NCBI GenBank assembly: GCA_017616555.1
Contig: JAFZXZ010000032.1
Location: forward strand, 393,962 to 457,961
DNA length: 64,000 bases
Reading direction: 5' to 3'
Source of the DNA: a bacterium
GTDB taxonomy: Bacteria > Auribacterota > UBA3054
In this document: positions 1-64,000 of the stretch, piece after piece
Numbering within the stretch: position 1 is the stretch's first letter
How the letters are laid out: the number at the start of each line of letters is the position of its first letter
Translations under genes and position numbers: made by a program
The notes under the pieces: model-generated
Told to the model about the DNA's origin: nothing
The model's input: only the letters and a program-made list of their open reading frames with translations
The model's database searches: none

Positions 1-669
1 AAGGTCAAGAACCATTACGTCACGGGCGACGTTTGCAAGATGTACCCGAAGCTGGCTCCCTACAAGGAATACCTTGACGGCCGCGCCATGGTCGTAAAGA
101 AAGCCAAGATCTTCCCGGTGGAGTGCGTCGTGAGAGGCTATCTCGCGGGAAGCGCTTTCGCCGAGTACAAGAAGTCCGGCACGGTCTGCGGCAAGAAGAT
201 GCCGGAAGGCCTCATTGAATGCTCCGAACTGCCCGAGCCGATCTTCACGCCTTCCACCAAGGCGGACGCCGGCCACGACGAGAACATCGACTTCGACCGC
301 ATGGCGGACATCGTCGGCTTCGAGGCCGCGAGCCAGCTTAGAGATCTGTCCTTGTACATCTACTCCCGCGCCAGCGCCTACGCCAAGGAAAAAGGCATCA
401 TAATCGCCGACACGAAATTTGAGTTCGGCGTCTGCGACGGCGAGATCATCCTTTGCGACGAAGTCCTTACTCCGGACTCCTCGCGCTTCTGGCCCGCCGA
501 TCAGTACTGCCCAGGCAAATCCCAGCCTTCTTTCGACAAGCAGTACGTCCGCGATTACCTCAATGCGATAAAGTGGAACCACGAGCCGCCCGCTCCTCCC
601 TTGCCGCCCGAAGTCGTCACTGAGACCAGGAACAAGTACATGAAGGCTTTGGAACTTTTGAGCAAGTAA
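1..669 (+). CDS. purC: SAICAR synthetase (5' end cut off by window)
   Basis: Phosphoribosylaminoimidazole-succinocarboxamide synthase, the ATP-dependent purine-biosynthesis step that joins aspartate to CAIR in the cytoplasm. The frame is open from base 1, so the N-terminal part (probably about 80 residues) lies outside the window. Visible family motifs are ECVVRGYLAGSAFAEYKKSG near the start, the loop with FTPSTKADAGHDENI, and DTKFEFG followed by LCDEVLTPDSSRFW. This is the longer, yeast ADE1-like form rather than the short proteobacterial form. It ends one base before the ftsH start, so the two are probably cotranscribed. The family is certain; only the start is missing. Confidence 0.95.
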   Translation, partial: KVKNHYVTGDVCKMYPKLAPYKEYLDGRAMVVKKAKIFPVECVVRGYLAGSAFAEYKKSGTVCGKKMPEGLIECSELPEPIFTPSTKADAGHDENIDFDRMADIVGFEAASQLRDLSLYIYSRASAYAKEKGIIIADTKFEFGVCDGEIILCDEVLTPDSSRFWPADQYCPGKSQPSFDKQYVRDYLNAIKWNHEPPAPPLPPEVVTETRNKYMKALELLSK

Positions 670-670
670 T

Positions 671-2656
671 ATGGGAGAAGGAAAGAAAAAAAGACCGGGA
701 GGCGGTTTCGCAGCCTGGAGGCCGAGCCTGATCTGGATCGCCGTTTTGGTTGGCGTGATGCTGCTCTTACAGCGTTTCGGCATGGGCGGCGCCGGAGCGG
801 TGACGCTCTCCACTTCCGAATTTGACGAAGTCATCGCTTTGGGCTGCGTGAAGTCCGTAGTCGCCAGGGAAGGCAGCGTGAACGTCACCGGCGAACTGGA
901 CGTCAAGGAGATCGGCGAGCTTCCGGAAGGGCTTAAGAAGCAGCTGGCGGAGATGCCGCAGGGAACGAAGAGCGTGACCTTCAAGACGACGGTCACTAAC
1001 AATCCCGAAGTGGAAGCGGAAAGGATCCGCGCGATGAAAGAAAAGGGCGTGGACTACACGCAAAAGGAAGCCCCGAAGTGGGGCCTGGTCTCTTTCATAC
1101 TTCCCATCGTCCTGCTTTTCGCCCTCGGCTACTTCTTCTTCAATAGGATGGCCCGCAACAACATGGGCATGGCTCAGGATTTCGGCCGCAGCCGCGCCAG
1201 GAAGAGCGATCCCGGAGAACTGAAGATCACCTTCGAGGACGTGGCGGGCTGCCAGGAAGCGAAAGAAGAGACCAAAGAGCTTATCGATTACTTAAAGGAT
1301 CCCGATAAATTCACACGAATCGGCGCGCGCATTCCCAGGGGCGTTATCTTGGTCGGGCCTCCGGGCACAGGAAAGACGCTTATAGCAAAAGCCATCGCCG
1401 GCGAAGCGGGCGTGCCTTTCTTCTCGATCACGGGCTCCGACTTTGTCGAGATGTTCGTGGGCGTGGGCGCCGCCAGGGTCAGAGACCTTTTCGATACGGG
1501 CCGCGCCAACGCGCCCTGCATCATCTTCATTGACGAGATCGACGCGGTCGGGCGCCACAGAGGCTCGGGCCTTGGCAACGGCAACGACGAAAGGGAACAG
1601 ACTTTGAACGCGCTTTTGGTCGGCATGGACGGCTTTGAGCAGAACGACGGCGTCATCATCATCGCCGCCACCAACAGGCCGGACGTTCTGGATCCGGCGC
1701 TGCTTAGGCCGGGCCGTTTCGACCGCCAGGTCATTCTTGACATTCCCGACCTCAAGGGACGCGAGGCGATTCTAAAAGTCCATGCGAAGAAGGTCAAACT
1801 GGCCGCCGACGTCGATCTTTCAAGCGTGGCGAAGCAGACGCCTGGCCTTTCCGGCGCCGAGCTTGAAAACATCGTGAACGAAGCGGCCATCTGGGCCGCC
1901 AGGCAGAACCACGAAGAAGTTACGATGGCGGACTTCGAGGCCGCCAGAGACAAGGTCTGCTTCGGCAGGGAACGAAAGAGCCTAGCGTTGGATGAGAAAG
2001 ACCGGAAGATCACGGCGGTGCACGAGAGCGGACATGCCATTGTCATGGCTTTGTCCGACAAGGGCGACCCGGTGCACAAGGTCACGATCATTCCGAGAGG
2101 CCAGGCTTTGGGCGCCACTTTCTCTATGCCTGAAAAAGACAGGATGCACCGCTCGAAAGCCGAGCTTGAAGACATTCTCGTTTCCCTTTACGCCGGGCGC
2201 GTGGCCGAGGAGATCGTCTTCGGCGACATCACGGCTGGCGCGAGCAACGACATCAAGCGCGCGACTGAGATCGCGCGGCGCATGGTCTGCGAGTGGGGCA
2301 TGAGCGACAAGCTTTCGCCCCGCGTTTACGGGCAAAGGGAGGAAACGCTTTTCCTGGGACGCGAGGTTAGCCGCCAGGTCGATTACAGCGACGAGACCGC
2401 GAATCTCATAGACAGCGAGATCAACGCTTTCATTCTGAAGGCCAAGTCGGAAGCCAAGCGCATCTTAACTGAGCACCGCGAAGCGCTGGACAAACTTTCA
2501 GAAGCGCTTTTGAAATACGAGACGCTGGAAGGCTCCGAAGTCAAAGACATCATAGAGGGCCGCGAACTGGAGCGCGAAAAGCAGGAGCAGCCTCCTGAGC
2601 AAGCGCCAAATGAACCGGCTGAACCAACGGAACCCAAGGAGAGCGGAGGAGAGTAA
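671..2656 (+). CDS. ftsH: ATP-dependent membrane zinc metalloprotease FtsH
   Basis: Membrane-anchored AAA+ protease that extracts and degrades misfolded membrane proteins and short-lived regulators. At 661 residues it is normal length. In order: a membrane segment at about 19-33, a periplasmic domain, a second membrane segment at about 136-157, then the AAA module with Walker A GPPGTGKT near 229, Walker [12 protein letters not shown], and the second region of homology ending in RPGRFDRQ. The M41 zinc site is HESGH at 451-455, where Ser replaces the commoner Ala, with the third-ligand region [12 protein letters not shown] near 520. The tail is rich in Glu and Pro. The folP start overlaps its stop (TAATG), as in many ftsH-folP operons. 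Confidence 0.98.
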
Positions 2657-3492
2657 TGCGAGGTTTCAGTTGGCGCTTAAAGGGAAAGGACGTAAAATTT
2701 GAACGTCCCCTGATCGTCGGGATCTTAAATCTGACGCCGGATTCCTTTTACGCCAACAGCCGCAATACGACTCCGGAAGCGGCTCTCGAAAGAGCAAAAT
2801 CTTTGATAAATGACGGCGCCGATATGCTTGATCTGGGCGCCGAATCGACGCGTCCCGGCTCCGCTCTTATAGACGAAGCGGAGGAGGGGAGAAGGCTTTT
2901 CCCGGCTCTTGAAATGATCAAGGAAGCCGTCCCGGACATTTTGCTCTCCATCGACACCAGAAGAGCGAATATTGCCGAGAAAGCGCTTGCAATGGGCGCC
3001 GACGTCATCAATGATGTCTCCGCGCTTAGTGACGCAAAAATGGCGTCCGTCGCAGCCAAATCGGGCGCCGGTTTTATATTGATGCATTCACCCAAGGATC
3101 TTGCCAGCGGGCAGAACACGGATATCAAAACATCTGAAGTCGAGGCGTTCCTTAAAGAAAAAACTGCGGAATTGTTAAAGGCCGGTCTTTCCATCGACTG
3201 CATCGCTTGGGACCCTGGCCTCGGCTTCGGAAAGACTATGGAAGCCAACTGGCGTCTCACTGAGGAGCTTGACAAACTTTCCGCTCCGGGCGGCCGCATT
3301 ATGTTCGGTGCCTCGAGGAAGCGTTTCACCAGGCCCAATCCTGCGATGCCGGAAAGCGAGAGCAATTCCGGATTACCGGGAACGATAAGGGCGAACCGCA
3401 TCGCGCTCGCAAAAGGAGCGACGCTTCTGAGAGTCCACGACGTCAAAGAAGCGCGCGATCTGCTGAGAGAAGGAGAATCGTATGCCTCCTGA
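2656..3492 (+). CDS. folP: Dihydropteroate synthase
   Basis: Condenses p-aminobenzoate with 6-hydroxymethyl-dihydropterin diphosphate in folate synthesis. It is the sulfonamide target enzyme. At 278 residues it is full length. Signatures are GILNLTPDSFYANSR near residue 22 (family ILNVTPDSFSDGG), DLGAESTRPGS, SIDTRRANIAEKAL, INDVSAL, and the C-terminal GASRKRF and LRVHDV. The ATG overlaps the ftsH stop by one base, so translation is probably coupled. Its own 3' end overlaps the next gene by 11 bases. Confidence 0.95.
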   Translation: MRGFSWRLKGKDVKFERPLIVGILNLTPDSFYANSRNTTPEAALERAKSLINDGADMLDLGAESTRPGSALIDEAEEGRRLFPALEMIKEAVPDILLSIDTRRANIAEKALAMGADVINDVSALSDAKMASVAAKSGAGFILMHSPKDLASGQNTDIKTSEVEAFLKEKTAELLKAGLSIDCIAWDPGLGFGKTMEANWRLTEELDKLSAPGGRIMFGASRKRFTRPNPAMPESESNSGLPGTIRANRIALAKGATLLRVHDVKEARDLLREGESYAS

Positions 3493-4573
3493 GAAAGAAG
3501 TCAGCACCTGGATCCTCTCGGCGGATTTCGACTATCCCGAATGTCAGCGCATTCTCTTGACCTATCGGGAGCGCCGCAACATTACGGTCTGTTTTTCCGG
3601 CAAATTCGTCAAGACCTGGCCTATTACAAGGTCCGCTGTCCTGGCGGACGTTCTAACGAAGCTTGAAAGGCAGAAGATCGATTGGATCTTTGAGGATATC
3701 CCTGAGGAGACAAAGCGCTTTGTCTCCTTCAACAAGGAGCGCAGCAACACCATTACGGTGGCGAAAGTGGCAATGGCCGGCAAACGCCGCATCTACGGCC
3801 TGATCGTCAGGACCAACAATTTCCTGAAAATGCTGGTCTATCTCTTCAAGCTGATGCAGGACATCGTTTACTGGACGGTCTGCGGCCCCTTTATTCCGCA
3901 CGGCTTCCGCTATTCCAGGACTCTTTACGAAATCACGAGCTGCGGCATGCGCTCGGTCGGCATCGTTCTCTTGGTCTCCTTCATCATGGGGCTTATTCTT
4001 GCCATGCAGGGCGGCGCGCAGCTGGAAAGGCTCGGCGCGGCCGTCATGGTCGCCAAGATCGTCGGCATGGTGACGGTGAGGGAGATAGGGCCTTTGCTTG
4101 CCTCGCTTCTGGTAACGGGCCGCTGCGGCTCCGCCATCACGGCGGAGATAGGCGCCATGGTGACGAGCGAGGAAATGGACGCCTTGCGCGCCATGGGCAT
4201 TTCCATCACGAAGTACGTGGTGGTGCCGAAATTCGTGGCGCTCCTTATAATCCTGCCCTGCCTTACGCTTTTCGCCAACATCGTCTGCATCTACGGCTCC
4301 TACATTTTCTCCTATTACCAGCTGGGCGTTTCGACTTACGACTACTTCAACCAGACGGTCTCCGGCATGCATGTGGGCGACGTTTTCAACGGCCTGGCCA
4401 AGAGTCTGGCGGACGCTGTCATCATCGCTTACATCGCGGTCTTCCACGGCCTGACGACCAAGGGCGGCGCCGAGGGCATCGGCAGCTCCACCACCAGGAG
4501 CGTGGTCGTGACGATCATCTGGATCGCGCTGGCGCACCTTTTCTTCACCATCCTTTTCTACTACAACCGCTGA
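3482..4573 (+). CDS. mlaE: MlaE-family ABC transporter permease with N-terminal extension
   Basis: Inner-membrane permease of a Mla/MCE phospholipid transporter, which moves lipids between inner and outer membrane. At 363 residues it is about 100 longer than E. coli MlaE. The extra N-terminal segment (about 1-100) is soluble and resembles in size the STAS/MlaB partner often fused or encoded nearby, though the STAS match itself is inference. The permease core (about 115-363) has the family stretches MVTVREIGPLLASLLVTGR and SAITAEIGAMVTSEEMDALR with several membrane helices. A good ribosome site (AGAAGGAG) precedes the ATG inside the end of folP. The ATPase gene follows without a gap. Confidence 0.93.
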   Translation: MPPEKEVSTWILSADFDYPECQRILLTYRERRNITVCFSGKFVKTWPITRSAVLADVLTKLERQKIDWIFEDIPEETKRFVSFNKERSNTITVAKVAMAGKRRIYGLIVRTNNFLKMLVYLFKLMQDIVYWTVCGPFIPHGFRYSRTLYEITSCGMRSVGIVLLVSFIMGLILAMQGGAQLERLGAAVMVAKIVGMVTVREIGPLLASLLVTGRCGSAITAEIGAMVTSEEMDALRAMGISITKYVVVPKFVALLIILPCLTLFANIVCIYGSYIFSYYQLGVSTYDYFNQTVSGMHVGDVFNGLAKSLADAVIIAYIAVFHGLTTKGGAEGIGSSTTRSVVVTIIWIALAHLFFTILFYYNR

Positions 4574-5338
4574 ATGGAACACAACGAGAACATAATCGAA
4601 GTCAGCAACCTTAAGCTGAGTTTCGACGACCGGGTGATCCTGGACGGCATAAGCTTCCAGGTGAAGCCCAAGTCCATCTTCGTCATATTGGGCGGCAGCG
4701 GCAGCGGAAAGACGACGATTCTTAGAAACCTTCTGGGGCTTATCAAACCGGATTCCGGCGACATTAGGATCTTCGGCACGAACATTGTCGGTCTTTCCGA
4801 CGACGAACTCTACGGCGTCAGGAAAAGGATCGGCATGGTCTTCCAGGGCGGCGCGCTCTTCAACTCCATGACGCTGGGTGAGAACGTGGCCCTTCCGCTG
4901 GAAGAATACACTACATATCCGGCGTCAGTCATCGATTCGATCGTCGATTGGAACTTGAGCCTGGTCGATCTTCTGCCCGCCAAAAATCTTCTGCCTGCGC
5001 AATTGTCGGGCGGCATGAAGAAGCGCGCTTCCATTGCGAGGGCGCTTTCCATGAACCCGGAGATGATGTTCTTCGACGAGCATACGACTGGCCTTGACCC
5101 TGTGATGGCGGCGGAATTGGACGAGATCATTTTGCGCCTGAAAAGAGAGCTTAACATCACTGTGGTGGTCGTCACGCACGACATGACGAGCATCAGAAGA
5201 ATTGCGGACTCTGGCATCATGCTCTACGACGGGCATATCATAACCAGAGGAACGCTTGCGGAAATGGAAGCCAGTAACGACATCAGGGCGATAGAATTTT
5301 TCAGAAACCACGAAGTTAAAGAAGAGGAGAAATCTTAA
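4574..5338 (+). CDS. mlaF: MlaF-family ABC transporter ATP-binding protein
   Basis: ATPase subunit that powers the MlaE permease. At 254 residues it is normal. Walker A is GGSGSGKTT near residue 39, the Q-loop is MVFQGGALFNSM, the signature is LSGGMKKRAS near 143, and Walker B is MMFFDEHTTGLDP near 164. The residue after the catalytic Glu is His where most ABC ATPases have Pro. The switch His is in VVVTHDM. The ATG directly follows the permease stop and its own stop overlaps the MCE gene, so the four genes 3482-6931 form one operon. Confidence 0.95.
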   Translation: MEHNENIIEVSNLKLSFDDRVILDGISFQVKPKSIFVILGGSGSGKTTILRNLLGLIKPDSGDIRIFGTNIVGLSDDELYGVRKRIGMVFQGGALFNSMTLGENVALPLEEYTTYPASVIDSIVDWNLSLVDLLPAKNLLPAQLSGGMKKRASIARALSMNPEMMFFDEHTTGLDPVMAAELDEIILRLKRELNITVVVVTHDMTSIRRIADSGIMLYDGHIITRGTLAEMEASNDIRAIEFFRNHEVKEEEKS

Positions 5339-6348
5339 TGGCGATAAGCAGTTCCGATAAAGTGAAGGCCATAATCTTCCTTGTAGTCAGCGCCTTGCTG
5401 ATGGTGGCCATAATCCTTTCCCTGGTCGGCACCCAGTGGATGAAGCAGAAGGATCACTACTTCATCGAGTTTTCCGAAAGCTTAGGAGGATTGTCGACCG
5501 GCTCTTCTGTCAGATTCCACGGCATCAAGGTCGGCAAAGTTGTCAGGATGAACATCGACCTTCAGAACCAGATGGGATTGATCGAAGTGGAAGTGGTGAA
5601 GAACACGCCTGTCAAGACGGACTCCATCGCGACGATCGAGGTTGAGTCTTTTGTCACCGGCACCAGGTATGTGCAGATCACTCCCGGCAGCGTGGGGGCC
5701 GATCTTCTAGAGCCCAACGATCCGGACGTAAAGATCGCCTGCCTTAAATCCGGTTTTCAGAAATTCGCCGGCAACATCGTGAACCTGGGCTCGCAGGCGC
5801 CGGCTCTGGCGACGAACCTGACGGCCATGTTCAGCCAGCCGAACGCCCAGGCGGTCAGCGAGATCGTACAGAAGCAGGTGCCGGTCCTTCTGGAGCACGT
5901 CAACGCTTTCTTCGCTTCCCAGAACGCCCTGATGATCTCCTCAATTCTTGTGAGAGTGGACAATCTCATCGCCACCAACAGCGCGAACATTTCCAGCGCG
6001 ATAGCCGGCTTCAACACGACGATGGCGTCCGTGAATTCTATGGTTGAGGAGAACAGGGAAGTGACCAGGGAGCTTTTGAAAAACTTAAGCAGCGCTTCCA
6101 AGACGGCTGACGATCTCTTGAGCGAAAACCGTCTGCTGGTCTCCAACATTCTTGTGAAGACCGGAACAAGTCTTGATGAACTGAAGGAAATAATAGGGGA
6201 GAGCAGGCAGCCTCTTAGAGAAAGCCTGGAGAAGATAAGCAGCTCTGCTTCCATGGTGGAGGAATTCGTTTCGGAACTTAAAGATCAACCGTCAATGCTC
6301 ATTTACGGAAAAGAACCTCAAAAGGAGGATTGGATCGATGAAGAATAA
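5338..6348 (+). CDS. mlaD: MlaD-family MCE substrate-binding protein
   Basis: Periplasmic, membrane-anchored lipid-binding component of the Mla transporter. At 336 residues it is longer than E. coli MlaD. A signal-anchor helix lies at about 13-30, followed by the MCE domain (about 36-115) with the typical SLGGLSTGSSVRFHGIKVGKV. The rest (about 150-320) is a long helical region rich in Asn, Ser and Leu heptads, as in MCE proteins that build periplasmic tubes or needles. The start overlaps the mlaF stop. The stop overlaps the lipoprotein gene by 11 bases. Confidence 0.93.
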   Translation: MAISSSDKVKAIIFLVVSALLMVAIILSLVGTQWMKQKDHYFIEFSESLGGLSTGSSVRFHGIKVGKVVRMNIDLQNQMGLIEVEVVKNTPVKTDSIATIEVESFVTGTRYVQITPGSVGADLLEPNDPDVKIACLKSGFQKFAGNIVNLGSQAPALATNLTAMFSQPNAQAVSEIVQKQVPVLLEHVNAFFASQNALMISSILVRVDNLIATNSANISSAIAGFNTTMASVNSMVEENREVTRELLKNLSSASKTADDLLSENRLLVSNILVKTGTSLDELKEIIGESRQPLRESLEKISSSASMVEEFVSELKDQPSMLIYGKEPQKEDWIDEE

Positions 6349-6931
6349 ATTTTGCCAAGTGATCTGCGCGCTGCTTGTGCTTTCAGGCTGCGCCTCCAGC
6401 ACGCCGAAAACGACGGTTTACACGCTGGAATTGGACAAGCTCGAGGACATGGTAGTCGAGGAATCGCTGCCGGTCTCAGTGCTCGTTGAAAACTGCGGCG
6501 TCAGGGAAGCCTACAAAACGAAAGCGATAGTCGCTTCGCCGGCTCCTTATGAATTGACGAAAAGAGCGAACGCCGAGTGGGCTGAATCAGCCGGAACGCT
6601 TCTGAATTCAACCATCCAGAGCTACCTGGCTCCGCGCTGCGGTCGTGTCCTGCCGCCGGATTGGAAAGCGAAGATCGCCTACGACTATTCCATCCTTGTT
6701 TACCTTGAGGCCATGACGCAGGTGAAGCGCGGAAAGAATTGGTTCGCGGTGCTTAGGCTCTCTTACGAGGTGCTGCCGAAGAAGGGCGGAGACGCTATAG
6801 TTTCCGGGCGTTTCGACAAGGCTGTGCCTCTTCCCGACGGAGATCTAGGGAACTACGCAGCGACGCAGAGCGCGCTGGCTAAAGAGTGGCTTGACAATCT
6901 GTTAGTCAGGATAAAAAAAGCGCAGGATTGA
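6338..6931 (+). CDS. ABC-type transport auxiliary lipoprotein (PqiC/DUF330-like)
   Basis: Predicted outer-membrane lipoprotein partner of MCE transporters. At 197 residues, the lipobox LVLSGC places the acylated Cys at residue 18. The mature part begins with a run resembling the family TVYTLE... start and contains LLNSTIQSYLAPRCG. Position as the last gene of an mlaE-F-D operon fits a PqiC/LptE-like role of docking the MCE tube at the outer membrane, which is inference. A strong ribosome site (AAAGGAGG) precedes the ATG, inside the end of mlaD. No clear terminator follows before the gcv promoter. Confidence 0.8.
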   Translation: MKNKFCQVICALLVLSGCASSTPKTTVYTLELDKLEDMVVEESLPVSVLVENCGVREAYKTKAIVASPAPYELTKRANAEWAESAGTLLNSTIQSYLAPRCGRVLPPDWKAKIAYDYSILVYLEAMTQVKRGKNWFAVLRLSYEVLPKKGGDAIVSGRFDKAVPLPDGDLGNYAATQSALAKEWLDNLLVRIKKAQD

Positions 6932-6935
6932 ATCG

Positions 6936-6964
6936 TTGCCACACCAATTAAAACTTGCTATAAT
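6936..6964 (+). promoter_or_regulatory. Sigma-70-type promoter of the gcv operon
   Basis: TTGCCA (6936-6941), a 17-base spacer and a perfect TATAAT (6959-6964). Transcription would start near 6971, leaving a leader of about 50 bases before gcvH. That leader is too short for a tandem glycine riboswitch, and I see no aptamer-like structure in it. Confidence 0.8.
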
Positions 6965-7023
6965 TCGCATTAAAATACAAATCTCAATATTAATCATTCA
7001 CCAACTTCATTTAAGGAGTTACT

Positions 7024-7410
7024 ATGAGCGTTCCCAGCGAACTTTACTACACCAAAGACCATGAATGGGTAAAAGTCGAAGACGGCAAAGCCACCATCGG
7101 TATCACCGATTTCGCCCAGCACGAGCTTGGCGACATCACCTACGTTGAGCTTCCGAAGCCGGAAACGACCTTATCCAAAGGCAACGAAGTCGCGACCATC
7201 GAGTCCGTCAAGGCCGCCAGCGACGTCTATTCGCCCATCACCGGCACCGTTGACGAGGTCAACGAATCCCTCGATTCCTCTCCGGACGTCATCAATACCG
7301 ATCCGTACGGCGAAGGCTGGATCTGCACCTTAAAGGACATCGTCGCCGACGATCTCAACACCCTCATGAACGCTGAACAATACGAGGCCTTCTTAAAGGA
7401 AGAGAAATAA
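7024..7410 (+). CDS. gcvH: Glycine cleavage system H protein
   Basis: Lipoyl carrier that shuttles the aminomethyl group between the P, T and L proteins of the glycine cleavage system. At 128 residues it is full length. The lipoylated residue is Lys63 in ATIESVKAASDVYSP, and the C-terminal half holds the usual NTDPYGEGWICTL. A clear ribosome site (AAGGAG) precedes the ATG. It is first in the gcvH-gcvPA-gcvPB operon. gcvT and lpd are not adjacent and must be encoded elsewhere if the pathway is complete. Confidence 0.97.
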   Translation: MSVPSELYYTKDHEWVKVEDGKATIGITDFAQHELGDITYVELPKPETTLSKGNEVATIESVKAASDVYSPITGTVDEVNESLDSSPDVINTDPYGEGWICTLKDIVADDLNTLMNAEQYEAFLKEEK

Positions 7411-7412
7411 TT

Positions 7413-8765
7413 ATGTCTAACTTTGGATTTGTGCCTCACGGCAGCGCTGACCTGTCTGAGATGCTCAATGCCGTCGGAGTAAAAAGCGTAGAGGACCTTT
7501 ACGCCGCTATTCCGGAGAATTTGAGGATCAAGAAACTGGATCTGCCGGAAGGTATTTCGGAATACGAAGTCGCCAAAAGACTTCACGAGCTTTCCAAGCG
7601 CAACGACTCTGATCTCGTCTGCTTCATGGGAGGCGGTTTTTACGATCACTTCATCCCGGCCGCTGCGGACGCCATCGCTTCCCGCGGCGAATTCACGACC
7701 TGCTATACGCCGTATCAGCCCGAAGTCGCGCAGGGAACCCTGCAGACGATGTTCGAGTATCAGAGCGGCATGTGCAGGCTGACCGGATTGGAAGTCTCCA
7801 ACGCCTCCGTTTACGACGGGGGTTCCGCGGTCTTCGAAGCGGCGGCCATGAGCTACCGCGTGACCGGCAGGAAGCGCTTTTTGGTCGACAGCTCGATCAA
7901 TCCCATCTACCGCAACATGCTGGAGAGCTACGCCGCCAACATGAACTTTGAATTCTGCGAAATCAAGAGCAAAGACGGCAAAGCTGACAAGGAAGCTATT
8001 AAAGCCGCCCTCGACAAGACGGTGGCTGCGGTCATTCTTCAGAATCCTTCTTTCTTCGGCTGCGTGGACGATTACACGGATACGGCCGCGGCCGCCCACG
8101 AAGCGGGCGCGCTGTGCGTCATGATCTGCTATCCGCTTTCCCTTGCTTACCTGAAAACGCCCGGCGAAATGGGCGTTGACATCGCGGTGGGCGACGCCCA
8201 GAGCTTAGGTTTGCCGCTTGGCTTCGGCGGACCGTACCTCGGCTTCATGGTGACGACTCTGAAGCTGGCCCGCAAGATGCCTGGCAGGATCTGCGGCGAA
8301 ACGCACGACAAGAACGGCAACCGCGGTTTCGTTCTGACACTGCAGGCCAGGGAACAGCACATCAGAAGGGAAAAGGCGACAAGCAACATCTGCTCCAACC
8401 AGAACCTCTGCGCCATCACGGCGACGATCTATCTTGCCCTGATGGGCAAGGAAGGTCTCTATGAGGCTGCGGAGAGCAGCGCCAAGAACGCCGCCTACGC
8501 CCTCAATAAGCTTACTTCCATACCTGGTGTTTCAGCCACTTTCTCTTCCCCAATCTTCAACGAGTTTGCCGTGACGCTGCCAACTTGCGCCGGCAAAGTC
8601 TGCGAAAAGCTCTTGGAAAAGGGATTCGCCGGCGGCATTCCGCTCGGACGTTTCTTCGAAGGCATGGGGAACGTGCTTTTGGTCGCCTGCACTGAAAAGC
8701 GCACCAAAGCCGAGATCGATTCCCTTGCTGAAGCTCTTAAAAGCGCTATTGAGGAGGTAAAATAA
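7413..8765 (+). CDS. gcvPA: Glycine dehydrogenase (decarboxylating) subunit 1
   Basis: N-terminal half of the split pyridoxal-phosphate P protein. It pairs with GcvPB to decarboxylate glycine and load the aminomethyl group on GcvH. At 450 residues it is normal for the two-subunit form. Motifs include FVPHGSADLSEML at the start, FMGGGFYDHFIPAAADAI, TCYTPYQPEVAQGTLQTMFE and the GFGGPYLGF and REQHIRREKATSNICSNQ regions. It starts 2 bases after gcvH, with an AAGGAAGAG ribosome site, and overlaps gcvPB by one base. Confidence 0.97.
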   Translation: MSNFGFVPHGSADLSEMLNAVGVKSVEDLYAAIPENLRIKKLDLPEGISEYEVAKRLHELSKRNDSDLVCFMGGGFYDHFIPAAADAIASRGEFTTCYTPYQPEVAQGTLQTMFEYQSGMCRLTGLEVSNASVYDGGSAVFEAAAMSYRVTGRKRFLVDSSINPIYRNMLESYAANMNFEFCEIKSKDGKADKEAIKAALDKTVAAVILQNPSFFGCVDDYTDTAAAAHEAGALCVMICYPLSLAYLKTPGEMGVDIAVGDAQSLGLPLGFGGPYLGFMVTTLKLARKMPGRICGETHDKNGNRGFVLTLQAREQHIRREKATSNICSNQNLCAITATIYLALMGKEGLYEAAESSAKNAAYALNKLTSIPGVSATFSSPIFNEFAVTLPTCAGKVCEKLLEKGFAGGIPLGRFFEGMGNVLLVACTEKRTKAEIDSLAEALKSAIEEVK

Positions 8766-10219
8766 TGAAACTTATCTATGAAGAATCTACGCCCAAGAGA
8801 CGCGGCGTCATCCCTCCCAAAAGCGGCATCGAGTGCCAGACGTTAGTTCCCGAATCCCTTCGCAGAAAAGAGAAAGCTCCTCTGCCGGAAGTAAGCGAAC
8901 TCGACGTTGTCCGTCACTACACGAATCTCAGCCGTCTGAACTATTCCGTCGATACGAACTTCTATCCCCTGGGCTCCTGCACGATGAAGTACAACCCCAA
9001 GGTGAACGAACAGGTCGCGAGACTGGAAGGCTTCACCACGCTGCATCCTTATCTCTCCTTAGTCCCCGGCGGTCCTGAAAAAGTTCAGGGCGCTCTGGAG
9101 ACGATCTACGAAACCGAACAAAAGCTCTGCGAGATCACCGGCATGAAGGCTGTAACGCTCCAGCCCTTCGCCGGCGCCAACGGCGAATTCACAGGCGTCA
9201 TGCTGATCGCCGCCTATCACAAGGACAGGGGAGATTCTAAACGCAAACGCATGCTGATCCCCGACAGCGCACACGGCACTAACCCGGCTTCCGCCATGAT
9301 GGCCGGATTTGAGATCACGCCTATCCCTAGTGATCCGAAGGGCTGGGTCGATCTCAACGCGCTGGAAGCGGCCCTGGGCGACGACGTCGCGGGATTGATG
9401 CTCACGGCTCCGAACACGGTCGGCCTCTTCGACAGCAACGTCGGCAAGATAAGCGAAATGGTCCACAAGGCCGGCGGCCTCATGTACTATGACGGCGCGA
9501 ACCTGAACGCCATCATGGGCCACGCCAGGCCGGGCGACCTCGGCTTCGACGTAGTGCACCTCAACATGCACAAGACTTTCTCGACGCCTCACGGCGGCGG
9601 CGGCCCCGGCGCCGGCGCGGTCGGCGTGAAAGAGCAGCTGGTCCCGTTCCTTCCGACTCCCAGAGTCACGAAGAAATCTGACGGCACCTACGAAGTGGGC
9701 GTCGCCGATTCTACGAAGAGTATGGGACACATCGCGCCCTTCTTCGGCAACTTCTGCGTCATGCTGAAGGCTTACGCCTACATGCTGCAGCTGGGCGCCG
9801 AAGGCATCCGTGAAGCGGCGGGCCTTGCGGTCCTGAACGCCAACTATCTGAAGGCCAGGCTGCAGGACACTTACAAGTTCCCGTTCCAGGATCAGATCTG
9901 CATGCACGAGTGCGTCTGCACATCCGAATGGCAGCTTGAGAAGTCGGGCGTCAACACGCTTGACATCGCCAAGATGCTGCTTGACAGAGGCTATCACGCC
10001 CCGACGGTCTACTTCCCCTTGATCGTCCACGAGGCCATCATGATCGAGCCTACGGAAACGGAATCCAAGGAAACCCTTGACGCCTTCGTGGAATCCATGA
10101 AGGAGATCGCCAAGATCACGGAAACGGATCCGGAAGCCTGCCACCGCGCTCCTGAAAGGACGCCCATCGGAAGGATGGACGAAGTGGCGGCTGCCAAGAA
10201 CATGATCCTGAAAGCCTAA
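8765..10219 (+). CDS. gcvPB: Glycine dehydrogenase (decarboxylating) subunit 2
   Basis: C-terminal, PLP-binding half of the split P protein. At 484 residues it is normal. The PLP lysine is Lys270 in HLNMHKTFSTPHGGGGPG, and PLGSCTMKYNPK near residue 75 and DSAHGTNPASA are family signatures. GAGGAGG lies just upstream of the ATG, the strongest ribosome site of this operon. Only 6 bases separate it from holA, so transcription probably continues into the downstream genes. Confidence 0.97.
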   Translation: MKLIYEESTPKRRGVIPPKSGIECQTLVPESLRRKEKAPLPEVSELDVVRHYTNLSRLNYSVDTNFYPLGSCTMKYNPKVNEQVARLEGFTTLHPYLSLVPGGPEKVQGALETIYETEQKLCEITGMKAVTLQPFAGANGEFTGVMLIAAYHKDRGDSKRKRMLIPDSAHGTNPASAMMAGFEITPIPSDPKGWVDLNALEAALGDDVAGLMLTAPNTVGLFDSNVGKISEMVHKAGGLMYYDGANLNAIMGHARPGDLGFDVVHLNMHKTFSTPHGGGGPGAGAVGVKEQLVPFLPTPRVTKKSDGTYEVGVADSTKSMGHIAPFFGNFCVMLKAYAYMLQLGAEGIREAAGLAVLNANYLKARLQDTYKFPFQDQICMHECVCTSEWQLEKSGVNTLDIAKMLLDRGYHAPTVYFPLIVHEAIMIEPTETESKETLDAFVESMKEIAKITETDPEACHRAPERTPIGRMDEVAAAKNMILKA

Positions 10220-10225
10220 AACTTC

Positions 10226-11251
10226 ATGGCAGTACGCAAGAGCAAAACGGAAGAAAGCTTCCGCCCAGAAGATTTCCTCAAAAAGCTGGAAGCCAACGAA
10301 ACCGGCAATTTCTACGTATTGCTTGGCGAAGATCACACGCGCGCGGAGCAGCTCCTAGAGACGCTTCGCGCGCGTCTTGTTCCTCCTGGCATGGAGGATT
10401 TCTCCCTGGAAACGATAACCGTTGACAAGGAGAAGAACGGCGCCGGCGAAATAATCGGCGCGGCTGAGACGATCCCCTTCATGGGCGGGTACCGTCTCGT
10501 CATCGTCCGCCACGGCGAGGAGCTTGACTCCGAAGCCCTGGAAGCGCTTGCCGAATACGCTCAGGAAACGTTTGAAAACAAGCGTCCCGACATGCTTCTG
10601 GTTATCGTCATTAGCGCCTTGGACAAACGCTTGAAATTCACCAAAACGATCCAGAAGCTCGGAGCCATCATAGACTGCGAGCCAGAGCCGATCCGCGATC
10701 TTAGGGAATATGCGGGCAAGCATTTCAACAAGACTCTGACGCCGGGGGGCGAAAGAGCTTTTTCCGAGATCGTCGGCACAGACACCAGGAAAGTTGCGGC
10801 TGAAATGGAGAAAGTCAGCCTGTACACGGGGGAGAGGGAAGAAATTACCGAGGAGGACGTCATGGCGATCTGCGCCGACTCCAATATCCAGGACGAGTGG
10901 GAGCTTAGGAACTGCCTTTTGTCCGGCGATATGGAGGGGACGCTCTCCGCGCTAAGGAATCTCAGATTCGATCCATCCGGCAGCGAAGAGGGGATCTTCG
11001 CGAAACTGACTTACGTTATGAGCGACCTTCCAGTCATCGCCGAGGCCGCCAAAAGAGGGGACATGCGCGCTGCGAGAGTATTCCCCGGCAATCCCCGCTA
11101 TTACGCGATGAAAAATTTCCTGTCCGAATTACCGGTTGAAAAACAAAGGAAGATACTGTCCCTTTTGATGTATGAGATGATCGCGTTCCGCGGCAGCAAT
11201 CTTCCCAAAGACATAATGAACGACCTAGCCTGCATTTCATTGATTTTATAA
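10226..11251 (+). CDS. holA: DNA polymerase III delta subunit (clamp loader)
   Basis: The delta subunit opens the sliding clamp as part of the clamp-loader complex. At 341 residues it is normal. The N-terminal region has the degenerate AAA fold, with YVLLGEDHTRAEQLLE in place of a true Walker A, as expected for delta. The middle holds ETIPFMGGYRLVIVR and KRLKFTKTIQKLGAIIDCE, which match the family pattern. The C-terminal collar helices follow. Sequence conservation in this family is low, so the call rests on the overall pattern. It is sandwiched between the gcv and exopolysaccharide genes with only 3-6 base gaps. Confidence 0.85.
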   Translation: MAVRKSKTEESFRPEDFLKKLEANETGNFYVLLGEDHTRAEQLLETLRARLVPPGMEDFSLETITVDKEKNGAGEIIGAAETIPFMGGYRLVIVRHGEELDSEALEALAEYAQETFENKRPDMLLVIVISALDKRLKFTKTIQKLGAIIDCEPEPIRDLREYAGKHFNKTLTPGGERAFSEIVGTDTRKVAAEMEKVSLYTGEREEITEEDVMAICADSNIQDEWELRNCLLSGDMEGTLSALRNLRFDPSGSEEGIFAKLTYVMSDLPVIAEAAKRGDMRAARVFPGNPRYYAMKNFLSELPVEKQRKILSLLMYEMIAFRGSNLPKDIMNDLACISLIL

Positions 11252-11254
11252 GTT

Positions 11255-12712
11255 ATGAGAACTAAGATCGAGAAACTTTTCTATCTTCTCAGGTTGGCGG
11301 CTGACATTGTTATCGTCCATATTGCTTTCTACTTCGGCTACCACACCTACATGGGCTTCGGATTCAGCGACCAGTATCTGGCCGACAACATGAAGACGAT
11401 AATCTATTACAATCCCTCAAAAGAGACGCTTTACTTCACTTTGGCGATAGTCTTCTCGCTCATTCTTGTCACTTACAACGTTCTGCGCAAATATTACCGC
11501 GGCGACAACAGCATTCTTAACGTCAAGGAATATCAGCATATCATCTCGTCGTATGTTTTCGCCGCTGTCATGACGTGCGCTTTTTATTTCGTTTATTACA
11601 TCTATTTGAACAAAACGGAAGGCGGTTTTACTGACAAGCTTTTCTCCAGGCGGATTTTCTGCTATTCCTTTGCTTACGCTTTCATAATGGTCGTCTGCTT
11701 CAGGGCCTTCATGAACTGGCTGATCAGCAAGCTGCACAAGAAAGGTATTTTTGTAAGGAACTGCCTTATCCTGGGCGCCGGCAACAACGGGAAACTGGTG
11801 GCACGCCGCCTTATGCGCCATACCGCTCACCATTATCTTCCTGTCTGCTATCTTGACGATTATATTCCCAAGGGGACGGAAATTGAAGTTGAGAAGAACG
11901 GTTTCAAGCTGAAGGTCGAGGGCACGGTTGAAGATCTTGAGCGTCTGATAAAAGAGCTTGACATCACTTCCGTCTTTTTCTGCATGAGCGAAGCGCCGGC
12001 GGAGAAGATCTTCTCCGTCATGGATCTCTGCTACTCTTTGAAAGTGCCGTTCTACTTCACCCCCAGACTTTACACCATCCCTCAGGTCATAAGGGGCTAC
12101 GAGATAGCCGGCGTTTATGTTCTCAGCATCATCCACGATTTCACAGTCTCCTGGTATTACAATTTTGTCAAGAGGGCTTTCGACATAGTCTTTTCCCTCC
12201 TTCTCCTGATCCCCGGACTGCCTGTGATGCTTCTCACCGCTATCGCCATAAAGCTCGACAGCAAAGGTCCGGTCTTCTTTTCCCAGGAGCGCGTGGGCTT
12301 AAACGGCAAAAAGTTCATCATGTACAAATTCCGCTCCATGAAAACGGAAGCGAGCGGTTCGGAGTTGAAGCCCAAGAGCGGCCGCGACCCAAGGATCACT
12401 AGGGTCGGACATTTCCTGAGATTAACGAGCCTTGATGAACTGCCCCAGATCCTGAACGTCCTCAAAGGCGATATGTCCTTCGTCGGCCCCAGGCCGGAGA
12501 TGACGTTCATTGTTGACACTTACGACAAATGGCAGAGGCTAAGATTGAAGGTCAAGCCCGGCATCACCGGCCTCTGGCAGATCAGCGCGGAGCGCAATCT
12601 TCCCATCCACGAGAACCTCGACTACGACATGTATTACCTTCAGGAGCGTTCCTTGCTCCTCGACATAGTCATTATTTTCAAGACTTTCTTCTTCATCGCC
12701 CGCGGTATCTAA
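11255..12712 (+). CDS. Polyprenyl glycosylphosphotransferase (initiating EPS sugar transferase)
   Basis: Transfers a sugar-1-phosphate to undecaprenyl phosphate to prime exopolysaccharide or O-antigen synthesis (WbaP/WcaJ type). At 485 residues: four or five N-terminal membrane helices (about 8-150), a Rossmann-like middle domain starting ILGAGNNGKLVARRL, and the catalytic bacterial sugar-transferase domain from about 305. That domain has KRAFDIVFS, FFSQERVGLNGKKFIMYKFR, LRLTSLDELPQILNVLKGDM, FVGPRPE and KPGITGLWQIS. In other bacteria, PEP-CTERM/exosortase systems are associated with this kind of EPS gene, which fits the window. The gene for the polymerase or ligase follows with no gap. Confidence 0.93.
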   Translation: MRTKIEKLFYLLRLAADIVIVHIAFYFGYHTYMGFGFSDQYLADNMKTIIYYNPSKETLYFTLAIVFSLILVTYNVLRKYYRGDNSILNVKEYQHIISSYVFAAVMTCAFYFVYYIYLNKTEGGFTDKLFSRRIFCYSFAYAFIMVVCFRAFMNWLISKLHKKGIFVRNCLILGAGNNGKLVARRLMRHTAHHYLPVCYLDDYIPKGTEIEVEKNGFKLKVEGTVEDLERLIKELDITSVFFCMSEAPAEKIFSVMDLCYSLKVPFYFTPRLYTIPQVIRGYEIAGVYVLSIIHDFTVSWYYNFVKRAFDIVFSLLLLIPGLPVMLLTAIAIKLDSKGPVFFSQERVGLNGKKFIMYKFRSMKTEASGSELKPKSGRDPRITRVGHFLRLTSLDELPQILNVLKGDMSFVGPRPEMTFIVDTYDKWQRLRLKVKPGITGLWQISAERNLPIHENLDYDMYYLQERSLLLDIVIIFKTFFFIARGI

Positions 12713-15079
12713 ATGTTTGCTAAGATCAGGAAACTTTCGGCAGTGGCGCTTTTTTTACTGGCCTTTGGCGCCCTTTGGCCGGCGGCGTTTGAACTGGCTC
12801 CGCTTGATCCGGCATACTGTTTTGCTTACGCTTTCTTCCTCATTTTTATTTTCGTTGCGGCCTATTACGTTCCTCAGAAGGCGCTTTACATACTCGCTTT
12901 CATTTTGCCTTTTTCCGCCGCTCCCAGCAGGCTTCTCAACATAGGGGCTCATCAGCCGATAATCTTTTTCGTTCTCATCTTTGCCCTTGGCTATTGGGCA
13001 AACAGGCTAGTTACCAAGCAGTCATCGAACCTTGACAAGAGTTTCAAGCTTCCTTTGCTTCTCCTGTTCATGGTCGGACTTTCTTCGGCTTTCTGGACAG
13101 TGGCTCGCTACGGCGGAGTGTTCACCAGTTTCAGAACGCCTTTCTTTTATGACAGGATAATCAACACGGACGGCAAGACCGCATCCGAGGCCGCCAGGAT
13201 AACGCTTCTGTATTGTTTCCTTTTCCTCATGTTCCCGGCTCTTATATGGACCGTCTCATCTATTTTCGGGGAATTGAAAGAAAGAAGCGAAAGGGCGCTC
13301 TATCTTAAAAAACTGCTGCTTGCCGTCACGCTCGGGCTTTGGCCCGTGCTTATTCTGGCTTTCCTTCAGCACAGGGGCTCCTACCTTCCCAAAGCTTTCC
13401 TTGACATCAGCTGGCTGGAATCGGGCAGGATCTCCGGCGGGATGTCGGATCCGAACTCCCTCGGCATTACGATAGCGCTCTATATCCCGTTGGCCCTCTA
13501 CTTCGTCTGGACAGGCAAAATTTTTGAAAAGATCTTTTTCGGAGTCACGGCCTGCGTTTCTTTCGTCGCTATGACGTATTCCGGTTCGCGCTCGTCGCTT
13601 CTGTTTCTGTTGCTTTTCGCTTTCTTCTTTGCCGCCGGAATGCTTATAGAGCGCTTCAGGAGCAAGAAGCCCGGTCTTGTTCAAGTCTTGGGCGCCGCGG
13701 GGATCCTTTTGCTTTTCCTTATTTTCCTTATCTCCACTCCAAGGATAAAGCTTGATCCGCATTCCAGAAATCCGGTTATCGCTCGCCTTGCGAAACAATT
13801 CCGCCGTCTTGATCACGAGCAGGGAGTCACCATAACGGACCGTAGGGAACTTCAATGGAAGCAGGCTTGGCGCATTTGGAGAGAGTACCCCATAGAGGGC
13901 GTAGGCTTGGGCGCTTTTCCTCTGGAAGTCGTCAACTACAATAGAGAGGCCGGCGACGAAACACCCATGGACAATCCCTGGAACCAATACCTGACCTGGG
14001 GAGTGGAGCTCGGATTGGCGGGCATGGTTGTCTTCATCTGGCTCATTTTCCTGATTTTCAAAAAAGCCTGGGCAAGCGGTAAAGACAGGAGATTCCTGTT
14101 GCTTTCCGCTATCCTTTTGTCGTTCATGGTCATCTCCTTTTTCGGGGCTCATCTCAACGCCCCGGAAGCCGCCTCGATGACCGCCCTTATTCTGGCTGTT
14201 TTCATATCCGACCTTGATGAGGTCTCTAATGAGCCTCTGCGATTCAGGACGCTTCTAGTTTCTGTCCTTTTCCTGGTTTTCTTCAACGCGGTCTATGCTT
14301 ACGGAGTCTTCGGCAAATTAGGCGGCGAGGAACGCCGCCAAAGGTTCGACCTTCCCAGCGACTTCGGTTTCTACGCCAAAGAGCGCTGGATGGGCAGCGC
14401 CTTTACATTCAGATGGAGCGCTCCTCGTGGCGGCATGCTCTTGGAAGTTCCGGAAACTAACCGCGTCATTAAACTGAGGATCGCCGCCGTAAGGGAGGAG
14501 CCTGTCACCGTCACTTTCTGGTATGACGGCGTTCTTTTGGACACCATCAACCTTATGGAGCCGGGATGGCAGGAAATAAAACTCAACATCTTCCCTTGGC
14601 TGGCTAGGAGATCCCTCCTTTGCTTTGCCGTGAATAAGCCTTGGAAGCCGGAAGGGGAGAGCCGCAACCTCGGTTTAGCCTTTGCTACAGATTACGAATT
14701 CACCAATGAATTCCAGAGGCAGGCTCAGGGCTCCATCGGCATAGAGGATACCCAAAACGGCAGGCTGATCGTCATCGGCCAGGGATTCTCCTGGCAGCCG
14801 TCTATTCCCAGCACCAAAGTCCACCTTGATTTTGAAATGCTGCTGTCGAAACCCATTGAGCCCAAGACTCAGGAATACACGCTCTATCTCGGCCAAAACA
14901 AACTCTACGAATTTACGCTTCCCTTCGACGGGCAGTCCCACACGATAGAAGTGGATCTCCCTGAAGGCGACCGTCAGGCTCTTTCCCTCCGAGCCAAAAA
15001 ACTTCTGACCCACAAGATCCAGAATCAGAAGGAAGTGAGCAAAGTCGGCGCCCGTGTAAGAGCCATAGGAGATTTCTGA
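12713..15079 (+). CDS. O-antigen ligase/Wzy-like polymerase with large C-terminal soluble domain
   Basis: Integral membrane protein of the O-antigen ligase/polymerase (Wzy_C, WaaL-like) superfamily. About ten hydrophobic segments span residues 5-530. The conserved large loop holds WKQAWRIWREYPIEGVGLGAF and DNPWNQYLTWGVELGLAGM, equivalent to the H/N-N-x-Y-L motif of the family. At 788 residues it is unusually long. After the last membrane helix (about residue 535) comes a soluble region of roughly 250 residues, predicted beta-rich from its alternating pattern and of unknown role. It follows the priming transferase without a gap and overlaps rsmI by one base. Confidence 0.85.
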   Translation: MFAKIRKLSAVALFLLAFGALWPAAFELAPLDPAYCFAYAFFLIFIFVAAYYVPQKALYILAFILPFSAAPSRLLNIGAHQPIIFFVLIFALGYWANRLVTKQSSNLDKSFKLPLLLLFMVGLSSAFWTVARYGGVFTSFRTPFFYDRIINTDGKTASEAARITLLYCFLFLMFPALIWTVSSIFGELKERSERALYLKKLLLAVTLGLWPVLILAFLQHRGSYLPKAFLDISWLESGRISGGMSDPNSLGITIALYIPLALYFVWTGKIFEKIFFGVTACVSFVAMTYSGSRSSLLFLLLFAFFFAAGMLIERFRSKKPGLVQVLGAAGILLLFLIFLISTPRIKLDPHSRNPVIARLAKQFRRLDHEQGVTITDRRELQWKQAWRIWREYPIEGVGLGAFPLEVVNYNREAGDETPMDNPWNQYLTWGVELGLAGMVVFIWLIFLIFKKAWASGKDRRFLLLSAILLSFMVISFFGAHLNAPEAASMTALILAVFISDLDEVSNEPLRFRTLLVSVLFLVFFNAVYAYGVFGKLGGEERRQRFDLPSDFGFYAKERWMGSAFTFRWSAPRGGMLLEVPETNRVIKLRIAAVREEPVTVTFWYDGVLLDTINLMEPGWQEIKLNIFPWLARRSLLCFAVNKPWKPEGESRNLGLAFATDYEFTNEFQRQAQGSIGIEDTQNGRLIVIGQGFSWQPSIPSTKVHLDFEMLLSKPIEPKTQEYTLYLGQNKLYEFTLPFDGQSHTIEVDLPEGDRQALSLRAKKLLTHKIQNQKEVSKVGARVRAIGDF

Positions 15080-15921
15080 TGCTGTATATCGTCGCCACTC
15101 CCTTAGGCAATCTCGAAGACCTCACCCCGAGGGCCTTGAGGATCTTCCGGGAAGTTGACGCCATCGCGGCGGAGGACACACGCCACACCGTCCAGCTTCT
15201 CAGTCACTTCCAAATACAGAAGCCTCTCTTTGCTTTCCATCAGCACAATGAAAGGGAAGCGACGGAACAGCTCATTGAAAAGCTCACCAAGGGACAAAAC
15301 ATCGCCCTCGTCTCCGACGCCGGCTATCCCTGCGTCTCCGATGCCGGAAGCTATCTTACGCAGACCCTCCGCGACAGAAACATTCCCTACACCTGCTTAC
15401 CTGGCGCCTGCGCCGTCGAGACCGCTCTCGTCCTCTCCGGATTGCCAACGGAAACTTACACTTTCCTAGGCTTCCTCCCAAGGGAAGGCAAAGAAAGAGA
15501 GCAAGCTTTCCAAAAAATAGAAAACGCAAAAGAAACAACGATCGTCTTCGAAAGCCCTTTGAGAATCATAAAGCTCATAAAAGATCTCAAGCCCTACCTC
15601 AAGGAAAGAAAGATATCTCTCTTGAGGGAAATGACCAAGATCCACGAGGAATGCGTAAGAGGGACTATAGATGAAGTCCTAACTGAACTTGAATCCAGAG
15701 CTGAAATAAAAGGGGAGTGCGTCCTTGCAATAGAAGGCGGAAAGGAAGAGAAAATTGAAAACAACTCCCAAGATCTCACAATTGACGACGCTGTCAGAAA
15801 AGTTCTTCTTCTCAAAAAGAAAGCCGATCTCTCCCTCTCCCAGTCCGCTCAGGCCGTCTCCTTAATAACCGGCTACAACAGGAAAGAGCTCTACAAAAAA
15901 GCCCTGGACCTGGAATCATAA
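15079..15921 (+). CDS. rsmI: 16S rRNA (cytidine-1402-2'-O)-methyltransferase
   Basis: SAM-dependent tetrapyrrole-methylase-fold enzyme that modifies C1402 in the decoding centre of 16S rRNA. At 280 residues it is normal. Motifs are YIVATPLGNLEDLTPRAL at the N terminus, DAIAAEDTRHT, FHQHNE, LVSDAGYPCVSDAG, PGACAVETALVLSGLPT and FLGFLPREGKER. The start overlaps the polymerase stop (TGATG), and the stop overlaps the next gene (TAATG). The 3' part is richer in A than its neighbours. Confidence 0.95.
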   Translation: MLYIVATPLGNLEDLTPRALRIFREVDAIAAEDTRHTVQLLSHFQIQKPLFAFHQHNEREATEQLIEKLTKGQNIALVSDAGYPCVSDAGSYLTQTLRDRNIPYTCLPGACAVETALVLSGLPTETYTFLGFLPREGKEREQAFQKIENAKETTIVFESPLRIIKLIKDLKPYLKERKISLLREMTKIHEECVRGTIDEVLTELESRAEIKGECVLAIEGGKEEKIENNSQDLTIDDAVRKVLLLKKKADLSLSQSAQAVSLITGYNRKELYKKALDLES

Positions 15922-17108
15922 TGAACACCCCCGAAACAGACAAGATCTACCGGCCCGAAACCGGCGTAGTCATAAGCATAGGCGAAGACGGCCTTGCCAC
16001 CATCAGTCTTTCCCGCACCAAAGCCTGCGAATTCTGCGGCCAGTGCTCCGTTTCGAAAGAAGACGGCATGATGACTTTGAAAGCGGAAACGAATCCCAAA
16101 GAAGGCTTAAAACCCGGCGATCAAGTAGCTGTGATCAAAAAGCCCGCCGCCCAGATAAAGGCCATGCTTCTCCTTCTGCTTTCTCCGCTCTTAGGGCTTG
16201 TTTTAGGCCTTTTCCTGGGCTTCTTTCTTTTCCCACAGCAGGAAACAAAGCAAGCGCTCTTTTCCATAGCGGGCGCGATCATAGCCGTCTTTATTTCCTT
16301 TGTCATCATAAGGATAAAAAAATGGCACAAAGGCGCCGGTCTTACAATCACGAAACTCACGGTCCTCATTCTTTCCTCGGCTCTATTTCTTTCCTCTTGC
16401 AAAGTAGAAAAGGTGAGGGTTACTGATTCCAAGCCTCAATCATTCTCCGTTGGATTGAAAACAAGCAACGACGACTTTTTCCCATCCGACGCCAAGTTCC
16501 TGGAAAGCACAGAAACTTCCCGTCTATACGCTTCAATTCCAGACAGCATTTTTAAAAGGATGGAGGGCAAATCTTTTCCAAAGGACTGCCAAGTAAAAAA
16601 AGAAGACCTCAGATACGTAAGAGTTAAGCATTACGGTTTTGACGGGCAAGTGCACGCGGGCGAATTCGTGGCTGACAAGAGGGTGGCCTCCAGTCTTGTT
16701 TTCATTTTTGATAAGCTTTTCGAGCAAAAATACCAGATCGAAAAGATAAAGCTCATCGATGATTACGACGCTAAAGATGAGGATTCAATGAAAGATAACA
16801 ACACGAGCGCTTTCTGCTACAGGACCATCGCAGGCAAAGACAAGCTCTCCAAGCACGCCCTTGGCTTAGCCATCGACATCAACCCACTCTACAACCCCTG
16901 CGTCTCCTACAACAAGGATGGTTCTATTAAAAAGGTGGAGCCCGAAGAGGGAAGGCCTTACATTGAAAGAGATGCTTCCGACCCCAGGCGCATTACAAAA
17001 GACAGCCCAATATATAAGCTCTTCACAGAAAACGGCTTCATCTGGGGCGGCGACTGGAACAATCCCAAGGACTACCAGCACTTCGAATACAAGCTCGATC
17101 ATGAATAA
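15921..17108 (+). CDS. RseC/MucC-like protein fused to an M15-family peptidase
   Basis: Two unrelated modules in one 395-residue frame. Residues 1-135 look like RseC/MucC: a Cys cluster (C36, C39, C42) in a small domain, then two membrane helices (about 81-103 and 112-130). This family is linked to SoxR reduction and sigma-E signalling. Residues 146-160 form a third hydrophobic stretch ending in LFLSSC, a good lipobox with Cys160. The rest matches M15 (VanY/YcdD-like) peptidases: SKHALGLAIDIN gives H312 and D319, and YQHFEY gives H387 as zinc ligands, which suggests D-Ala-D-Ala or L,D-peptide cleavage. No in-frame ATG separates the modules. See the findings on fusion and a possible slippery run. 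Confidence 0.75.
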   Translation: MNTPETDKIYRPETGVVISIGEDGLATISLSRTKACEFCGQCSVSKEDGMMTLKAETNPKEGLKPGDQVAVIKKPAAQIKAMLLLLLSPLLGLVLGLFLGFFLFPQQETKQALFSIAGAIIAVFISFVIIRIKKWHKGAGLTITKLTVLILSSALFLSSCKVEKVRVTDSKPQSFSVGLKTSNDDFFPSDAKFLESTETSRLYASIPDSIFKRMEGKSFPKDCQVKKEDLRYVRVKHYGFDGQVHAGEFVADKRVASSLVFIFDKLFEQKYQIEKIKLIDDYDAKDEDSMKDNNTSAFCYRTIAGKDKLSKHALGLAIDINPLYNPCVSYNKDGSIKKVEPEEGRPYIERDASDPRRITKDSPIYKLFTENGFIWGGDWNNPKDYQHFEYKLDHE

Positions 17109-17171
17109 GATCCAAATATTATAATAATTTCCCTTCCGCAAATTTCGTAAGCCTCTGCCGCAATCGTTTTT

Positions 17172-17237
17172 GTAAGCAAATAAAATCGCTGTTCTGAAAC
17201 CCTTGAAAAATCAAGACTTCCAGAACTGTTTGCTTGC
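17172..17237 (+). repeat. Long imperfect inverted repeat (structured 3' region)
   Basis: Nested pairings can form one extended hairpin: GTAAGCAAA (17172-17180) with TTTGCTTGC (17229-17237, one G-U pair), GTTCTG (17191-17196) with CAGAAC (17221-17226), and CTTGA (17202-17206) with TCAAG (17211-17215) around an AAAA loop. It lies between the M15 fusion gene and a strong terminator, so it could be a stabilising 3' UTR or a small RNA. Function is unknown. Confidence 0.5.
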
Positions 17238-17263
17238 TAACCCCTGTAAAATCAAGGCTTTCA
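17198..17263 (+). repeat. Imperfect 25-base direct repeat pair
   Basis: Bases 17198-17222 and 17239-17263 match at 21 of 25 positions, both starting AACCC and containing AAAATCAAG. The second copy contributes the left arm of the terminator hairpin. The repeat may be a local duplication that built the terminator. Confidence 0.5.
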
Positions 17264-17288
17264 AAAGCCTTGTTTTTTTTTTTTTTTT
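17253..17288 (+). terminator. Intrinsic terminator after the gcv-rsmI-M15 gene string
   Basis: CAAGGCTTT (17253-17261) pairs with AAAGCCTTG (17264-17272) across a two-base loop, followed by 16 T. This cleanly ends the long co-directional gene string that begins at the gcv promoter. The T tract runs into the likely promoter region of the next gene (TAAAAT at 17297-17302). Confidence 0.88.
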
Positions 17289-17357
17289 CTTTTTGGTAAA
17301 ATTTACATAATTTAACCTTTAACCAAAAAACCATTAAACCTTCAGGGGAGAAAACTC

Positions 17358-19793
17358 ATGAAAAAAGTTCTCTTTTTACTCTTAACCGTTGTCTGCGCCT
17401 CAGCCTGGGCGATAAATTACGACGCTGAATACGACCTGTCCAGCGTTAGTGACGATATTAATATTCAGGGAGCCGGCGTTTATCTAATTGAGGGAGAAAC
17501 TGCTAAATATCACATTGTGGTTGACTTAAAAGAAAATGATGATGTTGTATTGGTATTAAAAAACATCTCTATGGATCTAAGTGACGACAAATCTCCGATA
17601 AGCATTATGAAAGGAAATGTCACGATAGTCATGGACGGCAAACCGAGCACGATCAAGCAAAATGATGGGAAAAATGGTCTCGCAGCTATAACGGTTTTTG
17701 CGGATGCAGAATTAACATTTAATGATTACAAAGATATTGAAAGCACGGAGCTCCATGTTTCTTCCAGCGGCGAAGGCGCGGCTATTGGCGGAAAAGGCAG
17801 CGATCCTGCGGGTGAAGTAAATTTTTATGCTGGCACGGTCGTTGCCAGGGGCGGAATATCTGGCCCTGCTATCGGCGGCGTAAATAACTATGTAAAGACC
17901 TTAAGGATCGGCAGCAAAGCCAAGGTCTATGCCTATGCCGGAAGCGACTGCGAAGCGCCGACTGTCGGCGGAGCTATAAGCGGCACATTCAATTCTACTC
18001 CAACGATCCAAATTTCCGGTGGATATCTTTATGCGGAATCTTCTAGATCGTTTGCTATTAGTTTAGTTGGAAATATGGATGAATATCGTCCAGAGATTAG
18101 GATCACGGACGGGACTGTCGAAGCGAAAGCTGGTGTTGATTATCCTGCCATAGGGGGAGATTGTTTGGTGTTTGTTGACGGCGGTTCGATAAAGGTGCAT
18201 GGTGGCGGTCAAGCAATTTACTGTGAAGGCCATTGTTTACCTACAAATATTTCGGGCATACCGTTATGGGAATGCAGAGTGCCAGCCGGAGTAGTCAATC
18301 ATAGCACCGATAGCAGCTTTACCATGACAAGGAATGGCGCGGCCTACAATTATTCCTACACCGGTAAAGGCCACAAGGCAGATAGTGATTTGAATGGCAC
18401 AGTTGAGTGGGACGACACGCTGTACTTCTATCTACCGTTTGACGAAGGCACTTACGTTGCTAACAGAAATAATGGAGACGCGACGTTCACTTGTACTCCT
18501 CTTGAGGGTCCCGAGATTTTTGATAAGTTTTTCCCTTGTTACTTTAAAAAAGACCTTAGCGGCAGCATCGAGCTTGATTTGAGCCGTGGCTCCATATTTT
18601 TATCAGCGGACGGCGTAAACGGCTGGGATGTGAGCGGAAATCGCGTCGAAGATGTCGAATATTCAAATTACATTATTGTTCAGAGCGCCTCTACGCACAA
18701 TAACATAGCTGTTAAATCGGGCGCTCATACAATTACTCTCCAGGGGATTGATTTTCGTGGTGAAACAGGAGTTTCCGGTTTTGATATTAATGACAATTGT
18801 TCTGTTGATCTGGTTTTGTCAGGTGAAAACATTCTCAGAGCTGAAGGAGCGCCTTGCATTAGCGTGGTAGGAGACTCTGTTCTGACCATAAGTGAAGCGA
18901 ACGGCGGGGGAAATTTGACTTGCGGATCCGATAGTACGGCAATCGGTGGAAACGGTGACTCTTCTGGCCAGATAATAATAAATAGCGGAACCATAAATTG
19001 CTCCGGTGCGACTGGTATTGGCGGCGGAGCGTGCGGGACAGGATATGTCGTCATTAACGGAGGAGAAATAATAGCAAGAGGCTCTTCAGGCGCTGGTATT
19101 GGCGGCGGAGAACAAGGAGCAGGCTATGTTAAAATTTTCGGCGGCTCAATAGAAGCTTACGGAAACACGGGTTCAGGAATTGGCGGAGGACAGCGAGAAT
19201 ATGGGAATATTATGATATATAACGGCGTTGTCAAGGCTTACTCCGAATCCGGCGCAGGCATAGGATGCGGCGTTAATTCATCACAAGACACTCGAGGCGG
19301 CATATGGATCTATGGCGGTACTGTTGATGCCAGAACAGAGTCTGGCGTCGGCTTAGGCGGCAACAGCATAGGCACTATGGTTTGTAAAGGCGGTTCCGTA
19401 TATACTTTCAAAGCGGAAGGACCTGTTTGCCCTTCTATTTCCAATCGTAATGGAGCGTCTCATTTTTCAAGTGCTTATTACAGCGTGATCCCTGATGCCA
19501 TGGCGCCCGTAACCTCCATTTTTGCCGCTGGCGACGGGGAAGTGACTTTCACCGCTAACAAAAAGAACGATTCGTCGTTCAGTTATTCCTACACCGGCGA
19601 AGGTCATGAAGGTGGAGACAACAACCTGTATTTCTATCTGCCGACCGGTGACTATACGATCACTGGTACGAATGGAAAGACATTTGGCGGCAGCGTGACG
19701 AGTGCTGGCGGAACATTCACGCTGGTTCCTGAACCGACTATGTTCGCCCTTCTGGCCATTGCCGCGCTTTGCCTTGGCAGAAAGAGGGCCTAA
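17358..19793 (+). CDS. PEP-CTERM surface protein with carbohydrate-binding/beta-helix-like repeats
   Basis: Secreted 811-residue protein. The signal peptide is residues 1-18 (cleavage near SAWA-IN). The C-terminal sorting signal is VPEP (PEP at 791-793), a hydrophobic helix and the basic end GRKRA. The body repeats short glycine-rich turns (AIGGKGSDPAGEV, GIGGGACGTGYV, GIGGGEQGAGYV, GIGGGQREYG), each followed by a beta-strand-like stretch, as in parallel beta-helix or Cthe_2159-like polysaccharide-binding proteins. Two copies of a short YSYTG(K/E)GH module lie near residues 330 and 750. An AGGGGAG ribosome site precedes the ATG. The exosortase would anchor or release it at the surface, which is inference. 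Its codon use is more AT-rich than the housekeeping genes. Confidence 0.85.
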   Translation: MKKVLFLLLTVVCASAWAINYDAEYDLSSVSDDINIQGAGVYLIEGETAKYHIVVDLKENDDVVLVLKNISMDLSDDKSPISIMKGNVTIVMDGKPSTIKQNDGKNGLAAITVFADAELTFNDYKDIESTELHVSSSGEGAAIGGKGSDPAGEVNFYAGTVVARGGISGPAIGGVNNYVKTLRIGSKAKVYAYAGSDCEAPTVGGAISGTFNSTPTIQISGGYLYAESSRSFAISLVGNMDEYRPEIRITDGTVEAKAGVDYPAIGGDCLVFVDGGSIKVHGGGQAIYCEGHCLPTNISGIPLWECRVPAGVVNHSTDSSFTMTRNGAAYNYSYTGKGHKADSDLNGTVEWDDTLYFYLPFDEGTYVANRNNGDATFTCTPLEGPEIFDKFFPCYFKKDLSGSIELDLSRGSIFLSADGVNGWDVSGNRVEDVEYSNYIIVQSASTHNNIAVKSGAHTITLQGIDFRGETGVSGFDINDNCSVDLVLSGENILRAEGAPCISVVGDSVLTISEANGGGNLTCGSDSTAIGGNGDSSGQIIINSGTINCSGATGIGGGACGTGYVVINGGEIIARGSSGAGIGGGEQGAGYVKIFGGSIEAYGNTGSGIGGGQREYGNIMIYNGVVKAYSESGAGIGCGVNSSQDTRGGIWIYGGTVDARTESGVGLGGNSIGTMVCKGGSVYTFKAEGPVCPSISNRNGASHFSSAYYSVIPDAMAPVTSIFAAGDGEVTFTANKKNDSSFSYSYTGEGHEGGDNNLYFYLPTGDYTITGTNGKTFGGSVTSAGGTFTLVPEPTMFALLAIAALCLGRKRA

Positions 19794-19798
19794 AAAGC

Positions 19799-19915
19799 AT
19801 GCGTTTGGTTTTTTCTATTCTGGTGATTATCGTGGCGGTTCTGGCGCTTCTTTTAGTAGCGTACAAGCTGCTGGAGTTTTCAGGCTTCCTGCCGGCGCTT
19901 TTCGGCGGAAACTGA
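19799..19915 (+). CDS. Small single-helix membrane protein (38 residues)
   Basis: ATG five bases after the PEP-CTERM stop opens a 38-codon frame ending TGA. The product starts MRLVFSILVIIVAVLALLLV: one strong hydrophobic helix, then a short polar and aromatic tail ending FGGN. AGAGGG about ten bases upstream can serve as ribosome site, and a perfect terminator lies 68 bases downstream, so it would be the last cistron of the PEP-CTERM transcript. No family recognised. Frames this short can arise by chance, but the clean helix, spacing and context favour a real gene. Confidence 0.5.
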   Translation: MRLVFSILVIIVAVLALLLVAYKLLEFSGFLPALFGGN

Positions 19916-19982
19916 AAAACGGGACACAACCGTTAGAAAAAACCTTTACTAGCGGAAACAGGCTTTTAAGCCCCGCCGAAAG

Positions 19983-20016
19983 ACTTCCCTGGGAGAGATC
20001 CTGGGGAAGTTTTTTT
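19983..20016 (+). terminator. Intrinsic terminator with GAGA tetraloop (copy 1)
   Basis: Continuous 12-base-pair stem (19983-19994 with 19999-20010, two G-U pairs) capped by GAGA and followed by TTTTTT. It ends the PEP-CTERM/small-peptide transcript. A copy differing at one base lies at 21995-22028. Confidence 0.9.
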
Positions 20017-20046
20017 CTATTTGCAAAAACGGCGGCATCGGCAGAT

Positions 20047-20075
20047 TTGATTTCTTGGGCTTGCTCTTGTAAAAT
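20047..20075 (+). promoter_or_regulatory. Putative sigma-70-type promoter of the PEP-CTERM/FGE gene
   Basis: TTGATT (20047-20052), 17 bases, TAAAAT (20070-20075). An overlapping TATAAT is at 20075-20080. It sits just after terminator copy 1 and before the gene at 20119. No Shine-Dalgarno-like sequence is seen before that ATG. Confidence 0.55.
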
Positions 20076-20118
20076 ATAATGCGACATAACCATAATATAT
20101 GCTCAAACCGACAAAATT

Positions 20119-21960
20119 ATGCGCAGAATAATTTTTTTACTGGCCTTCCTGGCCTGCGGCGTGACTTTAGCGGATGAACTTTGGTCCGGCACTTTTGAAT
20201 TTTCCGGAGCGGCTGTTGATTCCTCTGAAACGACAGTCATTTATCCCCTTGGCGGTTACCAGAGCAATTCTGCCACTCCCTTGCCTTACAACAGCGGCTG
20301 GGCCAAGGGCACGCCTGAATCCATTGAAATTTTTTATATAAACGAAGAAAATGACAATTTGAGAGGCGTGATCTATTATCAGGAATCCACTTCGCCGTCC
20401 CAGGGCGTCGCGTATTGGGACTATATTGAAACTGATCCGGCTGATATTCCGAGGAACGACACTTATACCATCTATGAATCCGTTCTGAGCGACTATGAAG
20501 AGATCCTGCTGTATCGTTCCGTCACGATCGTTCCGGAACCGGCTGCCGCTTTGCTTTTAGTTTTAGCGGGAGCTTTTTTCATGAGAAAAAGAATAAAAGG
20601 ATTTTTAGTGTGTTTGCTTGCTCTTACTGCCGTTAGCGCTTCCTTAGCGGAAGTGACTTCCGTCAGCTGCTTCCAAGCTCAGCCCTTCAATAACAAGGTC
20701 GTCATCAACTATACGCTTTCCAAAACGACTGAAAAGGTCACGCCGGTCTTTACGGTTTCTTTTGCCGGCAAATACGACAACGGCGAACCCTTCAATCTTG
20801 AAGACAACGGCACCATTACCGGCGACGGCGCGGCTGGCATCGTGCTGGGGGAAGGCAGCAAGCAAGCAGTTTGGACTCCTGGCGGCGGCGTGTCCGAAGT
20901 CTCCACTTCCACAATGCAGGTGAAAGTGGCGGCTGTGGATGTCACCGGGGAGGCAACCTATTTGAAACTTGATCTTTCCAGCAATAAAATGACTAACAGT
21001 GCTCTCGGTCCTGAAAATCCCAATTACGATCCCGAAGATCCTGAAAGCGGCAGATTTTTGTCCATAAATTGCAAGACTTCCGAAATATGGTTCAGAAGAG
21101 TCGAGCCGGGCACCTTCACTATGGGAAGCGATGTGAATGAAGTTGGCAGACCAACGGATAAAAGTGTTATAGATTATGAGACCGGAGGAAGGCACATTGT
21201 CAACAGTGAAACCGAGCATTCAGTGACCATTACCAAGGCTTTTTATCTTGCTGTTTTTGAAACAACGCAGGACCAGTACGAGACTATTTTTTGCGAAAAT
21301 CCTTCAAGATGGCGTTCCAATCTTGCCGAGGGCGAAACCCAGGAGGCGAGGCCTGTTGATTATGTTTCATACAATGATATCAGAGGAGGAAACGAAGGAG
21401 GGACATGGCCCGAAAAAACCGATTACCGGGTGGACGACGACAGTTTCTTCGGAAGAATTCGTTTTCTTACCGGCGACGGCATTATTTTTGATCTGCCCAC
21501 CGAGGCTCAATGGGAAATGGCCTGCCGCGATAAAGGCGACGGAAGCTATGTGGGCAGCAGCAGATGGAGTGATGATTCCGTTTTCACCATGACTGCAAGC
21601 GCAAAGAATACGGACGATAACCTTGAAAATGTTGCCTGGTACGCAAATAACACTAAAGTATCTTCTACTTATCCTTCCCACGAGGTTGGCCGTAAAAAAC
21701 CCAATGGGATCGGCCTTTATGATATGCTCGGCAATACCATGGAATGGTGCCTGGACTGGTCGAAAACGTATATTGTGCCGTATGATTTGGATCCGGTCGG
21801 CCCGCCCTATGAGGAAAGCAACGAAGGCCAGAGCCGCAGGAAACGCGGAGGCTCCGCCCAACAAAATGCCGCTAATTGCCGCATAGCTGAAAGGATGAAC
21901 GGAAGGCCTAATGACAAAAATCAAAACTGCGGTTTCCGCATTGCTATTCAGACAAAATAA
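20119..21960 (+). CDS. PEP-CTERM protein fused in frame to a secreted FGE/SUMF1-domain protein
   Basis: A 613-residue frame holding what look like two complete secreted proteins. Residues 1-19 are a signal peptide, 20-135 a small unknown domain, and 138-158 a full PEP-CTERM sorting signal (VPEP, PEP at 139-141, hydrophobic helix, MRKR). The MRKR is at once the start of a second signal peptide (155-177, ending ASLA). Next come a beta-rich domain (about 178-290) and a formylglycine-generating-enzyme/SUMF1-type domain (about 310-613) with FRRVEPGTFTMGSD, FETTQDQYE, DLPTEAQWEMACR, NGIGLYDMLGNTMEW and CGFRIA. SUMF1-like domains of this type include non-catalytic and iron or ergothioneine-type members, so the activity is unknown. 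An internal ATG at 20581 has its own ribosome site. Confidence 0.85.
   Translation: MRRIIFLLAFLACGVTLADELWSGTFEFSGAAVDSSETTVIYPLGGYQSNSATPLPYNSGWAKGTPESIEIFYINEENDNLRGVIYYQESTSPSQGVAYWDYIETDPADIPRNDTYTIYESVLSDYEEILLYRSVTIVPEPAAALLLVLAGAFFMRKRIKGFLVCLLALTAVSASLAEVTSVSCFQAQPFNNKVVINYTLSKTTEKVTPVFTVSFAGKYDNGEPFNLEDNGTITGDGAAGIVLGEGSKQAVWTPGGGVSEVSTSTMQVKVAAVDVTGEATYLKLDLSSNKMTNSALGPENPNYDPEDPESGRFLSINCKTSEIWFRRVEPGTFTMGSDVNEVGRPTDKSVIDYETGGRHIVNSETEHSVTITKAFYLAVFETTQDQYETIFCENPSRWRSNLAEGETQEARPVDYVSYNDIRGGNEGGTWPEKTDYRVDDDSFFGRIRFLTGDGIIFDLPTEAQWEMACRDKGDGSYVGSSRWSDDSVFTMTASAKNTDDNLENVAWYANNTKVSSTYPSHEVGRKKPNGIGLYDMLGNTMEWCLDWSKTYIVPYDLDPVGPPYEESNEGQSRRKRGGSAQQNAANCRIAERMNGRPNDKNQNCGFRIAIQTK
20568..20583 (+). 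promoter_or_regulatory. Internal ribosome site and start for the FGE-domain half
   Basis: GGGAG (20568-20572), eight bases, ATG (20581-20583), in frame with the upstream PEP-CTERM protein. Initiation here would give a 459-residue FGE-domain protein with a normal signal peptide starting MRKRIKGFLVCLLALTAV. By comparison, the ATG at 20119 has no visible ribosome site. Confidence 0.5.
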
Positions 21961-21994
21961 TAATTAGAGTTTGGGCAATAATTGAAATCAATTG

Positions 21995-22028
21995 ACTTCC
22001 CTGGGAGAGATCCCGGGGAAGTTTTTTT
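21995..22028 (+). terminator. Intrinsic terminator with GAGA tetraloop (copy 2)
   Basis: ACTTCCCTGGGA (21995-22006), loop GAGA, TCCCGGGGAAGT (22011-22022), then T. Twelve base pairs. Nearly identical to the terminator at 19983-20016. It ends the PEP-CTERM/FGE transcript. Confidence 0.9.
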
Positions 22029-22116
22029 GGGTGATTTCTGGCTGGGAGGCTGGCGTGTGCCATTTTTCGTTTCCTTATGCTAAAATAAAATATTAAACAA
22101 AAAATAAGGAAATGAA

Positions 22117-23208
22117 ATGAAAGAAGTGAAAAGAATAGCGGTCATCCCCGGCGACGGGACCGGACCGGAAGTGATAGGCGAAGGCTTGAAGGTTATGAAA
22201 GCCTGTTCTGGCAGCTTGGGCTGCGAACTGGAATTCAAGCATTTCGATTTCGGCGGCGAAAGGTATATGCGCACCGGCGAGACTTTGCCGGAGGGCGCCA
22301 TTGATGAATTGAAGACTTTCGACGCCATTTATCTCGGAGCGATCGGGCACCCTGATATCAAGCCCGGCATTCTTGAGAAAGGCATTCTTTTGAAGCTCAG
22401 GTTCGAGCTGGACCAGTATATCAACTTGAGGCCGGTCAGATTGTTCCCGGGCGTGGAGACGCCGCTGAAAGGGAAAGGGCCGGATGACATCGATTACACG
22501 GTCGTTCGTGAAAATTCCGGCGACGTTTACACCGGCATGGGCGGAGCAATGATGGTCGGAACCAAGGACGAAGTCGCTACTCAGGTCATGGCGTATTCCC
22601 GCAAGCAGGTTGACCGCTGCCTTAGGTACGCTTTTGAGTACGCCCGCAAGTATGGCAAGGCGGCTAGGGGAAAAGCTGAAGTTAGCAAGCTGGCGCTGGT
22701 CGGCAAGTCGAATGTTCTGACTTACGTTTTCGACATGTGGAACAGAGCCTTCGCTGAGATCGGTGAAGAGTATCCCGACATCAAGCGTGAGTACTATCAT
22801 GTGGACGCTACGACGCTCTATCAGGTGGCCACGCCGGAAATGTTCGACGTCGTGGTGACGACGAATCTGTTCGGCGATATCATTACGGACCTGGCGGCCA
22901 TTACCCAAGGCGGCCTGGGCGTGGCGGCGGGCGGCAATCTAAACCCGGAAGGCGTTTCGATGTTCGAGCCGATCGGCGGAACGGCGCCGATGTGGACCGG
23001 CCAAAACAAGATCAATCCTTTGGCTGCCATTTGGTCCGGCGCGATGCTTCTGCAGAGCCTCGGAGAGGAAAAGGTCGGCGACGCGATCGTCGAGGCGATC
23101 GGCGACACTACGCCTAAGATGAAGAGCATGGCGGCAGGGCAAATGGGCTTCTCCACTACGGAAGTGGGGGACATGGTCGCGGAAGCCGCCTTGAAGAGAT
23201 TAAGCTAA
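22117..23208 (+). CDS. leuB: Isopropylmalate/isocitrate dehydrogenase family protein, probably LeuB
   Basis: Beta-decarboxylating dehydrogenase, 363 residues. The N terminus IAVIPGDGTGPEVIGEGLKV, the substrate loop LRFELDQYINLRPVRLFPG, VRENSGDVYTGMGG, the KSNVLTY lysine, DATTLYQVATPEMFDVVVT, TNLFGDIITDLAA and EPIGGTAPMWTGQNKINPLA identify the family. The best call is NAD-dependent 3-isopropylmalate dehydrogenase of leucine synthesis, of the type resembling tartrate/homoisocitrate relatives, so substrate is not certain. asd lies 18 bases downstream, fitting amino-acid synthesis. TAAAAT at 22081-22086 may be the -10 box. The ATG has an AAGGAAAT ribosome site. Confidence 0.82.
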   Translation: MKEVKRIAVIPGDGTGPEVIGEGLKVMKACSGSLGCELEFKHFDFGGERYMRTGETLPEGAIDELKTFDAIYLGAIGHPDIKPGILEKGILLKLRFELDQYINLRPVRLFPGVETPLKGKGPDDIDYTVVRENSGDVYTGMGGAMMVGTKDEVATQVMAYSRKQVDRCLRYAFEYARKYGKAARGKAEVSKLALVGKSNVLTYVFDMWNRAFAEIGEEYPDIKREYYHVDATTLYQVATPEMFDVVVTTNLFGDIITDLAAITQGGLGVAAGGNLNPEGVSMFEPIGGTAPMWTGQNKINPLAAIWSGAMLLQSLGEEKVGDAIVEAIGDTTPKMKSMAAGQMGFSTTEVGDMVAEAALKRLS

Positions 23209-23226
23209 GAATGGAGGAATAGATTT

Positions 23227-24225
23227 ATGAAAAGAGTTGCCATAGCCGGCGCCACCGGCGCCGTTGGAACGGAAATGCTGAAGACCCTGGAGAAGAGAAA
23301 TTTTCCAGTGTCCAGTTTGAAATTATTGGCTTCCGAGAGATCTGTGGGAAGAAAACTGGTCTTCAAGGGAAAAGAAATCGCGGTGGAATTGCTGCGCCCG
23401 GAAGCTTTCGACGATGTCGATATAGTTTTGTCTTCCACTTCGGGAACCTTGTCGAAGCAGTTCTCTCCGGCGGCGGTCGAGAGAGGCGCCGTGGTCGTTG
23501 ACAACACTTCAGCGTTTAGAATGGATCCTAATGTGCCTCTGGTCGTTCCGGAAGTGAATCCCGAGGACATCAAGTGGCACAAGGGCATTATTGCGAATCC
23601 GAACTGCTCGACGATCATCGCGAACGTTCCCTTGTTCCCGATCTACAAGAAATTCGGCCTGAAGAGATTCGTTTCTTGCACATATCAGGCGGTCTCAGGC
23701 GCCGGCGCCTGGGGCATCGAGGAATTGCGCGAACAGACGAAGGCGTACCTTAACGGCGAACCGATCGTCAAGAACAAATTCCCGCATCAGATCGCCTTCA
23801 ACGTCTTCTCTCACAATTCGGCAATAGGACCGGACGGCTTCAATGAAGAGGAAGCGAAAATGATCAGGGAAACGAGGAAGATCTTCCATGACGATTCCAT
23901 CACGATCAGCGCGACCTGCGTAAGAGTGCCGGTCTTCCGCGCCCATACGGAAGCGCTGCACTGCGAGCTCAAGGAGAAGGCTACGCCGGATGAGATCCGT
24001 GAACTTTTGTCCACGGCTCCCGGCGTGAAAGTCATAGACGACGTCGAGAACAATCACTTCCCGATGCCCATCGAATCCACGGAAGAGTACGAAGTGCGCG
24101 TCGGCCGTATCCGCACGGACTATCTCTTCGACAACGGAATAGCGATGCTTATTTCGGGCGACCAGCTCTTAAAGGGCGCGGCTTTCAACGCCGTTCAGAT
24201 CGCGGAATTGCTTTTAAATCTTTAA
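23227..24225 (+). CDS. asd: Aspartate-semialdehyde dehydrogenase
   Basis: NADPH-dependent reduction of aspartyl phosphate, the branch point to lysine (and peptidoglycan diaminopimelate), threonine and methionine. At 332 residues it is normal. N-terminal Rossmann motif VAIAGATGAVGTEMLKTLE, SAFRMDPNVPLVVPEVN, catalytic Cys127 in ANPNCSTI, and the ATCVRVPVFRAHTEAL region all match. A strong ribosome site (GGAGG) lies upstream. Gap to leuB is 18 bases. Confidence 0.96.
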   Translation: MKRVAIAGATGAVGTEMLKTLEKRNFPVSSLKLLASERSVGRKLVFKGKEIAVELLRPEAFDDVDIVLSSTSGTLSKQFSPAAVERGAVVVDNTSAFRMDPNVPLVVPEVNPEDIKWHKGIIANPNCSTIIANVPLFPIYKKFGLKRFVSCTYQAVSGAGAWGIEELREQTKAYLNGEPIVKNKFPHQIAFNVFSHNSAIGPDGFNEEEAKMIRETRKIFHDDSITISATCVRVPVFRAHTEALHCELKEKATPDEIRELLSTAPGVKVIDDVENNHFPMPIESTEEYEVRVGRIRTDYLFDNGIAMLISGDQLLKGAAFNAVQIAELLLNL

Positions 24226-24247
24226 CCAAACATAAAAGGAAATAATT

Positions 24248-24808
24248 ATGCAGGAAACCAACACCTTCACAACGGCTGGCGCTCAGCTGAGAGCCCTCGT
24301 TGACATCCCCGGCGCCCCCGGCTGGGTCGACATGATCGTTCTGATCTTGGGTTTGATCTTCGCGACGATCATCATCAATCTGATCATCACTTTGATCGGC
24401 AACATCATTTCCAGCTTCAAGCCGCACAAACGCACGGTCATCGGTTTGGTCGTGGTGGTCTTCCACGTTCTCATGTGGCTGATCTTCATCACGGTCTGCA
24501 TGACTGTAATCGGCGTCGATTTCGTTCCGCTGCTGGCCTGCCTGGGCGTCGGCGGCATCTCCATCGGCATTGCTCTGAAGGATTCCATCGCCAGCTTGAT
24601 GGCCGGCATCACGCTTATTGTCGGTGAAGTCTTCGTTATAGGCGACGTCATCAACGTGGCCGGCGTGGAAGGCGAAGTGGAAGAGATCACGATCCGCTAC
24701 ACGAAACTCTTGGCTGGCGGCGAAAGGATCTACGTCCCGAATCTGAGTATAGTGAATTCGATAGTGGTCCTGAAGAAGTCTGTGAGACTTCCGCAGACGC
24801 AGGCGTAA
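24248..24808 (+). CDS. Small MscS-type mechanosensitive channel
   Basis: At 186 residues this is a minimal MscS. A helix lies at about 29-50, another at 60-85, then the pore-lining helix LGVGGISIGIALKDSIASLM with its Gly/Ala pattern, and the beta domain with VGEVFVIGDVINVAGVEGEV and the arginine-bearing ITIRYTKL. It stops shortly after VPNLSIVNSIV, so the large C-terminal alpha/beta cage of E. coli MscS (286 residues) is absent. Likely an osmotic safety valve in the inner membrane. AAAAGGAAAT ribosome site before the ATG. Confidence 0.88.
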   Translation: MQETNTFTTAGAQLRALVDIPGAPGWVDMIVLILGLIFATIIINLIITLIGNIISSFKPHKRTVIGLVVVVFHVLMWLIFITVCMTVIGVDFVPLLACLGVGGISIGIALKDSIASLMAGITLIVGEVFVIGDVINVAGVEGEVEEITIRYTKLLAGGERIYVPNLSIVNSIVVLKKSVRLPQTQA

Positions 24809-24823
24809 CTTTTTTAATTGGGC

Positions 24824-25798
24824 ATGGCCGAGATAATTCGCAACAGCTTCAGTTGGTCTTTCAGTCAGGCCAAGGATTTCTCGGCCTGCCCGCGCCGGTA
24901 TTACTGGCAAAGGTACGGTTCCTGGGGCGGATGGGAGGACATGGCTCCCAAGGGAGTCAAGACGGCCTACCGCCTCAAGCAGATGAAGAACCGCTTCGCG
25001 CTTTCCGGCATCGCGGTGGATCTCGCCGTGAAAGCAGCTTTGCAGTCTGTTTCCCTAGGGAAAGAGACGACCTTGGAGGAGGCGCTTGATCTGGCTGTCA
25101 CTTATCTTAGGAAAGCCTGGATCGAGCATATGGAGGGGCGCTGGCAAATGAATCCCAAGCGCTACACCTGCATAAAGGAGATCTACTACGGGGAATTTTC
25201 CCCGGAAGACGCGGAGGCCAGGTTAAGCTGGGCCGCGGGCATAAAGGAGAAAGTCGGGCTCTGCTTAGAAAACTTTTACGGAATGGTATTGCCGAAAGTT
25301 AGGCAGTATCTCGCGAAGGGGAGCTTGGTCGCTTTTTCCGAAACAGATTTTTTTGAGAAGGAAAGTTTTTCTTTGGGCGGGATAAAGATCTACGCTGCGC
25401 CGGATACGGTCATCCAGTTTGACGACAAGCTCGTTATACTCGACTGGAAGACGGGGCGGCCAAGACAATTCTACGCGCACCAGATGGAAACTTACGGCTT
25501 GTGGGCGCAATGCCGCCATGAAGTTCCGGCTGACAGTATCGAGCTAGAACTCGTGTATCTGCCGGACGGATCGGTGCAGAAGGTCGAATACAATGAGGAA
25601 GTGGCAAGGCAGACCTTCGGCTACATAAGGGAGACCGTGGACGACATCAGCGACAAGCTTAGGGACAGGGACATCGCAAAGAATGAACCGCTGAACATTG
25701 AATGCTTCGGCAGGACGGACAAACTGGAAGTGTGCGCGCACTGCAACTTCATGGAATTGTGCGACAGGCGCTTCGCGCTTCAAGCCGGGAAGGAATAG
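24824..25798 (+). CDS. PD-(D/E)XK nuclease, RecB/Cas4-like with iron-sulfur-type cysteines
   Basis: The start is ATG at 24824; a TTG two codons earlier is possible. Protein of 324 residues. The nuclease core shows a candidate acidic residue in ISVDLAVKAAL-type helix, D in TVIQFDDKLVILDWKTG (the D-x-K pair of motif III) and Q/Y in HQMETYGLWA (motif IV). One Cys near the N terminus (SACPRRYYW) and three near the C terminus (CAHCNFMELC) match the pattern of [4Fe-4S] RecB-family nucleases such as Cas4 and AddB. No CRISPR genes or helicase are nearby, so this is a standalone DNA nuclease, perhaps in repair. Confidence 0.8.
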   Translation: MAEIIRNSFSWSFSQAKDFSACPRRYYWQRYGSWGGWEDMAPKGVKTAYRLKQMKNRFALSGIAVDLAVKAALQSVSLGKETTLEEALDLAVTYLRKAWIEHMEGRWQMNPKRYTCIKEIYYGEFSPEDAEARLSWAAGIKEKVGLCLENFYGMVLPKVRQYLAKGSLVAFSETDFFEKESFSLGGIKIYAAPDTVIQFDDKLVILDWKTGRPRQFYAHQMETYGLWAQCRHEVPADSIELELVYLPDGSVQKVEYNEEVARQTFGYIRETVDDISDKLRDRDIAKNEPLNIECFGRTDKLEVCAHCNFMELCDRRFALQAGKE

Positions 25799-26749
25799 AT
25801 GGAAAAAACTCCGAAAAAGAAAAGGCGCAGCTTTATGAGCAGGCATCCCCGTATTCGCTCTATTGCTTACGGGATGTATGCGCTTTTGTTCGCGCTAGTG
25901 GGGATACTTATGTTCCCCTTGGGGTTTATTCCTAGGAAGTGGACTTACAAAATCGGGCGTTTCGTCGGGCTCAACGTCACGTATCACCTTATAAAGCGCA
26001 AATGCTTCCTGAATCTCTTCTACGCTTATGATGAGAGGATGAATGATAAGCGCGCCAAGTATCTGACGAAGAAGATAGCGGTCAACCTTACCTACAGCTT
26101 TTTGGATTGCTTCTACCTCTGGATGTTCAAGTGGCGTTACAGAAAGTACGACCCGGTGGAAGAGTGGAGCGATTGGTCAATCGTCAGCAAATCGATGGAG
26201 GCCGGGCACGGCGTAGTGGTCGCCACGGCGCACTATCACTGCTTCGAAGTGATGCCGGTGCACTTCTGCTATACGCGCCAGGGCTTCGACGGGGGAGTGA
26301 TAGCTCGTACCTTCCCGTCGCCTCTGGCGGTCAAGCTTTACACCTGGCTCAGGAAGCGCTACAACATTCTCTCTTTCTACAGCGACGCGAAAAGCATCAT
26401 CAGAACTTTGAAGAGCGGAAGAGTGGTGGGAGTGCTTCCCGATCTCTACGCCAAGAGAAAATACAAAGTGCCGACGACTTTCTACGGGAAGCCGACGACG
26501 ACTTTCGACATACATTTCAGGGTCGCGGCTCTTTGCGACTGCCCGGTAGTGCCGGCTTTTTTGATGCGCAAGAAAAGCTGCCCCTGGAAATACGGACTGT
26601 TGTTTTACGATCCCATTTATCTCCAGAAGAAGCCCAGCGAAGAAGAAGTCGATGCGAAAGTGCAGCAGCTATCCTCGGTCTTCGAATATCATATGCGGCG
26701 CTTCCCAACCGGGTGGATCTGGTTCCATAACAAATGGCGGATATTTTAA
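25799..26749 (+). CDS. LpxL/HtrB-like lipid A acyltransferase
   Basis: Inner-membrane lysophospholipid acyltransferase-superfamily protein that adds a secondary acyl chain to lipid A (inference of substrate). 316 residues. A membrane segment at about 24-45 follows a basic N terminus. The catalytic H-x4-E/D motif is in VVATAHYHCFEVMP. The C-terminal FPTGWIWFHNKWR matches the family ending P-x-W-x-W-x-H-x-R/K-W. It starts directly after the nuclease stop, and manC follows 16 bases later. Indicates an outer membrane with lipid A. Confidence 0.88.
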   Translation: MEKTPKKKRRSFMSRHPRIRSIAYGMYALLFALVGILMFPLGFIPRKWTYKIGRFVGLNVTYHLIKRKCFLNLFYAYDERMNDKRAKYLTKKIAVNLTYSFLDCFYLWMFKWRYRKYDPVEEWSDWSIVSKSMEAGHGVVVATAHYHCFEVMPVHFCYTRQGFDGGVIARTFPSPLAVKLYTWLRKRYNILSFYSDAKSIIRTLKSGRVVGVLPDLYAKRKYKVPTTFYGKPTTTFDIHFRVAALCDCPVVPAFLMRKKSCPWKYGLLFYDPIYLQKKPSEEEVDAKVQQLSSVFEYHMRRFPTGWIWFHNKWRIF

Positions 26750-26765
26750 CCAAGGATCATTGTTT

Positions 26766-27845
26766 ATGTCTAAAGACGGAAGGATCGCGATCTGCGTAAT
26801 GGCAGGCGGAATAGGGGAGAGGTTCTGGCCTCTCTCAAGGACGATGCGTCCTAAACAGCTTCTCGCCATCACAGGCGAAAGGACGATGCTCAGGGAAACG
26901 ATAGCGAGGCATGCCGGTCTCTCTTCTCCCGAAGACGTTTTCATTATCACTACCAAAGAGCAGTCCGATCTTATCGTTAAGGAGATAAATGAACTCCCGG
27001 AAGGCAATGTCATACCGGAGCCTTGCGGACGCAACACTGCGCCGTGCGTGGCCCTGGGAGCGGCTCTTTTGTACGCCAAGGATCCCGAATCCGTTATGGT
27101 CGTCGTTTCGTCCGACCATCACATCCCCGACAGCGAGGCCTACCGAGCGACCATAGAAGACGCGATCTCTTTGGCGCGCCAGGAGCACGCGCTTGTGACG
27201 ATCGGCGTCGTGCCGCGCTATCCCGAGACAGGCTATGGCTACATCGAGGGGAAGGAAGAGATAAGCTATCCCGGAAAAACAAAGGGAATGAAAGTTTCGC
27301 GCTTTTTGGAGAAGCCGCCTCTGGCGGTCGCCGAAGTCCTTTACAAAACGCCGGGAGTCTTTTGGAACGCCGGAATGTTCGTTTTCAGAACGAAGGATAT
27401 TCTTGCGGCCTTCGAGCGTTTCATGCCTGAGAGCAACGCAGAGCTGAAAGAGATCACGGCAAAGTCGGGAACCGCAGATGAACGCGCGGCGATAGAGAAT
27501 TACTACCGCATCGTTGAGAAGATATCCATAGACAAAGCTGTTCTGGAAAAAGCCGACAATGTGGCTGTCATGGCGGCCGGTTTCCAGTGGAACGACGTGG
27601 GAAGCTGGACTTCCGCTTCGGCTCACTGGCCGGAGGACGAAAAGGGCAACCGCTTGAAAGGCGAAATAAAGCTTTTAGAAAGCGAGAACTGCATCGTAGG
27701 CAACTACCATGAAGGGCTGGTAGGCGTCATAGGGCTTAGAGACGTCGTGGTCATCAGGACAGGCGACGCTGTGCTTGTCTGCGCCAGGGACAAAGTCCAG
27801 GACGTCAAGAAACTTTTAACCGGGCTCGATGAGAAATACAGGTAA
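26766..27845 (+). CDS. manC: Mannose-1-phosphate guanylyltransferase
   Basis: Makes GDP-mannose from mannose 1-phosphate for glycan synthesis. The ATG at 26766 (359 residues) is chosen over upstream in-frame starts because AAGGA lies nine bases before it and the nucleotidyltransferase fold starts at once: AGGIGERFWPLSRTMRPKQ. Other marks are EPCGRNTAPCVALGA, SSDHHIPD, GYGYIEG and FWNAGMFVF. The C-terminal isomerase domain of bifunctional enzymes is absent. ruvX overlaps the stop (TAATG). Confidence 0.93.
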   Translation: MSKDGRIAICVMAGGIGERFWPLSRTMRPKQLLAITGERTMLRETIARHAGLSSPEDVFIITTKEQSDLIVKEINELPEGNVIPEPCGRNTAPCVALGAALLYAKDPESVMVVVSSDHHIPDSEAYRATIEDAISLARQEHALVTIGVVPRYPETGYGYIEGKEEISYPGKTKGMKVSRFLEKPPLAVAEVLYKTPGVFWNAGMFVFRTKDILAAFERFMPESNAELKEITAKSGTADERAAIENYYRIVEKISIDKAVLEKADNVAVMAAGFQWNDVGSWTSASAHWPEDEKGNRLKGEIKLLESENCIVGNYHEGLVGVIGLRDVVVIRTGDAVLVCARDKVQDVKKLLTGLDEKYR

Positions 27846-28303
27846 TGCGAATCTTAGCCGTTGACATAGGAAGCGTGAGAACGGGTCTCGCCGTATCCGA
27901 TCCTCTGGGCTTTACGGCCCAGCCTCTCCCGACCGTAGAAGGCGGCGAGGCGAAGGTCAACGCCAAAAAGATCCTGGAAGTGGTTAAGAAATACGCCGAG
28001 GAAAAGGACGAAGCGCGCCGCATCGGAACGGTCGTCCTCGGGAACCCCATTATGCTGAACGGCAAAAAGAGCGAGAGAAGCCTGATATCGGAAGAATGCG
28101 CAAGACTGCTTACGGAATACCTAAGGCAGCAGATCGATTTTCCCGTGGAGGTCGTTTTGAAGGACGAACGCCTGACGTCCGTTGCCGCGGAAAGATGCAT
28201 GCTGAGCATGGACGCCAGCCGCAAAACTAGGAAAGAAAAAAAGGATCAGCTGGCGGCCCAGTTGATTTTAGAAAACTACCTGGAGACGAAGCGCCGTGTC
28301 TAG
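27845..28303 (+). CDS. ruvX: Putative pre-16S rRNA nuclease / Holliday junction resolvase YqgF
   Basis: RNase H-fold protein of 152 residues. The first acidic residue is D7 in ILAVDIGSVRTGLAVSDP, LGNPIMLNGKKSE matches the conserved G-x-P loop, LKDERLTSVAAE carries the second acidic residue, and DQLAAQLILENYL the third. Known roles are 16S rRNA 5' maturation and possible junction resolution. The ATG overlaps the manC stop, and the stop overlaps the next gene's GTG start. Confidence 0.94.
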   Translation: MRILAVDIGSVRTGLAVSDPLGFTAQPLPTVEGGEAKVNAKKILEVVKKYAEEKDEARRIGTVVLGNPIMLNGKKSERSLISEECARLLTEYLRQQIDFPVEVVLKDERLTSVAAERCMLSMDASRKTRKEKKDQLAAQLILENYLETKRRV

Positions 28304-28748
28304 AAAATTAAAACTCCTAATCGTCTTAATGACGCTGATTCTCGGAGGCTGCATGCTCCCGAGAATGTTCGTGGCAGCCTTTATTCCTTTTCAGAGACTG
28401 ATGATCTGGAGCGCGGCGGCCGCGGCCCGTTACGGCGGTCCTCTAGTAATGCTTATGTTCGCCGCTTCGCCGGAAGCTGATCCCAAAATCGTTCCCAAAG
28501 GCATTGCGGAGCCGTTCCTCATGGATGAGCTGGCTACTCCCGAATTCCTGGCCCAAAGGGAAGACCTTGTGAAAGTTTACATTTTCAAGGGGGAGAATCT
28601 CAGCGAAGAACGCTACAGGGAGATACTGCTTGACGCGACCGTGAAAGGACAGACGCTTTACGCCATGCCTTTGGCCTCTGAGGATATGCCTCGCATAAAG
28701 GAAACGCTTTCGCTGCGCGGAGTGGAATTGGAGGAGGGCGAATTATGA
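28296..28748 (+). CDS. Small lipoprotein of unknown function
   Basis: GTG start at 28296, inside the end of ruvX. 150 residues. The signal peptide ends in a lipobox, LILGGC, so a mature lipoprotein is expected. The mature part begins with a hydrophobic, Ala-rich stretch and continues with a soluble domain of about 90 residues that I do not recognise. The ATGA overlap with the next gene suggests the two work together. Confidence 0.65.
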   Translation: MSRKLKLLIVLMTLILGGCMLPRMFVAAFIPFQRLMIWSAAAAARYGGPLVMLMFAASPEADPKIVPKGIAEPFLMDELATPEFLAQREDLVKVYIFKGENLSEERYREILLDATVKGQTLYAMPLASEDMPRIKETLSLRGVELEEGEL

Positions 28749-29749
28749 AATTCTTATATTTTTTGGCGTTTCTGGCCCTACTGGGAATGTATCTGGCTTA
28801 CAGGTATCAGGAGTCGCATCCTAATCAAGGTCTCTTCAGCTACAATCTGAAGGATGAAACGGAAAGCAAGGTTACTCCGCCCTCGACTTACCGTGTGCTT
28901 GAGGCAAGTTCAGTTGACCGCTTCACCATGCTCCGCAACAACACCGAGACCCAGAATTTCCACCTTGTCGGCCTTGTCGGCATTCCTGATGACGGCAAAG
29001 ACATTTTTAATTGCGGAAAAAGTGAAACGGAGCTGAAAGCCCTGGGAAGGGAAGCGCTTGATTTCGCAAAAAATCTTGTGGTCGGCAGATCAGACCTTCA
29101 CGTCAGGGAAAGGGACAGGCAGCACAGAGACGGCCTGCTCTACGTGGAAGGCGACATCCTTCTGACGAACGGCGTTTCTTTCTCCGAGATGGTCATAAGA
29201 AACGGCTACGCATCGAACGACCCGGACGCTGTTACTGATTACGATGGTTTCGAAAGGGAAGCCAGAAAAAAAGAGAAAGGCTTATGGTCAAATAAAATTC
29301 CCATAAAGGAGAGATTCCGGATATCTTCGAACATAAGGGAAAGGGGGCTGACAAGAGATTCGTACGCTCAAAAGGCCTCGATGACGAGCGATATTCTGGA
29401 AAAGGTCGCCAGTGAGGAGAGATGCGTTTCCGTAAAACTGGATATTTCCATAGAACCTCCCATGACCAGAAATTATAATTTGATGGTTATGTGCGACTTT
29501 GGCATGGACGAAGTGATGGGATCGGACGAAGAAGGGGAAAAGCGGGTTCACAAAGACACGGAGCACACAAAGGAGACGTTTACCATTACAACATTGACAA
29601 CAAACATAAGCTTCAGATCCTCCTCTTACGAAATGAGCAAGATCTCGAGGGGCGGACGCACTTTCAGACAAGGTATCTTCTGCTCTTCCTGCTCTTTAAG
29701 AGTCTTTCTCGATGGCGATGAAATATACTTCAATGAGCAATCTTTTTAA
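28745..29749 (+). CDS. Membrane-anchored, degenerate SNase-like protein
   Basis: 334 residues. One N-terminal anchor helix (about 4-20), then a staphylococcal-nuclease-like fold at about 50-180: HLVGLVGIPD sits where active members have V-R-L-x-G-I-D-x-P-E, then GREALDFAKNLVVGR, DRQHRDGLLYVEGDI and FSEMVIRNGYA, ending in the typical EREARKKEKGLWS. The Arg and Glu of the first motif appear lost, so it may not cleave nucleic acid. The C-terminal 150 residues are unrecognised. It overlaps the lipoprotein gene by four bases. Confidence 0.68.
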   Translation: MKFLYFLAFLALLGMYLAYRYQESHPNQGLFSYNLKDETESKVTPPSTYRVLEASSVDRFTMLRNNTETQNFHLVGLVGIPDDGKDIFNCGKSETELKALGREALDFAKNLVVGRSDLHVRERDRQHRDGLLYVEGDILLTNGVSFSEMVIRNGYASNDPDAVTDYDGFEREARKKEKGLWSNKIPIKERFRISSNIRERGLTRDSYAQKASMTSDILEKVASEERCVSVKLDISIEPPMTRNYNLMVMCDFGMDEVMGSDEEGEKRVHKDTEHTKETFTITTLTTNISFRSSSYEMSKISRGGRTFRQGIFCSSCSLRVFLDGDEIYFNEQSF

Positions 29750-29809
29750 CTGTTTCAAAAAGGTAAAAAACCTATATTCTTTCCACTATTTTTTTTGAAT
29801 CTTTCAGTA

Positions 29810-29818
29810 TGTTAAAAT
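29810..29818 (+). promoter_or_regulatory. Extended -10 promoter next to the GspK-like start
   Basis: TGT then TAAAAT (29813-29818), a TGn-extended -10 box without a good -35 hexamer. The ATG at 29826 begins eight bases after the box, which would make the transcript leaderless or nearly so. No Shine-Dalgarno-like sequence precedes the ATG. Confidence 0.45.
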
Positions 29819-29825
29819 AATAGCG

Positions 29826-32800
29826 ATGAATGGGACGAATATTAAACTAAAGAGACCTGCCGGCGTGGCGCTCCTGGCGGTCCTTACGATACTGACGGTC
29901 CTTTCCCTTTTGGCCGGCAGTTTCGCGGTGTCAATTTCGATTGACGAGAACGCCTCCCGCCAGACTCAGGCCGAGCTTGGTCTGCGCATGCTTTATCAGA
30001 GCGGCGCCGCCCACGTCAAATCAGCGCTTATGAGCGCCGCCATGACGGAGACGAAAAGCCCCGGCGAAATGCTGTCACAGACGAAAGCCCTCCAGCCGGC
30101 CACCAAGGACGGCTTCGGCCCCTGGGTTTACGTCAAGAACGAGAACGGCGACGCTATCGGCCGTTATCGCGTGAAAGTGGAGGACGAGGCCGCCAAGCTC
30201 AACATCAACAAAGCCTTCCTGACGGAGAAGTCCCAAGGTTCCGGCTGGGACACCGGCGAAATATCCATTCCCGACGCCCTGGGCGTGACGCCCGCCACAG
30301 CCAAGGACCTCCTGAAATACAAGTACGGCTTGAACGGCGTGCCGGGCGACAGGGGAGACGACGACCAGAACAACGCCCTTCTGATGACGGACGGCCTTGA
30401 CAACAACGCAAACGGCATCGTCGATGAATACGACGAGGGCGTCAATGATCCCGGCGAGTATCTCCCGAGCAGACCTAGGGGCGACGACCGCGCGTTCTCG
30501 ACTCTTCGTGAAGTCATGCCCTTCCTTCTGACCTCCGACAATTTCAAAAAGCTTTCCGAGGCGAGCCAGGAACGCGCCGTCAGGGAACTCTACAAGAGAG
30601 CTACGCTTTATTCGACAGACATTCCGGGCAGTTCGACGCTTCCCAACGACCAGCCTTCCGAAATAAACAGTATCACCGGCGCCGAACTCAGGAAGCGCCT
30701 CAATTCTATGCCGAATCCCGTCGAGGGACAGTCGAGAGCGAGAAACCAGCTGGCGGCAAACATGATCGACTACCGCGACGAGAACCACGTCATGACTACG
30801 CTTGGCAGCGACATCTACGGCGCGGAGGCCATCTGCTTCAACGAAGTTTTGGCCAATGAAGACTCCATCACCTTCTGGGTAAGAGACTCCTCGGCTACCG
30901 ACGGTCTTGTCAGAGACTGGGTAAAATCTACCTACTGGCACGATCAGTACGATTCCAAGGACAACACGCGTCTTCTGCACTGCCCCTTGTGGTACTACTG
31001 CTGCATAACCGACAAGGTCATCAACAACAAGCTTTTCTGGCACCATTCCATCAGGATGAACAACACCTGGAGAGTCATCAATTCCGGCAACTCATCCAAG
31101 GGACACATAAACATCAGCAACGGATCCTTCGGTTTGCCTGACGGACCGGGCGAAGCCCAATCCTCAGCAAACCCGCGCTTTCTAAACTGCGACGGCGACG
31201 CCTGGGGCGGCGGCAGTCCGAGCCAAAGCTACCGCGACACCTATGTCAAGCTTATAACCATGATGAGCAAGCGCGGCAAAACGGAAAGCGGTGCTGTAAG
31301 GTTCGAAGACAACATGTTCAAAAACATGTATGTCGTCATCTGGGCTTGGCGCGGCAACAAGCAGCTAGGCCAGTTCAAGGTCACCTCCTCTTCCCATAAC
31401 GGCAATATAAAGTTCAACACTTCGGAGGTTGATTCAGGCAGATCTTTGAACTCCATTTGCACAGCGGAAGGCATTACCAACGGCCAGTCCCTGGCTGTCA
31501 GCTTCCTGGCTTGGTCGCAGGGCATTTCCGCCATCCTTCCGAGAGTCAACTGGTACCACTGCGTTAGACGACCGGACGGCGCCGGACGCTATTACAAGGT
31601 CGTAATCACGAACGACCCGGTTGACTCCTTCAAAGGCTACAACTGCCGCACGCTGGGCATCTCGGGCAGCCCCAGCAGCGATCACACGATCCTTGAGGAT
31701 GACAAAGCCTGGGAATACAAGGATGGCAAACCTCAGAAAGTTGACTCCACCGGCTGGATGGATGTTATCGTCAAATCTTGCGAAAAAGTCAGCCACAACT
31801 CCAAGCAGTATCAATCCCTTGGATACATCCGCCTGATCGCTCCGGAAGTCGTAGAGATGTACAACGCTTCTGAAACGGCGGTCTCCCTTGCCAACTGGAA
31901 AGTGGTTTGCAACACTGGTACTATGGCGACCGAGATCGGCAACATCAGAAGGACGACCTACTATGACAACAAGGCCGGCGGACGAATCGTTGACGACAAC
32001 CCCGCGGTGATGCCGAGAAACCACTTCTATCTTGTCAACGACGCCGAGCTCTTCGACATGCGCTACGGCAACGGCGATATGCTCTGGGGTTCCGCCGCTA
32101 CTGAAAGGATCCCGGTCTTCGAGATGGACTCTAAACACTGGGGCATTTCCTTCAAACTTAAGAAAGTCAAAGCTGAAACGACCGACTTCTACTACTACAT
32201 CGACACAGGTCAGACTGTTCTTGACGACAAGCTTTTCCAGGGCGAATCCATCCGCCTTATTTACAGAGGCGAGGAGAACAACCCGAGATCCTGGCACGGC
32301 CGCATCTTCCCCCTGCTCTGGTGGGAGCAGGAGAAAGGCAAGCGCATAAGAGTCTGGAACGAATACGCCCGCTACAACGTCAACATTCCGCCTGTCAAGA
32401 ACTGCGAAGTTATGTTCCTCGGCCTCCCGGCCCGCGGCGGTATCGTTTCTCTGACTTTGAAGAACGAATACAACCAAGTTACCGCCCGTACCGTTGAGTA
32501 CGGCTCCGTGGACATCAAAGAAAAGGGCTACAGCACCGAGAAAGAGGATCCGACCCACTACAAGTGGGTGAAGCGCGCAACTCCGACTATCGGCGGCACG
32601 GAAGATCTTGCTCTCAACACCGTTATGCGAGCCAAGAAGAACAGGCCCACCTGGATCAAGAACGGACCTTTCGGCAGCGTTGCAGAAATGGGTATGGTAA
32701 GGACCGCCAGAGACTTTGAGAACCTAGGCAGCTCCGGCGGCGAAGCGAGCGGCAAGGCGAAAGTCGCTTCTCTTGCTGATTACTTCTGCACCGGATCACT

Positions 32801-33917
32801 GCGTTTGAACGCCGTGGACGGCAACGTTGAAGTCAAAGGCTGGGAAGCCAGCAAATTTGAAGTCGATAGATACGACGCTTCCTCGGTTTCGGCCAAAGAT
32901 GCCAAATGGGAAGTTGACCAATGGAAAGGCCACACGCTCCGTTACCTCACCGGTCCGCTGCGCGGCGAGACTTTTGCGGTTCACGGCAACACGCCCACCA
33001 GTTTGAAGCTTGTCGCCGACGACAACAAGAACAGCCCCAGATCCGTTCCTCAGCGTCTCCTCAACAAGCCCAACAAAGGCGATGAATTCACGATCGGTCC
33101 AGGGTACCTGACGCCTGTCTGCTACACCAGGAAAGCCAATCAGGAAGGCGAATGGGTCTGGCATGACGCCATCCCGCTTAAGGGAACGTACAACCTCTAC
33201 GTGTACGGCCTGAACGACGCTATTTCCACGACCGAGTTCCTGGAAGAAAATTACAACGCCAGTCTTGACGTTGACCTCTGGAACTACACCACGGGCGAAT
33301 GGAACAACCTCTGCAAACGTAAAAAATACAACAAGGAAGACAGCTTCCTGGCCGGCAAGATCACGCCCGATCACATCTCCGCCAACGGCGACATAAAGAT
33401 GCGCCTGACGTCCCACGACGTTATCGACACCACCAAAGCTTATGCGGAGGCGGCCGCCAGAGGCGAGATCAACCAGCCTTACCGTTCCGGTTACGCCTGG
33501 TTCAACTATCTGATGGTCAGCCCGATCCCGGTCGTCGGCAGAGTGAACTTCAATACGGCTTCCAAGGAGCTTCTCGGCGCGCTGCCCGGCATCACGCCAA
33601 CACTGGCTGCCAACATTGCCGACGGCATTGACGAGAACGGCAAACCGACTTTGAAGCCTTACAAGCATCCCAGCGACATCCTGAACGTCAAAGGCATGAA
33701 GCTTGGCAACTACAGGCGCTTCGCCAACCTCGTCTGCATCGACTCTTACGTTTACACCGCCAAGATCGAAGCCGAGCTCTTCGACGACGTTGACCACGAC
33801 GGCGTCTATACTCCCGAGGTGGACCACCAGAGCGCCAACGGCCTCAGGCACTACATTCTTAAGAGTAACCCGGGTTCTGACATCGAACACTGCGTGGAAG
33901 AATTGGAGGAATTCTAA
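29826..33917 (+). CDS. gspK: Giant GspK-like minor pseudopilin with lamin-tail-like insert
   Basis: At 1363 residues this is about four times a normal GspK, the tip pseudopilin of type II secretion. The N terminus is prepilin-like: processing after G13 in RPAGVALLAVL, a hydrophobic helix, and no Glu at mature position 5, as expected for GspK. Near 189 lies a calcium-loop-like DGLDNNANGIVDEYDEG. A lamin-tail-like beta domain follows at about 670-760 (PEVVEMYNASETAVSLANWK). Near 1238 the helix-hairpin-helix-like VNFNTASKELLGALPGI matches the C-terminal GspK region, and DDVDHDGVYTPEVD near the end is another candidate metal loop. trxA overlaps its stop. Confidence 0.82.
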   Translation: MNGTNIKLKRPAGVALLAVLTILTVLSLLAGSFAVSISIDENASRQTQAELGLRMLYQSGAAHVKSALMSAAMTETKSPGEMLSQTKALQPATKDGFGPWVYVKNENGDAIGRYRVKVEDEAAKLNINKAFLTEKSQGSGWDTGEISIPDALGVTPATAKDLLKYKYGLNGVPGDRGDDDQNNALLMTDGLDNNANGIVDEYDEGVNDPGEYLPSRPRGDDRAFSTLREVMPFLLTSDNFKKLSEASQERAVRELYKRATLYSTDIPGSSTLPNDQPSEINSITGAELRKRLNSMPNPVEGQSRARNQLAANMIDYRDENHVMTTLGSDIYGAEAICFNEVLANEDSITFWVRDSSATDGLVRDWVKSTYWHDQYDSKDNTRLLHCPLWYYCCITDKVINNKLFWHHSIRMNNTWRVINSGNSSKGHINISNGSFGLPDGPGEAQSSANPRFLNCDGDAWGGGSPSQSYRDTYVKLITMMSKRGKTESGAVRFEDNMFKNMYVVIWAWRGNKQLGQFKVTSSSHNGNIKFNTSEVDSGRSLNSICTAEGITNGQSLAVSFLAWSQGISAILPRVNWYHCVRRPDGAGRYYKVVITNDPVDSFKGYNCRTLGISGSPSSDHTILEDDKAWEYKDGKPQKVDSTGWMDVIVKSCEKVSHNSKQYQSLGYIRLIAPEVVEMYNASETAVSLANWKVVCNTGTMATEIGNIRRTTYYDNKAGGRIVDDNPAVMPRNHFYLVNDAELFDMRYGNGDMLWGSAATERIPVFEMDSKHWGISFKLKKVKAETTDFYYYIDTGQTVLDDKLFQGESIRLIYRGEENNPRSWHGRIFPLLWWEQEKGKRIRVWNEYARYNVNIPPVKNCEVMFLGLPARGGIVSLTLKNEYNQVTARTVEYGSVDIKEKGYSTEKEDPTHYKWVKRATPTIGGTEDLALNTVMRAKKNRPTWIKNGPFGSVAEMGMVRTARDFENLGSSGGEASGKAKVASLADYFCTGSLRLNAVDGNVEVKGWEASKFEVDRYDASSVSAKDAKWEVDQWKGHTLRYLTGPLRGETFAVHGNTPTSLKLVADDNKNSPRSVPQRLLNKPNKGDEFTIGPGYLTPVCYTRKANQEGEWVWHDAIPLKGTYNLYVYGLNDAISTTEFLEENYNASLDVDLWNYTTGEWNNLCKRKKYNKEDSFLAGKITPDHISANGDIKMRLTSHDVIDTTKAYAEAAARGEINQPYRSGYAWFNYLMVSPIPVVGRVNFNTASKELLGALPGITPTLAANIADGIDENGKPTLKPYKHPSDILNVKGMKLGNYRRFANLVCIDSYVYTAKIEAELFDDVDHDGVYTPEVDHQSANGLRHYILKSNPGSDIEHCVEELEEF

Positions 33918-34237
33918 TGAGCGGATTACCCCTTACCAACGACAACTTTGAAGCGGAAGCCCTGAACTACGAGGGCGCTGTCATAATCGATTTCTGGGCC
34001 ACCTGGTGCGGCCCTTGCAAGGCTTTCATGCCCATCGTGGAAGCCTTCGCCAAGGAACATCCCGAGATCAAATTCTGCACCGTCAACGTGGACGACGCGC
34101 CCGAGATCGCGGAACGCTATGAAATCATGAGCATACCGACTTTGGTATTCCTTAAAGGTGGGGAGCTGAAAGAGATCTCCGTCGGCTCCCTTCCTCCCAA
34201 AGTCCTGGCGGAAAAAGCTGAAAAAGCCTTCGCATGA
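33917..34237 (+). CDS. trxA: Thioredoxin
   Basis: Small disulfide oxidoreductase of 106 residues with the active site WCGPC at 30-34 and the cis-proline in IMSIPTLVFLKGG. No signal peptide, so cytoplasmic. It overlaps the gspK-like stop (TAATG) and the next gene's ATG (ATGA). An intrinsic terminator hairpin starts 22 bases after its stop. Confidence 0.96.
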   Translation: MSGLPLTNDNFEAEALNYEGAVIIDFWATWCGPCKAFMPIVEAFAKEHPEIKFCTVNVDDAPEIAERYEIMSIPTLVFLKGGELKEISVGSLPPKVLAEKAEKAFA

Positions 34238-35391
34238 CAGAACTGATAAGAGATTTATGGCCGTCAATTCTGACGGCCTTTTTTGTAAGCGCCTTTGTCT
34301 CCCGGCTGCTCGCTTACCTTTATGTGAAAAAGGGCTGGTGCGCCCCCAGCCGCACCGGCGGCGCAATGCCTCTGACCGGCGGGATAGGGATAGTGTGCAG
34401 TCTGTTTTTGATGCAGCTTTTGCTGTTGATCAGTTTTTATTGGCGAGATCTTGGAAATCGGCCAGACGCCGTTAAGTTTTTTTTTCGTAATGAGTTTTTT
34501 AGTAAAATTTTTCCTTTTTTCATCGCGTACCTTTATTTTGTCCTGGGTCTTTTGGATGATATTTATCATTTCAGACCAAAGCCAAAACTCCTTGGCTTTG
34601 CAATAGTTCTTGCTATTTATGCGGTTTTTCAAACAATCCATGTTAACACGTGGAGCACCATATATACTTTTGACTATGTCCGTATCCTTATAATAATGAT
34701 CGGCACTTTCTTTTTCGCCAATTCCTACAATTTCTTAGACAATGCGAACGGGCATTGCGCCTGCTCCTTGCTTGGTTTGTTTTTGACCCTGCTTTTTTTG
34801 GAACCGGAAGGCTTAAGAGCAAAAGATTCATCTGAATTGGTTTCTACCATCGTGTATTTCGGTTGTTCTGTTTTGTCTGGAGCGCTTCTCGGTTTCCTTT
34901 TTTGGAACTTTCGCAAGAAAGCGAAACTTTATCTCGGCGACGCTGGCAGTCTTTTTTTGGGAGCCTGCGCTTTCTTGCTGGCAACGAGAAGCAATTACAT
35001 TTACAAATTCACCAACTGTAATTTTCCGTACCAGGCTTCGTTTCAGGAATTTTTACTTTGGGCAAATCTTCTTTTGATTCTTCTGGCCTATCCGATCTAT
35101 GACACCTGCGCGGTTATGCTTCTGAGAGTGCTGAGAGGGCAGAATCCGACGATAGGGGGGCAGGACCATTATTCGCATCGCTTGATGCGCGGGGGATTTC
35201 CTCTGTGGCTCGTTAATCTGATCGCTTTTACGGCGGCGGGCATCCTGCCGGTCGTATTATTTACGTTTTTAAAGCTCGCTCATGGAGCGGTCTATTTCGG
35301 CCCATTTGCGATTTGGGCGTTCTTGCTTTTCCTCGATGTTTTGGCGGCCGTTTTGCGAAAAAAGGCTGCTGATGAGCCTGAGCTGTCTTGA
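34234..35391 (+). CDS. WecA/MraY-family glycosyl-1-phosphate transferase
   Basis: Polytopic membrane enzyme, 385 residues, that transfers a sugar-1-phosphate (probably a HexNAc) to undecaprenyl phosphate. Family motifs are LLDDIYHFRPKPKLLG, the SYNFLDNANGHC loop with the essential Asp/Asn, AKLYLGDAGSLFLGA and GQDHYSHRLMRGG, the last matching the UDP-sugar loop with conserved H-x3-H/R. About ten membrane helices. The first helix (about 8-27) is encoded over a terminator hairpin. No downstream start preserves this helix. The region 34470-34700 is richer in T and A than neighbouring genes. It offers a second lipid-linked glycan pathway alongside the gene at 11255. Confidence 0.9.
   Translation: MTELIRDLWPSILTAFFVSAFVSRLLAYLYVKKGWCAPSRTGGAMPLTGGIGIVCSLFLMQLLLLISFYWRDLGNRPDAVKFFFRNEFFSKIFPFFIAYLYFVLGLLDDIYHFRPKPKLLGFAIVLAIYAVFQTIHVNTWSTIYTFDYVRILIIMIGTFFFANSYNFLDNANGHCACSLLGLFLTLLFLEPEGLRAKDSSELVSTIVYFGCSVLSGALLGFLFWNFRKKAKLYLGDAGSLFLGACAFLLATRSNYIYKFTNCNFPYQASFQEFLLWANLLLILLAYPIYDTCAVMLLRVLRGQNPTIGGQDHYSHRLMRGGFPLWLVNLIAFTAAGILPVVLFTFLKLAHGAVYFGPFAIWAFLLFLDVLAAVLRKKAADEPELS
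34259..34284 (+). terminator. Perfect intrinsic terminator located inside the next coding region
   Basis: GGCCGTCA (34259-34266), loop ATTC, TGACGGCC (34271-34278) and six T. Eight perfect pairs. It ends the gspK-trxA transcript in principle, yet it lies at codons 9-17 of the WecA-like gene. Translation coupled to trxA could mask the hairpin and allow readthrough. Confidence 0.8.
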
Positions 35392-35414
35392 GCGAGGCTT
35401 TTTGGCCTCTCTCA

Positions 35415-35443
35415 TTGACTTTTTTGGGCTTATTTTATATCAT
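35415..35443 (+). promoter_or_regulatory. Sigma-70-type promoter of the TIM-barrel-rpsP-trmD-rplS operon
   Basis: TTGACT (35415-35420), 17 bases, TATCAT (35438-35443). Transcription would start near 35450, giving a leader of about 106 bases before the ATG at 35556. A weak GAGGC/GCCTC hairpin just upstream (about 35395-35411) may partly insulate it. Confidence 0.75.
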
Positions 35444-35449
35444 TTCTAA

Positions 35450-35555
35450 TAAGTTTTATACCGTGGAAAAATATCTCCGGCGGCGCGAGTCAGCACACGG
35501 GTCCCCATTAGGTTTTGGGGAAACGCGATCCAACCGGATAATCTAATGAGGAACA
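35450..35555 (+). promoter_or_regulatory. Structured leader with pseudoknot potential, candidate cis-regulatory RNA
   Basis: Nested stems: TCCGG (35476-35480) with CCGGA (35534-35538), CGCG (35484-35487) with CGCG (35524-35527), and TCCCC (35502-35506) with GGGGA (35517-35521). The loop of the last stem contains ATTAG (35507-35511), which can pair with CTAAT (35543-35547), directly before the GAGG ribosome site. Such a pseudoknot could gate translation of the first gene. It does not match a riboswitch consensus that I remember. Confidence 0.45.
35463..35546 (+). CDS. Possible 27-codon upstream reading frame in the leader
   Basis: GTG at 35463 opens a frame without interruption to TAA at 35544, nine bases before the ATG of the next gene. 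The peptide would be basic (LRRRES near its start, TRSNR near its end). There is no Shine-Dalgarno sequence, and the frame coincides with the structured leader, so it may be chance. If translated it could act as a leader peptide that remodels the RNA structure. Confidence 0.2.
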   Translation: MEKYLRRRESAHGSPLGFGETRSNRII

Positions 35556-36365
35556 ATGAAACTAGGATTAACCACCGCAAGTTTCGACACGGCTATCCAA
35601 GGCGGCCGTACCAATTTGGTGAAGATCATTGAATCAGCCGCGAATCTGGGCTTCGAAGGCCTGGAAATCATCAACAAGAAAGAGGTTTGGCGCAAGGATA
35701 TCAGCGACGATATCAAAGTCAACCTGGTCAGAATGCGCGAGAAAAAGCAGCGTTACTTCGCCTACGGCGTGAGTTTCGACCTCGGTCTCGCCGACGATAC
35801 GCTCCGCTGGCGTATGATGAACAAAGTTAGGGAAGCCATCCTTCTGGCCGCCGTCACGAACGTCAATTACGTTACGCTTTACGGCTGTCTGACGGAAGAA
35901 GGCGCCACCTTCGCCGAACGCAAGGACGTTTTGGTCAAGACTATCAAGGACTGCCTTGATCTGGCCGAAATGAAGCATGTGACGCTCTGCCTTGCCAACG
36001 ACAATCCCGCTCTGAACGGCATCGCCAACCTGAAGGCCGTCTGCGAGGAAGTCAACTCCCCGAACTTCAAACTCAGCCTGGATCTTGGCGAGATCGCCCT
36101 GGGCGGCGAATGCCCCGTGGAAGCTCTGAAGACCCTGAGCCAGTATGTCGCCGAAGTTTTGGCGACTGACGTTAAGGAAGCCGAAGGCGGACAGCTCGAA
36201 TTCTGCGTTGCCGGCGAAGGCAAAGTCCCGTTCGCCGATGTCATCGCGCTGCTTCGTCAGCTTTCCTTCGAAGGCTTCATCAGCGTTTACTACAAGGGCA
36301 GCGAAGAACCCGCCGACGGCGTGAAGCGCTGCGCTGAGAATCTCAAAAAGCTTTTGAGCGAATAA
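35556..36365 (+). CDS. TIM-barrel protein, sugar-phosphate isomerase/epimerase superfamily
   Basis: 269 residues with the AP-endonuclease-2/xylose-isomerase-like TIM-barrel pattern: KLGLTTASFDTA at the start, GFEGLEI, VNYVTLYG, HVTLCLANDNPALNG, NFKLSLDLGEIALGG, VLATDVKEAEGGQLEFCVAGEGKVPF and FEGFISVYYKG. Several typical metal-binding positions can be matched only loosely, so the substrate is unknown. Cytoplasmic. It is the first gene after the promoter and leader, 12 bases before rpsP. GAGG ribosome site only four bases from the ATG. Confidence 0.75.
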   Translation: MKLGLTTASFDTAIQGGRTNLVKIIESAANLGFEGLEIINKKEVWRKDISDDIKVNLVRMREKKQRYFAYGVSFDLGLADDTLRWRMMNKVREAILLAAVTNVNYVTLYGCLTEEGATFAERKDVLVKTIKDCLDLAEMKHVTLCLANDNPALNGIANLKAVCEEVNSPNFKLSLDLGEIALGGECPVEALKTLSQYVAEVLATDVKEAEGGQLEFCVAGEGKVPFADVIALLRQLSFEGFISVYYKGSEEPADGVKRCAENLKKLLSE

Positions 36366-36377
36366 GAGGAAAAATAT

Positions 36378-36665
36378 ATGGCTACTAAAATCAGACTTAG
36401 AAGAACAGGTACTACCAATCTGGCCACTTTCCGCATCGTCGCCGCTGACGAACGTTCCCCCAGGGACGGCCGCTTCCTCGAAACTCTGGGCTCCTATGAT
36501 CCCAGGAAGGAAGGCGAGGAGAAGGTCCAGCTGAACGTCGAACGCGCCCAGTATTGGGTGAATGTCGGCGCCCAGGTGACTCCGAAAGCCATTTCGCTTT
36601 TGAAGTCCAAAGGTGTGGTTTTCCCGAGCAAGGCTACCAAGAAAGCCAAAGAAGCTCAGGAATAA
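36378..36665 (+). CDS. rpsP: 30S ribosomal protein S16
   Basis: 95 residues, slightly longer than E. coli S16 (82). Starts ATKIRLRRTGTTNLATFRIV, then ADERSPRDGRFLETLGSYDP, both hallmark stretches. The C-terminal tail is Lys/Ala-rich. An AAGAGGA ribosome site precedes the ATG. First of the conserved rpsP-trmD-rplS string, here without rimM between rpsP and trmD. Confidence 0.97.
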   Translation: MATKIRLRRTGTTNLATFRIVAADERSPRDGRFLETLGSYDPRKEGEEKVQLNVERAQYWVNVGAQVTPKAISLLKSKGVVFPSKATKKAKEAQE

Positions 36666-36682
36666 AAGCAGTTTGCTTTTTT
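36664..36682 (+). terminator. Weak AT-rich hairpin between rpsP and trmD
   Basis: AAAAGCA (36664-36670), loop GTT, TGCTTTT (36674-36680) plus further T. Seven pairs, mostly A-T. It may lower expression of trmD relative to rpsP, or be incidental. Confidence 0.35.
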
Positions 36683-36692
36683 GCTCTTTCAC

Positions 36693-37376
36693 ATGAAAAT
36701 CGATGTGCTGACCCTCTTCCCAGGCTCCCTTGAAGCGTATTTGAAAGAGAATATCGCAAGGAGAGCAAGTGAAAGCGGGCTTTTGGAAGTGAGACTTCAC
36801 GACTTTCGCGAATACACTCACGACCGGCATCGCACAGTTGACGATTCCCCTTACGGCGGCGGCCCCGGAATGCTGATCGGGCCCGCGCCGATCTTTGAGG
36901 CCATGGACGATCTTTCGCTCTGGGACGCATACAAGATCTTTCTTACTCCCAGCGGCAGGCCCTTGGGCTACGGAATTGCCTGCGAACTTTCGAAACGCGA
37001 TCACATAATGATCCTCTGCGGACATTACGAAGGCGTTGACCAGAGAGTGCGCGACATAATGGACGAGGAGATCTCGATAGGGGATTACGTCATCAGCAAC
37101 GGTTCGGTCGCCGCCATGGTTCTTATTGACACCGTGACGAGGCTTATACCGGGGACGCTCGGAAACGAAGAAAGCGCTGAGAACGATTCGTTCTGCGACG
37201 GCCTTCTCGAGTACCCCCAGTACACCCGCCCCGAGGAATACCGCGGGATGAGAGTGCCGGACGTTCTTTTGAGCGGCAATCATCAGCTCATCGCCAAATG
37301 GAGAAGGGCTAAGCAGCTGGAACTTACGAAGCTGCGGCGCCCCGAACTTTTGGAGAAAGCGCAGGAAGAAAAATAA
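36693..37376 (+). CDS. trmD: tRNA (guanine-37-N1)-methyltransferase
   Basis: SPOUT methyltransferase that protects reading frame by methylating G37 of tRNAs. ATG at 36693 is chosen because the family begins [11 protein letters not shown]; an upstream TTG would add four residues. 227 residues. Signatures: [55 protein letters not shown] and the C-terminal [21 protein letters not shown]. The distance from rpsP is 27 bases and contains a weak hairpin. Confidence 0.96.
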
Positions 37377-37405
37377 TCGAAAAAACAACAAAAATAAAAA
37401 ATACT

Positions 37406-37759
37406 ATGAGTAACTTGATCGAAAAAATCCAAGGCCAGAAAAGAGCGGAAGCCCTAGTGCCTTTCCGCGTTGGCGACACTGTCAAGGTGAATCAGAAGAT
37501 CCGTGAAGGCGACAAAGAGCGCATCCAGGTCTTCCAGGGCGTCGTGATTGCCCGTCAGGGCGGCGGCGCGGGCGAGACCTTCACGGTCCGCAAGATCTCC
37601 TTCGGCGTCGGCGTTGAGCGCGTTTATCCCGTCAACTCCCCGAACGTGGTGAGCGTGGAAGTCGTAAGAGAAGGCGCAGTCCGCCGTGCGAAGCTGTACT
37701 ATCTGCGCGGCCGCGTCGGCAAAGCTGCCAAGATCTCTGAAAAGCGTCGCGCCAACTAG
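37406..37759 (+). CDS. rplS: 50S ribosomal protein L19
   Basis: 117 residues, normal length. Marks are [49 protein letters not shown] and the C-terminal [15 protein letters not shown]. Located at the inter-subunit face of the ribosome. The spacer from trmD is AT-rich (29 bases) with no clear ribosome site. A GC-rich hairpin follows. Confidence 0.97.
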
Positions 37760-37770
37760 GCGTAATTTTG

Positions 37771-37798
37771 GGCCCCGGCGGTTTACCGCCCGGGGCCT
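37771..37798 (+). terminator. GC-rich hairpin after rplS
   Basis: GGCCCCGGCGG, loop TTTA, CCGCCCGGGGCC: about 11 pairs with one bulged C. There is no long T run, only TAACTC after it, so it may be a pause, partial or Rho-assisted terminator. It separates the ribosomal operon from the secretion genes. Confidence 0.65.
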
Positions 37799-37824
37799 AA
37801 CTCTTAAAAATAACAAGAATCACT

Positions 37825-39540
37825 ATGGCATCTGAAGATCTTATTCTGGATATTTTGCTTGAACAAGGCAAGATCACACAGGAGAATATTGACAAGTGTC
37901 GCGACAACTTAGGCGTCAGGGCCAACACAATGCTTGAACTGTTGTGCCTCGACGGCGTCATCAAGGAAGAAGAGCTGGTCGCCTTCCTGGTCGACTATCT
38001 GTCCGTTCCTTCCGTGACACTCTCCGACAACACTATCCCCCCCGAAGTAATCCAGTGCGTCCCCGGCGAATTCGTCAGGAAAAACCATCTTATGCCTTTC
38101 AAACTGGAAGCGAACACGCTGACGGTCGGCATGGTGAACCCGATGGATGTGGACGTAGTAGATAACCTGACCGTTGAACTAAACAAGAATCCCCAGACTC
38201 AGGGCATCTCCGTCGAGACCGCCATTGCGGGCCCCATCGACATCCAGAATGCCATAGACCTTTACTACCGCGGACAGCAGTTTGAAACGGCTGTCAGCGA
38301 AGCGGAAGAAGGGGATTACAGTGAAGCGCTGAAAGGAATAGGCAATATTTCAGGCGGCGAGGGCGAGGACGAAGCCCCGATCATTCGTTTCGTCTCCGCC
38401 ATCATTACCCAGGCCTACCGCATGCGCGCTTCCGATATTCACATTGAGCCTCTTGAGAAACGCATTCGTATCCGCTACCGCATCGACGGCGTTTTGAAAG
38501 AGATGGAATCGCCCCCGAAGAGACTGCAGGGCCCCATCATGTCGCGTTTGAAAATTATGTCCGGCATGAACATGGCTGAGCGCAGGATCCCTCAGGACGG
38601 CCGTATTAAATTCAAAGTTGACAAGGTGGTACTTGACCTTCGTGTCTCGAACCTCCCCGGCACGCACGGCGAATCAGTGGTCATGCGTATTCTGGACAAA
38701 TCGTCCCTGATGCTTGGTCTATCCGAACTGGGCTTCCTTGATGAGGACGAGAACACCTTCCGTCATCTGATCAGCATGCCTAACGGCGTATTGCTGGTCA
38801 CGGGCCCGACAGGTTCCGGCAAGACCACGACGCTTTACGGCTGCTTGAACTTCCTGAACAAGCCGGACGTCAAGCTGATCACCGTGGAAGACCCTGTAGA
38901 ATACATGCTGGGCGGCATCAACCAGGTCCAGGTGAACGACGAGATCAACTTCACCTTCAGCCACGCTCTCCGTTCAATCTTGCGTCAGGCCCCGAACATC
39001 ATCATGGTCGGCGAGATCCGAGACAGAGTGACGGCTGAGATCGCGACGCAGGCGTCCCTGACGGGACACCTGGTCTTCTCGACGCTGCACACGAACGACG
39101 CTCCTTCCGCCATTACCCGTTTGATCGATATGGGCGTGAAACCCTTCCTGGTCGCCACGTCCGTCATCGGCGTCATGGCCCAGCGTCTTGCCCGTACCGT
39201 CTGCAAGAACTGCGCCTGCGAATACGTTCCCGATCCCCAGGTCTGCAAAGTGATGCATTTGAGCGACGAATACATTAAATCGCACAAGTGGATCCACGGC
39301 GCCGGCTGCGAAGTTTGCAACGGCACAGGCTACAAAGGACGTAAAGGTCTCTTTGAGATCATGGTCGTGAACGACGCGATCCGCAGACTGGTTTACGAGT
39401 GCGTGCCTGCGAACGAAATTCGCGCCGAAGCCCGTAAAAACGGCATGGCCACGCTGCGCGAGGACGGTCTTAAGAAGGCCGAGCGCGGTATCACGACGCT
39501 TGAGGAAGTCTTGCGTATAACCGCGGTCGACGAGGCCTAA
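37825..39540 (+). CDS. gspE: GspE/PilB-type secretion ATPase, copy 1
   Basis: Cytoplasmic hexameric ATPase that drives pseudopilus or type IV pilus assembly. 571 residues. MshEN-like N-terminal domain (about 1-150), N2 domain with ASDIHIEPLEKRIRIRYRIDG, Walker A GPTGSGKTTT near 326, Asp box VEDPVEY, Walker B IIMVGEIRD, His box TGHLVFSTLHTNDA and a tetracysteine metal site (CKNC...CEVC). The stretch before Walker B reads RQAPN where the neighbouring paralogue and most relatives have RQDPD/N. No ribosome site is obvious. Confidence 0.93.
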   Translation: MASEDLILDILLEQGKITQENIDKCRDNLGVRANTMLELLCLDGVIKEEELVAFLVDYLSVPSVTLSDNTIPPEVIQCVPGEFVRKNHLMPFKLEANTLTVGMVNPMDVDVVDNLTVELNKNPQTQGISVETAIAGPIDIQNAIDLYYRGQQFETAVSEAEEGDYSEALKGIGNISGGEGEDEAPIIRFVSAIITQAYRMRASDIHIEPLEKRIRIRYRIDGVLKEMESPPKRLQGPIMSRLKIMSGMNMAERRIPQDGRIKFKVDKVVLDLRVSNLPGTHGESVVMRILDKSSLMLGLSELGFLDEDENTFRHLISMPNGVLLVTGPTGSGKTTTLYGCLNFLNKPDVKLITVEDPVEYMLGGINQVQVNDEINFTFSHALRSILRQAPNIIMVGEIRDRVTAEIATQASLTGHLVFSTLHTNDAPSAITRLIDMGVKPFLVATSVIGVMAQRLARTVCKNCACEYVPDPQVCKVMHLSDEYIKSHKWIHGAGCEVCNGTGYKGRKGLFEIMVVNDAIRRLVYECVPANEIRAEARKNGMATLREDGLKKAERGITTLEEVLRITAVDEA

Positions 39541-39554
39541 TAGGAGAATAACTT

Positions 39555-41249
39555 ATGGCATTTGATATTGAAACTTTAGGTCAAGCTTTGATAGACTCCG
39601 GCACGGCGACTCAGGAACAGATCAACGAGGCCGTGCAGGAAGCTCAGGCCAACGGCGTCCCCATCGAAGTCGTCCTGGCTCAGAAGAACATCGCAACGGC
39701 GGAGCAGATCCACGAAGCGGTCAGTATGGCTTACGGCATGCCGTTCGTCTCCCTTGATTACAAGCATATTCCCGAGGATGTCTTAGACCTCATCACTCCT
39801 TCCTCCGCGGAACTCTACCGCGCCATTCCTTTCAAACGCGAGGAAAACGGCGCCGTCTCCGTCGCCATGGCGGACCTTGAGAATCTTTCCGCCGTCGATA
39901 CCATCCGCTACAATTTGGGCGTTGACGTCACTCCCGCTTTGACGACCGACGACCAGATCGAGGCGGTCCTGGAAGGATACTATAGAAAGAAAGCCGAGTC
40001 TTTGGACGAACTGATCAACGACCTGGCGGCTCTCCGTCCCGAAGAACTGGCGGATGACGAGAATTCCGCGCAGGCCCAGAGCGGCCCTGTCGTCAAACTG
40101 CTTGAACTCATCCTGGTCCAGGCTGTGAAGGACGGCGCCTCCGACGTGCACTTCGAACCTTTCGAAGACGTCTTCAAGATCCGCTACCGTGTGGACGGTT
40201 CGCTTTACGAACTCGTTCCGCCGCCGAAATCCCTGGCTCCGGCTCTGGCTTCCCGTATCAAAGTTATGGCAGGTCTTAAGATCGCTGAGCGCCGTCTCCC
40301 TCAGGACGGACGTATCACGGCCCGCATTGCCGGCCGCCAGATCGACCTGCGCGTTTCCACTCTTCCGACGATGTTCGGCGAATCCGTCGTGGTGCGAATC
40401 CTCGACCGTGAAGCGGTCAAGCTCGATCTGCGCAACCTCGGTCTTGAAGACGACGTGCGCGAGAAACTGACTGAGATCGTTCTGAGGCCGAACGGCATCG
40501 TTTTGGTGACCGGGCCTACCGGCTGCGGCAAGACGACTACGCTTTACGCCTGCCTGGCCAGGATCAACGACATCGAATCGAAAGTTATTACTACTGAAGA
40601 CCCGGTGGAATACGACGTGGAAGGCGTAGTCCAGGTGCCGATCAACGAAGCGGTCGGCCTTACTTACGCCAGATCCCTTCGTTCCATTCTGCGTCAGGAC
40701 CCCGACCGAATCATGGTCGGAGAGATCCGTGACTTGGAAACCACACAGATCGCTATTCAGGCGTCTTTGACCGGCCACCTGGTACTTTCCACCTTGCACA
40801 CGAACGACGCGCCGACGACCATCACGCGTCTTATCGATATGGGTACCGAGCCCTTCCTTATCGGCTCCACCCTGCAGTGCGTCGTGGCTCAGCGACTCAT
40901 CAGGAAGATCTGCCCCTTCTGCAAGGAAGAGTACACTCCGACTCCCGAAGAGCTGAAACGCCTCGACCCGCAGCATCCTGACGCCTACGGCGACGTCAAG
41001 TTCTACCGCGGCACCGGCTGCCCGCACTGCAACAACAGTGGCTACCGCGGCCGTACCGGCATCTACGAGATGCTGGAGATCAACGACGAACTGCGCGACA
41101 TGATCAACGACCGCGCGCCTGCGACCGCTCTGCGCGACAAGGGCCGCGAGCACGGCATGCGTTCTCTCCGCGAGGACGGCATCCTGAAGATCAAACGCGG
41201 CATCACGACCATTTCCGAAGTCTGCCGCAGCACCATCGCCCACGGTTAA
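39555..41249 (+). CDS. gspE: GspE/PilB-type secretion ATPase, copy 2
   Basis: Second full-length paralogue, 564 residues, 14 bases after copy 1 with an AGGAG ribosome site. MshEN-like N terminus, GASDVHFEPFEDVFKIRYRVDG, Walker A GPTGCGKTTT near 318, TEDPVEYDVEGVVQV, RQDPDRIMVGEIRD, TGHLVLSTLHTNDA and the CPFC...CPHC metal site. It keeps the canonical RQDPD that copy 1 lacks. The pair may form mixed or alternating hexamers, or one may serve a pilus and the other secretion. This is inference. Confidence 0.93.
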   Translation: MAFDIETLGQALIDSGTATQEQINEAVQEAQANGVPIEVVLAQKNIATAEQIHEAVSMAYGMPFVSLDYKHIPEDVLDLITPSSAELYRAIPFKREENGAVSVAMADLENLSAVDTIRYNLGVDVTPALTTDDQIEAVLEGYYRKKAESLDELINDLAALRPEELADDENSAQAQSGPVVKLLELILVQAVKDGASDVHFEPFEDVFKIRYRVDGSLYELVPPPKSLAPALASRIKVMAGLKIAERRLPQDGRITARIAGRQIDLRVSTLPTMFGESVVVRILDREAVKLDLRNLGLEDDVREKLTEIVLRPNGIVLVTGPTGCGKTTTLYACLARINDIESKVITTEDPVEYDVEGVVQVPINEAVGLTYARSLRSILRQDPDRIMVGEIRDLETTQIAIQASLTGHLVLSTLHTNDAPTTITRLIDMGTEPFLIGSTLQCVVAQRLIRKICPFCKEEYTPTPEELKRLDPQHPDAYGDVKFYRGTGCPHCNNSGYRGRTGIYEMLEINDELRDMINDRAPATALRDKGREHGMRSLREDGILKIKRGITTISEVCRSTIAHG

Positions 41250-41297
41250 TAAAGAAAAAAATACAATTAATATTGATTTCATAAATCGGAGGAAATC

Positions 41298-42419
41298 ATG
41301 AGCACTGCTCCAAAAAAGAAAAGCAAATTCGGTGACATCCGAATCGGCGGTCAGAAAAAGGCCACTGTTGCTGACATCGCGTTGTTCACGCGTCAGCTGG
41401 CTACGCTTCTCGACGCAGGTCTTCCCCTGGTCAGAAGTATCAGGCTTCTCCAGCAGCAGCAGCCCCCGGGAACCCAGCTGGGCTCCGTTCTGAAAGAAGT
41501 CGTGGCCGGTGTGGAAAGCGGCAAAACCTTCTCGGACTCCCTTTCCAAGTTCCCGAAAGTCTTCGACGCCCTTTTCGTCAACATGGTCAGAGCCGGTGAG
41601 GCCGGCGGCGTTATTGAGACCGTACTTAACCGTCTGGCTGACTTCAGCGAAAAGAGTGAGAAACTGAAAAAGCGCGTGAAAGGCGCCATGACCTATCCTA
41701 TCGTCATTTTGACCATCGCCATGCTGGTCTGCGTGCTCTTGCTGGTCTTCGTCATTCCTAAATTCCAGGGCATGTTCGAACAGCAGGGCAACAAGATGCC
41801 TTGGATCACCCAGACTCTTATCGACCTTTCCCACGGTTTGGTCAATATTTTCAAGAGCCCCATTAAGCTGATTATCGTCGCGGCTGTCATCTTCGTCATC
41901 GTGACGCTCTGGAAAGCCTTCAAGCGTTCCAAAGGCGGCGCCTACATGATCGACCGCTTCCTCATCTCGGCCCCGGTCTTCGGCACCCTGATCAGAAAGT
42001 CCATCATCGCCCGCTTCACCCGTACCTTGGGTACGCTTCTTAACGCCGGCGTTCCCATTCTGCAGGCGCTCGACATCGTGAAAGACGCTGTGGGCAACCT
42101 GGTCGTCGCCAAAGTCATCAACAAGGTGCACGCCTCCATCAAAGAGGGCGGATCCGTTACGGAACCGCTGGCTGAGTCCGGCATCTTCGACGGCATGGTA
42201 ACGGGTATGTTAAGCGTCGGTGAAGAAACCGGCACGATGGCCCCGATGCTTCTCCGTATCGCCGACACTTACGACGACGACGTGGACTCCGCGGTGGACA
42301 GTCTGTCCTCCATTATCGAGCCGTTGCTGATCGTCTTCCTGGCCTTGATCGTCGGTACCATCGTTATCGCGATGTTCCTGCCGATGACCGCCATGTTGAA
42401 AGGCGTCGGCGGCGTCTAA
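41298..42419 (+). CDS. gspF: GspF/PilC-type inner-membrane platform protein
   Basis: 373 residues with two homologous cytoplasmic T2SSF domains. The first starts ALFTRQLATLLDAGLPLVRS and the second FTRTLGTLLNAGVPILQALD. Membrane helices are at about 140-160, 190-210 and near the C terminus (about 335-360), with GTMAPMLLRIADTYDDDVD before the last. Works with the GspE ATPases to add pseudopilins. CGGAGG-type ribosome site before the ATG. A perfect terminator follows. Confidence 0.95.
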   Translation: MSTAPKKKSKFGDIRIGGQKKATVADIALFTRQLATLLDAGLPLVRSIRLLQQQQPPGTQLGSVLKEVVAGVESGKTFSDSLSKFPKVFDALFVNMVRAGEAGGVIETVLNRLADFSEKSEKLKKRVKGAMTYPIVILTIAMLVCVLLLVFVIPKFQGMFEQQGNKMPWITQTLIDLSHGLVNIFKSPIKLIIVAAVIFVIVTLWKAFKRSKGGAYMIDRFLISAPVFGTLIRKSIIARFTRTLGTLLNAGVPILQALDIVKDAVGNLVVAKVINKVHASIKEGGSVTEPLAESGIFDGMVTGMLSVGEETGTMAPMLLRIADTYDDDVDSAVDSLSSIIEPLLIVFLALIVGTIVIAMFLPMTAMLKGVGGV

Positions 42420-42442
42420 TAATTTGGAACCGTTTCGAAATG

Positions 42443-42472
42443 AAAAGGCCGCTCATGTGCGAGCGGCCTTTT
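42443..42472 (+). terminator. Intrinsic terminator after gspF
   Basis: AAAAGGCCGCTC (42443-42454), loop ATGTGC, GAGCGGCCTTTT (42461-42472). Twelve perfect pairs, A/T symmetric, so it could work in both directions. Confidence 0.9.
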
Positions 42473-42493
42473 CTTTGAAGTGAGGAGACTATA

Positions 42494-43690
42494 ATGAAGA
42501 TCAAAATGGCAACGCCCCTTGTGGAGATGGACGGCGATGAGATGACCAGGATCATCTGGAAGCTCATCAAAGACATCATTATCCTGCCCAACATCGAGCT
42601 TAAGAGCGAATACTACGACCTCGGATTGGAAAACAGGGAAAAGACCGGCGACCAGGTCACAATAGACGCCGCGGAGGCTAACAAAAAGTACGGCGTGGCT
42701 GTCAAATGCGCGACCATAACGCCGAACGCCGACCGCGTGAAGGAATATTCGCTTACGAAGATGTGGCCTTCCCCGAACGGCACCATCAGGGCTATACTTG
42801 ACGGCACGGTCTTCAGGACGCCCATCCTCGTCAAAGGTCTCGTTCCGTACGTTCCCAACTGGAAAAAGCCCATAACCATCGCGCGCCATGCCTACGGCGA
42901 CATCTACAAGAACAGTGAGATGATCGTCCCGGCCGGTTCCAGGGCCGAGCTTATAGTGACCGGTCCCGACGGATCTGAAACGCGCCAGCTTATCCATGAA
43001 TTCAAGGGCAGCGGCATCATCCAGGGCGTCCACAACACCGACGCTTCCATCGAAAATTTTGCCAAGACCTGCTTTGAGTTTGCACTTTATAAGAAAGAGG
43101 ACCTCTGGTTCGCCGCCAAGGACACCATCTCGAAAAAATACGATCATCGTTTCAAGGATATCTTCAACGAGATCTTCGCGGCTTCTTACAAAGAGAAATT
43201 CGAAAAGGCCGGGATCACTTTCTTCTATACGCTGATCGACGACGCGGTGGCCCGCGCCATCAGGTCCGAAGGCGGCTTCATATGGGCCTGCAAGAACTAT
43301 GACGGCGACGTCTTCTCCGATCTCATTGCCACGGCTTACGGGAGCCTGGCCATGATGACGTCCGTTCTGGTCTCGCCCAGCGGCGCCTACGAATACGAGG
43401 CGGCCCACGGCACGGTCCAGCGCCACTACTACAAGCATCTCAAGGGCGAAACGACCTCGACCAACTCGGTCGCCACGATCTTCGCCTGGAGCGGAGCGCT
43501 TAGGAAAAGAGGGGAGCTGGACGGCAATACAGAACTGGTCTCCTTCGCCGACAAGCTCGAAGCCGCCACGCTCAAGACTATCGAGGAAGGGTACATGACC
43601 AGGGACCTCTATCTTGTTTCCACGCTTTTGTATAAGCAGGCCCTCAATACCGAGGAGTTCCTTCGTGCGATTGCCGCGCGCCTAGGCTAG
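42494..43690 (+). CDS. icd: NADP-dependent isocitrate dehydrogenase, eukaryotic-type (IDH1/2-like)
   Basis: Oxidative decarboxylation of isocitrate to 2-oxoglutarate in the TCA cycle. 398 residues. The N terminus [67 protein letters not shown] active-site region and [16 protein letters not shown] identify the homodimeric type II subfamily shared with eukaryotes, distinct from E. coli Icd. GAGGAG ribosome site. It stands alone between a terminator and a promoter. Confidence 0.95.
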
Positions 43691-43692
43691 TC

Positions 43693-43721
43693 TTGACTTT
43701 GAGAGGCGTATCTGATAGCAT
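43693..43721 (+). promoter_or_regulatory. Sigma-70-type promoter upstream of the FtsB-like gene and tRNAs
   Basis: TTGACT (43693-43698), 17 bases, TAGCAT (43716-43721) with a TGa extension at 43713-43715. The -35 box begins two bases after the icd stop. The transcript probably carries the FtsB-like gene and both tRNA-Met genes to the terminator at 44214. Confidence 0.72.
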
Positions 43722-43745
43722 ATTGAAACCATATTTTAAGAGGTT

Positions 43746-44009
43746 ATGCGTTTTATCATCGTACTTCTGGTTCTGACGATCCTTGCGATCTTCGCGATCC
43801 TTACCTTCCAGCCCGCCAGCGTTGAGCTGAGGGAGCTTGAAAAGAAGGAGAAGGAGAAAGCTGCGGAAGCCGCCAGATTGAGGATGGAGAACGAGCAGCT
43901 CAAAAAGGAACTGCACCTCCTCAAATATGACAAATTTTACCTCGAAAAGTTCGCTAGGGAAAATTTCGGACTTAGCAAAACGAACGAGTTGATCTTCAAA
44001 TTCGAATAA
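43746..44009 (+). CDS. FtsB/DivIC-like septum formation initiator
   Basis: 87 residues: a short cytoplasmic start, one membrane helix (about 3-21), then a charged coiled coil (about 27-60, REL-EKKEKEKAAEAARLRMEN pattern) and the family C-terminal segment YLEKFARENFGL. This fits the bitopic division proteins FtsB, DivIC or FtsL, which link septal peptidoglycan synthesis to the divisome. Start chosen because the helix begins at once. Two tRNA genes follow within 100 bases. Confidence 0.85.
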   Translation: MRFIIVLLVLTILAIFAILTFQPASVELRELEKKEKEKAAEAARLRMENEQLKKELHLLKYDKFYLEKFARENFGLSKTNELIFKFE

Positions 44010-44016
44010 CAAGTGC

Positions 44017-44093
<77 letters not shown>

Positions 44094-44103
44094 AAAATAT
44101 TTT

Positions 44104-44180
44104 GGCGGAGTAGCTCAGTTGGTCAGAGCAGCGGAATCATAATCCGCGTGTCGTGGGTTCGACTCCCTCCTCCGCTACCA
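44104..44180 (+). tRNA. Elongator tRNA-Met (CAU)
   Basis: 77 bases with encoded CCA, 10 bases after tRNA-fMet. Acceptor GGCGGAG pairs with CTCCGCT (one G-U). Anticodon loop ATCATAA. The T stem GTGGG/CCCTC has a T-T mismatch. The GGCGGAGTAGCTCAG start is typical of elongator Met. An Ile-CAU (lysidine) tRNA is less likely but not excluded. Confidence 0.88.
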
Positions 44181-44186
44181 AATCTT

Positions 44187-44214
44187 ACGGCGGTCAAATG
44201 ACCGCCGTTTTTTT
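44187..44214 (+). terminator. Intrinsic terminator after the tRNA pair
   Basis: ACGGCGGTC (44187-44195), loop AAAT, GACCGCCGT (44200-44208) and seven T. Nine perfect pairs. The -35 box of the next promoter starts four bases later. Confidence 0.92.
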
Positions 44215-44217
44215 ATC

Positions 44218-44246
44218 TTGACACCCATACCTTATTTCCATAAAAT
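44218..44246 (+). promoter_or_regulatory. Sigma-70-type promoter with perfect -35, leading to a near-leaderless start
   Basis: TTGACA (44218-44223), 17 bases, TAAAAT (44241-44246). Transcription would start at about 44252-44254, only a few bases before the ATG at 44257. Confidence 0.78.
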
Positions 44247-44256
44247 ATTAATAATA

Positions 44257-45300
44257 ATGAAATATTCTAATTCACAGTTCCGTTCGATGCTCATTAGCGA
44301 GCGCACCGACAGGAAGATGCCGCGTCTAAACGCACTGCTCGGCGAGGATGACCGACTGGCCATTCTGATGTACGGCGAGCCCGATCCGGACTCTCTTTCG
44401 GCGGCCTGGGCTCTGAAAGAGCTTGTAAAAGGCCTCGTGGGTAGCGTCGAGATTATTTCACTGGAACCCATAAAGCGCCAGCAGAACCAGCTTTTTGCCC
44501 GCAAATTGAAGATTCCCTTCACGATCCAGCACGAGGTCGCCTGGGACAAATACACGAAATTCGCCCTGGTGGACGCTCAGCCCGACTTTTTCAAGCCGCA
44601 GCTGCCCATCTCCTTCGACATCATAATCGACCATCACCCCAAGAAAGGGAACTACCCCTTCAAATTCTCGGACATAAGGCCCCGCTACGGCTCGACCGCC
44701 ACGATACTTTTGGAATATCTCTTGACCTCCCAAGTGACCGTTGGCAAGAAACTGGCGACGGCCCTCTGCTATGGCTTGAACACCGATACGGACGACCTGG
44801 TCAGGGGCGTATCGCCTCAGGACGTGGCCGCTTTCGGTTATTTGAAGCCCAAGTGCGATTCCCAGCTTCTGCATTCCCTGGAGTTGGCTGAGATCCCCAG
44901 GGCTTATGCGCCGTATTTTACGGAGGCTCTTCAGCTTGTCCAGGCCGGCGGCATGTGTCCCGTGGTCTGCTTCTCGAAACTGCCCTCCGCGGACGTCTGC
45001 GTCCATATAGCCGATTTCCTCTCGCAGTTTACGAACATGAAGTGGGTGGCCGTAGGCGGCATCTGCGACAACACAATGCACGTTGTCATGCGCGAGAGCG
45101 CGATCGGGGCTGACGTGGGCAAAATAGCGAGGGCGAAGCTCTCGAAGTACGGCAGCGCCGGGGGCCACAGGGGCAAATCCAGGGCCGCCATCCCCAAGGC
45201 GGTCGTGGAGGACGCCTTGGGCAAGGAACCCTCCAATACGGCCCTCACAGCATGGCTGAGGGGCATCCTGATATCCAGAACGAAAAAGAGTCTCAAATAA
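44257..45300 (+). CDS. DHH-family phosphoesterase (NrnA-like oligoribonuclease/pAp phosphatase)
   Basis: 347 residues from ATG 44257. Upstream TTG at 44218 is the -35 box, so not the start. N-terminal DHH domain: ILMYGEPDPDSLSAAWAL (in place of the usual GH-x-N-x-D-x-D), FALVDAQPDFF, the DHH signature IIIDHHPKKG, then YGSTATILLEYL. C-terminal DHHA1-like domain ends KLSKYGSAGGHRGKSRA, with the GGH-x-x substrate loop. Likely degrades short RNA oligomers or pAp, or cyclic dinucleotide remnants. The first motif departs from consensus. topA follows 14 bases later. Confidence 0.82.
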   Translation: MKYSNSQFRSMLISERTDRKMPRLNALLGEDDRLAILMYGEPDPDSLSAAWALKELVKGLVGSVEIISLEPIKRQQNQLFARKLKIPFTIQHEVAWDKYTKFALVDAQPDFFKPQLPISFDIIIDHHPKKGNYPFKFSDIRPRYGSTATILLEYLLTSQVTVGKKLATALCYGLNTDTDDLVRGVSPQDVAAFGYLKPKCDSQLLHSLELAEIPRAYAPYFTEALQLVQAGGMCPVVCFSKLPSADVCVHIADFLSQFTNMKWVAVGGICDNTMHVVMRESAIGADVGKIARAKLSKYGSAGGHRGKSRAAIPKAVVEDALGKEPSNTALTAWLRGILISRTKKSLK

Positions 45301-45314
45301 AATTAAGGAGTTCT

Positions 45315-47678
45315 ATGGCAAATCGCGGACTTATAGTCGTTGAGTCGCCTTCCAAAATCAAGACCATCCATCAGATCGTCGGAAACAAATACGTGATCAA
45401 AGCGACGGTCGGCCACATCATGGAGATGCCCAAGTCGCGTCTCGGAGTCGATGTGGAGGACGGGTTCAAAGTTACCTTGAAGCCCTTGCGCGGCAAGAGC
45501 AATGTCATAAGCGACCTGAAAAAGGCCGCATCCGAAGCAGGCGAGATCTATCTGGCCACCGACCCGGATAGGGAAGGGGAAGCCATAGCGGAGCATGTTT
45601 ACAGCATTCTCCCGCACTCCAAGAGGATTCACCGCATCATGTTCAACGCCATCACTCCGTCTGAAATCAACAATGCGCTTGAGAACCCCACGACCATAAA
45701 TCTGAAAAGAGTGGACGCCCAGAAAGCCAGGAGAGCCATAGACAGGCTTATAGGCTATCTGCTCAGCCCGGAAGCCTCCTTCTACATGGGCGAAAAGAAT
45801 TTCTCCGTCGGCCGCGTCCAGAGCCCTGCCGTCGGTCTTATCGTCGAAAGGGAAAGGGAGATCGCTAATTTCCAGCCAGTACCCTATTGGCTCATCAAGG
45901 CTGATTACGAGATAGGCAAGCAAGTCTTCACGGCCCAGCTGAAAAGCGGCCGGGTTGAAAACGAAGCGGAAGCGGACTCGATATTCGAGGCGCTTAAGAA
46001 CGCCAAGGAGCACACCGTCAAAGCGATCGAGAAATCCGAATTCTCGCGCAATCCGATGCCGCCTTTCATCACTTCGACTTTCCAGCGCGCCGCCTTCAGG
46101 GCTTACCACTTTGATCCCAAGTTCGCTATGGAGATCGCCCAGACGCTTTATCAGGGTGTCGAGATCAGGGGCCGCCAGGTCGCTTTGATAACTTATATGC
46201 GAACCGACTCCACCAGGATCTCCAAAGAAGGCATGGACATGGCTCAGAAACAGATCGAGAAGCAGTACGGGGAGCAGTATTACCAGCGCCGCTTCTACAA
46301 GAGCAAAAAAGGCGCCCAGGATGCCCACGAGGCCATTCGCCCGGCACATCCGGAGATCACCCCGGAATCTGTCAAAGACGTGCTTACTGAGCCCTGCTTC
46401 AAGATCTATTCTTTGATCTATAAGCGCTGGCTGGCGTCGCAGATGAAGCCTGCCCTTTACGACAAGACAAAAGCGACGATCATGTCCGACGACGTTGAGA
46501 TGGAAGCGGAAGGTAAGACGCTGAAGTTCGAAGGTTATCTCAAGGCTTACGGCTACGATCTTAGCGAGGAGGAAGAGGACGAAGCCGAATCCGGTCTGCC
46601 GCCCCTCAGCGAGAACGACAAGCTCGCTATGAAAGAGGCCCGCTGCGAAAGGAAAGAAACTCTGCCGCCTCCCCGCTACAACAGCGGAAGTTTGGTCGAG
46701 AAGCTTGAGAAGCTCAACATCGGCCGCCCCTCCACCTACGCCACGATCGTCGATAAGATCAGGGAAAGGCAGTACGTCGAGGAGACGCGCCCCAAGAGGG
46801 AGTTCAAGCCCACGGAAAGAGGCTTCAGGCTCTACGACTACCTGAAGGAAAAACGCCCTCTGGTCATGAACTACGACTACACCGCCGATCTCGAGAAAGA
46901 CCTGGACGAGATCGAGGACGGCGAGAAAGATTATCTGACAGTTATGGACAAGCTGTTCGAGCCGCTGAAGGAAGTCTATTCCAACCAGTCCGGCTTCATG
47001 GTCAGCAAGCCGACCGCCAAGCAGCTCGACATGGCGAGAAGACTGGCGGCTGCCGCCAAACTTGAGATCCCGGAAAGCGCTCTTGTCAACGCCAAGGAAC
47101 TCTCCAAGTGGATCGACGAGACGAAAGACAGCCTCGGCAGCAAACTAGTCCTGCCTCCCAGCGAGAAGCAGCTCTCCTACGCGGAGAAGCTCTCAAATGA
47201 CACCGGAATTCCCATCACCGACGAAATGCGCTTGTCGGCCGAGAAGATCTCCAGTTTCATCGACACGGCCTCCAAGATCCTGGAGCACAAGATGAGAAGC
47301 GCCATGCATCCTATCAGGGTGAACTACGTCATTGACGAAGAGCAGCACACCAAGGAATACGGCGAACTGAACATTATCGACATTATAGACGAGAAAGAGA
47401 AGAAGGCCGTCGGCCTTAAGACCGGCCTCAGTCAGACCACCTGGATCCCCAGGAGCCAGATCGTCTTTCTCTCCGACGACGTCATCACCTTAAAGAGCGA
47501 ATGGGCGCTCCAAAAGTTCATCGAAAAGAAGCCCGACCAGAAAACGTTCGCCAAGGGCGGAAAGGGCAGGGGCGCAAAAGCCAAAGAAGCTCCTGCTGAA
47601 AAAAAGCCCGCGGCGAAAAAAACGACCGCCAAAAAAACAACGGCGAAAAAGACTGCCGCGAAAACTAAGAAAGCATGA
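45315..47678 (+). CDS. topA: DNA topoisomerase I with non-standard C-terminal tail
   Basis: Type IA topoisomerase that relaxes negative supercoils. ATG at 45315, preceded by AAGGAG, gives 787 residues beginning ANRGLIVVESPSKIKTI. TOPRIM acidic motif YLATDPDREGEAIA, active-site Tyr294 in ITYMRTDSTRIS, and NIGRPSTYATI are all present. The usual C-terminal zinc-ribbon cysteines are absent. Instead there are two copies of a PxxKQLxxAxxL...WID/FID repeat (about 580-660), a small domain, and a Lys/Ala-rich tail with AKKTTAKKT repeats, probably DNA-binding. It overlaps the M48 gene by four bases. Confidence 0.95.
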   Translation: MANRGLIVVESPSKIKTIHQIVGNKYVIKATVGHIMEMPKSRLGVDVEDGFKVTLKPLRGKSNVISDLKKAASEAGEIYLATDPDREGEAIAEHVYSILPHSKRIHRIMFNAITPSEINNALENPTTINLKRVDAQKARRAIDRLIGYLLSPEASFYMGEKNFSVGRVQSPAVGLIVEREREIANFQPVPYWLIKADYEIGKQVFTAQLKSGRVENEAEADSIFEALKNAKEHTVKAIEKSEFSRNPMPPFITSTFQRAAFRAYHFDPKFAMEIAQTLYQGVEIRGRQVALITYMRTDSTRISKEGMDMAQKQIEKQYGEQYYQRRFYKSKKGAQDAHEAIRPAHPEITPESVKDVLTEPCFKIYSLIYKRWLASQMKPALYDKTKATIMSDDVEMEAEGKTLKFEGYLKAYGYDLSEEEEDEAESGLPPLSENDKLAMKEARCERKETLPPPRYNSGSLVEKLEKLNIGRPSTYATIVDKIRERQYVEETRPKREFKPTERGFRLYDYLKEKRPLVMNYDYTADLEKDLDEIEDGEKDYLTVMDKLFEPLKEVYSNQSGFMVSKPTAKQLDMARRLAAAAKLEIPESALVNAKELSKWIDETKDSLGSKLVLPPSEKQLSYAEKLSNDTGIPITDEMRLSAEKISSFIDTASKILEHKMRSAMHPIRVNYVIDEEQHTKEYGELNIIDIIDEKEKKAVGLKTGLSQTTWIPRSQIVFLSDDVITLKSEWALQKFIEKKPDQKTFAKGGKGRGAKAKEAPAEKKPAAKKTTAKKTTAKKTAAKTKKA

Positions 47679-48796
47679 ATCCCGAAAGAGCGAAACTAGC
47701 CGAACGCTATGAGTTTTTCCAGAACGTCTTTTTCCTTCTGGATTACATTGTGCTTGGCCTTTTCCTTTTCATTCTCCTCATAGGGGGGAAGGGATCGCTT
47801 TCTCTATCGGTTTGGCACAAGACGGTCGAAGCGGTCAACGGCAATTTCTGGCTCTCGACGCTGCTCTTCATCTTCCTTGTCCAAATCGCTTACCAGCTCA
47901 TCACGTTCCCATATACTTACGCGAAGGATTATCGGCTTGAAAAGATCTTTGGCCTCAGCAACCAGACTTTCGGCGGCTGGCTTTGGGATCTTGTTAAGAG
48001 CACGGTTCTGACGACGCTTCTGCTTTTGGCGGCTCTGCTTTTCTGCTACGCCATGATGCGTTATCTCGGGGAGTGGTGGTTTCTGGCGGCGGGCGCAGGC
48101 TGGATCTTTCTGCAGATAATCTTAGGCATGCTTTTCCCGGTCGTCATCCTTCCGCTTTTCTACAAAAGCGAGGAGATAAAGGAGCATCCCTGCAAGGAGA
48201 GGCTTATTGGTCTGCTTGAAAGCGCGGGGCTAAAGGTGACGGGCCTGTACAGGCTCGACCTCTCGGAGAAGACCAAGAAGGCCAACGCCATGCTCTGCGG
48301 CCTCGGCTCCACCAGGAGAGTGATGATGTCGGACGCCCTCTTGGAGTATCCCGAGGATGAGATCATCGCCATTATGGCCCACGAAGTGGGGCATTACAAA
48401 AGGCGCCACATCTGGAAGCTTGCCGCGCTCCACGCCGCGCTCATCATGCTCGGGCTCTTCCTGCTTTCGAAAGTTTTGGCGCTCTACTGCGCGAAAGCGG
48501 GGATCGATTACAGCGCGGCCGGATCATACCCGGTCTTTTTGCTTTTCTTCTCCCTCTGGCAGCTTGTTACGATGCCAATAACGAACGGCTTTTCCAGGAA
48601 GTGCGAAACGGAAGCCGATCTGTTCGCGCTGCAGTCAACGGGTTTGGGAAGCGCTTTCGCCTCCGCTTTGAGAAGATTGGCGGAGGGGAACCTTGCGGTG
48701 CTCAATGTGCCGCGCATCATCGAGATTTTTCTATACAGTCATCCCGCCACCGGCAAAAGGATAAGGATGGCGGAAAATTGGGAAGGTAAATTATGA
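47675..48796 (+). CDS. M48-family CAAX-protease-like membrane metallopeptidase
   Basis: 373 residues. Ste24/HtpX-like integral membrane zinc protease with about six membrane helices (near 20-40, 70-90, 108-130, 140-165, 250-270, 290-310). Zinc motif HEVGH at 236-240 with the downstream Glu in SRKCETEADLFAL. TYAKDYRLEKIFGLSNQTFGGW matches Ste24. In bacteria, likely quality control of membrane proteins. ATGA overlap with both topA and hisS. Confidence 0.9.
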   Translation: MNPERAKLAERYEFFQNVFFLLDYIVLGLFLFILLIGGKGSLSLSVWHKTVEAVNGNFWLSTLLFIFLVQIAYQLITFPYTYAKDYRLEKIFGLSNQTFGGWLWDLVKSTVLTTLLLLAALLFCYAMMRYLGEWWFLAAGAGWIFLQIILGMLFPVVILPLFYKSEEIKEHPCKERLIGLLESAGLKVTGLYRLDLSEKTKKANAMLCGLGSTRRVMMSDALLEYPEDEIIAIMAHEVGHYKRRHIWKLAALHAALIMLGLFLLSKVLALYCAKAGIDYSAAGSYPVFLLFFSLWQLVTMPITNGFSRKCETEADLFALQSTGLGSAFASALRRLAEGNLAVLNVPRIIEIFLYSHPATGKRIRMAENWEGKL

Positions 48797-50058
48797 ACGA
48801 GATCCAGTCTCTGAGAGGAACGGTAGATATTCTGCCGCCGCAAAGCGCCCTTTGGAACGAAGTGGAACGCAAGGTCAGGGAACACTTCGAGCGCTACGGC
48901 TACGAGAACATCAGAACGCCCATAATCGAGCAGAGCGAGCTTTTTATGCGCTCAATTGGCGAAGACACCGACATCGTGGAAAAGGAGATGTACACCTTCA
49001 CTGACCGCAAGGGGAGAAGCATCACGCTCCGCCCCGAAGGCACGGCCTGCGTAGTTAGGGCGGCCATGCAGCATGAGCTTTTGGGCCAGAAGATCAGGAA
49101 GTTCTACTACATGGGTCCGATGTTCCGCTACGAAAGGCCCCAGGCCGGGCGCCAGCGCCAGTTCCATCAGCTGGGCGTCGAGATGTTCGGAACCTACAGT
49201 CCGCTTGCGGATGCCGAGACGATCTCTATGATGGTGAGACTGTTTGAAATGCTTGGCTTGAAAGGCGTCTCCGTGAACATCAATACGCTGGGCGACAAGG
49301 AAAGCCTGGAAAAATACCGCAGCGTTCTTAGGGAAAGAGCCAGGGCCAACTTCGACAAGTTCTGCCCCGACTGCCAGCGCAGATTGGAGCGCAACGTGCT
49401 TCGTCTTCTGGACTGCAAGGTTCCCACTTGCCAGGAGATCTTCAAGAACGATCTGCCCAGCATCAAGGACTGCCTCTCCGACGAAGCGAAAAAACATTAC
49501 GAGACCGTGCTGCGCGAATTGGACGCCATGGGCATCAGCTACGTTGAGAAGCCCCAATTAGTGAGAGGCCTCGACTACTACACGCACACCATTTTCGAAG
49601 TGACGCACAACTCACTGGGCTCGCAGGACGCCCTGGGCGGCGGCGGACGCTACAACGATCTTGTTGAGAGCATGGGAGGCGCCCCTACGGGCGCCGTAGG
49701 CTTTGCGATAGGCGAGGAAAGGCTTATGATCGCGCTTTCCGCCATCAGAGGGGAAGAGGAGAACGTCTGTTCGACCGACCTCTTCATGGTCTCCATGGAC
49801 GAGGAAGCGATAGGCGAGAACCTTGTTCTGGCCGACGCTCTGCGTACGCTGGGCATCTCCGTCTCCTTGCTGCCGGAGAAAGCTTCCGTCAAATCCCAGT
49901 TCCGCCAGGCCAACGCCTCACAGTCTCCTTACGTTCTGATAAGGGGAGGGGACGAGAGGGCTAAGGGCGTCTGGAACCTCAAGGACATGAAGAACAGCAC
50001 CCAGAAAGAAGTCACCAAGGAAGAAATTCTAGCTTTCTTCAAGGAGATCAAGAAATGA
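48793..50058 (+). CDS. hisS: Histidyl-tRNA synthetase
   Basis: Class II synthetase, 421 residues, normal length. Motif 1 region, motif 2 FRYERPQAGRQRQFHQLGVE, the His-specific LVRGLDYYTHTIFEV, GGGGRYNDLVESMGG and motif 3 AVGFAIGEERL are clear. The C-terminal anticodon-binding domain runs from about 325. Overlaps the genes on both sides by four bases, so it is translated as part of a tight topA-M48-hisS-nitroreductase string. Confidence 0.97.
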   Translation: MNEIQSLRGTVDILPPQSALWNEVERKVREHFERYGYENIRTPIIEQSELFMRSIGEDTDIVEKEMYTFTDRKGRSITLRPEGTACVVRAAMQHELLGQKIRKFYYMGPMFRYERPQAGRQRQFHQLGVEMFGTYSPLADAETISMMVRLFEMLGLKGVSVNINTLGDKESLEKYRSVLRERARANFDKFCPDCQRRLERNVLRLLDCKVPTCQEIFKNDLPSIKDCLSDEAKKHYETVLRELDAMGISYVEKPQLVRGLDYYTHTIFEVTHNSLGSQDALGGGGRYNDLVESMGGAPTGAVGFAIGEERLMIALSAIRGEEENVCSTDLFMVSMDEEAIGENLVLADALRTLGISVSLLPEKASVKSQFRQANASQSPYVLIRGGDERAKGVWNLKDMKNSTQKEVTKEEILAFFKEIKK

Positions 50059-50702
50059 ACAGATCAAGGCTAACCAACATTATCCTGACGACCATACTTG
50101 TCATCGGCGTCGCCATCCTGGTCACCCAGATGCAGAACGCCAAGGAAAAGCGCAACGAGAAAGGCGCTGAATATGAAACGACCGTAGCCGAGATGAAAGC
50201 CGGAGAAAAAGGCGCTATGGACGTCATCTTCTCCAGGAAGAGCGTCAGGCATTACACCGAGCAGGCTGTGGAAGCGGATAAACTGCTGGCGCTTGTCAAA
50301 GCCGGCATGGCCGCGCCGACCGCCATGAACCGTCAGCCCTGGTCCTTCATCATCGTGACTAACATGACGTCTGTCGCGCCGATCAGCGACAAGCCGGGTC
50401 TTATGATGCTTCAGAAAGCCAAGGCGGTCATCCTTGTGCTTGGCAAGAAGGATGAGAAGTTCTGGCAGCAGGACTGCTCGGCCGCCACGGAGAACATTCT
50501 CTTGGCTGCTGAAGCGATGGGCCTGGGCGCCGTCTGGTGCGCCGGATATCCTTTGACGGACCGCACCGACAGCTACAAAGCGCTTTTCAATTACAGCGAC
50601 GAATACGAAGTCCTGTCTTTGATCTCCATCGGTTACCCGACAGGCGAAGACGAGCCCAAGGACAAATACAAAGAGGAAAAGATACACTGGAACCGCTGGT
50701 AA
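50055..50702 (+). CDS. Membrane-anchored nitroreductase-family flavoprotein
   Basis: 215 residues. A single N-terminal helix (about 9-25) precedes a nitroreductase fold: IFSRKSVRHYTEQAVEADKL (the usual R-R/S-S-x-R-x-F/Y start), GMAAPTAMNRQPWSFIIV for FMN binding, AATENILLAAEAMGLGAVWC, and a C-terminal YPTGEDEPKDKY. FMN- and NAD(P)H-dependent reductase, substrate unknown. The N-terminal helix makes it either periplasmic or inner-membrane tethered, uncommon for this family. Confidence 0.85.
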   Translation: MNRSRLTNIILTTILVIGVAILVTQMQNAKEKRNEKGAEYETTVAEMKAGEKGAMDVIFSRKSVRHYTEQAVEADKLLALVKAGMAAPTAMNRQPWSFIIVTNMTSVAPISDKPGLMMLQKAKAVILVLGKKDEKFWQQDCSAATENILLAAEAMGLGAVWCAGYPLTDRTDSYKALFNYSDEYEVLSLISIGYPTGEDEPKDKYKEEKIHWNRW

Positions 50703-50705
50703 GAA

Positions 50706-52382
50706 ATGTTTCGTCCTAAATTCACAATCATCATTTTGCTTTTCGCAGCATATGTGATCTTGGAAGCCGCTTATTTTGTCGGCAAAAGGATAAGCCCAGA
50801 TTATCCCGACATAAGGACTGCTGATCTTAGCGAGGTTGCTTCCATAACCAAGGGACGGACAACTTATCAGTTCTATCCAATCGATCTTCCCTGCAATGGC
50901 AATATGTTCCTAAATTATTTTGGGAGCCTGAAGGGCAAGGCCGGAAAAATTCCGGAAATGACTTTTGCCATCGTGAGCGAAGCCGAAAAAGATACGCTTT
51001 TGAACGCTGATACGGCTACCAGTCATTTTAATAAGGTCCTATCCAGCGGCGACAGCGTTGAACATTCGGCCTTCCAAAGGCGCCGCCATTTTTTACTGCG
51101 CCAGTCTGTTTCGGAGAGCGGGAGATGCTATTTGGTCGTAGGGAATGTTGCGCCGACAACCCTAAATGCTGAGAGGATCTTTTACTTTGTCACGAATTAC
51201 AAAGAGAAGCTGAAAAGCTTCTGGCCCTACGACCTCATTTTTGTTCGCAATTTTGTCATTGGATGCATAGTGCTTTTCTTTTCCTTTCTTCTTTTTGAGA
51301 AAACCAGAGGTCTATTTAGAGTCGCAATAGTTTTTATATCCTGCGGGCTGTTGGCGTTTATCGTCTCGTTCACGCCTTTGAATGTTTTTTATTCCGCCGT
51401 CGAAGGTCCGAAGGCTAAAAATTTAATTTGGGAAAACATCTCCAAAGAGCTTGGGAAGGGGAGCGACGTATGCAGAATAGCGGTGGAAAAATGTTCGCCT
51501 TACTCCGCCTGTTTCATAAGGATCAAGGGACGGGCGAAGAATAGTTCCGAGCATTCCCTTATATATACGGACCTTTATAAAGCGCCTTCCTATGACGACT
51601 CGAGCACGGAAAACCTGATGACTTTCTCAGAGGAGAAAACCAGCGATCAGCTTTATGTTTTCGATTCGGCGCATTCTTTTTTTGACGACATCTCTTTGCG
51701 CTTCTGGCACGAGGGCAGGGGAGGCGACGCGGTGATCGAGAACGCTCGCCTGACAGAAGTGAAACTTCCGTCGGGCATGATGAAGGTTTTACTCAGCGCT
51801 GCCGAAGTTTTTCTTTCGTGCTTCTGGATCTTTTGGTTCGCATTCTTTTTGACTTCCTGTTTTTTGATCGTTTATTTCAAGCGGAATTTTTATTCCAAAC
51901 TTTCGTCTTTTATCCTGGCTTTCATCGCGCTTTCGATTCTTCTGGCTCCTATTTATTCTTTCGGCCATGAGGAGCCTATGCTTGCCACCACTAACGAGCG
52001 TTTCCTGCTTGGATTAAAACCGCTTTCATTTTATGCGCTTGTTTGGCATAACGAGCCGAAGCCCGACATCTCGCCCGAGGAGCTTGAGGCGCCGATGTCA
52101 GGTAACCTTACGGTTGCTTCCTACAGCGACAAAGTTCTTGGCGCTCGATCTGATATCTATCCCGACAACACTGACACTTTTCTGCGTTTCTTCACCCACA
52201 CTTTCAGCAATATTAGGATAAACGTGCAGCGGGAATTGGTGATACTGAAAAACTTTAGGTTGGTGAAATTGAGCAGCGCCTACCTTGCGCTTAGGATGAT
52301 TGCCTGGCTTTGGCTTGTGGCGCTGATTGCCGGAGCGCTTGTGCAGGCCGCCAGACTTATCGCAAAGGGGGAGAAAGCATGA
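50706..52382 (+). CDS. Multi-pass membrane protein of unknown function
   Basis: 558 residues, no family recognised. A helix at about 5-25 anchors an extracytoplasmic domain (about 30-170), then two helices (about 177-198 and 202-225), a second soluble domain (about 230-355), further helices (about 360-390 and 397-420), a third soluble segment and a last helix near 530-550. The layout suggests an envelope protein with several periplasmic domains. It overlaps the GT39-like gene by four bases, which suggests a joint role in surface glycan assembly. Coding is more AT-rich than nearby housekeeping genes. Confidence 0.7.
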   Translation: MFRPKFTIIILLFAAYVILEAAYFVGKRISPDYPDIRTADLSEVASITKGRTTYQFYPIDLPCNGNMFLNYFGSLKGKAGKIPEMTFAIVSEAEKDTLLNADTATSHFNKVLSSGDSVEHSAFQRRRHFLLRQSVSESGRCYLVVGNVAPTTLNAERIFYFVTNYKEKLKSFWPYDLIFVRNFVIGCIVLFFSFLLFEKTRGLFRVAIVFISCGLLAFIVSFTPLNVFYSAVEGPKAKNLIWENISKELGKGSDVCRIAVEKCSPYSACFIRIKGRAKNSSEHSLIYTDLYKAPSYDDSSTENLMTFSEEKTSDQLYVFDSAHSFFDDISLRFWHEGRGGDAVIENARLTEVKLPSGMMKVLLSAAEVFLSCFWIFWFAFFLTSCFLIVYFKRNFYSKLSSFILAFIALSILLAPIYSFGHEEPMLATTNERFLLGLKPLSFYALVWHNEPKPDISPEELEAPMSGNLTVASYSDKVLGARSDIYPDNTDTFLRFFTHTFSNIRINVQRELVILKNFRLVKLSSAYLALRMIAWLWLVALIAGALVQAARLIAKGEKA

Positions 52383-54640
52383 AGAAGCTATTTTCCTTCC
52401 TCCGGAACGCTTGGCCGTACCTTCTGCTTCTGGCTCTTCTGGCCTTCGCTTTCTATCTGCGCTTTTATCATATTTCCTGGCGCGGGATGACCTATGACGA
52501 GTGCCTGACGGAGGAAAGGTCGCATTGGTCCCTGTGGCACATTTGGCGTTTTTATATTACCAGCCGCGCTCCTGTCAACGCGATCATTTATTACATAGAC
52601 GGACATCTTTTCTCGCTCTTTTGCAAGATCGACGTTCTGAGGGAATGGCAGATAAGGCTGCCATCCGCTATTTTCAGTTTGCTGACTGTCCCGCTGTTTT
52701 TCCTTCTCGGCAAAAATGCCAAGGACAAATGGAACGGCTTGCTTTTAGCTTCCCTTGGCACGGTCTCTTTTTTGCTTCTGACGCACGCAAGGGAAGCACG
52801 TTATTATTCTTTTGTCTGTTTCTTCACCACATGGCTGCTTATCGAGGTCCTCAGCATTCTTAAAAAGGCGCCCGGAGGAAAAGATTCCCTAAGGGACTAC
52901 GCTTTGTACGCTTTTGCTGCTATCGGCGGCATGGGATCGCACCAGGGTTTTTATTTCCTTTTCGCATTTTCAAACGTTTTTCTCTGTCTCTATGCTTTCT
53001 TCCCTCTGGCCGTTTCGGCTTGGAAAAGGAGGAAAGAATTTGGGAAGCTAGGCTTCAACGGCTCGCTCTTGATTTTCAGGGAAGACTTTGAGGTCTTCTA
53101 TAAGAAATTCATCATGCTGGTGACGCCTTGCCTGATTTACTGCTATCAGTTCCTTTTGGTAACCGGCGCGGACAAACCCTATACGCCGACTGGACGCGGA
53201 AACGCCCACCTTATCAAGGAACTTTCTTTTCCCGTTGTCGGAGGCATCTGCGAAAGGCTGTGGGTGGGCGCGCCGTTTGCGCATATTGTTCTCTATCTTT
53301 CCATCGCGGCCTTTGTTGTTCTGCTTTTCACGAAACTGAGGCTGATTGCTTTATATTATTTCTTTGTGAAGATGTCTACCTTTGTTTTGCTAAGATTGCT
53401 TACACAACGTCTTACATACGAGCAATTCAGGGACAAATACATCATCTTCGTACTCATTCTTGATATGTTCGTCCTTGCGGCGGCCGCAAGCTATATTCTT
53501 GAATGGCTCTGGACGCTTACGGGAAGATTGTTGAGCAAAAACAAAGTTTGGCAGGAAACGATCGTCTCTTGGGGCCGGGCTTTCTCCATCATCGGTTTTT
53601 CCATTATCATCTGCTATGACGGCAATGTTTACGCAGAATCGGAAAAGCTTTTCAATGAGCAACTGGAGGGCGTGCGCTATGTTTTTGATTATTTGGAGAC
53701 AGCTTATCATCCGGGCGACATTATAATTTACCAGGCTGAACCTAATTCCTGGATACATAAGAACTGCCTTTATGAACAGAGCCTTAGGCCCAATACCAAA
53801 GATTGGATCATCAAGGAATCCATATATCTGCCTTTCATGGGGGATAAGATCAAAAAGCAGGGGAGTTATGTCTGGTGGATCCTGATGTACAGGCCGCAAA
53901 CAGGCTTTAAGCCATATTTCTATCATGAAATGAGGGCTTTTGGCTCTGATGTGAACGACAAGAACGCTATGATAATGTGCCGTTCAGCTGAAAAGGTCAA
54001 GACTTTGGCTGATGCCATGTATCTTACGCTCCAGCTGTTTCGCTGGACAGATCTGCACCGGCATATTCAGTATGAGAATCATTTGATCAATAGAGGATTG
54101 AAGATAACGAGCTATAAGGATGCAGTTTTCACAAATCTTATCGCCAAAACCGTTGAGAAATCCAAGACCTACACCCCGACTGTGGGGGATCTTCTGAACG
54201 ACCCCAACCTTGAATTCTACGCCTACCGTCTCATCAACGAATGGTATGCTGGAATGAAGGCCGAGCCAAGGGAGAAAAAACCTGTGCTTGTCACGCTTCT
54301 GGAAAGAGCCGTTTACGATTATCTCTCCTGCTGTGCAAGCAAAAATCTCCCGGCAGAGGAGAAAAGCCGCATAGTTCTCCTAAAACTCAAGAACGGCTGG
54401 TGGTATTATGACAGGATCTATCGTTTCACCAACGACGAATTTCCGCGTCCCTACATAGAACCGGAATTGTTGGAAGGTTTCCTTTCGCTGGAAGACATCT
54501 ACAAAAACAGAGTCCGCTTCGACGCTGCCTACCTAACTCTTAATCCGGATATGGCGAAGGATTGGAACAAACTTTTAAAACGCGCCCGCAACGATTACAA
54601 CGAGAAGAAAAATGCAAAAAAACTACAAAATAATCCCTGA
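52379..54640 (+). CDS. GT39/ArnT-like membrane glycosyltransferase
   Basis: ATG at 52379 with GGGGGAG upstream gives 753 residues. Multi-pass GT-C fold: the first helix (about 11-30) is followed by the loop GMTYDECLTEE, carrying the Asp-Glu pair that is catalytic in this superfamily. Then come WQIRLPSAIFSLLTVPLFFLLG and AREARYYSFVCFFTTWLL, typical of dolichol/undecaprenyl-phosphate sugar transferases. The C-terminal 330 residues are soluble and unrecognised. It would add a sugar from a lipid carrier to a lipid or protein outside the membrane. The GH20-like gene starts inside its 3' end. Confidence 0.8.
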   Translation: MKKLFSFLRNAWPYLLLLALLAFAFYLRFYHISWRGMTYDECLTEERSHWSLWHIWRFYITSRAPVNAIIYYIDGHLFSLFCKIDVLREWQIRLPSAIFSLLTVPLFFLLGKNAKDKWNGLLLASLGTVSFLLLTHAREARYYSFVCFFTTWLLIEVLSILKKAPGGKDSLRDYALYAFAAIGGMGSHQGFYFLFAFSNVFLCLYAFFPLAVSAWKRRKEFGKLGFNGSLLIFREDFEVFYKKFIMLVTPCLIYCYQFLLVTGADKPYTPTGRGNAHLIKELSFPVVGGICERLWVGAPFAHIVLYLSIAAFVVLLFTKLRLIALYYFFVKMSTFVLLRLLTQRLTYEQFRDKYIIFVLILDMFVLAAAASYILEWLWTLTGRLLSKNKVWQETIVSWGRAFSIIGFSIIICYDGNVYAESEKLFNEQLEGVRYVFDYLETAYHPGDIIIYQAEPNSWIHKNCLYEQSLRPNTKDWIIKESIYLPFMGDKIKKQGSYVWWILMYRPQTGFKPYFYHEMRAFGSDVNDKNAMIMCRSAEKVKTLADAMYLTLQLFRWTDLHRHIQYENHLINRGLKITSYKDAVFTNLIAKTVEKSKTYTPTVGDLLNDPNLEFYAYRLINEWYAGMKAEPREKKPVLVTLLERAVYDYLSCCASKNLPAEEKSRIVLLKLKNGWWYYDRIYRFTNDEFPRPYIEPELLEGFLSLEDIYKNRVRFDAAYLTLNPDMAKDWNKLLKRARNDYNEKKNAKKLQNNP

Positions 54641-56297
54641 GCCCAAACGTATTGTTTACGGCGAAAAGAGCTATTCCATCAAGAAGCCTCTCAGCGAAAG
54701 ATTCCGCACTGAGATCGCCTCGGCCTGGCACGACTTCCCTCACACTGCGGAGAAGACGCTCCAGGAAAACGGCATCAAGATCCGTTTCTTCGAAGTCGCC
54801 AATATGGCTGCCAATGCTTACTGCATAAAAGTCACCGAGAACGGGGTCCTTGTCTCCGCTGGCGGCTATGACGGTTTGTGCGGCGCTTTTCAGACGTTTC
54901 TGAAGATCCTTGACGATACGACCGACAGCATACGGTGCATGGAGATAGAGGATGAGCCGGATTGTCAGATGAGGGCGTTCCATTTGGATCTTTCGGTTTA
55001 CAATTACAAGATCGAATACGTCAGGAGCATCCTGGACAAGTTGGCGGCTCTTAAGTACAATGCGGTCATCATCGATTATCGCGGCATGTTCCCGTATTCG
55101 CTGCCGTACGCCACCTCTTTTTACGGCTACAACAGGGAGCAGGTCTCCAGAATGGTCGCCTACGCCAGAAGGCTCGGCATAACCATGATACCAGTTTTGC
55201 CGGCCTTGAGGAGCGTCGGTTTCATCTGGGAGCTGGAGCCTTACATCTGGATCTCCGATCTGCCGGAAGTTAAGAACGACCGCCTGGCTAAAGTGAAGGC
55301 CGAACTGCCCGAAGCCAGGGAATTGATGAAGGGACTCTGCCGCGACCTGGCCAAGGCTCACGGCGGCAAATATGTTTTCCTTGATTTTGCGGGACGCGAA
55401 GAGGACAACTCCTTCACTCAGGAACTCAGCCAAGTTCAGGAGGAGTATGCCCTGGAACTCTGCGATGTCCTGAAAGAGGAAGGAAAGCTGCCGATCACCT
55501 GGTCGGACATCTTGAACGGCGATCTCCTTGACAAGTGGCCTAAAGGCGGTGCGGTGCTTATGCGCGACAACCGTGAGCTTGATTCTGCCGACCGTTTCCA
55601 GAAGGCCGGCCAATCTGTTTGGAACAGCTATTACGCCCTCTCTTTCCCGGCAACCGAGGTGAGCATTCGCCTGAAATCACATCTCCAGGCTCTCTGGAGC
55701 ATCAAGCAGGACAAAAATGAGCAGGGCGGTGTAGTGTTGGCTTACAGCAGCCACAACTGCCAGAGGCTCGATACGCCGCTTTCGCCTCAGTTGATGCAGG
55801 GAGCGATGAGAATGCCCATAGTCCTCGCCTGGGAAGCCGTTTACAGGGCGGGAGCGCTTCTTTGGCGCAAGGCTTCCACCGAGGATACTCTGAAGGAAGG
55901 CTGGCCGATTTTTTACTTCGGTTCAGAGAACGAGAAAGTCAAGGAGTTTTCCTCCTATATGGAGAATTTCCATCTCAGCGATTCCGACGATTATCCCAAG
56001 GCTACCAAGGAACTTATGAAAATGGCTGAGGCTCTTAAGCCGCACATTCAGCGTGACATGCTGGACCTGGTTTATTTCTACGCCAGGTACCGCCTCTACA
56101 ACCGTTACATAGACCAGCAGTTCTCCCGCAGAAGAGAGATAATGCACGTTGACAAGGTGATAGCCGCTACCAAGGAAATGCACAAACTTTGGCAGGCTGC
56201 CATGCACGACAAGCTTCCTTTGGAAACCGTTTCGCTTATGCAGCGCTATCTCTTCGGCTACGTTGAGGAACTGGTTCGCAGGGCGGTGAAACGCTGA
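54612..56297 (+). CDS. GH20-like (beta-N-acetylhexosaminidase fold) protein, active site altered
   Basis: 561 residues with no signal peptide. N-terminal GH20b-like domain (about 1-120) ending in the typical EDEPDCQMRAFHLDLS, then a barrel: AALKYNAVIIDYRG, MVAYARRLGITMIPVLP, KYVFLDFAGREED, LPITWSDIL. In hexosaminidases the fourth strand ends H-x-G-G-D-E; here it reads FAGREE, so the assisting Asp seems to be replaced by Arg while Glu is kept. It overlaps the GT39-like gene by 29 bases. Could be a hydrolase with changed mechanism or a non-catalytic glycan binder. Substrate unknown. Confidence 0.65.
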   Translation: MQKNYKIIPEPKRIVYGEKSYSIKKPLSERFRTEIASAWHDFPHTAEKTLQENGIKIRFFEVANMAANAYCIKVTENGVLVSAGGYDGLCGAFQTFLKILDDTTDSIRCMEIEDEPDCQMRAFHLDLSVYNYKIEYVRSILDKLAALKYNAVIIDYRGMFPYSLPYATSFYGYNREQVSRMVAYARRLGITMIPVLPALRSVGFIWELEPYIWISDLPEVKNDRLAKVKAELPEARELMKGLCRDLAKAHGGKYVFLDFAGREEDNSFTQELSQVQEEYALELCDVLKEEGKLPITWSDILNGDLLDKWPKGGAVLMRDNRELDSADRFQKAGQSVWNSYYALSFPATEVSIRLKSHLQALWSIKQDKNEQGGVVLAYSSHNCQRLDTPLSPQLMQGAMRMPIVLAWEAVYRAGALLWRKASTEDTLKEGWPIFYFGSENEKVKEFSSYMENFHLSDSDDYPKATKELMKMAEALKPHIQRDMLDLVYFYARYRLYNRYIDQQFSRRREIMHVDKVIAATKEMHKLWQAAMHDKLPLETVSLMQRYLFGYVEELVRRAVKR

Positions 56298-56308
56298 GCC
56301 GTTCCGCC

Positions 56309-56337
56309 TTGACAAAGGGAAGGCGTTTGAATATAAT
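56309..56337 (+). promoter_or_regulatory. Perfect-consensus sigma-70 promoter of rpsU
   Basis: TTGACA (56309-56314), 17 bases, TATAAT (56332-56337). This is the strongest promoter by consensus in the window. Transcription start expected near 56344, giving a leader of about 83 bases. Confidence 0.88.
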
Positions 56338-56354
56338 TCTTAACGATAATTTTT

Positions 56355-56393
56355 ACCCTACCACAGGCGCACGGTGCGCTTGCGGGAGAGGGT
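56355..56393 (+). promoter_or_regulatory. Hairpin in the rpsU leader, candidate S21 regulatory element
   Basis: CAGGCGCA (56364-56371) pairs with TGCGCTTG (56375-56382) over a CGG loop. ACCCT (56355-56359) pairs with AGGGT (56389-56393) outside it. There is no T tract, so it is not a terminator. Position right after the transcription start fits autoregulation or mRNA stabilisation. Confidence 0.5.
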
Positions 56394-56426
56394 TGCATGT
56401 ACATTCATTAAATCCGAGAGGAATAC

Positions 56427-56621
56427 GTGTTAACAGTTACGGTTCGTAAAAACGAAACAGTTGACAAGGCGATCCGTCGCCTGAAAAAGAAAGTCGATCG
56501 CGAAGGCGTTCTTAAAGTCGTGCGCCAGCACGCCCAGTACGAGAAGCCCAGCGAGAAAAAACTGCGCAAGCAGAAAGCCGCCCGCCGCAACGCTCACCGC
56601 CTGATGAAGCTTTACCGCTGA
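56427..56621 (+). CDS. rpsU: 30S ribosomal protein S21
   Basis: 64 residues from a GTG start, with GAGAGG ten bases upstream. Sequence features are VTVRKNETVDKAIRRLKKKV at the N terminus and the basic tail KKLRKQKAARRNAHR. S21 helps translation initiation on 30S subunits. Likely first gene of a transcript that continues into the PUR-like and pseudopilin genes. Confidence 0.95.
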   Translation: MLTVTVRKNETVDKAIRRLKKKVDREGVLKVVRQHAQYEKPSEKKLRKQKAARRNAHRLMKLYR

Positions 56622-56654
56622 TCAGACGGAATTTGGCGGGAAGCGAGGTAAAAG

Positions 56655-56924
56655 ATGTTTCCCAAGCAGAACAACTACAACGCCAACGAAAAGCTCATCC
56701 TGACAAAGAAGATCGTCTGCGAATGCAAGCTCTTTTACGTTGACTACAAAGAAAACAAACGCGGACGCTTTTTGAAGATCAGCGAAAAGGATTCCGCCAC
56801 CAAGAGAACGATAATCGTCCCCGCGGAGGCTATAAAGGAACTCTCTGAGATACTCCAGGAAGTGGCTGCTATGGGAAATGAGAAACCGGAAGCGGCAGAA
56901 GAAAAAGAACAGCAACAGGAATAA
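56655..56924 (+). CDS. PUR-alpha-family DNA/RNA-binding protein
   Basis: 89 residues. One PUR repeat: ILTKKIVCECKLFYVDYKEN, KRGRFLKISEKDSA and RTIIVPAEAIKELSEIL follow the bacterial PUR pattern (as in Borrelia BpuR), which forms a dimer and binds single-stranded nucleic acid. The tail is Glu/Gln-rich. Sits between rpsU and pseudopilin genes with gaps of 33 and 8 bases, suggesting cotranscription and perhaps post-transcriptional control. Function is inferred from the family. Confidence 0.82.
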   Translation: MFPKQNNYNANEKLILTKKIVCECKLFYVDYKENKRGRFLKISEKDSATKRTIIVPAEAIKELSEILQEVAAMGNEKPEAAEEKEQQQE

Positions 56925-56932
56925 AGAAAGCC

Positions 56933-57499
56933 ATGAAGCATACTGTTAACAAGGGTTTCACCCTCATAGAGATCTTGGTGGTCATCAGCGTTATCGGCAT
57001 CCTTTCAACGCTTTCCGTAGGCGTTGCCACTGTCGCCAAAGCGCGAATCAAATCCTCGGCCGCCGAGGCCGTGATCCAGCGCCTGGAACTCGCTCTCAGC
57101 CAGTATCACAACGATTTCGGCTGCTATCCTCCGACCGGCAACGACGCCGCCGACAACTCCGTCATGATAGGCTGCCTGACCGGCGATCTTAACCAGGACG
57201 GCAAGTACACCGGAGACGAAGGCGACATCCCCGCCAACCACCCACGTTGGAAAAAGCCCTACATTGACATCGACAAGAGTTTCCCCGTCAGAGGCGGCAA
57301 GCTTATGGACCCGTGGGACGTTCCTTACCGCTACTGGGAAAACCAGAGGGAATGCCCCCGCTGCCCTTACAACGGCAACATGTATCTCTTGTACTCCTGC
57401 GGCCCCGACAACAAGGCGACTGAGATGACAAGGGACGAAGTAATCGATTTCGGCGCGGATTACAACCGCGACAACATCATAAACTGGATCATTGAATGA
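56933..57499 (+). CDS. gspG: Type II secretion major-pseudopilin-like protein (GspG family)
   Basis: 188 residues. Prepilin site G8-FTLIEILVVISVIGILSTL, with Glu at mature +5, then the pseudopilin helix. The C-terminal half has DPWDVPYRYWEN and YSCGPDNKATE, the GspG pattern of a calcium-binding loop. An insertion with DLNQDGKYTGDEGD (about 83-97) looks like another calcium loop. First of five consecutive pseudopilin genes; it ends four bases after the longest start of the next. Confidence 0.9.
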   Translation: MKHTVNKGFTLIEILVVISVIGILSTLSVGVATVAKARIKSSAAEAVIQRLELALSQYHNDFGCYPPTGNDAADNSVMIGCLTGDLNQDGKYTGDEGDIPANHPRWKKPYIDIDKSFPVRGGKLMDPWDVPYRYWENQRECPRCPYNGNMYLLYSCGPDNKATEMTRDEVIDFGADYNRDNIINWIIE

Positions 57500-57528
57500 T
57501 CAAGAAAAAATCCACTGAGGAGTCAAGT

Positions 57529-58011
57529 ATGAAACGCATCCAAGGTTTTACCTTAATTGAACTGCTCGTCGTCATCGCCATCATCGGCGTACTAAGTACG
57601 CTCGGCGGCGCCGGCGCTTCCATGGTCCAGAAACAGGCCAAAAAGACCCAGACGGCCACTATTATGCAGAACGTTTCCCTTGCGTTGGAACAGTACAAGA
57701 CCGACATGGGTATCTATCCCCAGACCGACGACTCCAAGGAAATCGCCAACGCTCTTACCGGCTTCACGGATGAGCCCGATAAGCGCGATGAAAAATATTA
57801 CAAGAATCCCAACTGGAAGGGCCCTTACTATACCACTGAGCCCAAAGCTTTCCATCGCCGTCAGAACAACCAGGCCATAGCCGACGCCTGGGGCAATCCC
57901 TTGAATTTCAACATTCTGGCTCCGAAGCTCAATCCTTATAAGTTTGACATGTGGTCAAGCGGCCCGGATGGCAACAACGACAATGGTCTCAAGGACGACG
58001 TCAGACCGTAA
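57529..58011 (+). CDS. gspG: GspG-like pseudopilin, second copy
   Basis: ATG 57529 is chosen because GAGGAG lies just upstream and prepilin leaders are short; a longer frame from 57496 exists. 160 residues. Processing at G6-FTLIELLVVIAIIGVLSTL, Glu at +5. C terminus ADAWGNPLNF...MWSSGPDGNND is the canonical GspG ending. Probably the major pseudopilin, being nearer to typical GspG length than the gene upstream. Confidence 0.92.
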   Translation: MKRIQGFTLIELLVVIAIIGVLSTLGGAGASMVQKQAKKTQTATIMQNVSLALEQYKTDMGIYPQTDDSKEIANALTGFTDEPDKRDEKYYKNPNWKGPYYTTEPKAFHRRQNNQAIADAWGNPLNFNILAPKLNPYKFDMWSSGPDGNNDNGLKDDVRP

Positions 58012-58029
58012 CTGATAACGTATAGCGCA

Positions 58030-58641
58030 ATGAACGAGAATCGCCCTAGATATAGCGGTTTCACGCTGATGGAACTTCTGGTAGTGATCGGTATTATCGG
58101 CGCTATCAGCTCCATAGGTGTTGTGAGCTTCGCTGCGGTCGGCCGCAATATGCGCATTGAGAGCGCTGCGAATGCCATCAAGGACCGTATCTTCTACGCG
58201 CGTACTTCCGCTATCACCCAGCGCAGGAAATTCGCGATCCGCATGACTGTCACGCCGACCAGGAAAGTCTGGAAGCTTCAGACCTTCGACTCAGGCTCCG
58301 ACAACGTCATCGACTATGAGAATGACCTCACCGTGGACACCAGGCCTTATTATCTCGACCATCGCCTGAACATCAAAGCGGAACCGCCCATAGAGATCGA
58401 ATTCTCTCCGGAAGGAGGAATAACTTACGCTTCCCACAACCCGATCGTAATTGAAGACAAGACCGATCTTCAGGAGATCTGGGAGATGCCTGTCCAGATA
58501 TACAAAGCGGCCGGCATCGCGCGAGTAAAACCAATCAACCGCATTTTCCCCGACGACAACAAGCAGGTTCAGGCTAAGGCCGCCGACAATAAGCAGGTGG
58601 AAAGTGAGGATGCAGCCTTCGAGGCCCTAGGACTTGACTAA
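58030..58641 (+). CDS. gspH: GspH-like minor pseudopilin
   Basis: 203 residues. Processing at G10-FTLMELLVVIGIIGAISSI, Glu at +5. The helix is followed by AANAIKDRIFYARTSAITQRRKF, matching the GspH/FimT pattern, and a beta-rich C-terminal half. Order after GspG and before GspI-like and GspJ-like genes agrees. Stop overlaps the next ATG (TAATG). Confidence 0.87.
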   Translation: MNENRPRYSGFTLMELLVVIGIIGAISSIGVVSFAAVGRNMRIESAANAIKDRIFYARTSAITQRRKFAIRMTVTPTRKVWKLQTFDSGSDNVIDYENDLTVDTRPYYLDHRLNIKAEPPIEIEFSPEGGITYASHNPIVIEDKTDLQEIWEMPVQIYKAAGIARVKPINRIFPDDNKQVQAKAADNKQVESEDAAFEALGLD

Positions 58642-59243
58642 TGAAAGAAATTAAGACATACGGTTTCAGCTTGATCGAGATCATGGCCGCGCTGGCCATC
58701 CTCTCCATCGGCATGAGCAGTATCATGGCTGTCTTCCCGGCCGGCATGGAGTCTTTCCGCAAGGCCAGGGACAACACGGTCCTTGCCAACCTTATGCGTT
58801 CTAAGGTCAGCGAACTGACCTACGAACTGGGAAGCCCCATCGGCCGCGGCGACAACGCTTCCAGGATCGCCAAGCACTATCTGAAAGCCGACACAGCTTT
58901 CGCCCGCTATATGTCGGAAGACGACAAGTCGAAGCGCACTTCCTCTCCTGTGATGGTCTCGGAAGTGTATCCCTTCGAGCAGAACCCGCGTTATTTCTGG
59001 CAGTACACTGTCCATGACATCGGCAGGGAAGGCGACACCAAGATTGGCGAAAAAGGCGTCAAAGGCGTCTTCTTCCAAATAGAGATGAACGTTTACGACC
59101 GTTCCCAGATCCAGGAGGAATTAGTTCCTCTCGATCACTCAAGAGTCAAGGAAGACCAGGTCAACAAACCGATCCTGCGCCAGATCTTCCGAGTACATAA
59201 CCCTTATCCGGCAATAACCTATGGCAAGAACGCTAAGAAGTAA
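58641..59243 (+). CDS. gspI: GspI/PilV-like minor pseudopilin
   Basis: 200 residues. Processing at G8-FSLIEIMAALAILSIGMS, Glu at +5. The LxxxMRSKVSELTYELG segment after the helix resembles GspI/PilV. The C-terminal half is long for GspI and unrecognised. Called mainly by order and N terminus. The last 23 bases overlap the next gene. Confidence 0.78.
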   Translation: MKEIKTYGFSLIEIMAALAILSIGMSSIMAVFPAGMESFRKARDNTVLANLMRSKVSELTYELGSPIGRGDNASRIAKHYLKADTAFARYMSEDDKSKRTSSPVMVSEVYPFEQNPRYFWQYTVHDIGREGDTKIGEKGVKGVFFQIEMNVYDRSQIQEELVPLDHSRVKEDQVNKPILRQIFRVHNPYPAITYGKNAKK

Positions 59244-59931
59244 ATTCGCGGGTTTCACACTGATTGAGATCCTTGTCTCTCTCGGCGTTCTGGGCATCCT
59301 GATGTCGTCCCTTATGGTCGCGTTCCGTTCGACCTTCGACACCGTCACGGAGACCCAGCTTAGGGCCGAGATGAACCAGAACGTCCGTTCCGTAATGGAT
59401 CAGCTCAACCGCGAGCTTTCCCAGGCTCTCGTCAACAACAACCGCCCGGTGGGCGAGCAGATCTACTTCCAGATCAAGCAGCTCAGCCCCGACCAGTCCG
59501 TCATCCGCTTCGGCTGCACTACCGAGCGCGGCATGAAGGAACTGGCCTACGCCATGCGCGAAGTGAAGATCGACGATCAGCCCCAGTGGCCCGATTACGA
59601 ACTGGTCCGTATGCAGAAAGACAAAGGCATGTGGAACTTCAACGAGCCTAAGAACTGGCCCGAATTCGACGTCAACGACACCGAGGAAGTCGAGCCTTTC
59701 GCTTTCGACATCATCAGTTTCCGCGTCCTCTATTGGAGCACCAAGAACGGCCGCTTCGTGGCAGGCAACTGGGACTCCTTCCAGAGGAACAGCATGCCCG
59801 CCAAGGTCCGCATAGTCCTGAAGTCCATTCCGCGTTCCGACGCCAAGAAAGGCTTGGCGACCAAGAACATGAACGACCTTACAGGCGTGGAAGAACACAA
59901 GATCGACATCATTCTGCCCCAGGCAATGTGA
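59221..59931 (+). CDS. gspJ: GspJ-like minor pseudopilin
   Basis: 236 residues. Processing at G11-FTLIEILVSLGVLGILMSS, Glu at +5. RAEMNQNVRSVMDQLNRELSQA and the late RVLYWSTKNGRF and PAKVRIVLK match GspJ. In other systems GspI, J and K form the pseudopilus tip; the GspK-like protein here lies 25 kb away at 29826. Confidence 0.85.
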   Translation: MARTLRSKFAGFTLIEILVSLGVLGILMSSLMVAFRSTFDTVTETQLRAEMNQNVRSVMDQLNRELSQALVNNNRPVGEQIYFQIKQLSPDQSVIRFGCTTERGMKELAYAMREVKIDDQPQWPDYELVRMQKDKGMWNFNEPKNWPEFDVNDTEEVEPFAFDIISFRVLYWSTKNGRFVAGNWDSFQRNSMPAKVRIVLKSIPRSDAKKGLATKNMNDLTGVEEHKIDIILPQAM

Positions 59932-59939
59932 TAAAAGTT

Positions 59940-59945
59940 TATAAT
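59940..59945 (+). promoter_or_regulatory. Possible -10 box for the TIGR04073 gene
   Basis: Perfect TATAAT eight bases after the gspJ stop. No good -35 hexamer at the right distance. Would start transcription about 33 bases before the next ATG. Confidence 0.4.
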
Positions 59946-59984
59946 TATTAATCAACTCAATTAAAACTCAACCAGGAGTACAAA

Positions 59985-60389
59985 ATGAAAAAAAGCATGT
60001 TAGTAGCCATCGCGGCCCTTCTTTTGGTCGGAACAGTTACCGCCGCTGAAGTCAGCTCTTTGAGCGACGAAGCTAATATGTCCCGCACCGCCAACACTGC
60101 TGACCTCTTCGGCAGCAAGTGGGGCTTCAAGATGACCCGCGGTCTCGTCAATGCCGCTACCTGCTGGGTGGAACTCCCTCGCTCCATTTATGTCGAAACG
60201 ACTGAAGACGCCGTCCTCGGCCCCTGCAAAGGCCTCTTCAAGGGTCTCTTCCTGACGGGCGTTCGCGCTGTCGCCGGAACTCTTGACGTCGCCACTGTCG
60301 GCAGCGTCGATGATATGTACAGTGTCTATGAGACGACCTCTCTGCCTTACTTCGTCTGGCAGAAGTGGGATCAGGTTGAAAGAGACTAA
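59985..60389 (+). CDS. Exosortase-system-associated protein, TIGR04073-like
   Basis: 134 residues. Signal peptide 1-20 (MLVAIAALLLVGTVTA). Mature part: KMTRGLVNAATCWVELPRSI, then GPCKGLFKGLFLTGVRAVAG, then DVATVG and a C-terminal aromatic patch. This G-rich two-part pattern fits the small periplasmic family TIGR04073 found with exosortase in PVC bacteria; I name it from memory. Role unknown. CAGGAG ribosome site. Confidence 0.72.
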   Translation: MKKSMLVAIAALLLVGTVTAAEVSSLSDEANMSRTANTADLFGSKWGFKMTRGLVNAATCWVELPRSIYVETTEDAVLGPCKGLFKGLFLTGVRAVAGTLDVATVGSVDDMYSVYETTSLPYFVWQKWDQVERD

Positions 60390-60409
60390 TACTGATTCTA
60401 TTACGACAT

Positions 60410-60480
60410 AACCTCGTGGTGTAATGGCAGCACAAGAGTTTTTGGTACTCTCGGTCTAGGTTCAAATCCTGGCGGGGTTG
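60410..60480 (+). tRNA. tRNA-Gln (UUG)
   Basis: 71 bases without encoded CCA (CAT follows the discriminator G). Acceptor AACCTCG pairs with CGGGGTT (one T-G). Anticodon stem AGAGT/ACTCT, loop TTTTGGT with anticodon TTG. T arm CTAGG TTCAAAT CCTGG. The A1-U72 weak first pair is typical of tRNA-Gln. It needs the CCA-adding enzyme, unlike the two tRNA-Met genes. Confidence 0.93.
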
Positions 60481-60537
60481 CATAAAGCGAGACATCGTTC
60501 ACATGATGCCTTTGCCTTATTCACTCAACGGAGATTT

Positions 60538-60966
60538 ATGTTATACACGATAGTATTGGTCCTTTTAGTGATCGTAAGCATCTGTCTGGTCGGCATCGTC
60601 CTTCTTCAGTCCGGCAAGGGCAACAACCTTACCAACGCTTTTGAAGGCGAAGCGACCTTCGGCAACCGCTCAGGCGACGTGCTCACTAAGGGCACGATGG
60701 TCCTTGCGGTTTCTTTCATCGTTCTCTGCCTTGCGGCGACTATCCTCTACAAGCATGGGAGCGCCTCCGTTATGCAGAGCAGCTCAAGGCCCGCCAGGCA
60801 GACTCAGGAGAACCTGAGATCCATGGCCCAGCAGGAGGCTGACGAAGCCGCCGCCAAGGCCGCCCAAGAAGCCCAGAGCGCCGCTGAAAGCGCTGAAGCC
60901 GCTGCCACGGAAACTACCGAAGCCGCTGCCGAAGCCGCTGCTCCGGCCGCTGAAGAGACCAAATAA
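60538..60966 (+). CDS. secG: Preprotein translocase subunit SecG
   Basis: ATG 60538 with CGGAGA upstream gives 142 residues; the longer frame from 60478 runs back to the end of tRNA-Gln and is not used. Two membrane helices (about 2-22 and 53-75) flank the conserved LLQSGKGNNLTNAFEG loop with the Gly-rich turn. The C-terminal 60 residues are Ala/Glu-rich, low complexity. SecG boosts SecYEG export, relevant to the secreted proteins next door. Strong terminator follows. Confidence 0.93.
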   Translation: MLYTIVLVLLVIVSICLVGIVLLQSGKGNNLTNAFEGEATFGNRSGDVLTKGTMVLAVSFIVLCLAATILYKHGSASVMQSSSRPARQTQENLRSMAQQEADEAAAKAAQEAQSAAESAEAAATETTEAAAEAAAPAAEETK

Positions 60967-60984
60967 GCAAGCTTAGCTATGCTG

Positions 60985-61016
60985 AAAAAGGACGCGCTCC
61001 GCGCGTCCTTTTTTTT
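60985..61016 (+). terminator. Intrinsic terminator after secG
   Basis: AAGGACGCGC (60988-60997), loop TCC, GCGCGTCCTT (61001-61010) with an A tract before and eight T in total at the end. Ten or more pairs, bidirectional in form. Confidence 0.93.
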
Positions 61017-61025
61017 ATCAAGCGT

Positions 61026-61054
61026 TTGCAAATCAATTTGTCTTTTGTTAAGAT
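61026..61054 (+). promoter_or_regulatory. Putative sigma-70-type promoter of the PEP-CTERM gene at 61084
   Basis: TTGCAA (61026-61031), 17 bases, TAAGAT (61049-61054) with a TGt extension at 61046-61048. A GAGG ribosome site lies between it and the ATG. Confidence 0.68.
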
Positions 61055-61083
61055 AAACGAAACAAAACAAATGAGGTAACATT

Positions 61084-62616
61084 ATGCGCGGCAAATTACT
61101 CCTTATCGCCGTTATCGGCGTCACTGCGGCCTTCGCCGGCACCCACGTTCTCTGGCAGGACGATTTTGAATCTTACAATCTAGGAAAGTGGCTCGGGCAG
61201 GGAAATACGGAAGTCATGCAGTCAAGCGTCAACTGCGAGGGCGAAGCGCCGGTGTATGGCGAGGTGGACATTACCAACGACGGAGATAACTGGATTCTCC
61301 ATGTGGGCAGGAAAAAGACTCCTGCCAGCGTCACAGCGCCTAAAATGGACCGCGGCGTCAGGATCCCTCTCGATTGGGGGCGCCTTGATTACAATAAGGG
61401 CAAAAACGCTAAGATAAAAATCGCAGGCAAGACAAGGATCCCGGAAGGCAACGGCTACGCCGAGATCAGGCTTACCACCAGGGACGACAAGCCCATACTG
61501 CGCTTCACCCCGCATTCCTCCGACTACAAGACCTACTTCTATAACCACAACTCCACCCTCAACGCTTCAGCCGCCAACGCCGGAAATACGTACTGGAAAA
61601 ATTCGGATTCCGGCAGAACCTGGTATCACACCACCAACGCTGTTGTCATGAGCACCTGGTGCTTTTTTGAGATCGAAATAGACTGCGACCTGGCCCAGGT
61701 CGAATCCTACTACATCAAAGCTCTTGACGACAGCGGATTCGAATATGTCGGCCGCAGGATCTGCCATCTGCGTTACATGAATGAGCGTCCCGAGTACGTC
61801 GAGTTCACAGCCGTCGGCAACACCTTCGACACAAATAGAGACGGCGCCGATTTTGACGATCTCCAGGTGCTCTACATATACGAATCAGATGAAGAGGAAT
61901 GGGAGACCTTGTACGAAGACTTTTTCCAGCAGTACGAATTAGGAAAATCTCTTACGGAGCAACAGCCTCTCTACAAGAGATTGGGCAGTTGGGAACAGTA
62001 CACCGACAATATTGAGACCAACGAGCTTGGCATTTACGTTGCCCGCCTTTTCATGGGCAAGCCCGGTGACAACGAATTCCCCAAAGACGGCATAGCCATG
62101 GATTTCCCGACCAATACCGTTTTTGAGCCCGGCCAGAAGCTGCGCCTGACGGCCATTTATTACGTGCCCGACAACGGCTGCTGGACCATGTTCAGGAAAG
62201 GGGATACGCCGGTCGCGACCTACGGCTTCCACTCCGCCACCAAGTGGTTCACGACCTGGAGCACCAACGAATTCGAACCGCGCTACGACGGCTCGGAAAG
62301 ATACGTTTACAGGCACTACATCACCACCGCCATAACGCTGGCCTACGACGAGGAAGGGCCGTACCTTGAGCGCGTCGATCTCCATAGCGACGAGGAAGAC
62401 GCCACCAGCTGGAGCTTCAACTGGCCCAGCTACTACAACACGCACCTTCCGGACGTTCCCGACAACATCGCCATCCAGGTCCAGGGCTGGAAAAACTTCG
62501 ACGGACGCTACGTCCTTCTCAGTTACCTTAGCCTTGAGCAGACCATAGCTGTCCCCGAACCCGCGATCCTAGGCCTCATAGCTCTCGCTCTGGCGATATT
62601 CCTGCGCAGACGCTGA
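61084..62616 (+). CDS. PEP-CTERM surface protein with two related lectin-like modules
   Basis: 510 residues. Signal peptide 1-18. C-terminal sorting signal VPEP (PEP at 491-493), hydrophobic helix and RRR end. Two modules of about 240 residues start with related sentences: LWQDDFESYNLGKWL (about 24) and LYEDFFQQYELGKSL (about 279), a pattern seen at the start of LamG-like or jelly-roll domains that bind glycans. Each module ends with beta-rich sequence. The next gene has the same two-module plan. Probably exosortase-sorted surface protein; ligand unknown. Confidence 0.82.
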   Translation: MRGKLLLIAVIGVTAAFAGTHVLWQDDFESYNLGKWLGQGNTEVMQSSVNCEGEAPVYGEVDITNDGDNWILHVGRKKTPASVTAPKMDRGVRIPLDWGRLDYNKGKNAKIKIAGKTRIPEGNGYAEIRLTTRDDKPILRFTPHSSDYKTYFYNHNSTLNASAANAGNTYWKNSDSGRTWYHTTNAVVMSTWCFFEIEIDCDLAQVESYYIKALDDSGFEYVGRRICHLRYMNERPEYVEFTAVGNTFDTNRDGADFDDLQVLYIYESDEEEWETLYEDFFQQYELGKSLTEQQPLYKRLGSWEQYTDNIETNELGIYVARLFMGKPGDNEFPKDGIAMDFPTNTVFEPGQKLRLTAIYYVPDNGCWTMFRKGDTPVATYGFHSATKWFTTWSTNEFEPRYDGSERYVYRHYITTAITLAYDEEGPYLERVDLHSDEEDATSWSFNWPSYYNTHLPDVPDNIAIQVQGWKNFDGRYVLLSYLSLEQTIAVPEPAILGLIALALAIFLRRR

Positions 62617-62641
62617 CCGTCTATACAAGAAGATTTGAGCT

Positions 62642-62674
62642 AAACCATACCGGCGCAAGCCGGTATGGTTTTTT
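62642..62674 (+). terminator. Intrinsic terminator with GCAA tetraloop
   Basis: AAACCATACCGGC (62642-62654), loop GCAA, GCCGGTATGGTTT (62659-62671) and further T. Thirteen perfect pairs. Confidence 0.94.
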
Positions 62675-62696
62675 ATGCCCTAAAAACATTAAGTTA

Positions 62697-62725
62697 TTGT
62701 TTCTGGAAACACTTTTTAGTAAAAT
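62697..62725 (+). promoter_or_regulatory. Putative sigma-70-type promoter of the gene at 62775
   Basis: TTGTTT (62697-62702), 17 bases, TAAAAT (62720-62725). Leader of about 43 bases with no Shine-Dalgarno sequence before the ATG. Confidence 0.6.
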
Positions 62726-62774
62726 AACCGTACAAAAATAGAGAAATATTTAACCCATAACCCACCAATTAACC

Positions 62775-64000
62775 ATGAAGAAATTCTTTCTTACACTCTC
62801 TGTGGTTTTGATCGCCGCCGCCGCGGTGGCTGATTCTACCACGGTTTTCGTCAATCAGAATTTTGAAGGTTGCTCTGAAGGCGCTGCTCTCGGTCAGGCT
62901 GGCATGGTCGTTTCCCCGGCCACCCAGTGGGGCGAAGTCGCTGCTGACGGCGCCACCATCGAGACCGTTGACGGCAACAAAGTTCTGAAAGTTACCCAGA
63001 TCGAAGGCGCCGGCCAGCAGGGCATTGCGATCCCCATCAATGGTTCCGGCATCGTCCTCGAACCGGGCAATTATCTCAACATTACCTTCAAGCGTTTCCA
63101 GGTCGCCGGCCACAGGTACGGCGAATTCCGCCTGAACGCCAACTACGAATCCACCAACACCGGTGACAACAACAAGCGCCCCGTCATCAACTTCGAGAAC
63201 AACGGCACGCAGCTCAACTTCCTGAACAACGGTTATGATCTGTCTCCCGATTCTCAGAGCGGCAAGACAGTGGAATATCCCGGCGTCGTTACGGAAGACA
63301 CCTGGCAGGAATTCTATTTCTCCATCGAACTGGCTACCGGTCTGGTTGATTTCTACATCGACGGCGTCCAGCAGTCCAGCGCTACTTATCAGCTGGTCAT
63401 CAAGCGCTGCGACGGCTTCGCTTACCTCGTTTTCGCCAACGGCACCGGCGGCGCCGACACCACCCGCCCGGGCGTCTATTACGACGACATCAAGGTCGAA
63501 TACGTTGAACTCAGCAAAAAGCTTGTCCGTTCCATCAATTTCGGCGACTATAATGAAGGCGAACTTTTGGCCGACATTGTCCCGGCTTGGATGACTGCGC
63601 TCGGCACTGCTGAGAATTGCTATATCACCAACTTGTCTTTCAACTCCGAACAGACCTCTTGTCTCTTCTTGGATCAGACTCCTGACACCGGGTTCTGCTT
63701 TGACGATATCGAAGCCGAGAAATACGAAGGCTGCACTTACGTCTTTGAGATCGGCACCGCTGCCCACTACTTCGACGGTCAGTGGAGATGCGACATCAGG
63801 AACGGCGGCATGACATTCTGGCGTTTCTGGGACAACTGGCACTGGAAGACCAGCTTCAAAGTTGACGGAGAAGGCAAAGAGATCCAGTTCGGCAACGACG
63901 GCCCCATCGACAAGTGGTGCAAGAGCTCCTTCATTTTCAATCAGGACAGCACGCTCTACAGAGTCGGCCGTATCGACACCGGCAATATGGGCTCTGCCTA
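62775..64000 (+). CDS. Secreted two-module protein, probably PEP-CTERM family (3' end cut by window)
   Basis: The frame is open from ATG 62775 to the window end: 408 codons, no stop. Signal peptide about 1-19 (MKKFFLTLSVVLIAAAAVA). Two modules start FVNQNFEGCSEGAALGQ (about 25) and RSINFGDYNEGELLADI (about 253), resembling the modules of the preceding gene. First module holds GQQGIAIPINGSG, ITFKRF and a closing PGVYYDDIKVEYVE like a jelly-roll carbohydrate-binding domain. The C-terminal sorting signal, if any, lies beyond the window. Likely a paralogue of 61084-62616. Confidence 0.78.
   Translation, partial: MKKFFLTLSVVLIAAAAVADSTTVFVNQNFEGCSEGAALGQAGMVVSPATQWGEVAADGATIETVDGNKVLKVTQIEGAGQQGIAIPINGSGIVLEPGNYLNITFKRFQVAGHRYGEFRLNANYESTNTGDNNKRPVINFENNGTQLNFLNNGYDLSPDSQSGKTVEYPGVVTEDTWQEFYFSIELATGLVDFYIDGVQQSSATYQLVIKRCDGFAYLVFANGTGGADTTRPGVYYDDIKVEYVELSKKLVRSINFGDYNEGELLADIVPAWMTALGTAENCYITNLSFNSEQTSCLFLDQTPDTGFCFDDIEAEKYEGCTYVFEIGTAAHYFDGQWRCDIRNGGMTFWRFWDNWHWKTSFKVDGEGKEIQFGNDGPIDKWCKSSFIFNQDSTLYRVGRIDTGNMGSA

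What the first reader, a model, noticed from the sequence alone, without database searches (positions are those of the whole stretch)
20119..21960. PEP-CTERM protein and FGE-domain protein joined through a shared MRKR: sorting signal running straight into a second signal peptide
The frame contains a full tripartite PEP-CTERM signal (PEP at 139-141, helix, basic MRKR), normally the very end of a protein. Here the basic residues double as the n-region of a complete signal peptide (155-177) for an FGE/SUMF1-type domain. If read through, the product would thread out, in and out of the membrane. Exosortase could cut at PEP and signal peptidase at ASLA, releasing two proteins from one chain: a polyprotein logic I have not seen described. 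The alternative is two genes fused by loss of a stop, with the internal ATG (20581) now used.
Basis: partly seen in the sequence, partly recalled or inferred. Interest (0 to 1): 0.75.

Follow-up and report, generated by a model that had tools for sequence, protein, structure and literature searches.

The report
Two-in-one bacterial surface protein chain
In one bacterial genus known from ruminant guts, 96 gene copies carry a sorting tag that normally ends a protein running straight into a second export signal inside one chain, so each chain is likely cut into two separate surface proteins, although such tags have been described almost only at protein ends.

Summary
ORF 20119-21960 (613 aa) reads through signal peptide, beta domain, PEP, 14 hydrophobic residues, RKR, second signal peptide (...SLA) and FGE-like domain. 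A 92%-identical ortholog has no stop either. A junction-only model lists 96 full junctions, all in the genus's 8 genomes, none in 36 other genomes of the phylum. Of 95 read junctions, 92 have Ala at -1 with -2 free. The internal signal peptide has the length and hydrophobicity of ordinary ones. Signal peptidase I is found in 8/8 genomes, exosortase in 7/8. The same genomes hold 29 split homologues ending at the PEP tag; 27 are followed at once by an FGE-type gene with its own signal peptide. The N-domain tree needs at least two fused/split changes. A second, unrelated fusion of the same logic (RseC-like protein running into a lipoprotein signal) lies 3 kb upstream. Best reading: a secreted polyprotein, likely cut by signal peptidase after Ala177 and by exosortase at PEP. 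No cleavage has been shown; internal initiation at 20581 stays possible in the focal gene.

The parts
20119..21960 (+). whole ORF, 613 aa, joined precursor
   Evidence: full-length ortholog 92% without stop; public cluster of 48 members, 613 aa
20119..20172 (+). first signal peptide, residues 1-18 (MRRIIFLLAFLACGVTLA|D)
   Evidence: sequence, cut site by eye; family-wide first signals listed, run length and hydropathy
20173..20532 (+). N-terminal beta-sandwich domain, residues 19-138
   Evidence: AlphaFold2 pLDDT 83, pTM 0.78; no confident PDB fold match, best E 0.035; 124 ORFs carry it in the fetched regions and window
20533..20541 (+). PEP motif, residues 139-141
   Evidence: TIGR02595 18.1 bits; present in all 95 two-domain ORFs found without requiring it; pooled dN/dS of the six residues ending in PEP 0.037
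20542..20583 (+). 14-residue hydrophobic stretch of the PEP tag, residues 142-155
   Evidence: sequence; median 14, range 14-16 in 95 junctions
20584..20598 (+). basic loop RKRIK, residues 156-160: tail of the PEP tag and n-region of the second signal peptide
   Evidence: median 5 residues with 4 R/K in 95 junctions
20599..20649 (+). second (internal) signal peptide core and cleavage region ...SASLA|E, residues 161-177
   Evidence: Ala at -1 in 92 of 95, -2 free; run length 16 and mean hydropathy 2.3 like stand-alone signal peptides
20568..20583 (+). GGGAG plus ATG (20581): possible internal start of the focal gene
   Evidence: conserved in the ortholog; not a family feature
20650..21040 (+). 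second beta domain (D2), roughly residues 178-307
   Evidence: AlphaFold2 strands; D2 profile hits in 151 ORFs
21100..21945 (+). FGE/SUMF1-like domain, residues 328-609
   Evidence: PF03781 4e-26; Foldseek top hit 2y3c, Treponema denticola variable protein 1, 1e-17
21994..22023 (+). terminator-like hairpin after the gene
   Evidence: near-identical to the one at 19978-20015
19978..20015 (+). terminator-like hairpin before the gene, between it and the upstream gene
15921..17108 (+). second example of the logic: RseC/MucC-like membrane protein read straight into a lipoprotein-type signal (LSSC) and an M15 peptidase

Best explanation
The ORF encodes a two-protein precursor in which a PEP-CTERM sorting tag and a second signal peptide share one basic loop, and the exported chain is predicted to be cut into two proteins, likely by signal peptidase I after Ala177 and by exosortase at PEP 139-141. 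Shown: one open frame; conservation of both signals in the family; the presence of genes for both enzymes; split two-gene versions with the same domain order in the same genomes. Inferred: the first signal peptide starts export; the 14-residue PEP helix and the second signal peptide enter the membrane as a tight hairpin with the RKR loop in the cytoplasm; signal peptidase cuts at SLA|E during export, freeing the FGE-like protein and leaving PEP only 36 residues from a new C-terminus; exosortase then processes the N-domain as an ordinary PEP-CTERM substrate. Fusion would fix a 1:1 ratio of two partners that are otherwise made from adjacent genes. It probably arose by loss of the stop between such genes, the upstream basic tail replacing the downstream start and n-region.
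For: Ortholog 92% identical with no stop and an independent public cluster. 95 junctions read; 91 of these ORFs have 300 or more residues behind PEP, the rest being cut short. Domain profiles that do not ask for PEP give 95 two-domain ORFs, all with PEP. Public relatives: 63 of 64 carry the internal PEP tag and 61 of those 63 have Ala at -1; the exception P0040 has PES. Ala at -1 in 92 of 95 with -2 free. Internal signal run length 16 and hydropathy 2.3, against 16 and 2.5 for the first signal and 16 and 2.28 for 41 stand-alone FGE-type signals. Helix 14 (14-16), loop 5 (3-6) with 4 R/K, no acidic residue in 84 of 95. Pooled dN/dS over 33 pairs: PEP segment 0.037, basic loop 0.15, PEP helix 0.26, internal signal 0.31, first signal 0.37, N, D2 and FGE domains 0.16-0.22. 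One signal peptidase I gene in each of 8 genomes; one exosortase in 7 of 8, in the window's genome with an EpsI-type C-terminus. 29 split genes all end in a terminal PEP tag and 27 of 29 are followed by a D2/FGE-type gene with a likely start -4 to +30 nt from the stop. N-domain tree: 4 label changes (bootstrap 4-5), at least 2 forced. Parallel RseC-lipoprotein fusion in 5 of 8 genomes, split with an ATGA overlap in the other 3; the window's copy has no ATG/GTG/TTG codon in the 60 codons before its lipobox Cys.
Against: No cleavage has been observed. The ORF-level PEP tag is not C-terminal, and Haft 2006 suspected long-tailed examples of being non-functional. PF07589 scores below its cut-off. 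The focal gene has a Shine-Dalgarno-like motif only before the internal ATG, and a promoter-like match (10 of 12) lies inside the first half at 20351, so the second half could be made on its own. The 95 rows used for dN/dS and for the -1/-3 counts were picked with a PEP filter, so their PEP invariance is partly by choice; one search is the test without it. One genome (G004, 83% complete) shows no exosortase. AlphaFold gives no confident structure for 142-175. The ortholog's residues before the cut are F-S-A, a poorer site unless the cut is at VSA three residues earlier. The trees have weak deep forks, long branches and no outgroup root. In the four other RseC fusions an in-frame ATG at residue 132 could serve as a start.
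Confidence: 0.63

Rival explanations
1. Signal peptidase cuts the chain, but exosortase does not: the N-domain stays anchored by the PEP helix plus the leftover signal hairpin, and only the FGE half is released.
For: The signal peptidase site is conserved; exosortase activity on a tag 36 residues from the new end has not been shown; one genome lacks a detected exosortase.
Against: The PEP segment has the lowest dN/dS (0.037; rows picked with PEP) and PEP is kept in 95 of 95 two-domain ORFs found without requiring it and in 63 of 64 public relatives; 24 of the 30 PEP-tag loci examined in two of these genomes are ordinary terminal ones (77 matches), so an exosortase system is probably in use.
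Confidence: 0.17
2. Two products from one gene by internal initiation: ribosomes start at 20119 and also at ATG 20581 (perhaps also from an internal promoter), so the FGE half is made with its own N-terminal signal peptide.
For: GGGAG lies 8 nt before ATG 20581 in both species, while neither first ATG has a Shine-Dalgarno-like motif; a promoter-like match with 10 of 12 bases lies at 20351-20379 (a region richer in such matches than its shuffles, 9 against 2.5).
Against: 36 of 95 junctions lack any ATG/GTG/TTG codon in PEP+10..+25; start plus motif in 7 of 95 against 3 in a control window; the Leu before the basic run is TTG in only 8 of 59. Any ribosome that starts at 20119 still reads through. 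The window's RseC-lipoprotein fusion has no start-like codon for 60 codons before its lipobox.
Confidence: 0.1
3. Uncleaved two-pass anchor: the two hydrophobic stretches form a permanent membrane hairpin holding both domains outside.
For: Two hydrophobic stretches around a basic loop would insert as a hairpin.
Against: An anchor does not need Ala at -1 in 92 of 95 with a free -2, a constant PEP, or hydrophobic runs of only 14 and 16 residues; the split homologues are separate proteins.
Confidence: 0.09
4. Assembly error or a decaying one-off fusion.
For: The named relatives are metagenome-assembled genomes.
Against: Eight genomes, 96 junctions, purifying selection on both sides of the junction, independent public clusters with up to 114 members.
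Confidence: 0.01

Closest known systems
PEP-CTERM/exosortase sorting (TIGR02595/PF07589 with EpsH-type exosortase, PF09721)
   Same: PEP motif, 14-residue helix, basic cluster, N-terminal signal peptide, exosortase in the genome
   Different: The tag lies in the middle of the chain, with 472 residues after PEP; published tags lie near the C-terminus 'virtually without exception' (Haft 2006, passages read)
Cytochrome b/c1 precursor FbcH of Bradyrhizobium (recalled; not found in the paper library)
   Same: One bacterial gene makes two membrane or exported proteins, separated at an internal signal peptide by signal peptidase
   Different: As recalled, FbcH has no sorting-enzyme tag before the internal signal and no shared basic loop; here both ends of the junction carry a processing signal
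Viral envelope polyproteins (flavivirus, bunyavirus) cut by host signal peptidase after hairpins (recalled; only listings seen)
   Same: Transmembrane hairpin followed by a signal peptidase site between two exported proteins
   Different: Bacterial, with a predicted exosortase cut on the other side; no relation by descent was tested
FGE/SUMF1-like proteins and Treponema denticola variable protein 1 (2y3c)
   Same: PF03781 domain; best fold match
   Different: The Cys five residues before the conserved CR motif is absent in 70 of 70 scorable members, 25 of 95 not scored, so not a canonical formylglycine-generating enzyme; reverse transcriptase found in 1 of 8 genomes only, so no sign of retroelement-driven diversification

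Membership tests
PEP-CTERM sorting signal | PEP motif, hydrophobic helix, basic cluster | tested here: met
   TIGR02595 18.1 bits over cut-off 16; helix 14 residues, basic loop. PF07589 below cut-off
PEP-CTERM sorting signal | located at the extreme C-terminus | tested here: not met
   472 residues follow PEP in the ORF; of 30 PEP-tag loci examined in two genomes, 24 end 19-24 residues after the start of PEP and the other 6 are this family
PEP-CTERM sorting signal | exosortase encoded in the genome | tested here: met
   one PF09721 gene in 7 of 8 genus genomes incl. the window's own; candidate Cys, Arg and His motifs seen by eye (motif knowledge recalled)
PEP-CTERM sorting signal | cleavage by exosortase | not testable with these tools
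   needs proteomics or expression
Sec/SPase I signal peptide (second one) | basic n-region, hydrophobic core, small residues at -3 and -1 | tested here: met
   92 of 95 fit -3/-1 in the alignment
Sec/SPase I signal peptide (second one) | N-terminal position | tested here: not met
   starts about 155 residues into the chain
Formylglycine-generating enzyme | PF03781 fold | tested here: met
Formylglycine-generating enzyme | pair of catalytic cysteines (human C336/C341, recalled numbering) | tested here: not met
   first Cys absent in 70 of 70 scorable; 25 of 95 not scored
Bacterial signal-peptide polyprotein (FbcH type, recalled) | one ORF with two export-type proteins and an internal signal peptide | tested here: met
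Bacterial signal-peptide polyprotein (FbcH type, recalled) | demonstrated cleavage into two proteins | not testable with these tools

The most novel reading that the evidence does not exclude
A bacterial genus makes a whole repertoire of surface protein pairs as polyproteins through a 'stop-and-restart' hairpin: a sorting tag that ends one protein and a signal peptide that starts the next share a single basic loop, and two different membrane proteases cut on either side. Exosortase tags would therefore work inside a chain. The same trick, an upstream basic tail acting as the n-region of an internal signal, arose separately in an RseC-lipoprotein fusion, pointing to a lineage-wide route for turning adjacent genes into polyproteins.
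Probability: 0.55. Interest if true: 0.85.

Novelty: new variant of a known kind. Interest (0 to 1): 0.77.

Why it matters
PEP-CTERM and related C-terminal sorting tags are understood as end-of-protein signals, and long-tailed copies were suspected to be non-functional (Haft 2006). Here internal copies are the rule in a large family and their PEP segment is its most constrained part. If they are processed, the position rule for exosortase falls, and bacteria have a cellular counterpart to viral envelope polyproteins. The family is also a ready experiment: fused and split forms of related pairs coexist in one genome, and 96 natural variants of one junction show what signal peptidase and exosortase may need. 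It also warns annotation pipelines that a sorting tag or a signal peptide may lie inside a gene.

Tried and rejected
Tried and rejected. (1) Sequencing error or a lost stop at 20560-20600: rejected by the ortholog and an independent public cluster. (2) Internal start as the family's rule: rejected by codon and Shine-Dalgarno counts, kept open for the focal gene. (3) Diversity-generating retroelement, because of the fold match to Treponema variable protein 1: reverse transcriptase found in 1 of 8 genomes only. (4) True formylglycine-generating enzyme: first catalytic Cys missing in 70 of 70 scored, 25 not scored. (5) Wider spread: the longer model A2 gave only weak matches (best 1.2e-5) in 6 of 36 genomes outside the genus and the junction model no full match there; rows of both lists are capped. 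The first region search with the focal protein found one public cluster; the second, with a paralogue, found 63. (6) The N-domain fold gave no confident match. (7) The D2+FGE tree (quick method: 5 changes, 3 forced) contains at least one contig-edge fragment labelled split (L124), so I lean on the N-domain tree. (8) Literature: the listings (30 of 39 papers shown; 15 of 34; 20 of 109; 12 of 34; 12 of 28; 8 of 31) showed no paper on an internal PEP-CTERM tag or a PEP-CTERM polyprotein, by title and abstract start; one search found no paper holding its four terms. (9) A simple pattern scan of the window for further internal signals found only the focal junction and missed the RseC case, so it is not sensitive. 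(10) In checking, I withdrew two earlier statements: that two RseC fusions lack any start-like codon (only the window's copy does), and that the three split RseC pairs differ in overlap (all three have ATGA).

Full report
WHAT IS THERE. The frame 20119-21960 is open and encodes 613 residues. It reads: first signal peptide (1-18), a beta domain (19-138), PEP (139-141), fourteen hydrophobic residues, RKR (156-158), a second signal-peptide-like stretch ending SLA177|E178, a second beta domain, and an FGE/SUMF1-like domain (PF03781, 328-609). TIGR02595 scores the PEP tag at 18.1 bits over a cut-off of 16, while PF07589 stays below its own cut-off. The gene lies between two near-identical terminator-like hairpins (19978-20015 and 21994-22023), so it looks like its own transcription unit; promoter-like matches lie before it (20047, 20067) but also inside it (20351, 20324, 20962). 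AlphaFold2 models most of the chain well (mean pLDDT 80, pTM 0.77); the stretches below 50 are the two signal regions (1-3, 6-17 and 142-175) and loops at 300-312 and 348-361.

IT IS A FAMILY. A search of 39 genomes found a 92%-identical ortholog without a stop in another genome of the same genus, and many full-length paralogues of about 40% identity in all seven other genomes of the genus. I fetched 114 stretches, 112 of them around such hits and two around exosortase genes, and read 95 in-frame junctions: G000 5, G001 11, G002 17, G003 12, G004 14, G005 13, G006 10, G007 13. In 91 of them 300 or more residues follow PEP; the others are cut short. Because that list asked for PEP, I repeated the search with profiles of the two domains that do not ask for it. 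This gave 95 ORFs with both domains; one of them was new, one listed junction is cut off at a contig end, and all 95 have PEP. A model of the junction alone, run over 44 genomes of the phylum, lists 96 full-length matches, all in the eight genomes of the genus (5, 11, 17, 13, 14, 13, 10, 13) and none in the other 36, whose best match is partial at 5.6e-7. In the public protein database, 64 relatives (P0002-P0065) gave 63 with the internal tag; the exception has PES. Named relatives of the genus are ruminant-gut MAGs (water buffalo, yak, sheep) titled 'Bacterium isolate RGIG...'.

WHAT IS CONSERVED. The helix is 14 residues (14-16), the basic loop 5 residues (3-6) with four R/K, and 84 of 95 junctions have no acidic residue in the hairpin. 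The signal peptidase position -1 is Ala in 92 of 95 and -3 is small or aliphatic, while -2 is free; Ala makes up 30% of that segment on average. The two alignment gaps at -1 are the focal gene (SLA) and its ortholog (FSA, or VSA three residues earlier); one member (L112) is a real exception. The internal signal's nonpolar run (16, hydropathy 2.3) matches the first signal (16, 2.5) and 41 stand-alone FGE-type signals (16, 2.28). Pooled over 33 independent pairs, dN/dS is 0.037 for the six residues ending in PEP, 0.15 for the basic loop, 0.26 for the PEP helix, 0.31 for the internal signal, 0.37 for the first signal and 0.16-0.22 for the domains; the rows were picked with PEP, so the first figure is partly by choice. 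This is what selection on two working signals would look like.

THE SPLIT FORM. The fetched regions also hold 29 genes with the N-domain and no D2/FGE part. All 29 end in an ordinary terminal PEP tag, and 27 are followed at once by a D2/FGE-type gene whose own signal peptide has a likely start -4 to +30 nt from the stop; the other two (L085, L121) have none within 700 nt. The fused form is therefore the split pair without the stop and spacer. On the N-domain tree the two labels need 4 changes (bootstrap 4-5), at least 2 forced by well supported branches; the quick D2+FGE tree needs 5, at least 3 forced, but contains one mislabelled fragment. Long branches and few columns weaken both, and the root is unknown, so the direction is not settled.

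THE ENZYMES. Signal peptidase I is found once per genome in 8 of 8 (in G001 as two matched pieces of one frame). Exosortase is found once in 7 of 8; the miss is an 83%-complete genome. In the window's genome it has an EpsI-type C-terminal part. Of 30 PEP-tag loci examined in two genomes (of 77 matches), 24 are terminal (19-24 residues from PEP to the end) and 6 internal, all six of this family.

HOW IT MOST LIKELY WORKS. Shown: one frame, both signals conserved, both enzymes' genes present. Inferred: the hairpin inserts with its loop inside; signal peptidase cuts after Ala177 during export; PEP is then 36 residues from a new C-terminus, closer to the ordinary case, and exosortase cuts there. 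The two mature proteins would be those that the split pairs make from two genes, now in a fixed 1:1 ratio. What they do is less clear: the FGE-like domain is nearest in fold to Treponema denticola variable protein 1, lacks the first FGE cysteine in 70 of 70 scorable members, and is probably a binding rather than an oxidising domain.

INTERNAL STARTS. 36 of 95 junctions have no ATG/GTG/TTG codon in PEP+10..+25, and start-plus-motif occurs in 7 of 95 against 3 in a control window. But the focal gene and its ortholog both have GGGAG before ATG 20581 and none before the first ATG. For this gene, a second translation start is possible beside read-through.

A SECOND CASE NEXT DOOR. At 15921-17108 an RseC/MucC-like membrane protein runs straight into a lipoprotein-type signal (LSSC) and an M15 peptidase. 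Five of eight genomes have it fused, with a lipobox-like end in all five (LSSC, LSSC, LCSC, LCSC, LCSC). Three have it split: RseC ends ...KKL with TGA, and the next gene's ATG overlaps that stop as ATGA. One of those three downstream proteins (L294) has a signal without an evident lipobox. The window's own fused copy has no ATG/GTG/TTG codon in the 60 codons before the lipobox Cys, so its lipoprotein part should come only from the long chain; the other four keep an in-frame ATG at residue 132, which could serve as a start. Seven of the 120 listed public clusters carry both domains. The basic tail of the upstream protein again serves as the likely n-region of an internal signal.

WHAT IS KNOWN. 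Haft et al. 2006 (PMC1569441; passages read) state that the tag lies near the C-terminus virtually without exception and that long-tailed examples may be non-functional. Two recent papers still describe these tags as C-terminal (passages of PMC11980579, and PMC12188702). The FbcH precedent for an internal bacterial signal peptide is recalled and was not found in the library. The listings and the empty search showed nothing on internal PEP tags or PEP-CTERM polyproteins; only parts of the matching papers were listed.

VERDICT. A real, conserved and, in the searches made, undescribed architecture; processing is inferred. New variant of a known kind.

Noticed in passing
window 15921-17108; loci L288-L295: RseC/MucC-like membrane protein fused in frame to an M15-peptidase lipoprotein through an internal lipobox-like signal in 5 of 8 genomes; split with an ATGA overlap in the other 3.
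   Followed up: partly
window 19978-20015 and 21994-22023: Two near-identical terminator-like hairpins (CTTCCCTGGGAGAGATCC...) flank the gene; 2 matches in the window against 0.02 expected.
   Followed up: partly
window 17358-19793: The upstream gene is an 811-aa protein with a signal-peptide-like start, weak beta-helix repeat matches and an ordinary terminal PEP tag, all below Pfam/NCBIfam cut-offs.
   Followed up: no
L069, L102, L163: Split pairs in which the second gene's frame opens directly behind the first gene's stop in the same frame, one stop codon away from an open joined frame.
   Followed up: partly
L150 (ORF 1768 aa), L113 (ORF 1444 aa): Very long frames with several D2/FGE-like matches in tandem; L113 begins with a fused junction.
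   Followed up: no
L181:1854-3914:-: The exosortase of the window's genome and an EpsI-type domain are one 686-aa protein.
   Followed up: no
family starts, 95 fused genes: Only 47 of 95 first starts have a Shine-Dalgarno-like motif; the genus may often start translation without one.
   Followed up: no
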